Made by a program: the position numbers and the translations under genes | In this document: piece after piece, positions 1-64,000 of the stretch | How positions within the stretch are numbered: the stretch's first letter is position 1 | How the letters are laid out: the number at the start of each line of letters is the position of its first letter | Notes under the pieces: model-generated | Database searches by the model: none | The model's input: only the letters and a program-made list of their open reading frames with translations | Told to the model about the DNA's origin: nothing | Assembly: GCA_026545225.1 (NCBI GenBank) | Contig: CM048845.1 | Coordinates: 125,104,533-125,168,532, forward strand | DNA: 64,000 nt | Source: Cornus controversa | Taxonomy: Eukaryota; Streptophyta; Magnoliopsida; Cornales; Cornaceae | Direction of reading: 5' to 3'

Positions 1-289
1 CGCGGAATCCAAGGTGTATGAGTATTAAAACTGCATACCAGTTCCCCATTTTGGAAGAATTATAATATTTCTTAAATTTTTTTCTCCAAGATTGTTGTCA
101 CTTTATTTTATTTGCAGAACTTAAGGTTTCAGATTTTAGTTTCCTTAATCTTGTGGTCATTTATTGAAGAACTGGTAATATTATATAGGTTTTTTGATTC
201 ACATGAATTATAAACATGTATAATTTAGCTGGATTCTCACGACTCTTGTGAAAATTGGGATCATCTCTTGTTTGTGTTTGGAAATGCAG

Positions 290-2104
290 AACCCAGGGCA
301 ACTTAGGGTTCATTCAGTGGGTATATTGTGGAAAAAACAAGGGGGTGGAAAAGCTGTGGAAGTTGATAAGGCCGATGTTGTGGGCCTTACCTGGATGAAG
401 GTTCCGCGTAGTAACCAACTTGGGGTTAGAATTAAGGATGGTCTGTACTACAAATTCACTGGTTTCCGTGACCAGGTAACCCTCTCTCTCTCTCTCTCAT
501 GTATTATGTCTCTCTCTCATAAATATTTTGTTTTCTTTGTCAATTCAATATGTAAGTCGGTTCGTTGCAATGATGATAAAATATTTATCTGGAAGAAAAT
601 TGTGTGGTTGTCAAAATTAAACAGAAATTTATTAGAGGATTAATGTAGAATAGAAGGAACTGAAATTATTAGAATTTATATGCCTATGTAAGAAACTTTT
701 ATATCTATGAAGATTTTAATTGGTTCAGGCATCTGGGAAAAAGTTTTGTGCTCGTAATTGGCTAGCTTATTAGTTTCTCCTGTATTCAACAAGAAGAACA
801 AAGCAAATATGCTTCCCGTGAAAGGTTAACATGGTCTAATCTCCCAAAGAAATGGATCAATACTTTCTACTTGAGCTCCATCATTTACTAGTCCAGATTA
901 GGCTTTTAATTTGTGTATGGCCATGCTCAAGTTTTCATTTTTACATAATAACTTGCGGATAGCCGGATATAGGTTTCTACACTTTTATTATGACAGCCAA
1001 AAAATTAATGAAAACAGTCAACTTTCTTTCTGAAATTAGCTATTTCCAAGTCCAGATTAGGCTTTTTATTTGTGTATGGCCATGCTCAAGTTTTCATTTT
1101 TAGATAATAACTTGCGGATAGCCGGATATAGGTTTCTATACTTTTATTATGACAGAGCCAAAAAATTAATGAAAACAGTCAACTTTCTTTCTGAAATTAC
1201 CTATTTCCATGATGGATTTTACATACCAAAAAGACATTTGAACAGTAAATTCTGTTCGCATAGTCCATATTTCATTGACAAAATAAAAAATTTAAATTGG
1301 ACTTTATCAATGAAATTACGTTCAATTCGATAATTTTATTTACCTGCAATGGTGTTAAATTTTTTGAGTAATTTAAACATCAAGATATTAATTAGTCTTA
1401 AATTTTGGAGAATATAAAATTAGAGCAATCCAATTTAATTTTCTTTTAAAGCTATAATCTTTATGTTAGCATCTGTTTCTATCTAATTTTGGGCAATTTT
1501 GAATATAATAATTTAACTCGAACAAAATATTACATTTAATTCATCCCCCAAGAAAATGTTCTTGTTCCTACCTGGAACTGGTCATCACATCTCTTCTTTT
1601 TATGTGTAATACGTGTTTGTGCGCTGTCTTTCTTGGAAAAACCATTCATTCTTTTCCTTTTGGCCAGAATAGTGGTCGAATATCAAGCACCTTTTCCGTT
1701 CTTAATGTTAATCGTTTGGGTAAAATACATTGACCTCCTCTAAGGTTTGACCTAATTACACACAAGTGAAACTTTTGTGAAAAGGTTTCATTGGGCCCCT
1801 TCAACGGTTTAACACTTACGGAGGTCAAATTTATGTGTGAAATATATCATACCCCCAATATTATAGTAATATAGAAGTCAAAATATCGATACATGTAAAA
1901 TGACACGTTTGCCCATCTTGTATAAAAAGGTCGTACCTAGTGCACAAGGCTCCCGCTTGAGCGGGGTTTGCCCATCTTGTATAAATCATTTTGATTCCCT
2001 TCTCCTCTCTCTTCTTTTATTCATCTTCTCTATCCTCTCCATCTACCGTCACCACCACCCCCACCTCCTCCCACTACTGCCACTACCGTTACCCTTATAT
2101 ATAT

Positions 2105-2141
<37 letters not shown>

Positions 2142-5100
2142 CTGAAACACACACATACATATATAAAATACATATATATGATGATACAATGATAGAGAAG
2201 ACCCAGTAGTACAAATGTACACACTAGCACACACAGATCCAAACATTTTCAAATATTTTCCATTTTCCTCCATCAGCACATTGGAACACATGGATCCAAA
2301 ATTTCCCCTTTTTCTCCACCAGCACACGCACCCATGGATTCAAAATCACGCTTTTTGGTACTGAGAAGATGAAGAAGAACCAATACATATGTACACACCA
2401 GCACACATGGATCCAAAAGTTCTCCATTTTCCTCCATCAGCACACAGGCACACATGGATCCAAAATTACCCCTTTTTTCTCCACGAGCACATGCACAAAT
2501 GGATTCAAAATCAATATTTTTGGTACCGAAAAGATGAAGCTGAATCATCTCGAGACAAATCACTATCACAGTGTTCTCTTCCTTCACATCTTCTCAATCT
2601 TTCATCAGATTAAAGACCAAAAATAACGTACACAAAATTCTAGTTTTCATTTTATCTGATTCCAGAGAGTATTTTTGGGCTCCAAACGGTGAGAAAAATG
2701 AGCAATTTGAGAACAATATTGATCTCGATCTTTTATTAGGGTATCGTTATGAAATCCCAACACAAAACTTGCCTGCCTTCAGCTTCTTGGTTGGTCGTTG
2801 GACTTCGGCAAGGTCGAGCCGTGGGTTTGACCTTGAACCAGTGGAATTTTGGGTTCGACTTTGTGGATGAGCTTATTCAAACCTTCGTTTTCTTCTAATC
2901 GAATGAGCCACAACTAACACAATTACTATTTCCATTGAGAGCTTGACTTGTTTAGTGATAATTTAGGAACATGCAAAGAAAAAAGAGGAGGTGGTTTGTG
3001 TGACTCTTGTGGTGTCTATGTATGTGTGTGTGACTGCGTGCTTGATTTGGGGCTGCGAAGACTCAAGGGATGCAGTGGCGGTGGTTGTGGGTGGAGGTCA
3101 GGGTGATTATGGAGGTCTAAGATGGAGGGAGAGATGAGTGAGGAGAGAGAAGATAAGGTGGAGAAGAGTGAGAATCTTTTTGTGCAAGAGTATATTTGTC
3201 CATCAAGGAGACGTTTTTTTTTTTTTGTGATTTCATACCATTTAAGGGGTAATAAAGTCATTTCAAATGGTTGAAAGGTATTTTGGTCAGTACCACAATT
3301 TTTATGATTGGAACTAATGGAAATTTGGACAGAAGGGGGTTGTTATCACGCTCCAAAGTTAAGGGGGTATGGTGCAACTTTTTTCAAACTTATCATCCGT
3401 GTGTAATTAGGCCAAACCTCAGGAGAGGTCATTGTAATTTACCCTTGTCATTTTGACGAGACAACTTATTTATTTTAGTTATAACTTATCTGCATGAATA
3501 TTCATTTATTATTTTGTTTGTTCTGTTTACTGAAAATTATGTTAGTTTTTTTAAAATGGAGAAAGTAGTACAACATTATAATGCAAAAGTCTCTTATTAA
3601 TCAATTAATATACCTTTTTTTTGTCCAAGAAAAAACAAGTTTTGGCTGAATCTGTTGTTTTTAGTTGAAATCTTAGATATAAATATGAAGATTTATGTTG
3701 GTAGGCAATGTCATTTTTTGTCAGCAGTTTGTTCGTGATATCTCTTTGAAATATTTGTAAATCTATAGAAGTTTCCTCTTACATGTGGATTTTGACGTGC
3801 TAATTTTCGTTTATCCACATTGCCTTGTAGGATGTTGCAAGTTTGACCAGTTATTTTCAGAACAACTATGGGATAACACCTGAAGAAAAGCAGCTTTCTG
3901 TTAGTGGAAAAAACTGGGGAGAAGTTGATTTAAATGGTCAGTGGATTTCTTTGACATCAGTGTTTTTAGGCTGCCTTCCATTTTTTTCATCTTATTGAAG
4001 TGATTTACTGAAGTAATTTTCAAAAATGTATTTTAGTACTATCCCCTATCTAGTTTTTCAACTGTGGTGCTCGCTCATTGGTGGAACTTAGAAAAAACTA
4101 GTAATTATGTCGGAATTATCATGAAGCATAGCAAAGATGATGGACATGATAGCCAGTAGCCCATGCCAATGCTACAATACTGATGATATGACATGTTTCC
4201 TTATGTTGTTTTAGGCTTTTAGCAAGCGTTCTATGATTCGCAGACACATAGTTGCAGTATTTGCTTTCTTTCTTTTTTTGTGTCTAATATATTATTTATT
4301 TATTTTTCCCCTTCTTTTTATTAGTCTTTTGAGTGGAATTTGAGATGATCAATTATTTTATGCAGTTTCTTTGCATCAATTTATCATTTATATGCAAGCT
4401 TGTTTTGTTGAGTCTACTCGACTGCATTGCTTGCATTATTTGTTCCATCATTTACACGTGTGCTGCTTGTGCTGCTGATTTTCATTTTTTTTGGCCTTGA
4501 AATATCCCCTTCTTTATCCTTCTTTTCTTCCTCTTTAGGGAACATGCTGACTTTTCTGGTTGGTTCAAAGCAAGCATTTGAGGTATCTTTAGCAGACGTC
4601 TCCCAAACACAACTTCAAGGGAAAAATGATGTAATCTTGGAGTTCCACGTGGATGACACAACTGGGGCTAATGAGGTTGCTTTCTTATGCTGTTTTAAGT
4701 TTTCTGAATGACTCATACTATTCTAGCATATGTGATATTTTTGGATTCATAGTTTCCTGGAGTAAATCCATCTATACATGGGCTTCTAGATCACACTAAG
4801 CTTGGAATTTATTATAAGTTGCTTCAGATTACCTTTGTTTTGGGAGCAATTTCATTGATATTCTGTTGCTATGCTGTTACTATTGCAGAAAGATTCATTG
4901 ATGGAGATGAGTTTTCACATACCTAATTCCAACACTCAATTTGTTGGGGATGAAAATAGTCCTTCTGCTCAGGTGAGTTTGTTACTGTGTTTGATTTTGA
5001 ATTGCATGGGTAAATATTTAGCAATTGCTTACTTATGCCATGGTTACTTCTCAGGTCTTCCGTGACAAAATCGTATCAATGGCTGATGTCGGTGCAGGAG

Positions 5101-8100
5101 GTGAAGAGGCTGTTGTTACATTTGAGGGGATTGCCATACTTACTCCAAGGTAGGTGGTGTTAGTTTGATACACTCTTAGTTCCCTCATCAATTATATGTC
5201 CTGTATGCTGGTTGTAAAAAGATCTCATAGAAGTATTCTCTGTGTAGGGGCCGATATAACGTCGAACTTCATCTTTCATTTATGCGGCTCCAAGGGCAAG
5301 CTAATGATTTTAAAATTCAATATAGCAGTGTTGTTCGCCTTTTTTTACTGCCTAAGGTTCTCATTTTAGCTCTCTCTCAAGGCAATGATATTAGTGTGTG
5401 TGTGTCTTGATTACTCTGTTTACGAGTGGTTACCTCCTTGAATGCAAGATTAATTCATTTGTTAATAGTTGATCTATTACATAATTACGTTAGTTATATT
5501 GCAGTTGATTGACCTGTTATGTTCTGTAAGATGCAATCATGCTCAGAACTCATTTGGATTGTTCTTTGTTTGTGCAGTCTAACCAACCACATACCTTTGT
5601 TGTTGTCACTCTTGATCCACCAATTCGTAAAGGACAAACTTTGTACCCACATATTGTGTTACAGGTATTCCTAGTTTTGTTGCATTGATGTATGTCATTG
5701 TAGCTCTCTTACTATTATATGGCCATTTGCTGATTGGATGTCTGCCATCTGTACACAGTTTGAAACAGACTATGTGTTGGAAAGCACTCTGTCAATGAAT
5801 GAAGATCTTCTGAATACCAAGTATAAAGACAAGTTACAACCTTCATATAAGGTAATAATTAAAATGATGCTTGAACTTTGAGCTACTGTATTTTAGGAAC
5901 CGATTATTTTTCAGTCTAAATGTAAATGTAGCTGTATTATTTTTTAGACATTAAGGTTTATATGAACTTTGAGAGCCATTTTAAGTGAGTTGGGCATTAT
6001 ATTTACACACGTATTATGATTGCCTTTCCTTTAAACTATCAGGGACTCATTCATGAAGTGTTCACATTGATTTTGCGTGGCTTATCTGGCGCCAAAGTGA
6101 CTAGACCAGGAAAGTTCCGCAGCTGTCAAGACGGTTATGCAGTGAAGTCATCACTAAAAGCTGAAGATGGAGTCCTGTATCCACTTGAAAAGGGCTTTTT
6201 CTTTTTGCCCAAACCCCCTACCCTTATTCTTCATGAAGAGGTATGATTTTGTTTTACTCATGACAGATGCTATGCTTGCATGCTGTGAATTTAGTCATAT
6301 GCTATAGATGTCTTATTATTAGTATTCGTTTGGGGTGTTGTCTTGTTTCGGTGTAGATCGACTATGTTGAGTTTGAGAGGCATGCTGCTGGAGGCTCAAA
6401 TATGCATTACTTCGATCTTCTCATCAGACTGAAGACTGAACAGGAACATCTCTTCCGCAATATCCAGAGGAACGAATACCACAATCTTTTTGACTTTATC
6501 AGGTCAGCATGAGCTTCGCATGTTTTGCCAGCTATTAGTCCAAATTTTATTTTTTATTCCAACTGACTTTATCATTGATGCAGTGGGAAGGGTTTGAAAA
6601 TCATGAACTTAGGTGGTGTCAAACCTACAGATGGTACCCTAAAAGTTTTGGAGAATGATGATGATGATGCAGTCGACCCACATCTTGAACGAATTAAGAA
6701 TGAAGCTGGTGGAGACGAAAGTGATGAGGAGGTAAGCTTGATTCTTTTCATGAGAACCATAAGATTTTCGCTTTTTAATCTTGATCTAATGGTGGTCAAT
6801 GTACTTGGTTTCCATATTTTATTCATAATTGCATAATCTCAAAAATTGCAAAATTTTTAGATGTTGGAAGTTAGAGGCTTATTTTAATTTTTGGTTTTGG
6901 GTTCGGTTTAGTTCATATTATATTATCTATCTTTAACTGTGAAGAATATTAAAACAATTGGAAGTTTTTTTTTTCTTTATGAAAAAAGAAAATTGGGATT
7001 TGGATACTTTATCATTTATATTTATCTGTCTTTTTGTTTTTATTTTGTCCAGTGGTTCTTTCTATGCTTGTGTCCTGTCTATATGTCCATGTCTCTGTCC
7101 TGGTGAATTCATGCATTGTTTGACATGGTGACTTTCTGTAGGATGAAGATTTTGTGGCTGACAAGGATGATGGAGGTTCCCCTACTGATGATTCTGGGGA
7201 AGAAGAGTCTGATGCTAGTGAAAGTGGAAATGAGAAAGAGGTAAACCATTTCATTGTATTCTCTTGCTCTCTGCCTTTAATTGAACATCCACATGAATTT
7301 TAATTTCACATTGAATGATTGGTAAATTCAGAAACCTTCCAAAAAGGAAGTCAAGAAGGACCTTTCTGCTGCTAAGGCATCTTCAAGTAGGAAGAAATCC
7401 AAAGATGGTGATGAAGATGGTTCAAAAAAGAGGAAACAGAAGAAGAAAAAGGATCCCAATGCACCAAAGAGGGCAATGTCTGGTTTCATGTTTTTCTCTC
7501 AGATGGAAAGGGAGGTTAGTATTTTGGATACATATGATTGGTTCATGGTTGTTTCCTTTTTTAATATAGGATACTTGTTGATACATAATGGGGCTAATAG
7601 TTGTATGCATGTCATTTTATAAAGATTTTAAGTATAGTGCTGCAAGTGAAATTGTACAAGAGGTTGGGATGTAATTAAGGAAAAAGGAACTACAAGAAAC
7701 TCATGATCTGAAATGCAATCTAGTTGAGTTTATCTTGTTGAAGTGAGTGGGATATTTACTGTTTGTTGAGGAATTTGTTATATCAGCATAGTGGACCGCA
7801 GTATGTGGCAGAAAAGAGTGCTGTGTGGAAGTCACACTGCTACTGCCATTTGGTACTACAATAGAAGTAACATGAATTGCAAATGAGATGGCGTATTAAT
7901 TAACCGGAATATTTTCCAAGGCCACTTGAATTTTTGGGGGGTTGAAGACTGGTTACCATGTCACTGCAGTGGATCTTCATGACGTTTGCTTATGTAAATA
8001 CAAAAAGTCTAAAATGTCTTTCTAATTCATCCTGAGTTGTCCCTCTTATGCCTACCTGTCAATGTGAGGGTAAGAGGTTGAGAATAGTTTGTGTTCTAGA

Positions 8101-10426
8101 AAGTTTGATGACCATTGTGGATTTGGATGAACATAAGTTGGCTAGTAATTATGATAGATTCCACTGTCGTAGTTTGTCATAGAGATACTTCTCGGATAAC
8201 ATTGCAGATATGTCAGTGACCTAAGAAGCACGGAAACGGATACGGGACACGGATACAACACGACACGGATACGGCGACACGACAAATCCTAAAAAATTAG
8301 GACACGGACACGGCGGGGACACAACAAATAATAAATATTTATTTTTATATAATATTTGATGTCGCACTTTAAATAATTAAGAGTAATATTATTTTTTATC
8401 AACCTAACAAAGAAAAAATTCACAAATCATAAATTACAAGTACACAATTGAATCTACTCCACAATAACAATAATTAGAAGAGAACGATGTCACAAAGTCA
8501 TAAAATCAAATCAAAACGAGACATTAGAATAAAAACTAGTCTTATCATTTAAACATCATCATTCTAGCTTACTCCAAATACAAATGCATCATGAGAAAGT
8601 CACATGTAAAAGATAGCAGTTGTACAGTAAGAGAAAGAAGAGTAAAAAAGAATAAAGATGAAGAGATGAGATGGGCTATAGTTTATTGTTAAAACAACAT
8701 TTCTAGACTTGTGTTTTGTTAGGAAAAAGAAAGAAAGAGGCTAAAAAAGGAGAAAAAAGCAAAAAAAATTAGGGTTTTGTTAGAAAAATAATTAGGGATT
8801 AGTGAAAAATAAAGTAAGAATCCATGGAAGAGAGAAGATTCATGAAAACAAGAGGAAAAAGAGAAAAAAAAAAAATTTGGCGTGTCCAACATGTGTCCGC
8901 GCCGTGTCTGAAAATTCAAGCCGTGTCGGAGGCGTGTCTGCGCCGTGTCCGAAAATTCAAAAAAATAAAAAAAAATCAGACAAGTTTTTTGGCGTGTCCG
9001 ACACTAGTCGGGGCGTGTCCAACGCGCATCCGTGTCCGACACGGATTCTTTGCCTTCTTAGGTGTGTCCGTGCTTCCTAGTCAGTGACAAAACAATCTAT
9101 CTTCTGATCTAATTGCCATTGATGAATTATTCTCATGAATCTGGCATGCTAATATTTAAATAATTTCCCTAATGATCTCCATGCTGGTTCTTGAGGATTA
9201 AGCCATCAAGTACCATTAGGGCTAAGGACAGGAATCATTCAAGGTGGTGAAACTCAACTTTGATGAAGTTGGAATGGATTTTCTGAATTTCTATAACAAA
9301 CACATGAAATGTCATAAATTATAGCTTCCTGTTGAATCATTTTATAATTTGGGAAGTGGATTTGTGTTTGGGTAGCTGGAAATACATGTGATCTACTGTA
9401 GTTCAAAACTGTGGATAATGAAGTTATTGCTGAGCGATTGAGCAGGGTGGACATGCTTTCGTTGAGCAAGTTTAGTTGATCATTGCTTGGATTGATGCAA
9501 GTGCTTAAAGTTGCTTTTAAAATTGATGCTATGTGCTGGATGTTTTATAAGGAGCTTCTAGTAAATGTTCATTTTGGGTTTGTTCCTATCTGATTGTTCA
9601 CACAAGAAAAAATGCATACTAGTTGATCTTTGGTTGCCTAGTGAACATGGGGCTGAGAAGGATTGTTTCAAAGCTAATTATAATAGAAATTTGTTTCTAT
9701 TTCCTAGATTTTGGTCTTCCATATATTATATCTCACAAGTACCTTATATCCATGCTAGATATATTATGTTTTTTTTTCTCCCTTAAATGCACACAAGCGT
9801 ATATGCTTACATGCTTCACTTGGAAGGTCATGCAATTCTAAGTTTTTCATAGTGTTTTATTTGGAAATTATGGACTTTCTAGTATTTTATATATTTTCTC
9901 ATGGCCTTTTTTTCTTTTTTCCTGCCAAAAAGGTTCGAATTATATAAATTTTGCTGTTAGTGTTAGTTTACTGCATTTGAATGACTATATCTGATATTCA
10001 TCTGTTCGTGATTGTGGGATTGATAATTATGTTAGTGTTTCTCCATCTTTTGAGATGGAGGATCATGGTAAATGGGGCGCCTAGTATTTTCTTCTTGCAA
10101 ATGGGATAGCTCACCTTGTTATGTTGGCTGCAGAATATAAAGAAAAGTAACCCTGGAATTCAGTTCACAGATATGGGGAGAGTTCTTGGAGAGAAATGGA
10201 AAAAAATGTCAGGTATGCCCATTTACTCATGCTGTCCTCTCAAGACAAGTGATGTGCAGACACTGTTTTTCTTATTGTGCTAAAAATGGTATGCGCAGGT
10301 GAAGAGAAAGAACCATATGAAGCAAAGGCTCAAGCAGATAAGAAACGCTACAAGGATGAACTCAGTGGCTACAAGAACCCGCAACCGACAAACATAGATT
10401 CAGAAAATGAATCTGACAGTGCATAG
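290..10426 (+). CDS. SSRP1: FACT complex subunit SSRP1 (HMG-box), 5' end missing
   Basis: SSRP1 pairs with SPT16 in the FACT histone chaperone, which loosens and rebuilds nucleosomes during transcription and replication in the nucleus. Fifteen exons join in frame to 625 residues: 290-475, 3831-3936, 4539-4675, 4889-4972, 5055-5149, 5248-5356, 5578-5664, 5759-5851, 6043-6240, 6357-6502, 6584-6731, 7142-7240, 7332-7514, 10134-10212, 10299-10426 (stop TAG). All borders are GT...AG and phases agree. Seen in order: an N-terminal SSRP1 domain ([38 protein letters not shown]), tandem PH-like middle domain ([41 protein letters not shown]), an acidic stretch rich in D/E, a basic KKRKQKKKK run, and one HMG box from about residue 537 ([20 protein letters not shown]). 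Plant SSRP1 is about 640 residues; the missing 15-20 N-terminal residues should lie upstream (bases 1-13, ending AAG before GTGTATGAG, might be the tail of that exon). Introns 1 (3.4 kb) and 13 (2.6 kb) carry transposons. Confidence 0.96.
890..1209. repeat. Tandem duplication, 2 x ~160 bp, SSRP1 intron 1
   Basis: Copies 890-1048 and 1049-1209 both start AGTCCAGATTAGGCTTTT and end CTATTTCCA, and differ at only a few bases. It is a young direct duplication inside the first visible intron, with no coding content that I recognise. Confidence 0.9.
1927..1966 (-). mobile_element. Truncated Au-type SINE tail with 19-bp TSD
   Basis: A 40-bp insert is flanked by identical 19-bp direct repeats TTTGCCCATCTTGTATAAA at 1908-1926 and 1967-1985. 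Read on the minus strand it contains GCGGGAGCCTTGTGCACTAG, which matches the 3' end of plant Au-type SINEs (compare GCGGGAGCCTCGTGCACTGG in the copy at 24300-24445). It is therefore a strongly 5'-truncated SINE inserted into the Mutator-like element. Confidence 0.75.
2105..2141. repeat. GA microsatellite
   Basis: An almost pure (GA)n tract lies inside the Mutator-like element of SSRP1 intron 1. Confidence 0.95.
2217..2545. repeat. Duplicated ~160-bp minisatellite block
   Basis: Two copies (about 2217-2377 and 2391-2545) share the order GTACACAC(T/C)AGCACACA, ACATGGATCCAAAA, TTTTCCTCCATCAGCACA, CACATGGATCCAAAAT, ATGGATTCAAAATCA, TTTTTGGTAC. Within each copy the ATGGATYCAAAA motif itself recurs, so there is a shorter unit of about 50 bp. 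The long ORFs crossing it are products of this periodicity. Confidence 0.8.
8221..9080. mobile_element. Non-autonomous hAT-like element in SSRP1 intron 13
   Basis: The termini CTAAGAAGCACGG and (reverse complement of the right end) CTAGGAAGCACGG form terminal inverted repeats. They are bounded by identical 8-bp copies of TCAGTGAC at 8213-8220 and 9081-9088; one more shared G outside would allow a 9-bp reading typical of Mutator. Each end carries a cluster of ACACGGATACGG / GTGTCCGACACGG repeats, a subterminal arrangement typical of transposase-binding sites. The interior is AT-rich with no transposase. The element sits between the exon that begins the HMG box and the exon that completes it. 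Confidence 0.85.
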
Positions 10427-10763
10427 TGGTAGAAGTTAGTTTTTAGCCTTTCCCAATCAAAATGCTACCTGACATAATTTGTAGGATGTTTATGATGGTC
10501 TGCACGTACTTGTTGTATCCATATCACCTTATTGGCAATAGAAATTATTTATGCTAAATTGTGGATAGGATACTGACCCAATTTTGGTAGGTTGGTTGAG
10601 TTATTCAGATTTTTGTGCATGCAATGAGTACTCGAGTGCAATGTTCTTCTCTCAGGGTTTTCATTGAGATTTGGGATGCTCTCTCTCTCTGTATTTTGTT
10701 GTGTGTTTGTGTGTCATGTTGTATGAGCTGCTTGCACAGGATAAACCATTAAGCTTCATATTC

Positions 10764-11041
10764 ACCATCCTTTTCTGCAGCTCTTTTGCGCTCTCTCCTC
10801 CTCTGAACCACTCTTCTCTTTTAGAATATCCATTTACACAGTAATCCTCTAGGGAGGGTAGTGTTTTGGAGTTAAATGGTCTCCTTTCCTTATATGGCCA
10901 TTGAGGAGCACTTATGTTGAGTGTTGACCTTCTTGAGACCTGGTGGTGTGGAGATTGGATGGGGATGGGGATTGGGAATGGTGGACCAAGGAAATGAGGA
11001 GTTGAACTAGGTGGGGGCTGGAACGGCGTTGCTCCAGTCAT
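10764..11041 (-). other. Orphan exon-like ORF, unknown
   Basis: From an ATG at 11041 the minus strand is open well past 10764, and its composition is less AT-rich than the surroundings. The encoded segment is rich in P, S and T, then basic (PQWPYKERRPFNSKTLPSLE, DYCVNGYSKREEW), which would suit a plastid transit peptide followed by the start of a mature protein. A possible donor, GTTTATCC, follows AAGCTTAATG at 10764, but the DNA beyond it is the SSRP1 3' UTR, so no partner exon is seen. I do not recognise the family; a stray first exon or gene fragment is the best guess. Confidence 0.25.
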
Positions 11042-11903
11042 GGCAGAACTTGGGGTTGTGTTGGTGGGTGGTGTTGAATGCTACCCAAGGAAGTGATAAT
11101 GGTGGGGTGCTGCAGTTTGTTGACGAAATGAATTCGTCCAACATTTTATTTACTCCCAAATGGAGATTTTATCTTTTACAGTTCATCTGGTAGCGGAAGA
11201 GAGGAAAGGAGAGTAACTGTGGGAGGTCAGAAGGCTCTCTTTCCTTCATTCGGTCAAAGCAAAGAAGAGCAAGTTCTTTTTTCCAATTGTGGAAGGTAAA
11301 AGGTCTCTCCCTCTCTCTCTCTCTCTCTCTCTCGTCCTTTGAGAAAGGTATGGTAGCAGTGTATACTCTTTTCATGCATAGTGTATCTCTATACCACTTC
11401 ACTAAAATTAGAATGCAGTGATCTACTTTTATAGTATGTTTGAATAAGCAAGATAAAATCGATTTTTTTACATTCTTTTACTCTTTTTTCCCTTCATTTC
11501 TTTCCTAGTTTTTACTTTTACCCAACACAAAAGGGTTTGGTGCAGCTATCTTCTTTAGCTCTCTTGGTCCTGCTCTATTTTTTTACCCTTAATATATTTG
11601 TTTATTTATTTATTTTTATATTTTTGGCGGAGAGCGGAGATTGTTGTGCTTCTCTCACTCTTCCTTTTCTTAGGTATATCTTTTCTTTTCCTTTAACTTT
11701 TTTATTTTTTCAATTTTCTATATGCTACCAAACAGAACATAGGATGCAAAAACTAAATGATGCTTTGAAATAAGTAATTGATAATGTAAAAGTAAAAGCC
11801 TACACCCAAAAAAAAAAAAAATTGATTCTGGGACTAACCTTTTAGTTAGACAGATCATATGGTCACTCTGTGCTGGGAACCTGGTACAAATGTATCTAAG
11901 TTT

Positions 11904-11925
11904 TTTTTTTTTTTTTTGGGTAAGT
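11904..11925 (-). mobile_element. 22-bp tail-only retroposon insertion
   Basis: Identical 16-bp repeats AAATGTATCTAAGTTT at 11888-11903 and 11926-11941 flank an insert that, on the minus strand, reads ACTTACCC followed by a poly(A) run. Long TSD plus A-tail is the signature of LINE-driven target-primed insertion, here almost completely 5' truncated. Confidence 0.8.
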
Positions 11926-13248
11926 AAATGTATCTAAGTTTGACAAGAAACACATAGGTGAGTTCTGACGACTTCCATAAGTGATTAGTCTCCAAGACTA
12001 ACTAAAAGCGAAAGAACATAAGCGGATAAATTAGCATTTAAACAGGAGGCAAAGTAATGTGCTAACCTTAACCTCACTTCTTTGAACTTAAAAAGAGAAA
12101 AGGGGAAAAGACAGTTTGGGAAGAGAAGAATGGAATTCAACTACACACGAAACTAGGGAAACATGTTGGTCAGAGGAGTTTTTAAAAAACATAGTCATGG
12201 TTGACCAGAAAGAAAAAATTACTAAAACATAATTGTATAAGTATGATAATTAAACTATTTTCAAGCACATAGAAAGCATTTGAAAAAATTCTTTACTTCA
12301 AATAGCAGAACTGTACTGGAAAAGGAGTCAAGATACTTTAGCATGCCCTGTACTTAACTCACTTAACTCCATGTTAGCCAGATTAAGTTCAGATTAAGTT
12401 CCTTCAGCACATCCAAACATCACTTAACTCCATGTTAGCAGAAGACAATGATGGACATTAAAAGGAATATCATGATGATGGTCATATGAAACATCCCATG
12501 GATACAAATTTTACTGTATCACACAGAGACAACTTGAAGAAACAGGCACTAGGTCTTTTCTGGCAAAATTTCAAATCCCAAAAAGTAAATTCCCACCAAC
12601 ACTTATTCTCACACTTTTGACCATATTTAGCAAAAATTCTTCCTTCACCACTGTTATTTACTCGTTAACTCAATTACTTCCCTTGCAATTCACTTCTTTA
12701 TTCCTCTTTCCAATCCTTTAGAAATTAATTGTAGAGAAAAATAAATTAAATAATAATAATGATTAAAACAAAACTGTTTGTTTAATTCAAGTGCAAGGGG
12801 GGACTATCTGGCAAATTTGAATATTATGCAGATTATATCACTACATTACCACCACACCACTTACTCCTAATATTATGTGTGGTCAAAGTTAGAAGGAAAA
12901 ATACAAAAAACATGGATCTCTTTTCTTCTTTGAAATTGAACACACACAACTGAGGCTTAATGAGCTGGGTTTACGTAAGAATTTTAGAGGCTTGTTTGAT
13001 GATTTTGGATGAAAACGGGGAAAGATCACCTCATCCTGTTCTGTCGTGTCTCTTATATTTTATAATAAAAAAATATTATTTATTCTTTATACCTTATGTA
13101 TTATACAAAATTATTCTTATTAAAAGAATGTTAATATTTATTCCATACAATTGTGTAGATTTGGAAGAATGTTTATCTTAAATGTGAGTTTTTAAAAATT
13201 TGAGTGAAAAAATTTTGGATTAAAATTAAAACAAAACAAGGCGATAAA

Positions 13249-13562
13249 GGGCATGTTTGGCATACGTTTTGTTTTTGTTTTTTTTTGTTTTGTTTTGGCA
13301 TTGTAAAAACAAAGCATGTTTTGTACTGTCCGTTGTGTTTGAACAGTGTCAAAACGGTTCAAAATTTTGAGTTGAAATTAGAAACACCATTTTGGTGTTT
13401 TTATTGTGTTTCAGCAACTGTAGCAGAAAAAAAAATATTTAAAACAGATTTTTCTTGTCAAATGTGTTTTTGATTCTATTTAAAACACACTCATTATAAA
13501 ACATTTATTTTGTATTAGACAGAAATAAAATAATAAAAATAAAACGTATGCCAAACATGCCC
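13249..13562. mobile_element. MITE-like inverted repeat
   Basis: The left end GGGCATGTTTGGCATACGTT and the right end AACGTATGCCAAACATGCCC are perfect inverted repeats bounding 314 bp of non-coding DNA. The flanks do not give a clean TSD, so the superfamily is not assigned; GGCATGTTTGG-type ends are common in plant hAT MITEs. Confidence 0.75.
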
Positions 13563-14110
13563 TTAATAGATGCGGGGAATGGGTTAGAGATGAGAAAGGA
13601 GTCTCTCGTCATCCCTAGGTTTAGGTTGACACATCAGCCTATTGCTCTAGGCATAAAAGAACCAATAAACCAAAAGGACATGACCACATGAAGAAAACTG
13701 GTATCCACTTTTGACTTGGGATGACCATAATACCCTGACTTTTCCGTAAACGAAATTGTATAGTAATCAACTCTTACTGATAATTAAACAGTCAGAAAAG
13801 GGGAAAATATCTACTCACACATGCACACATATATACAATTAAACACATATAGTGGAAGTCAATTAACAACATTTCAATATCAATATTACTAGGCTTATAA
13901 AATAGAACTTATAAAAAAATAAAAAATTAGGCCCTCCTTAGTCCCTTGAGTGGTCCGCTCCTGCTTACAAAAAGAAATCCCACCTTGCCTTTCATAATCA
14001 ACAAAGCAACCTAAGAAGAACCTTATGACCAAGGTTTGATAAAAGAAATAAAAGAGGGAATAGTTAGTTATTTCCCATATCCTTCAATACAATACAATAC
14101 AATAGCCGTT

Positions 14111-16155
14111 ATGATTTCCCTACATGATATCTACCGTGTTGTGGCAGCCACTGTCCCTTTGTATGTTGCAATGATCTTAGCCTACCTGTCTGTGAAATGG
14201 TGGAAGCTCTTCACACCAGATCAATGTGCAGGAATCAACAAGTTTGTGGCCAAATTCTCAATCCCACTATTGTCCTTCCAAGTCATCTCCAAAAACAACC
14301 CCTACAAAATGAACCTGAGTCTTGTATGTGCAGATTTCCTTCAGAAGCTTCTCGCCCTTTTCGCGTTGGCCATTATCACCAAATTTAGCTCCAGAGGAAG
14401 CCTCAACTGGATCATAACAGGCCTCTCACTCTCAACACTGCCCAACACTTTGATACTGGGAATTCCACTACTAAGAGCCATGTATGGGGACGAAGCAGCT
14501 CAGCTCCTTGCCCAGATAGTCGTGTTACAGAGCGTGGTTTGGTATAATCTCTTGTTGTTTCTATTTGAGCTCAGCGCTACAAGAGAAACCTTTGTCACAG
14601 CACCATTAGAATCCACAGCAGGTATGTGTACAGATTTCAACTTTTAAGGATATATGCTATTCTAAACCTTTAGTAATTAAGGATGCTATTCCAAACCTCA
14701 GTTATACAAGCTAGCTCGTTAAATAGATAGGCGACTCCATGGAATGAAGCCCTCTGTCATGCTTGCTTTATAGTTAATGCTTTCAACTCCTAAAACACAA
14801 ATTGTTGTTAACTTAGTTTTAGTTGTGTTTGGTTAACTTGTCCAAAAATAAAGTTATGTTGGGTAAACTACTTTAGTCTGAAAAGAATGCTCATATGGGC
14901 CCTGACATATTTCAGGTTTATTCCAATCTCATTTCCTTTATGCAAGTGTATACAACATCAATATTAAATATCCTACCTAAAAAACATGTAGAAATATTGT
15001 TTTATAGCATCAATCTACGTAGCAGTGTCATGATGGTTTCTATATATGTATCAGATTAGCATTTAAGCTAGCCACAACTCCTCTACATAATTAATCTCAA
15101 GAGTGTTTTCTAATTGATGTGTGTACACGTACACTTCTTGAATCTGTCCATTATTACATACATAGGAGCATTTAAATTGCCTGATTTATTTATTTATTGT
15201 TTAAGGGGATCCGGAGACCCAACAAGAAGCACAACAGAAAGAGGGAGGGGAGGATGCAACAAATAGAAGTGCAAGAAAAAGAAAAATTATTCTCATTCTT
15301 CTGACAGTGGGAAGGAAGCTCCTAAGCAACCCGAATACCCATGCAACAATGCTTGGTCTTATATGGGCAAGCATACAATTCAGGTAAGCCTGCACGAGCA
15401 TCAAAGAGTCATAGAGTTATCTTAACTTCACAATGGAATTCAACTTGTTTCAGGTGGGGAGTACAATTGCCAAAGATTGTTGATAAATCAATATCAATAT
15501 TGTCGGATGGAGGACTTGGAATGGCTATGTTCAGCTTAGGTGTGATTAAGAATCCATATGTATTTACATACCATAAATTGACAACTAAAAGAATATATAT
15601 ATATACTTGACTAGTTACTTCCTTTGTTTTACTAATTGATAGGTCTGTTCATGGCATCGAGGTCTAGCATAATAGCATGTGGGAAAAGAATGGCGGTGTT
15701 AGCCATGGCAACGAAGTTTTTAGCTGGACCTGTCCTAATGGCAGTGCCCTCCATAGTTATTGGTTTAAGGGGAACATTGTTTAGAGTGGCAATTGTGCAG
15801 GTGAAAAAATATTAATCGTCGTGTCTGTATAAGTAGTCTACAATGGATCAGGATCAGGATATATGTGTATATATATATATATATATAAAATGCTCAAACT
15901 CTGTTCTATGTGATGCAGGCAGCTCTTCCTCAAGGAATCGTGCCATTTGTATTTGCCAGAGAGTATAATGTACATCCGGACATCTTAAGCACCGGGTAAT
16001 TTATTACACTTGTATTCAACTTCATTGTTCAACTTTGCTAAACTAGATTTTGAGATTCTGCTTTGTTTTGGGTTGGGTTGGGTTGTAGGGTGATCTTTGG
16101 CCTGCTAATTGCATTGCCAATAACGTTGGTCTACTACTTCCTGCTAGCACTGTAA
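14111..16155 (+). CDS. PIN8: Short PIN auxin transporter, PIN8-like
   Basis: PIN proteins carry auxin; short PINs lacking a long cytosolic loop act mainly at the endoplasmic reticulum and tune intracellular auxin (known for PIN5 and PIN8). Six exons join in frame to 358 residues: 14111-14621, 15206-15383, 15454-15539, 15643-15800, 15919-15995, 16089-16155 (stop TAA). The start [20 protein letters not shown] is canonical; an upstream in-frame start codon at 14036 would only add non-conserved residues. Visible landmarks are [30 protein letters not shown], a short charged loop at about 170-200 ([20 protein letters not shown]), [34 protein letters not shown] and the C-terminal [19 protein letters not shown]. 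Five hydrophobic helices on each side of the loop fit the ten-helix fold. Length and sequence fit PIN8 (about 367 residues) better than long PINs. Intact, with no stop or frameshift. Confidence 0.95.
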
Positions 16156-16536
16156 TTCAAAGCATTGAAGACGATTGCTGAAAAGGTTGATTTTATTTGT
16201 ATTCAGAAATTCTTTGGCAAGTGGCAAGAGTGATTCTCTACCAAAAACAAGTGACTCTGTATTCTTTAATAACACTACCAAGCAGCATGTGCATGACTTA
16301 CTGTAGAGGAAACATGTTAATGTATGCCTCATGCCTAGTTTGCTGTCTTTCTTCGAAATTAGGCACAATAAAATGAAGAAATCAGAGTATGGGATGGAAC
16401 ATTTGACAGGCCTGGAAAAGGTACCAATGCTGTGTCCCCCAAAAAAGCCACAAGCTTCCATGTATTCACGCCATTTGCAGCCGTTACTCGACATGTCCCA
16501 TTTCCTAGGAAAAAAAGAGCAGTTTAATTAACAAAT

Positions 16537-16716
16537 GGGAAATGCTAAATGTCATGAAATTTTATCATGAATTGCCTTCATGAATGATGTGGCAAGTGAT
16601 AATATCATTGACATTCCGTGTATGGGGGAATCCCACCAATACTAACTCACCATTTAATTGCCACATCATTCAAGATAAAAATTCATGAAATATTTTCATG
16701 ACGTGTAGCATTGCTC
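16537..16716. mobile_element. 180-bp MITE with 9-bp TSD
   Basis: TTAACAAAT occurs on both sides (16528-16536 and 16717-16725). The ends GGGAAATGCTAAATGTCATG and (reverse complement) GAGCAATGCTACACGTCATG are inverted repeats, and the core is a further imperfect palindrome around CATGAA. Length, absence of coding sequence and the 9-bp TSD fit a Mutator-type MITE in the PIN8 3' flank. Confidence 0.85.
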
Positions 16717-16725
16717 TTAACAAAT

Positions 16726-18293
16726 TGCAGCTGAAACCAACACAAAAACTGAAACACAGATTTATCGAGATTGAAATTGTTCAGCTATGTAATCTGGATT
16801 ACTATTTAGAAACTAGTACATGAATCTCACTTTATGATAAATTAATGTGCAACACATCATTTAGGGTAATCTTTCACACCATGGAACGGATCCAAATCAA
16901 AACTGAACTCAACTTTCATATTTAATTCCTTCCAACCCCAGCCCACTATGATGCAAAGCATGCAGACATCATCTCTGCAGCATCTTATGCTTTGCCCTTT
17001 ATCAACCCCTCCTTCTCAACCCAAACTTAAAGCTTATTTCAAAGGTACTGCAATTGCAACAACAGAAGGAGCTTTAAACATCAGTAAGTATAACAAGAAT
17101 CAGGATTATAGTTCATTTCAAAACTAAAAGGTACCCAAACTTCTTATAGAGCTGAATATATTCTGAAATGTTTGAACAAATATAATGATTTAATTTCGCC
17201 TCTCCAAAGTTTTTGAAATTAGTCAATTTGTTGTTTTTAATATCAAATTTGTTAGAAAACTATTGAAACAGTTTGTTTTCAAAATTTTCATTAACAATAA
17301 GAAACATAGTAAAAGCATTCTTTATAAAAAAAAAAAAAAACTGGATCCTATCCTGTGGAGGGTGGAGGGGATATTATGCATTGAAACTACATCGTTTTAT
17401 TACATAGTGCGTCGTTTAACGTGAATTGCACGTACTGTTAACACGTGACTCCGTGTATGTGTACTGAAACAACGTAATTTTAGTTCCTTTAGAAGATAAA
17501 ATAAAAAATGATAAAGTTTAACTTCATCTCGTGCTAACAACAAATTGATTATTTCTTTTTTATTTTTAATTAATTACAATTTCAATCACAAGCAGAATGA
17601 TTTAAAGTGATGATGATATTCATTTCTTTTTTTTTGAGTTAAGAAATTTAATAATACAATTCAACACGTAATGTTAAACGAATTAAGTGTTTATTCAATT
17701 AAATGAATTTAATAAAGTAATTTGAATATTACTTAAATTGATAAACACGACTTAAAATGAAATGAAATTTTTAATAAGATAGAATTCACTTATGAATTAA
17801 TATTGAACATTTAAAATTTAAAAAAAAATATCAATTTTATTTTTATTACTAAAAATTTTCATACTAAATTTTTTCACTTTTATTAAATAACACCCAACTT
17901 TTAAACCTTGACAAATAAAGACTTTTAGTAATAGATTTACCCTTGACAATGATGTTGTTGAACTGACGCTGAAGGTTGAATTGTCTTCATTCAGTGATTC
18001 GTAATAGCAACCTCCTGCACCCTCCATTTTCCTTTCTTTTCATTTTTTTTTAAAAGAAAACAAGGCTTAATGTGTTAGTCCACTGGTAATGACAAGTCAG
18101 CAACGACGCACGTGTCCAAAAAATGAAAGATATTCTACCCTTAAATAATCGACGGTCCAAATATAGCAAAAACCCGTCTTTCCTGATCGAACGGCCTAGA
18201 TTCTCCAGAGAACACAGAGCACACCGCTCGAAAAGGGTTGCAGAATTAGGGCTGCCCTCAAATCTCTCGTCATTGTTTGTTGAAGCAACAGAG

Positions 18294-18324
<31 letters not shown>

Positions 18325-18350
18325 TCTGATCTCCATTTTTGCACGAAATC
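16726..18350. other. Intergenic region PIN8 to VDAC, with VDAC promoter
   Basis: AT-rich sequence without a recognisable gene. The part from about 18050 to 18350 becomes more balanced in composition and should hold the VDAC promoter and leader. I see no convincing TATA box there. Confidence 0.5.
18293..18320 (+). repeat. CT microsatellite in VDAC leader
   Basis: A pure (CT)n tract ends 30 bp before the VDAC start codon, so it is almost certainly in the 5' untranslated region. Pyrimidine-rich CT tracts are frequent in plant leaders; the effect here is not known. Confidence 0.85.
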
Positions 18351-18950
18351 ATGGGCAAGGGTCCTGGTCTTTACACTGATATCGGAAAAAAAGCCCGAGG
18401 TTCTCTCTCTATCTCTCTCTACATATATAAACACACATATAGAAGCATATACTTGTATACACACACATAGAAGTATATACTTATATACACACGCGTATAG
18501 ACACCCACGCATTTATATATGTATGTAAATTTTGTGTGCTTTCTGCAATTCAATCAGTAGTGTAATTATTTTGGTTTCGTATACGTGTATCGTTCGTGTA
18601 TTTGCGATTACAGATCTTCTCTACAAGGACTACCAGAGTGACCACAAGTTCACAATCACGACCTACTCTCCAACTGGAGTTGTGAGTTCTTTTATTTATT
18701 TATTTTCCTTTTCCTGTAGATCTGTATAATTGCTTGATGTAGCTAGGGTTTCTCCCTCTCTGTGTGTAAGTTTGTGTGTTGTTCTTAGTGAATGTTTGGT
18801 CATGCAAGGATTATATATATATATACATATATTCACACACACACATACATATATGTATAAAACAGCATGATAACCGTCTTAACGATTAAATCCACGAGAC
18901 TGATTTCTTCTAATTTTTTGAACAATACACAATGACGTAAGATATAATCC

Positions 18951-18983
<33 letters not shown>

Positions 18984-19040
18984 GTGTGTATTTATGCATC
19001 TGGAACTTTTTTAATTCTAATAAATATGTATGTCTGTGTG

Positions 19041-19075
<35 letters not shown>

Positions 19076-22000
19076 GTATGTGTGTTTATTTATGCATCTG
19101 GAACTTTTTTAATTCTAATAAATTTGAAGGTGCCATATCAACATCCACGCACATGATGGTGAAAACTATCATTACGATTATATGTAGAAGTATATTTGTA
19201 TTCGCATGTATCAACATTATATATTGCATAAAGCATGCATATGTTATGCTGGATTGATTGTTGGCTTGCAAAGTCATATAAACTCTATGCCATGTCTAGT
19301 GTTAGAATCCAGGGTCTTCGCATCAAGAATTCTTTACTTATTTTGTAAATGAAGCCAAGTGCGTTATCTAATTGGAAATTTGGAATAGCCTTTTTTGAAA
19401 AAGAAAATTCTCAATGGAATTTTAAATTAAAGCACCAGTTTTATTAACTGATTAAGTGTAGTTTGTGATCAGCTAGTAAAGTTTGCACTGCCACTACCAC
19501 TTGAAGTAATTATTAGGGGTGTTCAAAAGATCCGTGAATCTGAACCGAACCGGTCCAAACCGATCCGAATTATGGCTAATCTGTTGGTAATGGTTCGATT
19601 ATGGATTTAAAAGTGCAAATACGTTGGCAACGGTTTGGTTCACGGTTTGGTGTCTGAAAAATCCGATCCGAACCGTGAAACTGAACCGTTGCGAACTGTG
19701 GCTAATATAATATTTATAAATATATTTTATATGATATATATACTAGTTTAAATATATTATTCTTTTAACCCTACACAGTGTTATATACTAGGCTACACTA
19801 CTGATATATAGTTATATACACTAGTTTAAATAATAAATATTATTTTTTAATTTCTTTCAGCTTGAAAAGTACTACTGATATATTATATATATAGTTATTC
19901 TACTGATATATAGTTAGATATATAGTTATCTACTGATTATTCTATAACACTACTGATAGTTTGATATAACTTATACACACTTTCAACTTGAAAAGCGAAA
20001 ACCCTATAGTCTGATATAACTTATGTTTCTGTCACAATATCTATTTTTTTATGTTACTTTTTTGTTTTCTTTATGTTTCTGTCTTGTTGATTCTTAGGTT
20101 TTGCTAGCCTAGTCACACATTATCTTAATTTTTCTCTAATATTCCAATGTCTATTTTGAATCACTAAGAAAATAACATCATATTAATCTACTAACTGTAT
20201 TCATTATTGAGTAGGCCCAATCTGTCAATCCGAGCCGAACCAATCCATTTTCTAACGGTTTGGTTCGGTTCGGATTGAAAATTAACCAATCGGATTAGGT
20301 TTAGTGTCTAATCCGAACTATGGTCACCCCTAGTAATTATGTCATTGATACATGATTAGCAATTGACCTTTTAGCTGCATGTTTATTTGTTTCATAGGTC
20401 TATAAATGGCTTAAGAAGTTTAAAAATTAATCTTCTCTTGATTTGCAGAATTGCTTTTAGCACTATTTATTTTTTGATAGTAATACTTTCTTGCCAGGTA
20501 CCTTTTTTATTTTATTTTATACTGTCAATTTTATTTTATGATGCGTTTTATTTTTCTCTATCTTCACCTTTTCTTTTCTTTTCCCTTTTTTGGGGAATTG
20601 ATGTCATTCATTTTTATTTTAGAGGAGATAGCACCATTAAGTGTTTATTTATCCATTTTAAGCATTGATTGGTCTCTTCCTAGCAGGGAAGAGCTAGGAG
20701 GGGGGCCATTGCCACCCCAAAATTTTCAATTTTTTTCTTTATACCCCCCCAAAACTGTTATTTTGTAAATGAACGAAACATGTGGCTCCCAAAACTCATA
20801 AAAAATTTAATTTGTCCTCCCAAAAATTTTCAAAACACTTATTTATTGGCCCCAATAATTAGTAGTTTATAAATAAATATAACTTGTGTCTTCTCAAAAT
20901 TTAGGAAAATTTTCAATTTGGACCTTTTTAGCCTACTTTTAAAAGCTCAAATCTTGTCAAATAAAAAATTAAGTTCATTATTGGTAGTTCTTACTTTAAT
21001 ATATCATTGTTTCAATTTCATTAACATACGTGTATAATATCCATTATATTAATTCAAGAGAGATTGAGAGAGGAAAAATTACACTAATATCTCCTCATAT
21101 TAAATAAAAATATATGAACCATCCTTCTCAGTCATTTTCATGGAAAATAGGAAAAACTAAAATATTGTGAGACCAAGATGACAAGAATGCCAACAACCAT
21201 AAAATTATCATATACGCTAATATTTTTAGTTGTCACTTTTGCACTTCTCTATTTTGTTCCTGCTAATTGTGTTTTGTTCAAATGTTATATTTTATCTTCC
21301 ATCAAAGTAATAATGACATATCTTTCTCAAAGTGGAATTAAAGTAATCAATTTTTTTTTTCAAAATTTGAAAATTGTTGAATAAAAATTAATTCTTGAAC
21401 AATGTTTTTTCTTTTCAACTTTTTTTTTTACGTGCAACTTATCTCCCTCTTCTCTATTTTTTTCCTTTTCAAATTAGTTTCCATAATTGCTTATTTAGGT
21501 TCATTATTCTCGCTTTTTGGACTGTCTTTTCCTCAATAAATATGCTAATAAGAATAATATTATAAAGAAAATTTTATTATGATCAATTTATAAATCTTTC
21601 AAATTTTAATTACATAGTACTAGTTCGGCCCCAGCCTCGCAAAATTTTAATTACATATTATGCATTGGGCTAGTTTTTTTTTTCGTTGGCCCCCCTCCTC
21701 CTCCCCCCAAATCAAAATATCTAGTTCCGCCCCTGCTTTCTAGTATGCTGTGATTTATAATTTGAATTGTATGAGCAGTTCAAGTTCCAGTGTGTGTTAT
21801 TTTTCCTATGTTGTTGCTTAGTTTACCTCAGATTTTGGATATTCTATTAATCTATTGTTAGTTTTCTATTTGTTGATTGCGAAAAATTGGCATAATTTGT
21901 TACAAGAAAGCGCCCAATGAAAGCTCAAGTCTACAGGAAATGTGTATTTGGTTTCAACGTTGCATGGCTCATGCTAAATGTACCATAAAATATGACAATT

Positions 22001-25000
22001 TGGAATGTGATCTAAACTATTTTATTTGAGATTTGAACAATATGTGCTATTAGTGTGGGCTGGAATGATGCTCTATAGCTTGATTATTTTATTACTTTTT
22101 CTAATGTGATTCAACGCTCTCTTTGGAACAAGTGGAACATCTTCTTCTAGAACATTTGTATCATGCCAATATTAGGTTTAGAACTGTGTGGGGTTTATTG
22201 TCTCTTTCATTCTGTTGTTTATTCCTTCTGTCAGATATGTTTTTGGGTGTGTTGATCACAGTTTTGTGTGATGGATCTAGGCTTTAATTATGTGTTATTG
22301 TACAACAGTAGATATCTTTCTGTTTCTGACCTTGGTGATCTGCAGTATGTAAATTCTATGTTTTTTTTAAATAAATAATTCCATGATGTAATAAGATTAT
22401 GTATGGTATACAGTTGTTGATTTTTCCCTTTCTTCTTTTTAGGCTATCACTTCATCAGGAACAAAGAAAGGTGATCTGTTTCTTGCTGATATCAATACTC
22501 AGTTGAAAAACAAGAATATTACAACTGATATCAAAGTGGACACAAACTCCAATGTAAGATCCATCTTATACATTTCCTTGAGTTGTTGCAACTTTTTTTT
22601 TATCGTTCTTTTTTTTATTAAACCTGCCTCTCCCATTATATTAGATGGGTTCATTCTTGATCTGTGAAATTAAAATCTGATAAGAGGATCTCCATTTATG
22701 CCTCAAATATTGATGGCATGCGCTCTAGGTAGGGGCCCCACGTCATCTATAATTTTGTACTTTAAGGTACTGATAACCATTGAATATGTATTTTTTATGA
22801 ACTTTGGTCCGTCAATTATGTTCCTGTCGTTCTGTGTTCCATGGTATCTGACGCAGACTCTTTGCAATATTTTGTTAAAATCACCTTAATGTAATGTGAT
22901 TGTTGTGTGTTCTTGTGCTTAAGTGGTCTGTAAAGTATTTGAAGTCAGGTTGTAGTTTAGACTTGTGTTTCTCATATGATGACTTGCCTTTTGGATAATG
23001 GTTTACTTATTTTGATGTGTGTGGCATGTTGACCTGGACCATGTTAGCATTGCATGCCTCATTGTTAACTTATTAACTTATATAATAATAATTGGTTGAC
23101 CTTGTTTCTCATGAATATGGTTTGCGAAGATGGGTATGTGAAGGAAGTTTACATTGTAATGGTTGAAGATCGCAACAGTAGACTTGTTTGGCAAACCTAA
23201 TGGGGAGTTGCGATAGAATAATTCTGCATTTTTTATGTTATCCATGCATGCACTTTTGTATAATTAAAATATGCCATGTCACTCTTTTATCCCAGCTTTG
23301 CACATGCTAGTTGTTCCTGCACATTCAGCCAAGTAGGTGGGCTATTGGTTCGTGCTGTAATGTTTCTTTGTCAATGATAAGCAGAAGCTCATGAATTTTT
23401 TATATTTTTGGATGAGAGCTTGGATAGGCTTCTCACTTTCAACAAGTTGATGTCTCACGTTTTTAAGTTCTACGCATGCTATGATGTCTAATGAGTTATA
23501 ATAGAGCAATTTTGGAACATATTTTTTATCCCAATTGAATTGTGATTTACTGAATTTTTGCACAAATACCAGCTTTTTAGGATTATTACGGTTGATTAGC
23601 CTGCTCCTGGGCTGAAGACAGATTTTAGTTTCAGAGTTGTGATCCAAATTGAATTGTGATTTATGATTTTTGATCATTGAACTGACTTTTTGCACAAATA
23701 CCAGCTTTTGACGACTATTACGGTTGATGAGCCTGCTCCTGGGCTGAAGACAATCTTTAGCTTCAGAGTACCTGATCAAAGATCTGGCAAGGTAAGCAAT
23801 TAATTGTCAAGTCTTTTAAATACTCATATTATTATTGCTGGGATTACTTTCAAATCTTGTTTTGTGTAATGAGTTGGAGTACTTAAGATTTCATCACACG
23901 GACAGAGGCTGTTAGTTGCTTGTCACGTTCTAATCTAATTTCATTTGCCAAAGTCAATGTTACATGTGATTTCTAACTGACTTCTCATGTGACAGGTTGA
24001 ACTTCAGTACTTGCATGACTATGCTGGGATAAGCACAAGCATTGGGTTGACGGCAAACCCCATTGTCAACTTCTCTGGTGTTGTGGGGACTAACGTTGTC
24101 TCACTTGGGACTGATGTCTCCTTTGATACCAAAACAGGGGATTTCACTAAATGCAACGCTGGGTTAAGCTTCTGCAAAGCAGACCTTATTGCTTCATTGA
24201 CTTTGTAAGTAGTTTATGTTTGCTTTTTGTGTTTAGTACTTGTTTGTTTGTGGTAAAATCTGACAACATATTTTCCTAGAGTAAATAGATATGTTATTGA
24301 GGGTTGGCATTAGCGCAATGGTAAGGTTGCTCCATTGTGACCTCCAGAGGTCACGAGTGGCTCTACATGCGGAGGTAAGGCTACATCTAACCTTCCCCAA
24401 ACCTTGCAATGGCGGGAGCCTCGTGCACTGGGCTAGTATTTTTAGATAGATATGTTATTGGATTTTGCATAGTGGAGGACAAAAATCTTTTTCCTGCATG
24501 TCCATGTGCATATTAGATTAAATATGTTTTGTGGTATGTTGAGCATGTAATTAGAACTATCCTCCCTCCCGTTTATATTGAGCATGTCTTGGTTAAAATA
24601 CAAAACGCTAAATTTTAATGCAACACTTGAAGGATTTGATTGTGAGGTGGCCCATTTTGGGTTTTATAAATAGGCCTCTTTTTTGGTGTACAATGTGATT
24701 GAGCATGTAAATAAGAACTATCCTCCCTCCCGCTTTAAATTAAGCATGTCTTGGTTATTTAAATGCAACACTAGATGGATTCGATTGTGAGATGTCCCAT
24801 TTTGGTTTTATAAATAGGCCTCTTTTTTGGTTCACAATGTGATTGAGTATGTATTGTTCATTCAGGAATGACAAGGGTGACACATTGAATGCGTCCTACT
24901 ACCATATAGTGAGCCCCTTGACAAACACTGCTGTCGGTGGAGAGGTAACCCATAGCTTCACAACCAATGAGAATACCCTCACTCTTGGAACCCAGCATTC

Positions 25001-25172
25001 ATTGGATCCGTTGACCACAGTGAAGGCACGTTTTAACAATTTTGGCAAGGCAAGTGCTCTCATCCAGCATGAGTGGCGCCCAAAGTCACTTTTCACAGTT
25101 TCTGGAGAAGTGGACACCAAGGCAGTTGACAAGAGTGCCAAGTTTGGGCTGGCCTTGGCTCTCAAGCCATGA
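18351..25172 (+). CDS. VDAC: Mitochondrial outer-membrane porin VDAC
   Basis: VDAC is the beta-barrel channel that passes metabolites and nucleotides across the mitochondrial outer membrane. Six exons join in frame to 276 residues, the usual family length: 18351-18399, 18614-18681, 22443-22553, 23705-23791, 23996-24204, 24866-25172 (stop TGA). The protein starts [20 protein letters not shown] (the N-terminal helix) and continues with [18 protein letters not shown], the family's GLK motif (APGLK, residues 89-91), [37 protein letters not shown] and a typical C-terminus, [20 protein letters not shown]. All splice phases agree. Intron 2 (3.8 kb) holds two hAT-type elements; intron 3 contains a decayed copy of exon 4; intron 5 contains a SINE and a tandem duplication running up to the last acceptor. 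The coding sequence is intact. The paralogue number within the VDAC family cannot be assigned from sequence alone. Confidence 0.96.
18951..19130. repeat. TA/TG microsatellites with a local duplication
   Basis: The segment TTTATGCATCTGGAACTTTT followed by TTAATTCTAATAAAT occurs twice, about 100 bp apart (near 18990 and 19087), each time preceded by (TA)n and (TG)n runs. It looks like a slippage or unequal-exchange duplication in VDAC intron 2. Confidence 0.85.
19514..20332. mobile_element. hAT-type non-autonomous element, VDAC intron 2
   Basis: Identical 8-bp TSDs GTAATTAT (19506-19513 and 20333-20340) bound an 819-bp element with ends TAGGGGTG...CACCCCTA. Both subterminal regions are packed with CCGAACC / GGTTCGG motifs in opposite orientation, the pattern of a well-known plant hAT family. 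The centre is AT-rich and non-coding. Confidence 0.92.
20694..21735. mobile_element. Second hAT-type element, VDAC intron 2
   Basis: The ends are CAGGGAAGAGCTAGGAGGGG on the left and, reverse-complemented, CAGGGGCGGAACTAG on the right, followed by G-rich GGGGGGCC on both sides. Flanking octamers CTTCCTAG (20686-20693) and CTTTCTAG (21736-21743) match at 7 of 8 positions. CAGGGGCGGA termini and an 8-bp TSD fit hAT. No transposase is visible. Confidence 0.8.
23573..23638 (+). pseudogene. Decayed duplicate of VDAC exon 4
   Basis: About 130 bp upstream of the real exon 4 lies a copy of its acceptor and first two thirds: GCACAAATACCAG then a translation L-F-R-I-I-T-V-D[17 protein letters not shown] against the real [18 protein letters not shown]. 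It has an in-frame TAG at 23597-23599 and lacks the end of the exon and the normal donor. The shared DNA also includes the intron stretch CAATTGAATTGTGATTTA before each copy, so it is a genomic tandem duplication and not an alternative exon. Confidence 0.9.
24300..24445 (+). mobile_element. Au-like SINE with 15-bp TSD
   Basis: Perfect TSDs ATAGATATGTTATTG lie at 24285-24299 and 24446-24460. The 146-bp body starts with AGGGTTGGCATTAGCGCAAT (box-A-like TAGCGCAATGG), has a diverged box B near AGGTCACGAGTGGCTC and ends GGGAGCCTCGTGCACTGGGC plus a short T-rich tail, as plant Au SINEs do. It sits in VDAC intron 5. Confidence 0.9.
24539..24842. repeat. Tandem duplication before last VDAC exon
   Basis: Two copies (about 24539-24698 and 24699-24842; roughly 160 and 144 bp) share GAACTATCCTCCCTCCCG, GCATGTCTTGGTTA and TATAAATAGGCCTCTTTTTT. 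A third unit begins (GATTGAGTATGTATTG) and runs into the acceptor of exon 6, so the duplication ends only about 20 bp from the splice site. Confidence 0.88.
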
Positions 25173-28100
25173 GTACGCATGCCATTTAGTTATGGTCGGG
25201 AGCAATAAGGTAGGCACAAGGAGCATATTACAGTAGCCTGTTTAGGCGTTCTTTTGGTCTTATGGCATTGGTTCTCTTCTATTTTGGTGGTTTTTGTACT
25301 CTTAAAATAATGCTAGATGGTTTTTTGTTTGCCCATGCATAACTCGTGTTAAACTCAGAATGAGTAACTGATATTTGAAGAGGTTTGACTCAAGATTTTG
25401 TTCAGCCTTTGGATACACTTTCAGCATTTCGTATTTTTGGGATGTGTGTTTCCTCTGGTGGTGACTATATCTAGCAGGTTTTGCTTGTGGTGTCTAGCTT
25501 GGAATTTCACACAATGTTTTGATCGTCATTGATGCTCAATCTGATGTTCCTTTTTATCCTCTACTTTTTATTTTATTTGATCAGCCAATGAAAATTGCTT
25601 TGCTTGATTAGTATTGGTCATCCAATGAATTTCTGTTGCACGAGTTAACCTAGTAAATTGTTGTTTATTTGAGCTTGTACGGAAATTCTGAAGAAGCCAA
25701 AGGTGATCCAATTACATTTGTTTTGTTCCTTTAGCAGTTCGCTACTATTTCAATAGCTTAAAGTTGCATGTCTTTTTCAAAATTAAGAATTAGGTAATGA
25801 AGTTTGCATTCAGATATCATGTGCTTGTATTTCAATCTGATATCAAGATTTGGGATGTTGTAATACAAGTAATAAAATATTCAAGGTATGTATATAAACA
25901 AAAAATTAGTGTGGTGAAACTAGGTTTTTTTTTTTTCACAATGATTTGGTGAAATGTTTTAAAATCAAAAGAATATAGAATCAGTTGAATTAATACAAAA
26001 TATATGAAATGTAAATTTAATGACGACTCAGATTCTTGATAGCCATTTATAATCAATAATATAAAAGGATGGAGATCTTGATAGCTATTTATAATAATAA
26101 TATAAAAGGACGGAAAGAGAGACAGTGGTATAAATGGAAGAATTGGATTGTGGACAAAATAGGTTAGAAGAAAATTTTTATAGAAACATTATTAGGCCAG
26201 CTATATTTTAAGAAGTGTTGGGCTTTAAAAAAGATATAGGTAAACTGCAAAAAAAAATACCTTTACTATTTCACTTTTGCATTAAATCCCTCTTTCGAAT
26301 TTTTTTTGCAAAAAAACCCCTCAAGTATTAGAAGGGTGTGATTTAACAAACAGAAGTTAGTCAAATGTCATTGTTTAGATGTTGACTTTTCTTATATTTT
26401 TTGAGACAAAGATGCCCCTATGATTTATTTTTTATTAATTAAAAATACATAAAATATTATTTTAATTTGGATTTGTCCAAAGGTGGACCCACATGCTTGG
26501 ATTCGCAAGTTAGGTCGAGTCCACTCTTTTTTAGCCTCGACCAGTCGCTAAAGATAATAAACTTCTTCAATTCTAGCTAGTACAATTATGGGAGAGTTTT
26601 TATATATTTTCAGTTATTAAAAATTATAATCATTTCTTAGAGAAAAAGATTACGTTTTCTTAAAGGGTAATATGATAAACTGGAATTAATAGTTAAGGGA
26701 AATAAATTCTCTATTACCAAGCACAGCCTAGTCAATAATAATATTCGAGGTTTTTTGACATCAATCACACAGTTTGATTGATTAATTGATTGGAGAAAAT
26801 ATATTTTTTGCTATTGGGTTAGAAGTAAAGGGTGTTCACTAGCTTGCATTTCATGCAACATGTATGTATATGAATATAACATTGATTGATATCTAATATA
26901 CATAGCAAAGACTTATATAGAGACACACACAAACATATATATATATATATATATATATACTCGATCTGTGTGATATCAAAATTAAAAGTGAGTAACTCCG
27001 ACGACTGGTTGTGGCTGAAAAAAGATGGACCCGACCCTACTTGCAGGTCCAAGCACATGGGTTCACTTTTGGGCTAATCAAGATTAAAATAATTTTTTTT
27101 ATGAATTTTTAATTAATAAAAAATATAAGAATAAAAAATAAATCATAGGGACATTTTTGTCTCGAAAAATATGAGAAAAGTCAATGTCTAAACAGTGACA
27201 TTTAACAAACCCCTCCTTCTTGAGGGAGGGTTTTTTGCAAAAAAAATTCAAAAGAGGAGTTTAGGGCAAAAGTGAAATAGTAAAGAGGAATGTTTTGCAG
27301 TTTACCCAAAGAAATAAGATTGTCTTCATGTACCAAAAATGAAAAATGTTAAAGATAGATGGTGGAAGTGATTAGAGCCCAATCCGGCGAATTAAGCTCA
27401 CAATGGGGTTGCCGAAATTGTGGGCTCCATTGTGGGCCCGCGATCCATTCAATTAAAAAAAATTTTGAAGCCACTAACAGAAATAGTGAGTGGCTTTGAA
27501 AAATATAATAAAAACAGACCACTCCCAGCGCGTCACGGGCCCAGACCGTTGGAAAGCCCTTTTAGGGCCTGTTTGAATGGGAAAGGGGGGGTTTTTCGAT
27601 TTTTTCTTTTTCTTTTTAATATATATATATATATATATTTCATTGCCCATAGAGTGGTTAGACACTATTTGACTGCACAAATAGTGTTTAAAAATAGCGG
27701 TTAGACACTATTGACAAAAGTAGTGCCTAAAACCGCTATATTGGATTAAAAAAATTTTAATTTTTTTTTTGTTTTTTCCTCTTTTTTCACCTCCAGGTTG
27801 AAGAATATTGTTGTTCGAAAATAGTAAAGAAAACAATTTCATAATAAAGATTAAAGATTCTATTAGATAATATTTCATAATCATAACATTCTAAAAGCAT
27901 AAAAATGCAATATAAGGTCTATATACCTATTGAAAATATAGCCATTTGAGAAAAAGTAAAACAAATCAAAAAAAATTTAAATATTAATAAAATAAAATTT
28001 TATTAACACATTATTACTTTTGGTTAGCGAAAATTTTGAAAAATCCATTGTAGAGCCTCCACCAGCCAAAATTTGAAGAGTTTAAAATACTGACTTGGCT

Positions 28101-28847
28101 CTCTAGAATGCTGACATGACACTCCAAATTTGTGACGTAACAAATTTAGAGAGAATAATTTTAGATATACTGATGGAGAATTCTTTAGAGATGTGACACT
28201 CATCAACAAGAAAATAAGAGAGTAAATTTAAATAATTTGAGCACATATATCGAAGACATAGAAGCACTGCAACACCAGTGAGAAGAGAAGTCTAATTTTC
28301 ACACAAGGTAAGAGATAAACCATAGTGGGTAATACCACATATAATAAAAAAAAAATAGAAGACAGAATTCATGTAATCGATCACATGCATATGGTAATAA
28401 GGCAAAGATGATGATAATGATAATGATGAGTGGAGCACTGTCCATAAACAGAGCATGCACCTACCTCCTTTATGCAATTTACCCATCTATCATTTCCACC
28501 TGCAATTTACCCATGATGAGAAAACTCTCTGCTTGTAGCATCTATAGTTTGTTTCAATTTGTTTGCATCTCTTCCCGGCCATGTCTGTTTCTATAAGAGT
28601 GAAAAAGCAGCAGTCCTTCAAGGTATTATACTCGCATGAAAAAATATGGGAACCACTGAACCAGAATATGAGGAATGGGAAAGCACTCTTTTAAAACTAA
28701 AAAATCATTTACAAGCAGAATCCTTCTCAAGATGAAGGTTTTGCAGGAGGCACGCTGTTATGTCGACCATATAAAAGTAAGAACAGTTTTAAGGCAATTC
28801 AGATAAACAAAATAACCATGCACACTTCTTTCAGAACACGGTAAACA
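25173..28847. other. Intergenic region between converging VDAC and HIR
   Basis: Holds both 3' UTRs, a 40-bp direct duplication (near 26034-26115, CTTGATAGC(C/T)ATTTATAAT), the Mutator-like element at 26239-27307, and at about 27360-27770 sequence with imperfect hairpins such as AGCGGTTAGACACTA...TAGTGCCTAAAACCGCT. No gene is recognisable. Confidence 0.55.
26239..27307. mobile_element. Mutator-like element with long inverted repeats
   Basis: GGTAAACTGCAAAA... at the left and ...TTTTGCAGTTTACCC at the right begin inverted arms that can be followed for roughly 250 bp (for example TATTTCACTTTTGC opposite GCAAAAGTGAAATA, and GATTTATTTTTTATT opposite its complement). Flanking 9-mers AAAGATATA (26230-26238) and AAAGAAATA (27308-27316) match at 8 of 9. 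The spacer between the arms has a TA microsatellite and no transposase. Confidence 0.85.
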
Positions 28848-31599
28848 CTACAGGAGGTCTGGTTGCTGGTGGGCAGATGCCTGAAGCAGCCCATCTCGAA
28901 TCTGTTGAGCAATGTCACGGACAGCACCAGGTCCATGTGGGATGAATACTGCCGAGGACTTGGAGGAAGCACCAATTTCTTTCATGGTGTCAAAGTATTG
29001 GGTGACAAGGACCATGTCCAAAACATCCTTAGCAGTAGTACCTGGTACATTGTCCGAGAAGCCAAGCACGCTGTCCCTTAGACCATCTACGATAGCCTGT
29101 CGCTGTCTAGCGATACCCAATCCTGCCAGATACTTGGACTCAGCTTCACCTTCCGCCCGTTTTATCTGTACAATTTTCTCAGCTTCTGCTTTCTCATTAG
29201 CTGCTACTCTCAACCTTGCAGCTGTCCAGATTTGATTCATTAGGGACATTTAAAAAGAACCAATCAGTTCTATAATCACATTGCCTCAGTTTCTTGACAC
29301 TATAGACATGAATGGGGATGGGAATAACCACACGATGAAATTATTTGCCCATGCAACGAATGCATCAACATTTTTGGACCACAAAAAACCAAAATGCATT
29401 GGGGAATATAGTAGTGCACAAACATGCATGCACACAAATTGTGGTGAAGCAAGGCATTTGTCTGATGCATGCAATCATTTGTTTTAAATTGATTGGTTGT
29501 TATGCTCCGGACTGAGGTGATGACCTTAAATAGGCGGAATGGAAACATCGGATTCATGTAGCCGACCCCAAGTACTTGGGAAAAAGCTTAGTTGTTGTTG
29601 TTGTTGGTTGTTATGCTCCGGAGGAATTAACTCATTTTTTCATAACAGAAACCAACAGGGATCACAGTCATCCGATTAATGAGAAATGCAAGAGGAAGTT
29701 GAATAATTCTTAAATTCTTCATGGAAATTGCAATTTCATATGCATAATGCATCTACAATCCAATGGGACGCTCTGCAATATGCATATCTGTCTGCACTGA
29801 AACAGTGAGGAGATACTGTCCAACTATCCTAACTAAACCATCCATCCAGATTATATTAAAGGAAATCATTAAAGAACTGCACTGTGGGTACTAAACTGTT
29901 TCCACAAACTTCACAACTAGCAGAAGATTTGGGATATCTTACCAGCGTTGATTTCATTCATGGCCCGCTTCACATGCTCATCTGGTTCTATATCAACAAT
30001 AAGTGTCTGAACAATCTCATACCCATAGGCGGACATAGCCTGTGAATCATTAAGAAAGGTGTGCAATACATTTTTTGATGCATCAACTTTGATATGCATA
30101 ACAGTTTTGATGACCAATTGATTACCTTTTCAAGCTCCTCTTCCACTGCTTTTGCAATTTCATTCTTTTGTTCAAAAGCATCATCAAGATTTAGCTTTGG
30201 AACACTTGCTCTGATCACTGAGCCAGTTGAAAAAGAAATAAGAAAAAAGCACAATTTATCTTATATGTATCAGAGGATGATGCAATGTTGAAGGATTTCT
30301 ACTTTTCATTTTAGGCTTTTGGATCATACCATCAAATACATAGGCTTGGATTTGGGATCTAGTATTGCTAAGTTTGTAGAAAGCATCACTCGCGTTATTG
30401 GCCAAGGCACGATATTGCACAGATGCAACAACATTGACAAATACATTGTCCTGCAAACAAATGACAAAGTGGCACGTCATATCTGATCCGTCATGTTGTC
30501 TTATCCAATTACCTTTATCTAAAAAAATAGAATAATGGATATGGTTAATCCGTAAAGGGCAAGACACTATTATTGCTTTTGATTGTTAGGGACCAAAATG
30601 GCTATGTTAATGGTGCTCCATGTGAACAATTCTAATGTGTATTCCTATTTACCCCTATGAAGCTACCTTGCTTTGTACACTGCTCTCTGCAGAGGGAGGG
30701 TGGAGGGTTGTACTATCAAACGTCCATCGTAAAGCTTACTTAAATTTAAGATTAAGCACTAAAGTAGCACATTTACCATATAAGCTGGGTAAACCGATTG
30801 GCTTAGTTGTGAACTATTATTTGGGACCCATCCCATTAGGTCAATAGACAGATATGGAGCCCTGTTGGCCACACATGAGTAGTCAACTTAGTTCCACGAA
30901 TTTCCAATCTTCTCAAATTTGTGGCCTCTCATTAAAAATTCTCCTCCTCTCACTCTCAGGCACTATATTTATGCAGGTTGCACCTAACAGCTCCTATGCA
31001 CATACTAGAAATAAGGCAATCGAAACTTTCTCAATTGAAAATTATTTGAAATGCTTTAAACTCAATGATCAATAATAACATTAACTTCCTTAATACTTAT
31101 CAAAAAAAAAAAACATTAACTTCCTTAATGAGGTTAATGCACTACAGGAAAAAGCAATCTGTGTCAGATTAGTGCAATCTATTATGCCTAAAGTCAATCG
31201 AATAATAATTCAAGAAGGCCAAGTCTCTAACTTGTTCATACCATGTCTTTAGTGCATGTGTGTTTTTCTACATATAACAAAATAGGAAAAAAAAAAAGAC
31301 AATTTTGGATTTAGGATGCAGACAAAAGGGTAAACTACCAAGTAAGTCATAAAACAAAAAGCAAGCATGCACAGTGACCACGCAGTTATCATTTGTCGAA
31401 ACAGACAAACCTTAGTCTTTGTCTCGCATCGCACATCCAACTGCTGCAACCGAAGTGAGAGATAGCCAGCAATCTGACTTCCTAGACACCAAGGCAAGAA
31501 ATGGCATCCTGGCTCAAGTACATCCTCAAACTTGCCAAATTTTTCCTTCATAGCAACTGTAGATTGGTCAACTTGCACACAGCACAATAGATTTCCCAT
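28848..31599 (-). CDS. HIR: Hypersensitive-induced-reaction protein (SPFH/prohibitin family)
   Basis: HIR proteins are plasma-membrane microdomain scaffolds of the SPFH (stomatin/prohibitin/flotillin) family and are linked to immune receptor complexes and cell death. Five coding exons on the minus strand give 290 residues: 31411-31599, 30330-30450, 30126-30217, 29943-30039, 28848-29221 (stop TAG). The start [20 protein letters not shown] shows Gly2 (N-myristoylation) and Cys6/Cys7 (likely palmitoylation), which anchor the family to membranes. SPFH landmarks are [55 protein letters not shown] and [20 protein letters not shown]; then a charged coiled-coil ([20 protein letters not shown]) and [16 protein letters not shown]. 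Length and sequence match plant HIR1-HIR4 (about 285 residues). CTTTTGTTTTTCTCCAAG ends 6 bases before the ATG and could be the acceptor of a leader intron. Intron 4 contains a SINE, intron 1 an 18-bp retroposon. Confidence 0.95.
29512..29603 (+). mobile_element. 5'-truncated SINE with (GTT)n tail, 19-bp TSD
   Basis: Perfect 19-bp repeats TTGGTTGTTATGCTCCGGA at 29493-29511 and 29604-29622 flank 92 bp that contain CATGTAGCCGACCCCAAGTA, CTTGGGAAAAAGCTTAG and a (GTT)n end. This is the characteristic 3' region of a widespread plant tRNA-derived SINE group with TTG tails. It lies in HIR intron 4. Confidence 0.9.
31095..31112 (+). mobile_element. 18-bp tail-only retroposon insertion
   Basis: ACATTAACTTCCTTAAT is present at 31078-31094 and again at 31113-31129 (17 bp, identical). 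Between them is only ACTTATC plus a poly(A) run. It lies in HIR intron 1 and shares the ACTTA(T/C)C-poly(A) pattern with the insert at 11904-11925. Confidence 0.8.
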
Positions 31600-33060
31600 T
31601 CTATCCTTGGAGAAAAACAAAAGCAAAAACAAAACTATGTCAGCAACTACTACGAATTGGATAAAGAAAGCATAAGAAATTCAATTTTATGCTCCTTTTA
31701 ACCTTTGTCTTGAACATAAGGGAAAAAAAACAGTTGTCTCGACAGACTGATCTTAAAAGACTTAGATATGACGCTTGCCCACTATCAGAGCCCAATAAAA
31801 CTTGATATTGATTTGGATGCCTTCTGATGCAAAAATAATATACAAGTGACCAAAAGCTTAACCCATATCTAAGCATCAAATTACAAATAAATGATGGAAA
31901 TCTAAGAAACCAAAGCAAAATTTATATTGTAGGCATTTGGAGCTTATTAATTGGGCAGCAAACTGGATCCAAAAGGTTGGCCTCCATATGCAAATTGCTA
32001 TTTAGATGAAAAGAAGAAATCATGAACAATTTGTTAAATAAATAAATAAATTACTATTTTCATAAAGGATATTAAAAACCTGGGTTCAAACTTGGTGTTA
32101 TTTCCCTCTTTACATTATACTGCAAGAATCAAGAAGTTGGTTCAACAACCCAAGACTTTTACATGTAAGGTTGTATATTTAGACAAAGAAACTAAATTGT
32201 ATATCTCGAACTGAGACCCAATTAATTGGGAACATAATTGCACAACATTTAAACATACGAAATCCTACAAAGTAGGGAAAAAACTGTAGATGAAAACACA
32301 TACATACACGTTCATGTACCACTACCATTAGAGTGAGAGATGGGGAGAGAGAAAGAGATGAACAAGACAAAGGGACAAAGTTAGAGGAGAAAGATTGAAA
32401 AAGTTATGGTAAAGGGGAATACAAATAAGATAAGGGTATAAATAGAGATCATAATTGGTCTCGACTTCCGAGCTTCAAATTGTGTAAACTGCCACCTCTT
32501 TACCCAGAAACCTCATTCTAAAAATTGCAACACTGTCAGTCTGTTCTCAATTCCAAGTTGGTGAATTAGCTGAAGATATACCATGCCTGGTTGATATATA
32601 TATATATATATATGCAAATGGCTGACCCCAGATACATATATATGCCTATGCAGCCAAATATTTTCTTTCCAGGAAAGTTTGAAACTTATCTACAACCAAT
32701 TAACTATTGACTAGTACAAAGTCAACGCCATAGGACATTTTCATGGGCGTGTATTACTTATATTGTGAGTCTGTGACATCCAAACTCAAACACGTCATAA
32801 AATTCTCCAAAATATTCCTAAACACCTACTGAAGACTGGCTTGACAACAAAGTTTTGATTAATAGTTTAATATTGTAAACAAGGAAAACTTGTGATGGTG
32901 AAGTAAGAAACTATGATATCAATTGCATAAGATTCGGTAAAGATTAATGAAAAAAGAAAGAAATAAAAAGTGAATAAATCATACAGCAATAGAAAGATCA
33001 TTTTTCAGTTAATGCACAAGTAAACACATTCAAATGAACTTGAACTTGGTTGCTATATCT
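31600..33060. other. HIR upstream region, no gene seen
   Basis: AT-rich DNA with a TA run near 32597-32614 and no recognisable coding sequence. If HIR has a leader intron, this stretch would be part of it. Confidence 0.5.
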
Positions 33061-33065
33061 CTTAT

Positions 33066-34273
33066 TGTTGAGAATTGTGGCTCATATTCCTAATATAATT
33101 GGGTTTCTATTTTAAAGTTGTAATTTATTTGGTAATTTTTTGTTAGGTATGTCTCGGGCTTCAAGTAAATTGTAATCCTTGTGCAACATGGAATGGGTTT
33201 GGAGACTCTATAAATAGAGGTAGGGCTAAAGGGAAAAGGTAGAGAGAGAGAGAGAGAGATGAAAGATAAGGGGTTGGTGAGTGCTATGAAGAGAGGAGAG
33301 AGTATATGTAATTTCGGAGGAAAATGCCAAGAGAAAGAGTGTGTGGTAGGCATGCTTTTCGCGTGTTGTATATTCTCTTTTCAATTATAGTGAAATCTCT
33401 TTCTCCATGAATGTAGCCCTAGAGTTGGGTGAACCATGATAGTGATGTGCTGATATGCTTTTGTTGTGCCGAACGAAAGGGGGATTAATTCCCAACAAGT
33501 GATATCAAAGCTAACGGTGGGTCAAAGCTTGTGGTTGGTCCTGAAGATCTGAGCCGAAGATTGGTGGTGTTAGAGCAAAATGTTGATTACGGTGGATTGC
33601 CATGTGTGAGCAATTGAACACCAATGAGGATGAAAAGGTTTGCTCTTTTCCCTAAAAGGAGTTAGATGGTGTGAAGGGTTATTACTTTTAGACCTAAAAT
33701 AAACAATAATGAGAATGTGATGGAGCTTGGTTCGAGGTCGAGCTATGAAGGAGTGTATTGATGAAATTTGAGCCAAGGTAGAGATTGTTGAGAATTGTGG
33801 CTCAAATTCCTATTATAATTGAGTTTCTATTTTAGAGTTGTAATTTATTTAGTAATTTCTTGTTAGGTACATCTTGGGCTTCAAGTAAATCGTAATCTTT
33901 CTGCAACAAGGAATGGGTTTGGAGACTATAAATAGAGGTAGGGCTAAAGGGAAAGGTAGAGAGAGAGAGGAAAGATATAAGGGGTTGGTGAGTGTTGTGA
34001 GGAGGGGAGAGAGTATATGTAATTTCGGGAAAAATGCCAAGAGAGAGTGAAAGAGTGTGTGTGATAGGCATCCTTTTCGCATGTTGTATATTCTCTTCTC
34101 AATTATAGTGAAATCTCTCTCTCCATGGACGTAGCCCTAGAATTGGGTGAACTATGCAAAATAGTGTGTTGTGCGTGAATGTGTTCAATTGTTATCTCCA
34201 TATATGCTTGTATGATTGTGATGTGATGGTATACTTTCGTGGTGCTGAACGAAAAGAGGATTAATTCCCAACA
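33066..34273 (+). mobile_element. TRIM retrotransposon with two LTRs and 5-bp TSD
   Basis: The LTRs are 33066-33497 (432 bp) and 33786-34273 (488 bp). Both start TGTTGAGAATTGTGGCTCA and end GGATTAATTCCCAACA. A perfect TSD CTTAT lies at 33061-33065 and 34274-34278. Just inside the 5' LTR, TGATATCAAAGCTAAC resembles the initiator-tRNA-Met primer binding site TGGTATCAGAGC; a purine-rich CCAAGGTAGAGAT precedes the 3' LTR. The internal region is 288 bp and non-coding. The LTRs differ by substitutions and by an insertion/deletion of about 50 bp near their 3' ends, so the insertion is not recent. Each LTR carries a TATAAATAGAGGTAGGG promoter-like motif. Confidence 0.93.
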
Positions 34274-34278
34274 CTTAT

Positions 34279-37187
34279 TATGGTAAATCTGATATCATGA
34301 ACAACCCAAATTCCTCTTGAAAAAGATCTTCAAGTCGAATTTTCTTAAGATTTCAAAAAAGAAAAAAAAATGGAAACAAATTGCAAAATCCTCTCGAAAC
34401 TTGTGAAGGCATTGTATTCCATTATCTTAGATAGGCAAATTTTCATCCACAAAAATAAAATCAACACAAGCATCGGAAAACTGCCTTCAATGTCAAGCTA
34501 TGGTACATGGACTCTCTTGTTTCACTTCTTGTACCCATGTCGAACACACGGGTATTGCTACAAGATATGTGTCTGACACACAAACCCGAATCAAACAATC
34601 CGACCCTTTATATGGCATGATTGGAGAAGAAGAAAAACTCTAACTTAATAATATAAATGAGTTACTATCTATGAGATTGGTGGAAACCTTTTCTTTTACC
34701 ACATCCCATTTGATTCGAGTAATAATTGAGTATATTTTTTTATAAAAGAACATCATTAAACATTACAATCTATACCTATATACATACCAATATCCATCTA
34801 TCTATATCTATATCTATATCAATACTACTATTAAAAGTGAATAGAATTTTTAATTTATATATATATTTTTTATAATTTTTTTATCAAATAACATTTTAAG
34901 TTAACAATTACACTCTTACAGACCTTTTAGATTCCTATCAGATACACCCTTACATCTTTTGGGATTCCAACACTTTTTGGTGTTCCCAACCATTACACCT
35001 TTTGAATTCCAAACAATTACTAAAATCTATATTACTATTAAAAGTGTATACTTTATTTTTTATATACATTTTTATTTATTTTTTGCTCTTTTATATAAAC
35101 TTTTCTTCATTTCAAATGTTAAAATTCTTGAGTTGCCCAATAGATAGATCTGTTATGTTCTTCTATCTTCTTGTTCATTCAATTTTCACGCAAGTGTGGG
35201 AGCAATCATAGGAAAAGGAATGATTTATAGCTTCAACCAGTGAAAATGTTGTCAAGTAGATTGAGCCTTCAGCGAAGATGCTCTCGTTTTGATGTGATCC
35301 AAGCTGCACCAGATTTCGCATACACCCTGTGCAGGTGGGTTGTCTTTTTTTATTCCTTTTGGTCATGATTTTGAAAATCAAGGGGCAGACTTCTTAGCAC
35401 GGTACTTTCTGTACTATATTCTTTGTCTATAGTCATATGGAATTATGGGTTTGGGATATTTGGCAGATCATTTATTTTGATAATATATCAACACATATAT
35501 GTGTGTTTGTTTATATATATGTGTGTATATAGTTAATTATAGTAATAATATTCTTTCTTTTCCTTGCTCAATCAGTAGCATTTCACTTAGTTTTACAAAC
35601 TTTATGTCGTATATGTGTAAATGTATTTAGTATCTGGTTTTTGATCTTTTGAAGTCATGGTAATTTTAAGATGTGAAAGATTAGGTCTTATATTATTTAC
35701 GTACACTATATGTCTGCATAGAAAAAAATAGGAAATGAAATGAAAATGCACATTCTCATTAGGTTTGAGCTTTAATTATTGTTAATAGTCTTAGTTATTG
35801 TCTCAAACAAATACAACTTAGTGACCAAGCGAACTTGGTGGCCAAACGTTTGTCATCACGTGCACAGCAACTTGATTCTACTTGGTATAATAAAACATAT
35901 AATGTATTTTTGTGTGTAGAAAGTACTTGTATCCAACTTTTGGACACCTATCCCCAGTATCTTAAGATTTGGGATTTGAGGAGGTCCAGCACTTAGATAT
36001 ACATACCGGCAGCCAATACACTTACCCGAGTTTGGGTAACATAGATGACAAGTACAATAATGATTGGCAAAATTTCATACATAAAAATATAGATATAAAA
36101 TGCATATAGCGTCCATCATGCAGGATCAGCTGTCTAGATATTTCGTAAACCCCAAGTTCAGAGTATGAGATAAAGTAAATCAACAGTTAAATTAAAAAAA
36201 AAATTCAATTTTAACCAATTTACTATGGACAATAAGCTATTGCAGAAAAATCCACTAATTGAAAAATATTTATCAAAAAACTCTCACACATAACAACTGA
36301 AGTTCAACAGTAGTCATAAATTTCTAAAGCATGGATCGGAAATACAGATATAATATAGGCAATATATCAGAATTACACCGTTTAAAATGAAATTCTAAAC
36401 AATTTCTGCAACAAACCAATATTTCATCGCTATTCATAATCAACACAATATAAAACTACACGGGAATCAGAGAAAGCAATTGCGAATTTCATCTTCACGG
36501 CATATTATTAACTCTAAATATCTTCAACGAATTCATATAAAAGTCATCTAATCATTCAATTTTTTTCTGTTTTTGGCAAAAAAAACCTAATTCATCATGG
36601 GTTAACTCCACAAGCATTAATAAATATATATGGCATCTGATATAACTATACATATATCGATAAGTATGTATAGGTTTAAGAAGAAACCTAGCAGCAAACT
36701 CGTGAAGACAACGGAGACGATGAGATTGCTAGTAGAGACGACTTTCGACAAGTCTTGATTGAGACGTCGTGATATCATAGAAAGGGAACCTGTTACCAAA
36801 AAATATATACTACTTATATAGAGGGAGAGAGAGAAGGTTACTGTGGATTAGAAAGCAATCTTTGTAGTACCCGCGAATCCGCGACGTGGCCGATGGGCTG
36901 TTTCAATGACAAAACTACCCTTTCCTCTCTCTCTTTCTCTTTGCTGGCATCGCTGCTGGTTTGGGTATCCAAGGCCATTTGGATTTTTCGAAGCAATTAC
37001 TCGGTAAAATACTAGAATTTGCTTTTCAAAATTCAATGTTGCATTTCATTTAAAAATATAAACATTTAAAAATATAAAATATTGACTCATGATAAATAAT
37101 CAATTGATGTGCGTAAATTACGGTACAGAAAAATATAACGATTCTGAAACACTGTACGAAAAAATACAACGATTCTAAAACACACGG
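34279..37187. other. Gene-poor stretch upstream of HIR
   Basis: No gene recognised. Two copies of a (T/A)ACTATTAAAAGTG(A/T)AT segment (near 34823 and 35031) recall the 5' ends of some plant Helitrons, but no CTRR end or hairpin was found. TA and TG microsatellites occur near 35498-35530. The composition shifts at 36660-36960, where a minus-strand promoter-like TATATAAG lies (separate entry). Confidence 0.45.
36813..36820 (-). promoter_or_regulatory. Possible TATA box of the HIR transcript
   Basis: On the minus strand CCCTCTATATAAGTAGTATA is followed by a less AT-rich stretch (about 36800-36690, with TCACGACGTCTCAATCAAGA) and a donor-like CTGCTAG|GTTTCTTC near 36690. Together with the acceptor-like CTCCAAG just before the HIR start codon, this would fit a HIR leader exon here and a 5-kb leader intron containing the TRIM. 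This is inference only. Confidence 0.25.
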
Positions 37188-40100
37188 GATCAATATAATT
37201 TAAGACTGTCAAAGAGTGGGGAATCCCTGACGGTCTAGCAATTGAAGAAGCTGGTGCAGCTTCATTCCCCGGAAGTGGTAGTTTTGTTGGAAACCAAGAA
37301 TAGCTCTAAACTTCTTTTTGCAAATTCAGAGATCTATGGGTCTCATGAATAAGTATATATGTGGAGCAGATGGAATTAACCTTATGTGACAATGTGATGT
37401 GCAGATACGTGAAATTAATAAATGTGATTTTCATATTTTAGTGGAAGTGATTTCTCCCCAGGTTTGGTATATGGGTGTTAACCATTTTGTATGCGAGCAC
37501 AGACGACCAAACTAGAGCTTCCCAGTGGGAGATGTTGAAACAAGTCAGACATGGGTGGTCACCTAGATGGGCCATTATTGGTGATTTTAATGACCTTCTA
37601 TCCCCGAATGAAAAGATTAGTGGTCGGTTGAAACCTCAATGGGTTTTCAAGAATTTTAATAACCTAGTTGAAGAGTGCAAATTACATGATATTGGGTTCA
37701 TAAGATTCCCTTATACGGGCTGCAATCATAGAAGTGGATCAGCAAATGTCAAAGAGCGTTTTGATCATGCTCTGGTGAGTCAGGACTGGCAATCTTTGTT
37801 GCCAAGGGCTCGTCTCCAACATTTTCTAGTTGCTGGCTCTGATCATTGTGCACTTCTTCTTGATTTGAAGCATGTGGTTCGTAAGGCCTCTCGTCAGTTT
37901 TATTTTGACTCTAGATGGGTTTCTGGGGGAGACTGTAAGGAGGCTATTGACAAGGATTGGCATGTTGAAAGGCCGGGCTCGAGAATGTTTAAATGGGCAT
38001 CCAAAATTAAAAGTTGTAAGGTGGCTCTCATTGCATGGGCTCGCCATAGTAACTGGAATTCCCGCCACCAAATTGAGTGTTCTAAAGCTCGTCTTATGCA
38101 ATTGAAGGAACAAACCATAAACTTCAATTATGATCACATGCGAGAAACAGAACTTGAGCTAGCTAAACATTGGAAAGAAGAGGAACAATTTTGGCATCAA
38201 AAGTCTCATCTGAAGTAGTTGCAGGCCAGGGATAAAAATTCTAAATTCTTTCACGCCTCCACGGTTCGTAGACGAAGTCGGAATCATATTTTCGGAGTTG
38301 AGGACTATAATGGAGTTTGGCAGGAGGGGGAGGAAGATATCCAATCTATCTTTCTTCAATACTTTCAAGATCTCTTCCGCGCCCAGGCGCTTGGTAATTC
38401 TCTCAATTCATTCATAATGTGCCTCAGAGATTCACAGTCAAAATGAATACTAAGCTTATGGAAGCCCCCACAGAAATGGAAATAAAGAATGCGGTGTTTA
38501 CGATGCAACCTACCAAGGCTCTGAGACCAAATGGTTTCACTAATCTTTTTTACCAAAAATACTGGGACATTGTTAAACAATATGTGATTTCTTTGGTTCA
38601 GAGCTTCATGCATTCTGGCCATTTGTTATCAAGCATGAATCATTCCAATATTATTCTTTTTCCAAAAACAGTGGCCCCTACGACTGTTGAGCAGTATCGT
38701 CCTATCTCTTTATGCAATGTGTCATATAAAATTATCGCCAAAGTACTTGCGAATAGGCTTAAAGGAGTTCTTTCTTAAATTATCATTGATTCTCAAAGTG
38801 CATTTGTGGCTCATAGACAAGTCTCAAACAATATCCTAACAACTCATGAGATCTTGTACTATTTGAAGAACAAAAGAAAAGGCAAACAAGCATTTTTAGC
38901 ATTGAAGCAGGATATAAGTAAGGCGTATGACTATATAGAATGGCCTTTTTGTCGACAATATTTACCCAATTAGGTCTCCATCCCCATTGGATCAATCTCG
39001 TTCATGAATATGTATCCACTGTTTCTCACTCGATTGTAATCAATGGCTAATCAGTGGATTTTTTTAAACCATCTCAAGTCTCCGCCAAGGTGATCCTCTT
39101 TCGCTTATCTTTTCATTTTATGTGCAAAAGCGCTCTCAAATGCGTTGTAGGTGGCTTCCCATAATCATATTCTTTTTGGAATCAAGATTAGAAGGCATGC
39201 GCCGCCTGTTTCTCATCTTTTTTTTGTGGACGATTCAATCATTTTTTGTAAAGCTTCAACGTCAGAGATTCGTTCTGTTAAGCGCATTCTCACTAATTAT
39301 GAACACGTTTCTAGCTAGAAGATTAATTTCTCGAAGTCATCTATTTTTTTCTCTAAGAACGCCAGACCTCATTGCGAAGATCCATGTGTCATTTGCTGTG
39401 TTTATCAGAGGAAGGCAAAAATATTCATTATCTGGGATTACCGGCAGTGATTGGTCGCTCTAAATTTGAAGTGTTTCAGTATGTGGCCCAATGAGTTTCT
39501 GAAAGGCTTGCCTCATGGAAATCACAATTTCTTTCTCCAGTAGGGAGGGAAAGCTTGGTGAAGTCAGTGTTGAGTGCTCTCCCAACATATCTCATATCGT
39601 GTTTTAAACTCCCCAAGAATTTATGTAATTGCCTCACGTCTTAGATCTCGAAATTCTAGTGGGGATCTAGAGGCGATGAGTCGAAGACGCACTGGGTGGA
39701 TTGGAAGTCTTTGTGTGCCACAAAATGTCAAGGAAGGCTGGGTTTCTGACAGATAGAAGCTTACAATCAAGCATTCTTAGCTAAACATGGGTGAAATTTC
39801 AAGGTGTAGCAAAGAGGCATTGCATTTAAATTAATGAAAGCGAAATACTTCCTTGATTGCTCTTTATTTCATGCGAAACTGGGATCAAACCCATCATAGG
39901 CATGGAGGAGTATCTAGGCAACTCAATGTATCATTGAGAATGGATGTAGATGGGTGGTTGGGAATAGAAATTCTATTAATATTTGGTCAGAGAACTGGGT
40001 TCCGAGCCTGTCGTATCATTTATCCTCTTGGTTATCTCCCTCGATTTGTCAAAAAGTTAATGAGTTAATTGATTCAGCTAGAGGCAGCTAGAAGTCTAAT

Positions 40101-41372
40101 TTGATTCGATCTGTTTTTCATCCAATTGAGGTTGATGCAATCCTTCGATGCCCGTTGAGCATTTGTGATCGCGGAGACAGATGTGTCTGGGGTTTTAGTC
40201 AATCGGACTAGTTTTCAGTGAAGTCAGCGTATCATATTGCACATTCCTTATCTTTGGAAATTCATAAGTCAAATAGTAAGGGTGATACAAGTACGTCGGG
40301 GAGGGATCCAAGAGTTTGGCAAAGCATCTGGAAGTGCGAGGTGAAGCCAAAAATCCAACATTTTTTGTGGAGATGTTGCACAAACTCTCTCCCAGTTAGG
40401 CAAAATTTGCAGAGGAGGCGGATGGTGAGTAATGTTGTCTACCCTAGGTGTGGTTTGAAGGATGAGTCGGTTGCCCATCTAATTAGATTTTTGAATGTCA
40501 TCATTCACTTGAAGTTTGGAAGCTTTCGCTATTACGGTGGGATTTTGTGGGTGTACAATTTCATTCTTTTGAAGAGTGGTGGCTCTCTTTGAGTGTCAAG
40601 GGCGTCAGACTGGGGAGGAGTTTCCACTCCTAAGTTTTGTATCTTCTTTTTGTTGGTATATTTGGAAGGCGATGAATCATTTGGTGTTTAATGGTGAACT
40701 TTGGGGCACAAATACTATGGTCCATTTGGCTTTGGGGCAAGCTTGGGAGTTTATGGAGGCGTCATGTTCAGAGTTTTCAAGGATCAATACCGATGGTTTA
40801 TCATATTTGTAGGTTACTTCTAGTTCCCGCTGGTGTCCTCCCTCTCCAGCTGTGGTTAAGTACAATGTGGATGCATCATTCCATGGTTTTTTTTTGGGGG
40901 GGGGGGGGGGGGGGAGGGGGGGAGCGGTCTTTCGAGATTGTTCTGAGTTTAAAGAGTTTCCGGCTTTGAACGCTACGGTTGTAGAAGCTTTAGCGATTCG
41001 TAAAAGCAGTGGTGTGGCGCAAGGGTTGGGTTTTTCAAACTTTTGCTTTGATAGTGATTCATTGATTGTATGTAATGTTATTCTAAGGATCTTGCCGGGT
41101 CCGTCTGATATACAACCCATTGTCGATGATATTCAGGTGATGTTGCAAGGCATTCCCTTAGTTAGCATTTGCCCTGTCTATAGGCAATGGAATGCGGTGG
41201 CTCATGCTTTGGCCATGTTGTCAAGGGGGCCTTTATTGTGTGATTCTAAACTTGAGAATACACCCGCCCCCCAAGCGTGTGGGATCTTACTTGTAATGAT
41301 TGTTGTTTCTCTTAAATCAATTTTTATCATCTTTGCCAGGAAAAAAAATATATATATATATATAGATATATA
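37188..41372 (+). pseudogene. Dead plant LINE (L1-type) ORF2
   Basis: Only the second ORF of a non-LTR retrotransposon is present, broken by stops and frameshifts. Order: endonuclease start (CQRVGNP, VQLHSPEVVVLLETKN, 37207-37335); main endonuclease body 37475-38218 (AIIGDFNDLLSPNEK, HDIGFIRFPYTGCNHRSGSA, VAGSDHCALLLDL) ending in a TAG read as in-frame continuation (ARDKNSKFFHASTVRRRSRN); reverse transcriptase 38419-39350 (VEQYRPISLCNVSYKIIAKV, DISKAYD, and FVDD in place of the usual F/YADD at 39223-39234); a zinc-binding RT-associated domain 40218-40592 (VWQSIWKCEVKPKIQHFLWR); RNase H 40852-41260 (VKYNVDASF, FDSDSLIVCN, QWNAVAHALA). It ends in an A-rich/TA tail at about 41340-41372. ORF1 is missing and I found no TSD. 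It cannot encode a working element. Confidence 0.93.
40896..40922 (+). repeat. Long homopolymer G tract
   Basis: Nineteen G, one A, then seven G interrupt the RNase H domain of the dead LINE right after VDASFHGFF. Such a tract can form a G-quadruplex and is also a typical place for sequencing length errors. Confidence 0.9.
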
Positions 41373-42111
41373 ATTTGAGATTTTACCGTCCGTTTGGTTA
41401 TATAAAAATTAATACAAAAAAGTAAAAGTAAATGAATTTAAAAGAAAGTTAGGTAAATAAAAGAAAAATAAAATTTTCAACATATATTTGTTTGCCATGA
41501 ATTTTTTTCAAAAAAGTTATAGAAAATTGTAATTTTATAGTTTGGAATACATTAAATTTACAAGACAAGGTATTATGTAAATTTATAAAACTTTTTCAAG
41601 AAATCAAAATTTTCTTATGTTATTTGTAGGAAAATTCGGTGGGAAAGTTACTTTCCTACAAAAAATTTCTTTTCCTGCTAACCAAATTCTTGTTCAAAAA
41701 AATTTTATTTCTTTTCCTTTCTTGCTATTTCTATCTAACCATACGTAGGCTAAGAAAGAATAATAATATAAAAGTGTTATTTTAATATTTAATATATTAA
41801 TATTATCACAGTAATCGGGCAAGTCCGGGACTCGGTCTGAGTGCAACAATACTTGTGTAGAGTTACTAAACATAGAAGAGTTCAAAAATACCAAAAGATG
41901 TAAAAAGAATAAATAATAATAATAATAAAAATGATGGAGGGAGACAGTAAGAGAGATAAACAGGATTTTAGTTCAATAAGTTAGGAAAGTAGAAAATTTT
42001 GAGAGTGATGAAATTTTTTGTCACTTTCCAATATCAATTATCCCTTGTATATAAATGAACATTGGATAAATTAAATTTTAAAGTCTCACTATTAATATTG
42101 GTAAAAAAAAA
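41373..42111. other. AT-rich spacer
   Basis: AT-rich DNA between the LINE tail and the first inverted repeat. I see no gene, RNA or bounded element. Confidence 0.5.
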
Positions 42112-42680
42112 TACAATTTCTAAACTACCCCTTATATATAACATTTAAAAAATAAAAAAAATACCAAAAACTCAAACTAATGAAATTAATGTAAGGATGA
42201 TGGTGGTGATAATAATATTTTACATTATATAAGGAATATTAGTTGAGCTAGCATTATTTTAAAATTTGATCTTTTTTTTTTTTTACTTACTTTAATAACT
42301 TTAAAATAATAATAATACGAAGTGTATTTATAGAAAAATTGAAATAAAAAATTTACTTACTTTATTAAATTTAAAATAATTTGAAGTAGGTAGACTCATG
42401 CCATCTGAGTCTTTGCTAAAAAATACTTTTTTATTTCAATTTTTCTATAAATACACTTATTATTAGCATTTTAAATTTAATAAAGTAAGTAATTTTTTTT
42501 AAGAAAAAAGATCAAAATTTAAAATAATGCTAGCTCAAGTAATATTCCTTGTATAATGTAAAATATTATTACCACCACCATCATCGTTGCATTAATCTCA
42601 TTAGTTTATGGTTTTGACATTTTTTCGTTTTTTTTTTAGTTTTTAAATGTTATATATAAGGGGTAGTTTAGGAATTGTGT
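42112..42680. repeat. 570-bp inverted repeat (foldback)
   Basis: The left arm begins ACAATTTCTAAACTACCCCT and the right arm ends AGGGGTAGTTTAGGAATTGT. Matching internal blocks include ATATATAACATTTAAAAA, GATGATGGTGGTG (opposite CACCACCATCATC), AATATTTTACATTATA, GAGCTAGCATTATTTTAAA and TATAGAAAAATTGAAATAAA. The arms meet near 42390-42415 (AGACTCATGCCATCTGAGTCT). No coding sequence or clear TSD was seen, so it may be a foldback or MITE-like element. Confidence 0.85.
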
Positions 42681-43400
42681 TTCAAAAGTTGGCATCACTT
42701 TGCAAGTACATGAGTTAAGTTTGGATACTTATTTACTCACTTTGTAAGTAGAGGAGGTATTATGCTCATTTGAGAAATTTCGGGTTTTTTTTGGCACTTT
42801 TGCCTAAAAAAAATTAGGGTCTAATGGGCGTTGAATGTTACGCATTCTAGCCTCTTAATTTGCATATTTTATTCTCTTAGTGATAGGTTATATGTGATTT
42901 TACTCTGTTTTTGTATTTTCTATCTTTTTCAGGGCTTAATGATTATTTCAGATAAAACTATGATTTTGGGCTTTTAAAGATGATATCCAAGAAGGTTATA
43001 TGAAGCCTATATCTAATGGGTCCATTCAACTCTATATTTCAACTCAAATTAGCCCAAGGAAGAGGTTCAAGAGAATTACAACTGCTTAAGGAGGCTACGG
43101 GCCTGAAGTCCAATTCTACACTTAATCCAGTTTTAATCCCGTTTTGGAAAGTGGACTAAAAAGCTTATTTTCGAGGGTCAATTTAACTTAATTCTCGCGA
43201 TAGTTGAATGAAATTCGATTCTGGACACTTTTGTATTTCACGTAAATTTCATGAATCGGACTTCTACTGGGTCAAAACTTGGGCCGAATATCATCAGAAA
43301 AATATACCTATTTAGGGCTGCGGGAAAATCCTAATTATCTCCTAATTGGATTAGGACTTTATCTCCTAATTGGATTAGGACTTTATGTATTCTCTTGGGG

Positions 43401-43406
43401 TATAAA
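43401..43406 (+). promoter_or_regulatory. TATAAA in left palindrome arm
   Basis: GGGGTATAAAGAGGTGAATT sits about 580 bp into the left arm, where an LTR promoter is expected, and would drive transcription toward the palindrome centre. Confidence 0.5.
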
Positions 43407-44992
43407 GAGGTGAATTGAAGGCTGTTTTAAAGAGAAAAGAAGTGGAGGCCAAGGCATAGAAGACAGAGACAATCCGGGTTTTATTTATTCATTATGTCTT
43501 TTATTATTTTGTTATCTTCTTCTTCTACTATGTGTAACTAAACTCCTCAACTAGAGTTGAGGAGGAAACCTCCATTAATGAAGTGAAGTTCTTTTGTTCA
43601 TTAATTGATTCCCATGTGTGTGATTTAATTGCTTATGATTTTTGCTTCTTGTGATTAATTATTTTATAATTCTTTCATCATCTATATCATGTATATGTGG
43701 TAGTTAGAAAGTATTATAATTAATCTAAGCTTGGGTTTGTATTTCTTAAAAGTGATAATCTTTGATCTTGTGTTTTTCATTAAATTGGATACATAGGATA
43801 CTTAGAATTTTACACTAGTAAAGCGAAGGAAAATCTACCTTTTTAATATATTTTTCATAGTGTTTTATTGTTAAATCTTGAGTAAGCAATAGATTGATTT
43901 CTTGATTGCTACTCCAAATTTGAGAATTAATAAATGAATATTAGAAGCTTTATGGATTTAATGGTGATGGAATCCGAAACCTTAGTTATTTTCTCTATTT
44001 GATTTTAATTGTGTTATTTTATTTGCATGTTAGTTTAATCTCTCTCAAATCAACCAAATTTTGTTTTAAACTAGATTAGTTTTAAATTAATTTGAATTTG
44101 TATTACTTTTTCTTCTCAAAGCATTCCCTTGGGTTCGACCTCATTCTTGCCGATCTATACTTCAATAGATTCGTACACTTGCAAGTTATTTAACAATTTT
44201 AAAACAACATCAAATTCAAGTGTACGAATCTATTGAAGTATAGATCGGCAAGAACGAGGTCGAACCCAAGGGAATGCTTTGAGAAGAAAAAATTAATACA
44301 AATTCAAATTAATTTAAAACTAATCTAGTTTAAACACAAGTTTAGTTGATTTGAGAGAAATTAAACTAACATGAAAATAAAATAACACTATTGAAATCAA
44401 ATAAAGAAAATAACTAAGGTTTTGGATTCCACCACCATTAAATCCATGAAGTTTCTAATATTCATTTATTAATTCCCAAAGTTAGAGTAGCAATCAAAAA
44501 ATCAATCTATTGCTTACTCAAGATTTAACAATAAAGCACTATGAAAAATATATTAAAAGGTAGATTTTCCTTCGCTTCACTAGTGTAAAACTCTAAGCAT
44601 CCTATGTATCCAATTTAATGAAAAACATAAGATCAAATATTATCACTTTTAAGAAATACAAACCCAAGCTTAGATTAATTATAATATTTTCTAACTACCA
44701 CATATACATGATATAGATGGTGAAAGAACTATAAAATAATTAATCACAAGAAACGAAAATCATAAGAATTTAAATCATACACATGGGAATCAATTAATGA
44801 ATAAAAGAACTTCACTTCATTAATGAAGGTTTCCTCCTCAACCCTAGTTGAGGAGTTTAATTACACATAGTAGAAGAAGAAAATAACAAAATAATAAAAG
44901 ACATAATGAATAAATAAAACCCGGATTGTCTCTGTCTTCTCTGCCTTGGCCTCCACTTGTTTTCTCCCCCAAAATAGCCTCCAATTCACCTC

Positions 44993-44998
44993 TTTATA
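44993..44998 (-). promoter_or_regulatory. TATAAA in right palindrome arm
   Basis: Mirror image of the left-arm box (plus strand TCTTTATACCCC). It would fire on the minus strand, also toward the centre, so the two predicted transcripts converge and overlap. Confidence 0.5.
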
Positions 44999-45648
44999 CC
45001 CCAAGAGAATACATAAAGTCCTAATCCAATTAGGAGATAAAGTCCTAATCCAATTAGGAGAAAATTAGGGCTTTCCCGCAGCCCAAAATAGGTATATTTT
45101 TCTGCTGACATTCGGCCCAAGTTTTGACCCAGTAGAAGTCTGATTCACAAAATTTACGTGAAATACAAAAGTGCCCAGAATCGAATTTCGTTCAACCTAC
45201 GCGAGAATTAAGTCGATTTGACCATCGAAAATAAGTTTTTCAGTCCACTTTCCAAAACAGGATTAAAACTGAATTAAGTGTAGAATTGGGCTTCAGGCCC
45301 TTAGCCTCCTTAAGCAGTTGTAGTTCTCTTGAACCTCTTTCTTAGGCTGATTTGAGTTGAAATATAGAGTTGAATGAACCTATTAGATGTAGGCTTCATA
45401 TAACCTTCTTGGATATCAACTTTAAAAGCCCAAAATCATGGTTTTATCTGAAATAATCATTAAGGCCCTGAAAAAGACAAAAAACACAAAAACAGAGTAA
45501 AATCACATATAAACTATCACTAAGAGAATAAAATATGCAAATTAAGAGGTTAGAATGCGTAACATTCAACGCCGATCAGGGTCCAAAGGCGATTGTATAG
45601 GTAAGCTTCGAAAATTCGATTTCAGACTCTTCATTGTATCTGGTGTGC

Positions 45649-45803
45649 ATGTTTCTCAAGGTCATAACTCTCGGTGAGAGTGGGTTAGTTCCCCTCTCTC
45701 TCTCTCACACACACACACAGAGTATGTATGTGACGAAGGATTTCTGATGCCAATTATTATATACAGGGTTGGAAAGACATCTATGATGAATCAATATCCT
45801 TAA
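45649..45803 (+). pseudogene. Rab7/RABG3-like GTPase gene fragment with intron
   Basis: Two short exon pieces spliced at GT...AG read MFLKVITLGESG (45649-45683) and, after a 83-bp CT/CA-rich intron, VGKTSMMNQYP then a stop (45767-45803). Joined, they give the P-loop GESGVGKT and its surroundings, closely matching the start of plant Rab7/RABG3 ([20 protein letters not shown] in the family). The split codon (GG|G) and the intron position are kept, so this is a copied genomic piece, not a processed transcript. After the codons for MNQ, where a second donor would be expected, the sequence is unrelated. It begins only about 70 bp from the palindrome's right TSD. Confidence 0.75.
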
Positions 45804-46664
45804 GCTCGGGATCATAAAATTATTTGCACGCCATGTGCGAGCAGTCAATTCAGATTGCGAACGCTGTTTTTGCTAATGTTTCGGCAAACAAAGAGAGAGT
45901 AAAACAAAGAGATCGATAGAGATCATTTGCTGAAATTATTAATTACCACAGGGTATTGTAAAAGTACTCCCCTTCTAGAGGATTTTAAAGTTTGAAAACA
46001 GAGTCTTGACTTTTATCCCTTCGTTAGACATGTATAGTACAATGGCACTATAGTATAGCACCATACCTATCCGTTAACATCCCTAAACAATTTGTCAAGT
46101 TAGCAATAAAATAGTACATGTCAGCATAGAGAAATGAGGAATCCATTTCCTTAATCCAGCATATCTACGTAATTTAAAGTAGTGCTTTCTATGCTGAATG
46201 TTATTTTTCTGTGCAAATATCTTAGCTTAGCAAACATCTTTTGCAAATCAGTCCAGAAACAATGTTTATCTTTCTTCCAATTTCAAATTAAACTTTAGCA
46301 AACACTAATCCGTGCAGTCAAACCCTAATTGTGGAACATAATTCTTTCAAGTTATTTCAGCTGCTTGATCAAGTATCAAAATTATCTATACATTATAGAA
46401 GAAATCATCCCATTATATGGAACTTCAGTAAGTTTAGGCACAAGTTTAATAGGAAATAGACATGTAAACGGATCATGATTAAAAAAAAAATGAGGCATTA
46501 CTGGTTACTAATTTACTATGTTAGAAAACAGCTACACTCACTAATACATAACGCAGATAGCAGGATAAAAGGTTTATTCCTCTCAGACCCCCGCACTTGT
46601 CACTACAGTTCCATTTATAAATGCTCAAATAGAGTACAGGAGTTGACAGCAAATTAAAACCATG
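45804..46664. other. Spacer next to CLP1 3' end
   Basis: No gene seen; the part nearest 46664 should be CLP1 3' UTR. Confidence 0.5.
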
Positions 46665-49600
46665 TTAACTTCCGACTTCCAGCCACGTTAAACCTCCCAC
46701 AATCAAAAATCTTCCCGGGAGATCCCCAACTGATGGTGCGAGATATGTAATTATTTTCCTGCAAGTGATTATTAAACTTATGATCAAATGAAAACAGCAT
46801 AGAAACATAGCATGCCACATTAAGCAACAAACAGGTTTTAAGTTCAAACCTCTGAATATCGATGTCTGTTACATAGATGAACCCAGCAACATTACTGCAC
46901 AGAAAAAAATTCAATTTGTTAATCACATTTTTTTTTTTTTTGGGCAGAGGCTCATAAATGTCATGGTATGGTATGGTATTTCAAATGGAAGCTACCAATA
47001 ATCCTTTGAGTTTACTCTTCTATTGGAACACACGAGATGGGAAGAAAAATAGTAGGTCCCATGGCACCTACACCTTATACGCACAGTAGAGGCACATGGC
47101 ACAAAATATACATTACAGTCAATTAATACTTCTTATTGATAAATACACTCTTTGGGTTCACGCCTATCTACACTCTTTAGGTTCACTCTTTTACATTAAT
47201 CCATTATGTTGGGACAAAAACAGGGGAAAAGAGAGGAAGGAAAGAAGATGGAGAAAGGGAGTGTGTGTGTGTGTGGGTGTTTTGGATTTGTAGCTGCAAA
47301 ATATTTGGAATCACCAAATCAGGTATAAATTTGAACTTGTTCTCTAAAACAGAAGCAGGATTGATATACTACTACCGTCCATAATGCCTGGATTAAATGT
47401 CATCAACCATATGCTTCATGCCATTTTGATAAAATTCATTTAATAATTAAGGAAGAGTAATTCATCTATACCTTGAAATAATTTGATCTGGTTCTTTGGC
47501 AAATGAAACGGCGAGAATTACATGAAGCAAGTCTCTGTTGATACTAACAGGAACCAACCTTGTAGGATCTGCAGCAGGCTCTGCACCAATTGGCAGAGCT
47601 GAACGTGGAGCCTGTGGTCCACCACCAATACGATAGACTGACAAATCGCTGAAATTTGCGATATTAGAATGCGGGGATAGATCATTCACAAGGCCATAAA
47701 AGTATTCCTGGAAAAAAAATATCAGCATGGTCTAGCTTGGTCATCTCAAGGAAACAAGAAAACAAATATTTATAAGGTACCAAAGTTCTGTAATTAAGCA
47801 TTCAAGATTTCATAGACACAAGCCCAAAGAACTGCAATGACCATCATGCTATTATTTAGTAAGTGAAAAAATTGCCATGTACCCTTATCCTGCAGCTCCT
47901 GGCCCTCTGGCGGGCTTTTGAATTCCTGGATACGACACCGCCTGACCTTTGAAGTTTCACAACATCCACATTACGCTTGTTTTTCAATACATCTTTCAGC
48001 ATGCTGCAAAGTTTCTCCTGCACAGAGTTATTTATACAAGCATATTGTTGAGGATTTAAATATTTAAGTTGCACCATCTCTAATAGCTTAAGCTTTTAGA
48101 GTAGATGGTGGTCAACATGGTATCAGAGCAGGTTTTTGCCTCAGGCAAGGTCCTGAGCTCGAACCTCATCATCACCCTAATTAAAATTGAAGCACATGTT
48201 GGACCAAAAGAAGGCCACACATGAGGGGGCGTGTTGAGAATTTAAATATTTGAGTTGCACCATCTCTAATAGTTTAAACGTTTAGAGTAGATGGTGGTCA
48301 ACACATATAAACACCAACAACCTGGGGTTGTCAATGAAGTCTTTCTTATATAGATTTCTTAATTTAGGAGACAATTCAAGCAAAACTTTCCCCTTTGTTC
48401 AAGCTAATCATAAAAATATAATATATCTACCATGTTTACAATACATAAAGACTACAAAATGGCTAATTTACAATTAAAAATTAAGTTACTCCATGAATTC
48501 AAACAATTTTTCTTTCTTTCTTTTTATTGGTAAGACACACCACTTTGCCCCCAATTGGGACTTAAACCCTCAACCTCCTTTTTTGGAGGTGGAGAAGACA
48601 CCACTCAAGCTAATGTTTGGTTATAATTCAAACAATATTTAGAAGAGCTGCATAAAAAAGTCTTTTCTCCATGAGCTTTACTTCTCAAAACGAAGTATAT
48701 GTTATGAGAAGTATTAGCAGTAAGAGGCAGAGAATAAATAGCATATCAAAAAATTTGATCAAATTATAATATAAGTGAGATACAGCCAGAATTGCCTGAA
48801 TTTCAGACCCCACAATAGGATGAGATCGGGAAATTTTAATTTCATAAAGAAAATGTAATCAACAACTCCAAGTATATCAATACCACAAAAAGGCCATAAA
48901 TACTAAAGCATGCTCTGGGAGGATAAGGTTTGATGTACTATTATAACCTGGTTTGACTTTAACATGTCGCCTAAGAAGAATTGCCTGAATTTCAGATAAT
49001 CCCCAACAGTAGGATGAGATCTGGAAATTTTAATTTCATAAAGAAAATGTAATCAACAGCTCCAAGTATATAAACACCACAAAAAGGCCTTAAATACTAA
49101 AGCATGCTCTGGGCAGAAAAGGTTTGATCTTGTTTGACTTTAACATGTCACCTAAGAAGCTCCAGCTTGCTCATTGGACTTGGCATGTCAGCAAAGTATC
49201 TGAGTGTATCAAGATCATTTATTTGCACAGAATTTATGCAAAACAGTGACATCTAACAACAAGAATACTTGCAGATTGCACTCAGAGCATGGGAATAAAC
49301 ACAGCATAAAGTTCTCAAATGAAAAGCACTTACTTGACCCAACACCAGAACAACACTGGCATTAAATGTATCAATTGCATGGAGAAGCAACTGCATTAAA
49401 TACAAACCAGAAGATTCTTTTGAACATAATATCCCATATAAATGTTAAGCATCCCTACATTAATGTAACTGACAAGGACAAAAATAGATGCTTGAAACTT
49501 AACTACCTCGTAACCAACACCTTCTATCCATCCCATGGTATTGATTACCATGCCTGCAGCTCGAGACTCTGCATTTCCAGCAAATTGTCTTTCCAGAATT

Positions 49601-52600
49601 TGAGCTAGCTCCTTCATGAGCACTTTGTACAAATCTGCATTGGCACTGTGAAGTACCAATTACAAAAACATCCATGATAGTTGGGAAACAGAAAATACTT
49701 TAGTTAGAACTAAACACAAACTAGCTTGCAAGCTTTCATAGTCATGTGGAATCATTCAAGGAAGTAGAAAATAAGTCAAGATATAACAATCAAACTGACA
49801 GAAAAAATGAAAGTATGTTACCTAGGACTTGGGTGCCCATAGAAGTAAACGAGAGGCATCTCAACTGGTACTCCCTCAACAGGATCAATTGGCATTTCAA
49901 TTGGGGTGGCAGCAATACACCCAGGGATGGTTATAGATCCTTGGCCAATATCTAAATCTACAAAAGTAGGTTTCCAACCTTGTTTAGCTGCCCAACTAAG
50001 AAGCATTCTTGTTAAGGTACTCTTCCCAGAATCTGTAGGTCCCACCACGATTACCCTGGGACCCTGAACCAACACAAAGTATTACAAACAGAACTGTAAA
50101 CATGAGAGTTCATGCATAAAAAAAAAAAATTGATAGACACAGCAAAACTAGAATTATATAAAAATAAGGTCAAAGATTATTACAAAAAAAAGAAGCTAAA
50201 AGAAAATTATATTAAGAAACTTCTTGCTTCCTCAACTCTCCTAATATCTAGGGGATGTGGCACAAATACAGTGTCGCAGGACCCACTGTATAACATGACT
50301 CAACCATTTGATTAGAATAATTCTCTGTAACCATTAGATGGCCACCTTCACTTGGAAGTGATCAAATGGTTCTAGAGGTATACAAATAATTGCTTACGTA
50401 GATCAAGTGAACTTGGTAATCTGTATCTAGTTTGATGTTCTGCACTTCGAACCCATCTGCATGCTATGCTCCCCACCCCAGAGAGCTTTATAAACATAGT
50501 GCCAGTTTTGAATACTTCAATCTTACCAACTGTATATCAACATGCAGCACGTGTAATGTCTCAGAGGGAGCTTTTGGAAGGTTCTAAATACCTTTCAATC
50601 CCCTAAAAGTTCTTTAAAAAAAATGGGTGTTCAATGAGAGGAAACAAAAGAACTCTACTTGTAGAAGTTCAATTCTCTAAAAGTCCATTTAGAATAAGCT
50701 TGTGCTAATAGCTTTTCAAATGAATTATATATTCAATTCAGCTCAACCAAATAAACCTTTGCTAACTATTAGGCTCAAGTAAATGAATAATTTTTCACCA
50801 TTCTCTCTTTAAGGATATAGTGTCAGTTAAGCCACATGCTATCAATATTTACTTTCTATCTCAACTCATGTTAATTTTGATCTTCTCCTTCTTAGCATTA
50901 CCCTCAATAAGGTCCACACCACTTTTTGCAGTTATTTGTTGTCACTGCACTTGGACAAGCCATCTTAAGTGGTTCACTGTCAAGTTATCTCTAATCGATG
51001 CTACTTCGACAATCCCACAGACGAGTTAATTTCTAATTTTATCTAGTCATACATCCATTACAACGTTAGCGTTTCAATCACACTTATTTTATGAATATGT
51101 TGCCTTTCAATTATAATGCTATACCTCAATCACACAAGATGCCAGAAGCACTCCTCCATTTCATCCATTCTACTTTAATTATACGACTAATATTGTCTCC
51201 ACTTTCTCTCTTTGTGCACAATCAAGCCTCAGTAATGAAATTGTCACACAAGTAAAAAATATTAAAATATCGATTTTGGCCCTATTTTATTAGTTCCCAT
51301 CGTTCAAAGTAGCACCCTAAAACTCGGGTGACTCTGAGATTTTCTAAATCAAAGAAGAAATAAGTCAATTCCCAACTCGATAAAGCTCCATTCTCAGTAC
51401 ATATTGTACATATATATATATACACATATATCTTCAGTGTTTCAATGGTTTCAAATGTTGATTGTTCAGTATTCTAATTTTTTGGTGTAGGTTTTACTCC
51501 CACTAGGGATCAAATATATGTCCACAATTCTATATTCTTTTCCACAAATTCTTTGTCCATTATATTTGAAAGAGAAGGAAAAACCTTGTATATAGTATTG
51601 CATTGTGTAATCAAACTACAAAAGATGAGTTTTAATAATAAAGAAAAAGGCCCAACTGAAAAGAGGAAAAGACAATGTTACCCTTAACAAATATAAAAAG
51701 TACATAACTCTCTAACACACCCCTCAAACTCCCGATGTGTCAGTGAGAAGCATCGAGAGTTTGTCAAGAAGAAAACAAAAATGCACAACAGGGTGGGACT
51801 CCATGAAGAAGTCAGCCAATTGCAAAAAAGAAGACAAAAATCATAGAGAAATTATGCAAAGTTAAAGGTGATGGCGCATGAAAAGACAATCAAACTCAAT
51901 GTTTTTGGTACACTCAATATAATTAATTGTCACTAGTTAACCTCACACTAATAGCTTGAAGAGAATCAATATTACCATTGGCCATCTCTTAAGAATAATT
52001 CAAGCCAAAATCTATTGCAAGGAAATAACAGTAAAATACCAGTGAAAAGAGAAGAGTCAAGGACTGAGAAACAATTTGATGGGCCAAGACTATGAGAGGA
52101 AATCGTGAGTCGAGATGTTGAACCCAATCACTGGAAAAGAAATTGTTGTGTGCCGATACGAACAGAAATTGGAATTGTGAACAGGAATTGGAATTGATGA
52201 AGTAAAAAAAAATTACAGTAGGTGCTGTGATGGCCAGGTGATGCAAACAAACGTCAGTTAGGGTTTATGATTGCTGCGAGAGGAGTTGCAAGTGGTGCAA
52301 AGAGAGTTGTGATTTGTGCATGCGAAAGCAAGGAGATTGCGGTTGAGGCAAGACAATGCGATGATGTGAGGAACTGCATGAGAGGGACAACAAATTCAAC
52401 CAAAATCACAACCAAAATAGATGAACAGAGTTCTTTGCCGAAAGATGCTGATATCAATGCAAACAGAAAGCTGGCAAACAGAAAGAGAGAGAGCCGCTGA
52501 AACTTGTGAAATTGAACTTATGTTGCAATCTGGTACAACGTGTTGCGACGCGTGATCTTGTGATGCGAGATGTTGAGATGTGTTAACAACCATCTACTCC

Positions 52601-53263
52601 AAAAACTTAAGCTGTTAGAGAGGGTGTAACTTAAATATAGAAATCCTTCAGCACGCCCCCTCACGTATGGCCTTTTGGTCCAACACATGTTTTAATTTTA
52701 ACTATTAGGTGACGGAGAGGTTTGAACACGAGACTTTTGACTTTGATACCATGTTAACAATCATCTACTCCAAAAGCTTAAGCTGTTAGAGAGGGTGTAA
52801 CTTAAATATATAAATCCTTCAACAAGATGAAGTTGAAGCCAATGAAAGGTTGCGATTGCAATTTAAGGCCAGAGTTGTCACTGCTTTGATATCATGAAAG
52901 AGAAGGAAAAATCTTGTATATAGTAATACATAATCAAATTATAAAAGATGAGTTTTAATAATAAAGAAAAATTGCCCTGACTAGAAAGAGAAAAAGACAA
53001 TGTTTCCCTTAACAAATATAAAAGTACATAACTCTCTAATAGTATTAACAGTAGAGAGAGAACCTATGAATGAATTAGATATACATATAAAAAAAGAAAC
53101 TGCAAGTTCTCTTGTGAGATTCTAATACAATAGTAATTATGGCAACCCAACAGCTCTTTTTTGCCAGTTTAAGAAATGATTGAAGAAAGGAACATTGACT
53201 CTATTGGAAGAGAATTTTACCTATAAATTTGCTTACATAAAACATATGTATTTATACACACAC

Positions 53264-53308
<45 letters not shown>

Positions 53309-56300
53309 TCAAAAGATAAGAATTAAGTAACTAGGACCCAAAAATAGTACAAGTCATTTGTGATCAAACATTTCCTTTCTTTATACATCTCAACTTAACG
53401 TGAGGTGAGTAAAGCTCAGTCTAAATTTAATTCTCAGAATGTCCATGATGTTAGCAGAGAATCGATTGCAAGGATCTCGTTTACAAGTTTGTCTTTGAGT
53501 CCTAGCAATCTCAAAATATTTACATTAACGGCAATGAATAAGGGCACAAGGAACTTTAGCCACTCAATTATGATTGGAGGGGCTAGGTTTGAGGGTGTAT
53601 ATAGGGGAGTGGTACAGGATACTGAAGATTCAAACAAAGACATTTATATCACTGTTAAACAACTAGCAGAAAGGGCTTCCAGTCCAGGTTTATTCCTTTT
53701 CAAATTTGAGTCGTAATATGATTTCAAACTTCTGTTCATAAACAAATAAAAATGCAGAAATTACACATTACATAAATTGGAAATATGGAAAACTTTTGCA
53801 TTGCTTTTGAAAACATAACAAGTTTGCATATAGAACACAACTGGCTAAAGTTAGGGATGATTAATGAGGAGCATGTTCGCTATAAATGGTACTGGTTGCA
53901 GTTATCAAAAATAAATAAATAAATGGTACTGGTTGCAAATGCATAGTAATTCAAATCAGAAGTAAGACTTAGCTAGACTGTGAACTGAAAATTTATTGAT
54001 CTGGCTTATGATTTATTTATTTATTTTGCCCGCCATTTCTTAATTTATATTTTAAGTATGGGAGAATATTTTGAGATGACAAAATGTTTTTATTTTTCTG
54101 AATGGTAACCCAGTTACCCAACGTATATGAACTATCACATCCAGTGTATAACTTTAGATTTTAAACCAATCCATGTAAGTCATCCTTTCGTATTATGATG
54201 CTCTAGCAAGTAGCATTATATCTAATTCTAGCCGTTGGAACTTTACTCTAGTGTAGGGGATCTTCTTTTACAGTCTGATATTTTTTTTTATCCACTAGCG
54301 GTCAAAATCTCCTCCAGACTGTGTTCTAAAATTCCCTATTTCCTATCCATTGTTTTGTTGGGCAGTAATCCCAATTGAATAGGAGAGGGACAGCAAGTTT
54401 GTCTGAATAGATAGGAGAAGGTCGAATTATTCAAAATTTTAGGGAAGTTTTTAGGCTGATGCGGCAACACTAATAATTTGGGTAAAAGCAAACAGGAGAG
54501 AGAGAGAGAGTCACTTTTAACATTGGCAGAGGTTAAAGGGGATCTTTTGTTTGTCAAATAATGAAAATTTTCTAGCCTTTTATCATTCTGGTGTCAAGCT
54601 ATATTCTGCGGGAAATTGCATACAGGAGTGTCACCATTGGAGCCATCGGAGAATAATAACATTTGGGATATGTTTCTGTGGTTCCATTACACCTGGGGTG
54701 CCAGAATATCAATAATAAACAAAGAAAGGCATGAGAAAAAAGCACACAAACTCTTTCTTCAGTTACAAAAGTGTGGTGTCTCCCATTTTTTTTTTTTATA
54801 TGTAAAGATTTAGTATAATAACATTATTTTTTTAGATTAACCAGGGTGTCTCCCATTTTGAGTCCAAAAAATATTATTTGGAATTTTTATACAAGATTCC
54901 ATGTATGTAATGATAATTGAATTAAACATAATCAATACATGTAATGCATCTACAATATGTATTGGCATATTAAAGATACGTATGAAGTAATACCTGAGAA
55001 GAATCCGAGTCACTAGGCGATGCTTTAGCACGATTTCTTCGTCCTTCAAGTACAGCATGCACATTTACGTAACTGATCATGGGTGTCTGCAGTCAAGAAT
55101 TGAAAATAAGTGTCATTCCAATTACAATGCAAAAGACTTTGACCAACCAAGCATACCTCATCAGCTGTGTAATCAGTTTCAGTAATACCATCCATTTCGA
55201 TTGTTGCTCCATACCAAGTGAAAACCTGATAATGCATGAACATGAAAAAAGATAATAAACCAACTTACAGTATAAGTATAAACCACTAGCTATCATGAGC
55301 AAAGCTTCTTCAGCAGGGGTCTAGAAAACATTCTAACTATGGGCTGAAACCTAAAGCCACAGCTTCCATCTGTAAATTTAATTCATCACAATTTGTTTGT
55401 CCCGCTGTGTCTGATTGTATGCAAACATTAATGCTTTGTTCAGGATGGAAAAAAGGGTGAAGGGGAGGTGAGGAAGGATGGATGAGGCATCCTACGGAGG
55501 GGAAGGTGTCCTTTCTTTTTGTTTGGTTGAGTGGATGGGAGTAGAAAGGAGGTGACACCTTCCATTCCATTTTTAACATTATATATAATTTGGCAAAACT
55601 AATGAAATGGTAATAACCCATTGTAATAACCCATTGTGAACATCAGATTACATCATCAGAAATTTTACCTCTCTAACATGAAATAAACCTACAAAATATT
55701 TTTGAAGATGGAATGAATAATAGAAACTGAATAAACCCCCATCCCACCAACCCTCTTTATTTTATTTTTATTTCATTATTACAAATTGCATAGGATATAA
55801 AAAAAATTCCGAGGTGGACTTCTGCAATTCTGAACCTCTTTGAATAGTACAAATTAAAAAATAAAAGAAGAAGAAAAAGTGTTTTGGTTTTCCTTTTTTC
55901 TCCTTGGTGTGTGTATGCGAGTGAATGTGAACCAGGTTCTTGGGAAGAACAAATTAGATTATTTTCTTCTCTCTACTCTGTAAAGAAACAATAAGAAACA
56001 GTAACACCCTGAAGACTACTGCTTAAACTTTAGGGGCTTCATTCTTGCCAGTCAAAAGCTGCATTCTTGTTTTGAAACATGATTACGAAATAAATGAAAT
56101 TAGGCTGTTATTCACCAAAAAAAAAAAGTTTGGGTTGTTAGACAAATCTTATATCCAGGTGGAAGTATATTATTTACTAATACAATGTTCCTCATTCACT
56201 CAACAATGTAATTCCTGTCACCCCTTTTTCAATTATCAAACTAACTAAAATGGAGATCACCAGCATAGGTATCTTAAATGATTTACCAACCAAAACAACA

Positions 56301-56810
56301 TAAATATGTATGCATATTCACACTGTTCCTTAACAAGCTATGAATCCACAAAATTTACTTATTTTCTCTAATAATCACAACTATACATAACCTTTTCGGG
56401 TTCAATTGGACAATAGTTTTCTATTTAAACAGTCTCAAAATTACTATAATTCGATGAACAGAAAGAATTTAGCACTTTCTAGTTCTTAATTGTATTCAAT
56501 TATAATCTAACCTCTGACCACATGAATACAATCGCATGCTAAAAACATGTGGTGGTTTAATGTTGATGATACATTTGTAATTGAGTGTACTTCTAAGCAT
56601 AGGTGCATGTATTTATAGAGAAAAAGTTGGAATGTAATTGCTTACAGCGAATTTGTGTCTCGGAGGGAAGGTTAGCCAGATTTCAGGAGCTATTTCGGTG
56701 CCAAAGATCTCCGCAGTACCTGTGAGGAGCCGGAGGCGAAGAGGCATGTCTGGACCGACTTCGATTCTCAGCTCACACTCTTTCTCTAACTTCACCTGCC
56801 TCATCGTCAT
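46665..56810 (-). CDS. CLP1: CLP1, pre-mRNA 3' end processing polynucleotide kinase-like protein
   Basis: CLP1 is the RNA/polynucleotide 5'-hydroxyl-kinase-like subunit of the nuclear cleavage and polyadenylation machinery (plant CLPS3 type). Ten minus-strand exons give 424 residues: 56646-56810, 55157-55225, 54994-55086, 49822-50063, 49507-49645, 49334-49390, 47883-48017, 47472-47707, 46850-46894, 46665-46758 (stop TAA). Seen: the N-terminal domain (RQVKLEKECELRIEVG, FTWYGATIEMDGITETDYTA), Walker A GPTDSGKST at 117-125, Walker-B-like FVDLDIGQG at 143-151, MVINTMGWIEGVGYELLLHA, NASVVLVLGQEKL, and the C-terminal domain (EYFYGLVNDLSPHS, YRIGGGPQAPRSALPIGAEP, ITYLAPSVGDLPGRF). The ATG at 56810 is the first after an in-frame TGA; the protein is about 20 residues shorter at the N-terminus than Arabidopsis CLPS3. 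Intron 3 (4.9 kb) contains a deleted copia with a nested SMART and a kinase fragment; intron 6 has a SMART close to its acceptor. Confidence 0.95.
48046..48303 (+). mobile_element. SMART mini-LTR retrotransposon, complete, 258 bp
   Basis: The 72-bp LTRs (48046-48117 and 48232-48303) start TGTTGAG(G/A)ATTTAAATA and end GATGGTGGTCAACA. Perfect TSD CATAT at 48041-48045 and 48304-48308. The primer binding site TGGTATCAGAGCA (48118-48130) matches initiator tRNA-Met, and the polypurine tract ATGAGGGGGCG ends directly before the 3' LTR. There is no coding capacity. It lies antisense in CLP1 intron 6, with only 28 bp (including one TSD copy) between it and exon 7. Confidence 0.95.
48788..49158. repeat. 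Tandem duplication, 2 x ~185 bp, CLP1 intron 6
   Basis: Copies from 48788 and from 48977 share AGAATTGCCTGAATTTCAGA, TTCATAAAGAAAATGTAATC, CTAAAGCATGCTCTGGG and GACTTTAACATGTC(G/A)CCTAA with scattered differences. Confidence 0.9.
51567..53041 (-). mobile_element. Internally deleted Ty1/copia element, CLP1 intron 3
   Basis: Short LTRs at 51567-51717 and 52895-53041 share TGAAAGAGAAGGAAAAA(C/T)CTTG and end ACATAACTCTCTAA(C/T)A on the plus strand. Reading the minus strand, TGATATCAAAGCAGTGAC follows the 5' LTR as a tRNA-Met-like primer site and a purine-rich GGGAGTTTGAGGGGTG precedes the 3' LTR. Flanking ATATT / GTATT match at 4 of 5. Near 51870-51920 the minus strand still spells TKNIEFDCLFMRHHL, the end of a copia RNase H, so this is a coding element that has lost gag, integrase and most of reverse transcriptase. 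A SMART is nested inside. Confidence 0.85.
52581..52824 (-). mobile_element. Second SMART element, nested in the copia remnant
   Basis: The 73-bp LTRs at 52581-52653 and 52752-52824 read, on the minus strand, TGTTGAAGGATTTATATATT...TGTTAACA (one copy TGCTGAAGG). The perfect TSD AGATG is at 52576-52580 and 52825-52829. The minus-strand primer site TGGTATCAAAGTC abuts the 5' LTR, and GTGAGGGGGCG precedes the 3' LTR. The LTRs clearly belong to the same family as the SMART at 48046-48303 (shared ...AGCTTAAGCTTTT(G/A)GAGTAGATG). Confidence 0.94.
53269..53305. repeat. TA microsatellite
   Basis: An uninterrupted (TA)n run following a short (CA)n, in CLP1 intron 3. Confidence 0.95.
53405..53716 (+). 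pseudogene. Receptor-like cytoplasmic kinase fragment
   Basis: The plus strand encodes PSNLKIFTLTAMNKGTRNFS, HSIMIGGARFEGVYRGVVQD and DIYITVKQLAERASSPG. These align with the start of the kinase domain of PBL/PCRK-type RLCKs (pattern PSNLR.FT...L..AT.NFS...MIGEGGFG.VYRG...AVKQL). The glycine loop is degraded (IGGARFEGV instead of IGEGGFGCV) and everything after the VKQL lysine region is missing. The reading frame has no ATG at the start. It lies antisense to CLP1 within intron 3 and is not functional. Confidence 0.8.
53901..53918 (+). mobile_element. 18-bp tail-only retroposon insertion
   Basis: ATAAATGGTACTGGTTGCA occurs at 53882-53900 and 53919-53937 (19 bp, identical). Between them is GTTATCAAAAATAAATAA, again a TTATC + A-rich tail. 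Confidence 0.75.
54790..54844 (-). mobile_element. 55-bp retroposon-like insertion with 15-bp TSD
   Basis: GGTGTCTCCCATTTT is repeated at 54775-54789 and 54845-54859. The insert begins with a T run (an A tail on the minus strand) and is otherwise AT-rich. The source element is not recognised. Confidence 0.65.
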
Positions 56811-57604
56811 GGTATGCAGTCGCAGTTTTAATTGCTGAGTTCAAAAGCCGGAGATGCCAAGTGAGGGAGTTAAAGAACAAAAAATTTCGAAGTAAAGAAT
56901 AAAATTTTGTACGGTTTGAATGTTGAGAACTGTCCAGAGGAAAGTGAGATTCTATCGACAGATGAAGATGATGAGAACGTTAGGGGGTTTTTGAAACGAT
57001 AATCGGATCGATATGACGAAATTTGAAATATACCAAAAGAAGTCTTCTATTCATACAAAATCAAAGTGAACCTTAGATTTCTATGAACACAAACTGTAAT
57101 TTGAGAGAAGGGGAGGGGGAAGACAAAATGAAAACCTTACGGGTCCTTTGCTAATTTTATTCCATTTTTAAATTTTGGAACATTTTCGCGAAAATATCTA
57201 AATTTTAAAGAGAAAAAAATAAATAAATACAATGACTTCTCTTAAAATTTGACCAAATTACCTCTAACAGAATCAAGGTGACGGCCGTTACTTTTGAGGG
57301 ATTTTACCTTAATAATAATGAGGGTATTTTGGTTGGCACAATTTTTTTTTTTTGACATAAATCACTGGATTTTGGACGAAGGGGTGCATTTGTAAAACGT
57401 ATGTAAATTGGGAGGTGAGTGCAAGAATTTCAAAAAGTTTTACCCAAGTATAATTAGATCAAATTTCAGAAAAAATCATTGTATTTAACCAAAAAAAAAA
57501 ATCGCAATACTTGTGTCAGGGTGATGTGACCCAATCAAATTTATATATCTGTCCAAAAATAAAATATTGAAATTGGACCTTGTCCAACTTCTCACGTGTT
57601 GAAC

Positions 57605-57745
57605 TAGGGGTGTACACAGTTCGGTTCTTCACGGCTCTTGATAAAACTGGAACCGTTCCTACTTTTTGGAACCGAATCCGTTGGAATTTGAAACCGTGAT
57701 GAACTGAACCGCCATTCGGTTACAAACCGCGATTCTTCTATTTTT
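57605..57745 (+). mobile_element. Fragment of TAGGGGTG-type hAT element
   Basis: TAGGGGTGTACACAGTTCGG followed by GAACCG / CGGTT(A/C) motifs resembles the left end of the complete element at 19514-20332. I could not find a matching CACCCCTA end or TSD, so it is probably truncated, or its partner end has decayed. Confidence 0.55.
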
Positions 57746-60700
57746 TTTTTGTGATTCAATTAATAGATTTTTAGTCCTTAATGCTTGAACATGACACCCT
57801 GTTCAATTCCACAGCAACCATGTAAATGATACTTTATGCATTCACCCAATTTCTATTCAACATCAATTCAGCAAGCCCTAATCAAACTAATGTAAAATAC
57901 ATGCACCCAATCTACATATTACCAAATAGTACAGTTGAAAATCAAGAGAACTTTCATAAACTCAGAAACCCAAAAAACAGATCTTCCAACTCAAGAAATA
58001 GAAATCCAGAAATAGATCTTTTACTCAAAAAATATAAATCCAAAACTTGATTTATACTTGATTTAATTATCAGAACTTCCATAAAATTTACCAAATCGAT
58101 GGAGAAGAAGAGCCAGAATAACATACCCTAAGTCCCTAATTGAGGAAGAAGATGAAGCTGGGGGGAATCCGTGGTTGGAGTGCCGCGCCGGAGTCCGGAG
58201 ATGCGCAGGATAGTAGATTTGTAGAGACTAGAGAGTGAGTGAGTGAGAGAAAGAGGGAGAGAAAGGGATACCAGAATCCAGATTGTGGATGTACCGAAGT
58301 GAAAGGTGATGGATTGTGCCGGAGAAGAAGAACAGGCCACTGCCGGAACTGATATAGAGACTGAAGAGTGAGGGAACTGAGATAAAGACTGAGGAGTGAG
58401 GTACAAAGAACGAAAATAATGTCGTTTCTCTATCAGTTTCTTACTTTGTGTTCCTAAAACTTCTTTTGGTTGTCCTTAGAAATTTGTGCGAGGACTTTTT
58501 TTGTCTCAATCTTACATGAAAAAGTGGAGAAATTTTATCCCCTGCCCCATTTCTGTACCTCCACTGCAAGAACTCAAAAACTAGCTAGGTGAATTTGTAT
58601 AACCTGAGGCGCAAAATGAAATGGTTTGCCTTCTGTGCACTATAATAAGACTTTCTTTGTATAAAAGAGAAGAAAGGGTTCATATTTGAATAAATTATGA
58701 AAAAATAAAAATAAAATGATAACATTTTTGTTTGAAAAAATTAAAAAAATAAAAAATAAATAAAGTATTTTAATTAATTTACTATCATATTTTTTTTTAT
58801 TTATTATTATATTTTTTTTGTCTTTAAAAATGTTAAAGGTTAATTTTAGTATTAAGAAAGTGTTAACCTTATCATTACTCTCCAAAATTTTTTACTTTTG
58901 AGAGGATAGTATACGAGAAATAAATCACCCTCCAAATCATTCACATTCCTTTCTTTTCTTTCACTTTTAAAAAATCAAACATAAAAAATATTATCTCTTT
59001 TCTTTTATTTTTCTTCCAATTCCAACCACGGAAACTAGTCCTAAAATATTGAGGGCTAACTGACTTGCGTTGGTAAGAAAAGACAGTAATTTAGTGTTGA
59101 GAAGAAAAGACAGTCATTTAGGAAAATATCGTATTGGGAAGATCATTAGGAGGTTAGAAAACATAAATAATGAAAAATGTAAATCAAAAATCAATGTTCT
59201 TGCACTTTTATAAGTACTCTAGATATAGGCAAATTTATAATCTTAACTAAAATTTTTATACAAATAATTTTGCATTGAGCTTAACATCTTATTTTAAATT
59301 CTTATACAAATAATATTGCATTATTTATTGATAACAATATCTAACAAAAATTTATAATGAATATATATATATTTGGATAAAATTTATAACAATTATGATT
59401 TATAGTCTATATACACATATATATTAATAAAAATAAATAAACATAGCAAACTCTTTATTTCATAGTTAGTTAATTACCAATGAAAGATAAATAATTTAGT
59501 TAAACACTTCTTGTTTTCTTTTTCTCTTTATCCCTCTCTCTCTCTCTCTCTCTCCCATAAAGACATGTATCTCTCTTTTTATTTTTCCCTTTGTGCACCT
59601 CCTTTCTTTTTATATACATCTTCACTCTAATTTCCTTAGGAGTTTATATACAAATATAAATACATATATATGATTGGTCAATAATGTTTCTGATTTAATT
59701 GATTGTTCAATTTCATTAGTTCAAAATTTTCAATTCCTTTCTGTAAATTGTTTTCATTAGTTCATTAATGACTGATATTGTTTACTAAGGTTATGATATA
59801 TGCTGCATTGTTTTTGTATCTTTCTTTAATCAAAACTTTTATTGGTAGATTTATTTTTATCATGGTAGTTCATTAGTTGCTTTTTAACACCATTATCATC
59901 GAGAGAAAGAAGTATTAATTATAATTGATATTGACTTCTTAATTATATAAAAACTCTTTTATTGATAAATTTCATTTATTATATAACAAATTAACAATCG
60001 TGTTTCAAATCATTCACTTTTATTAAAATTATTTGACGAATAAACTCCTAAAAATTCTATATATGCTAATAGACTCTTAAACTTTATCAATTATTCTGTT
60101 TCAACTCTCAAACTGGGCCTTTCCACTAAAACCAGAAAGAAAAAATAAATTAAAAATATTATTCAAAAAATCAATCAGAAAATCAGTTTGGATGTAATTT
60201 GTGTCAACAAAATATATGCATATCAAATATTGGTACAAAATAGTAGAGATGAAAAATTTATGCCAAGCAACCACATCAAAAAACAAAATGAAAAATAAAT
60301 GGATCAAACAGATTGTCAAATATTATGATACAAAGTTGGTATACCTCAGATTCGCTTTCTAAACCTTTTCCACAGCCCGAGGCTACAAAGGCCCAACCCC
60401 ACAGTCACTGTACCAGTTAAAAAAGAGAAATAAAATGAGCTACTAGGGTTCAGAACATGGCCATTTTAGAACTCAAGTCCCTCAACCTATCAACTCATTC
60501 ACAACTATTATAAGTATTTTTTTTTTGAATTTGAGGGATTGAAAATGGTAAGAATAGCAGACATGGTAATCTCGTAATATTGTGAATAAGATAACTCAAA
60601 AAATTATCATTAGATCTGCTAGAAACCTCTTTAACAATTTAAACATTCATAAACTATTAATGAAATTACATAAGAACTAACAAAAGTAAGAGTTTTTGGT

Positions 60701-61569
60701 ATATAAATTTTTTACCGAAAACATATTGCATACCAGAAACTTCATAAAAATTAAATATTATATAATTTGAGTTGATTTATTTAATCTAGCAAAATTCATC
60801 AATTAAATTGTAGGATAGAGGAGAACACATCTTCAAAGAAAACTAATATGAAAACTACAAATCATTTCATGGAAGTTTTGTATTGAAAAATTATATATAG
60901 AAAGAGAAAACGGTCAATAAAAAGAATAATAAAGCAAAAGAGAGAGAGAAAAGTAGTAAAAAAATAAATATAGAAACTAAAACTCATAAATTCAAATCAA
61001 TCACCATGAAAAATAAAGTAAAATTACCATGATACCCAACTAAATATTTATCAAATTAATCCAAATATTAGTTTGGTATAAATTCAAATGGAATTTTGTT
61101 CATTCTATTAACTAAAATTAAATTTTTTAATACACATATAGTAGCATCCAACATGAGATGAGCATTGAGTATGAGTAGCAACTAATAATCATTTATTCAA
61201 AAGAAAGTGTTCGATCAGTTTAAAATTATAATGAAAAATAAATAGTAATTTCAAGTAAGTAGTGCCCATGACTTCCAAATATGCCTCGAAACAATGAAAT
61301 CAGCGTGACGTAAAGAAATCAAACTAAAAATAAAAGCCAATACACACACATATCTATCACTAATTATAATGAAAAAATAAGAGACAATAGGATTAAAAGT
61401 GATGTAAATTCATAGCACAACTTGTCTATCACTAATTATAAGAAAAAAATAATTAATAGAGTTTAGGAATAGCTGATAAATAATTTTTAGGAGTTTATTA
61501 GTAAAGAAATTTTGATTGGTGAAATAGGATAATTGATAAAGTTTAGGAGCCTATGATTTGAAACACTGT

Positions 61570-61800
61570 TTTTATATAATAAATAAAATTTATTAATAAA
61601 AAAGTTTTTATATAACTATAATAAAAAAGTTTTTATTTAATAAATAAATGTTATCAATAAAAGAGTTTTTATATCACTAAATGATTTAAAAAATTTCATA
61701 CTTTTATTTATTAATAATAAATTTTTTTTATATAACTATAATAAAAGAGTTTTTATCTAATAAATAAAGTTCATCAATAATTTTTTTTTTATATCAGATA
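61570..61800. repeat. AT-rich imperfect tandem repeats
   Basis: Units of about 40-60 bp with AATAAA(T)GTTATCAATAA and AA(A/G)AGTTTTTATATA(A/C) recur at least four times (near 61582, 61620, 61660, 61745), indicating slippage or unequal exchange in AT-rich DNA. Confidence 0.7.
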
Positions 61801-61992
61801 TGAAACATCTTGCACTTTTAATAATAGTATATATACATATATGTATATATATATATATATATAAAATGGCACATATGTAATTTAACATATTTTGTTTACA
61901 AGATATGTTCTTTATTTTAAGCTTTAAAACGTATAATAAGCTTGTGTAACGTCCTTAGGGCAAACTCTACCCCGGGTAATTTACCCAAAAGG

Positions 61993-62001
61993 AAACCCTA
62001 A
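61993..62001 (+). promoter_or_regulatory. Telo-box in RCL1 promoter
   Basis: AAACCCTAA lies 125 bp upstream of the RCL1 start codon. Telo-boxes are known to be enriched in promoters of plant ribosomal-protein and ribosome-biogenesis genes, which fits RCL1's role. Confidence 0.55.
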
Positions 62002-62126
62002 CCGAAAAAAAAAAAGAAAAGCGGTCGTGTTGCACGTAGCTGTTGTAATACTAACTTGGAAGAGTGAAAGCAATGGCAGAGTTGAGTTGGGAGGAGGAAA
62101 GAGAAGAGAGGAGAAGGAAAGGAATA

Positions 62127-62635
62127 ATGGGGAAGAGTAAAGGGTACCTGAGGCTAAAGGGAAGCCAGAATCTGAGGCAGCGTCTGCTGCTGTCAACACT
62201 CTCTTCCACTCCCATTCTGATCGAGGATATTCGCGCCAACGACACATGGCCCGGCCTCCGCGCCCACGAGGTCTCCTTCCTTCGACTCCTCGAGAAGATC
62301 TGCGACGACTGTGTTGTCGAAATCAACGAAACAGGTATTCAATCAGTTCTAATTTACACAAACATGTAATATATATTTATATTTGTGTCGAGCATGTTAT
62401 TTAAGGTTTAAGGGTTTTAGGGTTCAACATTGTTTTGTGTGGATATATATATTTATGATTATTTAGTTGGGTATATCTGGGGCAGGCACGAAATTGAAGT
62501 ACAAGCCTGGGATTGTGATGGGTGGGAAACATATTGTGCACGACTGTGGTGTTAGTCGATCCATCGGATACTTTTTGGAGCCCCTGGCTGTTCTTGGTTT
62601 GTTTGGGAAGAAACCACTTTCGATAAGGCTCAAAG
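62127..62635 (+). CDS. RCL1: RNA 3'-terminal phosphate cyclase-like protein RCL1, first two exons
   Basis: RCL1 is a nucleolar relative of RNA 3'-phosphate cyclase that is required for early pre-rRNA processing of the small ribosomal subunit. Exons 62127-62334 and 62486-62635 join in phase (G split GG|...). Exon 1 reads MGKSKGYLRLKGSQNLRQRL, LLSTLSSTPILIEDIRANDT, WPGLRAHEVSFLRLLEKICD, VVEINETG; exon 2 reads TKLKYKPGIVMGGKHIVHDC, GVSRSIGYFLEPLAVLGLFG, KKPLSIRLKG. Plant RCL1 is about 375 residues, so roughly two thirds lie to the right of the window. The start at 62127 is chosen by family similarity (MGK...); earlier in-frame ATGs at 62064 and 62073 would add a charged, non-conserved extension (MAELSWEEEREERRRKGI). 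The next exon, expected to start with the end of a split Gly codon, is not confidently found before 64000. Confidence 0.93.
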
Positions 62636-64000
62636 GTACTTATTTCCTTCTATTTTTCTCTTAATTTTTTTTTTCTGTTTTTACCTCTAGATATATGCAT
62701 TTGGTTTTTGTTTTTGTATATGTTGGTTTTTTTATGAATCATTCTTTATGTTTTCATGCATTTTATTAATTATTGAGATTGAAGTCACACTTGTACAGAT
62801 GAGTTAATAGCTGCATAACAAAATTACCGAAATTGTGATGGTTATCTTTGATAGCAAATAATAAGAAGATGATGCTCACAGGCTCACAGCTGTTAGTTGT
62901 AAGGACTTGGAGCTTAAAAAGGTTTGGTTGCCTTGTCAGTCACTACTGGATACTAAGTGACTAAGAATTTTTAGTGCACCTGATGCTTTTGTGAAGTTGA
63001 TTTTCAGATTTAAATTGAACTGACTTCGTAACATAGAATTTGCACATGCTTATATGAGATTATTCTCTAAATGGAAGATCTTTTACCGGACAGAAGAAAG
63101 AAAAAAAATCCGGAGAGAAGATATACAAGTCCCATGCTCTCTCTGAGATAAATTAGAATATGCTTCTATTGGTTTTCAAATTTCAATATTTTTAAAACAT
63201 GTCATTTGAAACTGTAAATTTGAAGAAGTTGGTACCATAATTGTGACAAACCAGCTAGTATACTTATTTGAAATTCATTGGTACGACATTTTGGCCTTTA
63301 CATCCATTCCCCAATAGAACATGGGACTTTCTTTTCTGGTGAAAGGAAGCAATGTGTTTTTGTTTATTCCATTATAATTGTGGATTATGTTCAGGACGTG
63401 ACAAAAGTTGTTGTGGTATGTTGTCATGTATGTGGGTTATGCTCATTAGTCTCAATGTTGTATAGGCAATGAATTCAAACATTTTATGACTCATCTCTCA
63501 TTTACTCATTGGTATCAATTTCTTTTATCGTAGTATGATGTTATATAGATTTTGTTACTCAAAATACACTTCATATAGATACTGGAAATTGCGTTACTTA
63601 GAAGTCATGTTTCTTAATATCAAATATTGGATGTCATGATTGGTCTTGTCCTGTTGTTTGTTACTCTTTCTCTCTCTTGTGAAGAAAAATTAAGAAGTCT
63701 AATGGTTGTTAGTTATTGCAGAAGAGTTTTATGAAATAATATTATTTGTATCAGAATACTTGAGGAAACTCTTGGAAGGTCTCTCTACAACATCTAACTG
63801 GTTCTTCACTTATAATATTAGCTACCATTTTATTTCCTTTTTCTGGATATCCTGTAAGGTATGACTTTTTTGCCTTCAAGCATAAAAATTGCGATTTCAG
63901 TTGTGGATATTGGGGAATTTTTTTATAGGTGTGACTAACTTTGATAATTAATTAACGTCAAACATAGGCCTCATCGATTGCATTGATGACAGGACCTGAA
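62636..64000 (+). other. RCL1 intron 2, window ends inside or near exon 3
   Basis: T-rich intronic sequence. At 63914-63929 an acceptor-like GAATTTTTTTATAG is followed by GTGTGACTAAC, which would continue LKG as VTN as in RCL1 (G-I/V-T-N), but an in-frame stop comes within a few codons, so it may be a decayed exon copy or chance. Confidence 0.35.

Follow-up and report, generated by a model that had tools for sequence, protein, structure and literature searches.

A tail-to-tail LTR pair inside one target site duplication in Cornus controversa: a candidate insertion of an aberrant reverse-transcription product

The window analysed here, a 64,000-nt stretch of Cornus controversa DNA (G000:C1:125104533-125168532, from a genome of 771.7 Mb in 61 contigs), carries two LTRs that face each other tail to tail, with their U3 ends outward, their U5 ends inward and one GGGTC target site duplication (TSD) around the pair (Table 1). 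BLAST aligned the inverted arms with 93.5% identity over 1358 columns, far beyond chance, and a script alignment that also took in short flanks counted 1287 matches, 110 mismatches and 6 gap events. A previous reading of this locus, made from the sequence only, had correctly placed two inverted arms here, recognized the 5-bp TSD around them and noted that no internal region separates the LTRs. However, the perfect opposition that it proposed gives way to a difference of ~6.5%, and comparison with intact elements assigned 31 bases of its 35-bp spacer to the U5 end of the left LTR, which leaves a true linker of 4 bp.

Table 1. Features of the inverted LTR unit (positions in the window) and further tail-to-tail LTR pairs (positions in the genome)
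Feature	Position	Strand	Basis
Left TSD, GGGTC	42817..42821		sequence
Complete LTR, TAAT...ATCA, 1391 bp, U3 outward and U5 inward	42822..44212	+	comparison with intact elements and solo LTRs
Linker AATT, U5-U5 joint	44213..44216		sequence
Inverted LTR without ~31 bp of U5; U3 end intact, TGATCGGCG	44217..45578	-	comparison with intact elements
Right TSD, GGGTC	45579..45583		sequence
L061, tail-to-tail pair	C3:41.76 Mb		BLAST, both arms
L062, tail-to-tail pair	C1:46.41 Mb		BLAST, both arms
L063, tail-to-tail pair	C1:106.04 Mb		BLAST, both arms
L064, tail-to-tail pair	C8:43.17 Mb		BLAST, both arms

Both TSD copies abut exact U3 termini; LTRs of this family run from TGAT to ATCA, and the TAAT at the left end of the unit is an altered TGAT. 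Past the LTR end, intact family elements normally continue with AGTTTTTGGCGCC, and the linker may represent either the first of these post-LTR bases (AGTT, with one change) or filler. The joint consists of its 4 bp only, without a templated patch, no TSD lies between the arms, and no internal piece, from either the PBS or the PPT side, was found near the unit. This structure is neither that of a normal LTR insertion, the LTRs being inverted instead of direct and separated by a 4-bp linker, nor that of a solo LTR, as two LTRs occupy one TSD. Such a pair could also have arisen from two independent, adjacent LTR insertions in opposite orientation, followed by a small deletion at the joint, the GGGTC match being coincidental. 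The family is numerous (about 5200 first-look candidates), close LTR pairs occur in every orientation, and independent insertions predict non-sister arms, as seen at the window. Nonetheless, when pairs of host 5-mers next to different LTRs were compared, 3 of 595 matched, one of the three lying inside a single element, and base composition predicts by arithmetic ~0.16% of chance agreement, so that a 5-bp match is expected by chance in only about 0.2-0.5% of cases; furthermore, the inner TSD is absent and the private mutation loads of the arms are equal, and we regard this course of events as unlikely.

When the two host flanks of the unit were joined and searched against the genome, 40 matches were returned, namely the flanks themselves and 38 copies of the left-flank repeat. 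None bridges the joint by more than 1 base, and hence no empty site for the unit was found in this genome. The left-flank repeat, which accounts for all 38 matches outside the window, forms several inverted pairs ~0.8-0.9 kb apart, and the LTR unit starts just past its end. A palindromic MITE-like stretch with inverted arms occupies 42109-42682, and this multi-copy repeat lies beside it at 42717-42815.

Judged by its relatives, the window arm is a true LTR, since at other places in the genome it either forms the ends of elements that have a PBS, a PPT and a 5-bp TSD or occurs as a solo LTR. This agrees with the LTR identity put forward by the sequence-only reading, whose proposed termini are corrected to TGAT...ATCA. 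A genome search with the arm yielded at least 41 matches (40 of 5202 first-look candidates were scored), several of them direct pairs ~7.1 kb apart, that is, the direct-oriented elements with the same LTR for which that reading had suggested a search. In the three pairs examined (C9, C7 and C10), LTRs with these termini enclose an internal region in direct orientation and are flanked by the TSDs ATAGG, GTTAC and GAACA; the PBS AGTTTTTGGCGCCGTTGCCGGGG follows the 5' LTR in all three, and the PPT AGTTTGGGGGTG precedes the 3' LTR in two, the C7 pair showing host-like sequence in its place. In this C7 element (L067 and L068, C7:28581400-28591100), whose second LTR lacks the PPT side, the same host-like stretch of at least 25 bp, ending in the TSD GTTAC, precedes both LTRs; this common lead-in and the missing PPT side may reflect duplication or unequal exchange. 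One copy (L063) has Retrotrans_gag (PF03732) and aspartyl protease (PF13650) domains in its internal region, and four 1.5-kb internal pieces (L002, L003, L014 and L015) contained no open frame of 110 codons. The PBS and the look of gag and protease suggest what we take to be an Athila/Tat-like group. Nineteen of 49 LTR entries, a set that includes paired LTRs of single elements and two entries with unclear ends, were classed as solo, one of which (L029) really belongs to an internal-bearing element; an exact 5-bp TSD flanks 14 of the 19, and 4 of 5 bases agree in another 3, which makes the TSD a usable signal in this family.

These relatives also bear on whether the unit could be a foldback DNA transposon or else an artefact of the assembly or of the reads, both raised by the typical association of large inverted repeats with foldback elements and chimeric long reads. 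Against the former, the arm is found as an LTR beside PBS and PPT, gag and protease reside in the internal region of one copy, and all relatives examined were LTR elements or solo LTRs. Against the latter, including the assembly inversion considered earlier, the arms diverge by ~6.5% with private changes in each, and five loci show five different joints. The foldback interpretation is accordingly rejected and an assembly inversion very unlikely; we give next to no credence to either.

A query across the window joint (40 of 1635 candidates scored) uncovered at least four further tail-to-tail pairs, verified over both arms, and the joints differ in all five verified loci. L061 holds two complete LTRs with 56 nt between them; L062, an LTR followed by AGTTTTTGGC, which reaches four bases into the PBS, a T and an LTR without ~23 bp; L063, a complete LTR, AAATTGCC and an LTR without ~25 bp; and L064, a complete LTR (with changes), AAAAA and an LTR without ~48 bp. 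At L061, L063 and L064 the U3 side of one LTR runs on into the PPT and internal region. This region was traced to its end, short of the PBS, at L061 and L063, and at L064 it ends ~1.5 kb from the PPT, with 1.2 kb of other sequence between the PPT and most of it; the truncated end at L064 carries a 94-bp inverted repeat with two ~47-bp arms. No 5' LTR was found within the 7.5 kb added on the internal-region side of these three loci. L062 revealed no internal piece, and its left LTR is devoid of the first ~280 bp. Across the five loci, not one of the 10 halves combines an internal region with a 5' LTR in the stretches read. Of the tail-to-tail pairs with 5-bp TSDs for which the sequence-only reading had suggested a search, further pairs do exist, but among the five verified loci a TSD surrounds the whole pair only at the window locus.

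A strict tail-to-tail pattern pointed to four new candidate places (C1:120465240, C4:16281001, C5:63697149 and C7:34067602), and at C9:10849565 LTR tails flank the spacer AGTTTTAAAA on both sides, with a PPT beyond the right LTR. The pattern ACATCA-N0..60-ATTRAAGTATAGWTC gave 11 matches at 10 places, first read as tail-to-tail pairs. At three of these places (C2:70403349, C2:96271948 and C9:34821587) the outer flanks reveal a solo LTR that has a TSD of its own (ATAAT, ACCAT and ATTAT) and lies next to a hexamer of host DNA that matches by chance. The same probably applies to C3:68375149, C8:17074415 and C1:9746135; all six were excluded from the tail-to-tail count, and C7:22039632 was dropped because only a 72%-identical partial LTR was present in the fetched stretch. 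As for controls, one pattern (50 forward and 52 reverse matches) was discarded as useless since its TGATCR also matches the LTR's own end. A strict head-to-head pattern, with 0 matches, was an unfair one, as the U3 end is CpG-rich and the U3 word often lost; among the 49 LTR entries, the exact U3 word was retained in 31, the relaxed U3 word in 33 and the U5 word in 44. Close LTR pairs occurred tail to tail at 5 places (strict), and head to head at 1 and in direct orientation at 5 (relaxed controls), three of the last five sharing one length within 0.4 Mb; no significant excess of the tail-to-tail orientation over the controls can therefore be claimed. These three, C2:40286630, C2:40464139 and C2:40647256, are direct LTR-end-to-LTR-start matches of identical length, possibly a duplicated or tandem array.

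The sibling loci carry marks of reverse transcription. The host flank of L063 is a repeat, a second copy of which, at about position 10158 of L063+L075, constitutes a paralogous empty site. Compared with it, host sequence on the left runs up to the LTR and on the right picks up again at the truncated internal end, without clear loss of host DNA and without a 5-bp TSD; the LTR> <LTR-int arrangement thus inserted as one piece. In the 56-nt joint of L061, 17-20 nt derive from the element's leader, and a 22-nt stretch is a near-copy, with 2 mismatches, of positions 5935-5956 (300 shuffled sequences reached 6 mismatches at best), which lie at the very end of the internal-region homology (about 5959). 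We read this as plus-strand LTR DNA that moved onto the 3' end of an unfinished minus strand, copied ~22 nt and switched again. Together, the early-cut internal regions, the L063 empty site and the L061 near-copy point to reverse-transcription errors that joined plus-strand LTR DNA tail to tail. L064, with its extension L076 (C8:43157600-43169000), lies between direct host copies of 395 and 362 bp that are 87% alike, one of which begins exactly at the U3 end; they resemble a very long target duplication, and are possibly a tandem repeat that predates the insertion.

We then compared the ancestry of the arms. After dropping 6 second fetches of the same LTRs from 65 extracted sequences, 59 were aligned and placed in a tree, and each arm pair was set against 1373 other pairs of 53 sequences at family-polymorphic transversion-type sites. 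The window arms were discordant at 11 of 49 sites (13.0 expected) and shared 0 minor variants (2.5 expected), a fraction of 0.38 of the pairs being as extreme on both counts. The corresponding values were 3 of 45 (11.4), 6 shared (2.0) and 0.043 for L061; 3 of 31 (8.6), 7 shared (1.7) and 0.002 for L062; 4 of 42 (11.2), 3 shared (2.0) and 0.066 for L063; and 1 of 37 (9.3), 11 shared (1.8) and 0 of 1373 pairs for L064. Once transitions were added, discordance no longer separated the loci (40-47 sites each), a blurring that we attribute to recurrent transitions, and the ancestry result is therefore based on the transversion-type sites. The tree joined the arms of L061 (support 0.961) and those of L064 (0.973), grouped the L062 and L064 arms in a four-tip clade (0.967) and left L063 unresolved (0.044), whereas the window arms stood apart, their common clade comprising 44 of the 59 tips (0.919). 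On these comparisons, sister arms are well supported at L064 and L062, fairly at L061 and weakly at L063, and the window arms stem from two source copies that are unrelated beyond the family level. Their private mutation loads are 10 and 10. This equality is weak evidence, as 6.4% of random pairs are equally close and the sister-like arms of L062 carry unequal loads of 13 and 34.

This ancestry weighs on two simpler origins. The suggestion that a solo LTR was later duplicated in inverted form is unlikely, as the arms carry different subfamily variants. Alternatively, one plus-strand LTR DNA could have snapped back into a palindrome whose arms were later diverged by gene conversion. Sister-like arms, clearest at L064 and L062, suit such a single-molecule course at other loci, but at the window the arms do not look like sisters at insertion. 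Moreover, their diagnostic differences span 42887 to 44062, nearly the whole arm, with minor variants on both sides, and conversion would need to have covered an entire arm. Snap-back alone is thus insufficient for the window copy, where we deem it very improbable. Inversion of the 3' LTR in a normal element, autointegration and a second insertion into the same 5-bp target were rejected too, since they fail to provide two outer U3 ends in one TSD or require sister arms or a kept inner TSD.

A further route starts from two full-length cDNAs of different copies, end-joined U5 to U5 into a ~17-kb palindromic dimer that integrated by its outer U3 ends, each half being later reduced to a solo LTR by LTR-LTR recombination. 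It would account for the TSD, the U3 ends, the non-sister arms and a U5 end that is trimmed and carries little filler; many LTRs of the family are solo (19 of 49 entries so classed), and LTR-end joining is discussed for 2-LTR circles in PMC1180852. Even so, no full-length LTR-int-LTR half is present among the 10 halves of the five verified loci in the stretches read, no host sequence is clearly lost where the truncated internal end of L063 borders the host, and the L061 patch suggests copying instead of joining. These observations disfavour end-joined cDNAs with a double collapse, an explanation that we find rather improbable.

Four features favour a single integration at the window: a TSD around the unit, a U3 terminus at each outer end, no TSD between the arms and equal private loads. 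The integration of an aberrant palindromic cDNA, already contemplated in the sequence-only reading, remains a live explanation. In our estimate it is somewhat probable that the unit was inserted in a single integrase-type event and represents a faulty product of reverse transcription from a gypsy-type LTR family, a heterodimeric two-LTR cDNA inserted via two U3 ends. Within the particle, plus-strand LTR DNA (U3-R-U5 and a few nucleotides toward the PBS) would have lacked a proper acceptor, for example because minus-strand synthesis halted before the PBS. Its U5/PBS end would then have switched to, or joined, a second plus-strand LTR DNA, which would have been copied back to its U3 start. The expected product is LTR> <LTR, ending in U3 on either side and marked at the U5-U5 joint by a small deletion or by filler. 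The two LTRs would come from two source copies, such as co-packaged RNAs, and integrase would have acted on both U3 ends, creating the GGGTC duplication. Among single-event routes we prefer template switching, with the plus-strand LTR DNAs of two RNAs packaged together as the partners; the L062 joint, with its four bases of PBS, counts in favour of the proposed origin. On the other side, the non-sister window arms fit independent insertions too and demand two source copies here, the window joint shows no templated patch, no empty site was found for this locus, the orientation controls reveal no significant tail-to-tail excess, L063 has no TSD, and L064 shows flanking duplicates of ~360-395 bp instead.

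Plant Gypsy (Ty3-like) LTR retrotransposons share with this family TG..CA-type ends, a 5-bp TSD, PBS, PPT, gag and aspartyl protease, whereas the window unit is arranged tail to tail, has no internal region between its LTRs and exposes U3 at both outer ends. In common with solo LTRs it lacks an internal region and has 5-bp TSD flanks, but it comprises two inverted LTRs of different ancestry inside one TSD. Work from the 1980s reportedly described defective retroviral DNA with inverted LTRs. In an open-access literature search, mostly of titles and abstract openings, no tail-to-tail LTR pair inside one TSD was described; the ingredients, that is, LTRs, TSDs and template switching, are already known. 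In PMC1180852, palindromic LTR-LTR junctions of 2-LTR circles are formed by directly joined ends and partly ascribed to end joining; these circles join U5 to U3 with both LTRs in the same direction and a short palindrome, whereas the window unit is chromosomal, joined U5 to U5 and palindromic over whole LTRs. According to the general scheme in PMC5371799, plus-strand strong-stop DNA normally pairs with the minus-strand PBS copy and is not integrated alone; like the bare arms, it reaches from the U3 start to just past U5.

In Arabidopsis, PMC11624286 proposes a nested antisense EVD insertion, with LTRs 2562 and 1942 bp apart, as the source of an LTR hairpin; read pairs detected no close LTR pair there, and one nested antisense insertion was found. 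Opposed LTRs are transcribable into a hairpin both in that nest and in the window unit, where they lie 4 bp apart in one unit, and the same paper puts forward hairpins from tail-to-tail or nested LTRs as possible silencing triggers in plants (PMC11624286). If the proposed origin is true, the window pair would preserve, as a fossil, an intermediate of reverse transcription gone astray, and two U3 ends would be integrable together, unlike the normal substrate, which pairs a U3 end with a U5 end. The failed step seems to have left its trace in the sibling loci, in that the internal region stops early and one joint near-copies its end. Tail-to-tail loci are also a possible natural source of hairpin RNA, and they open the silencing idea to a test by small-RNA mapping. 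As a tentative and rather doubtful extension, failed plus-strand transfer might be a recurring, heritable source of tail-to-tail palindromes here, with integration of two-U3 heterodimers and hairpin-RNA loci able to silence their own family in trans.

Elsewhere in the window, 48046-48303 contains a direct repeat in two 72-nt copies that are 93% alike and start 186 bp apart, each running TGTTGA...TCAACA. Open frames at 37475-38218 and 40852-41373 resemble the endonuclease and RNase H regions of plant LINEs, and a frame of 203 codons at 14036-14647 resembles part of a PIN-type auxin carrier gene.
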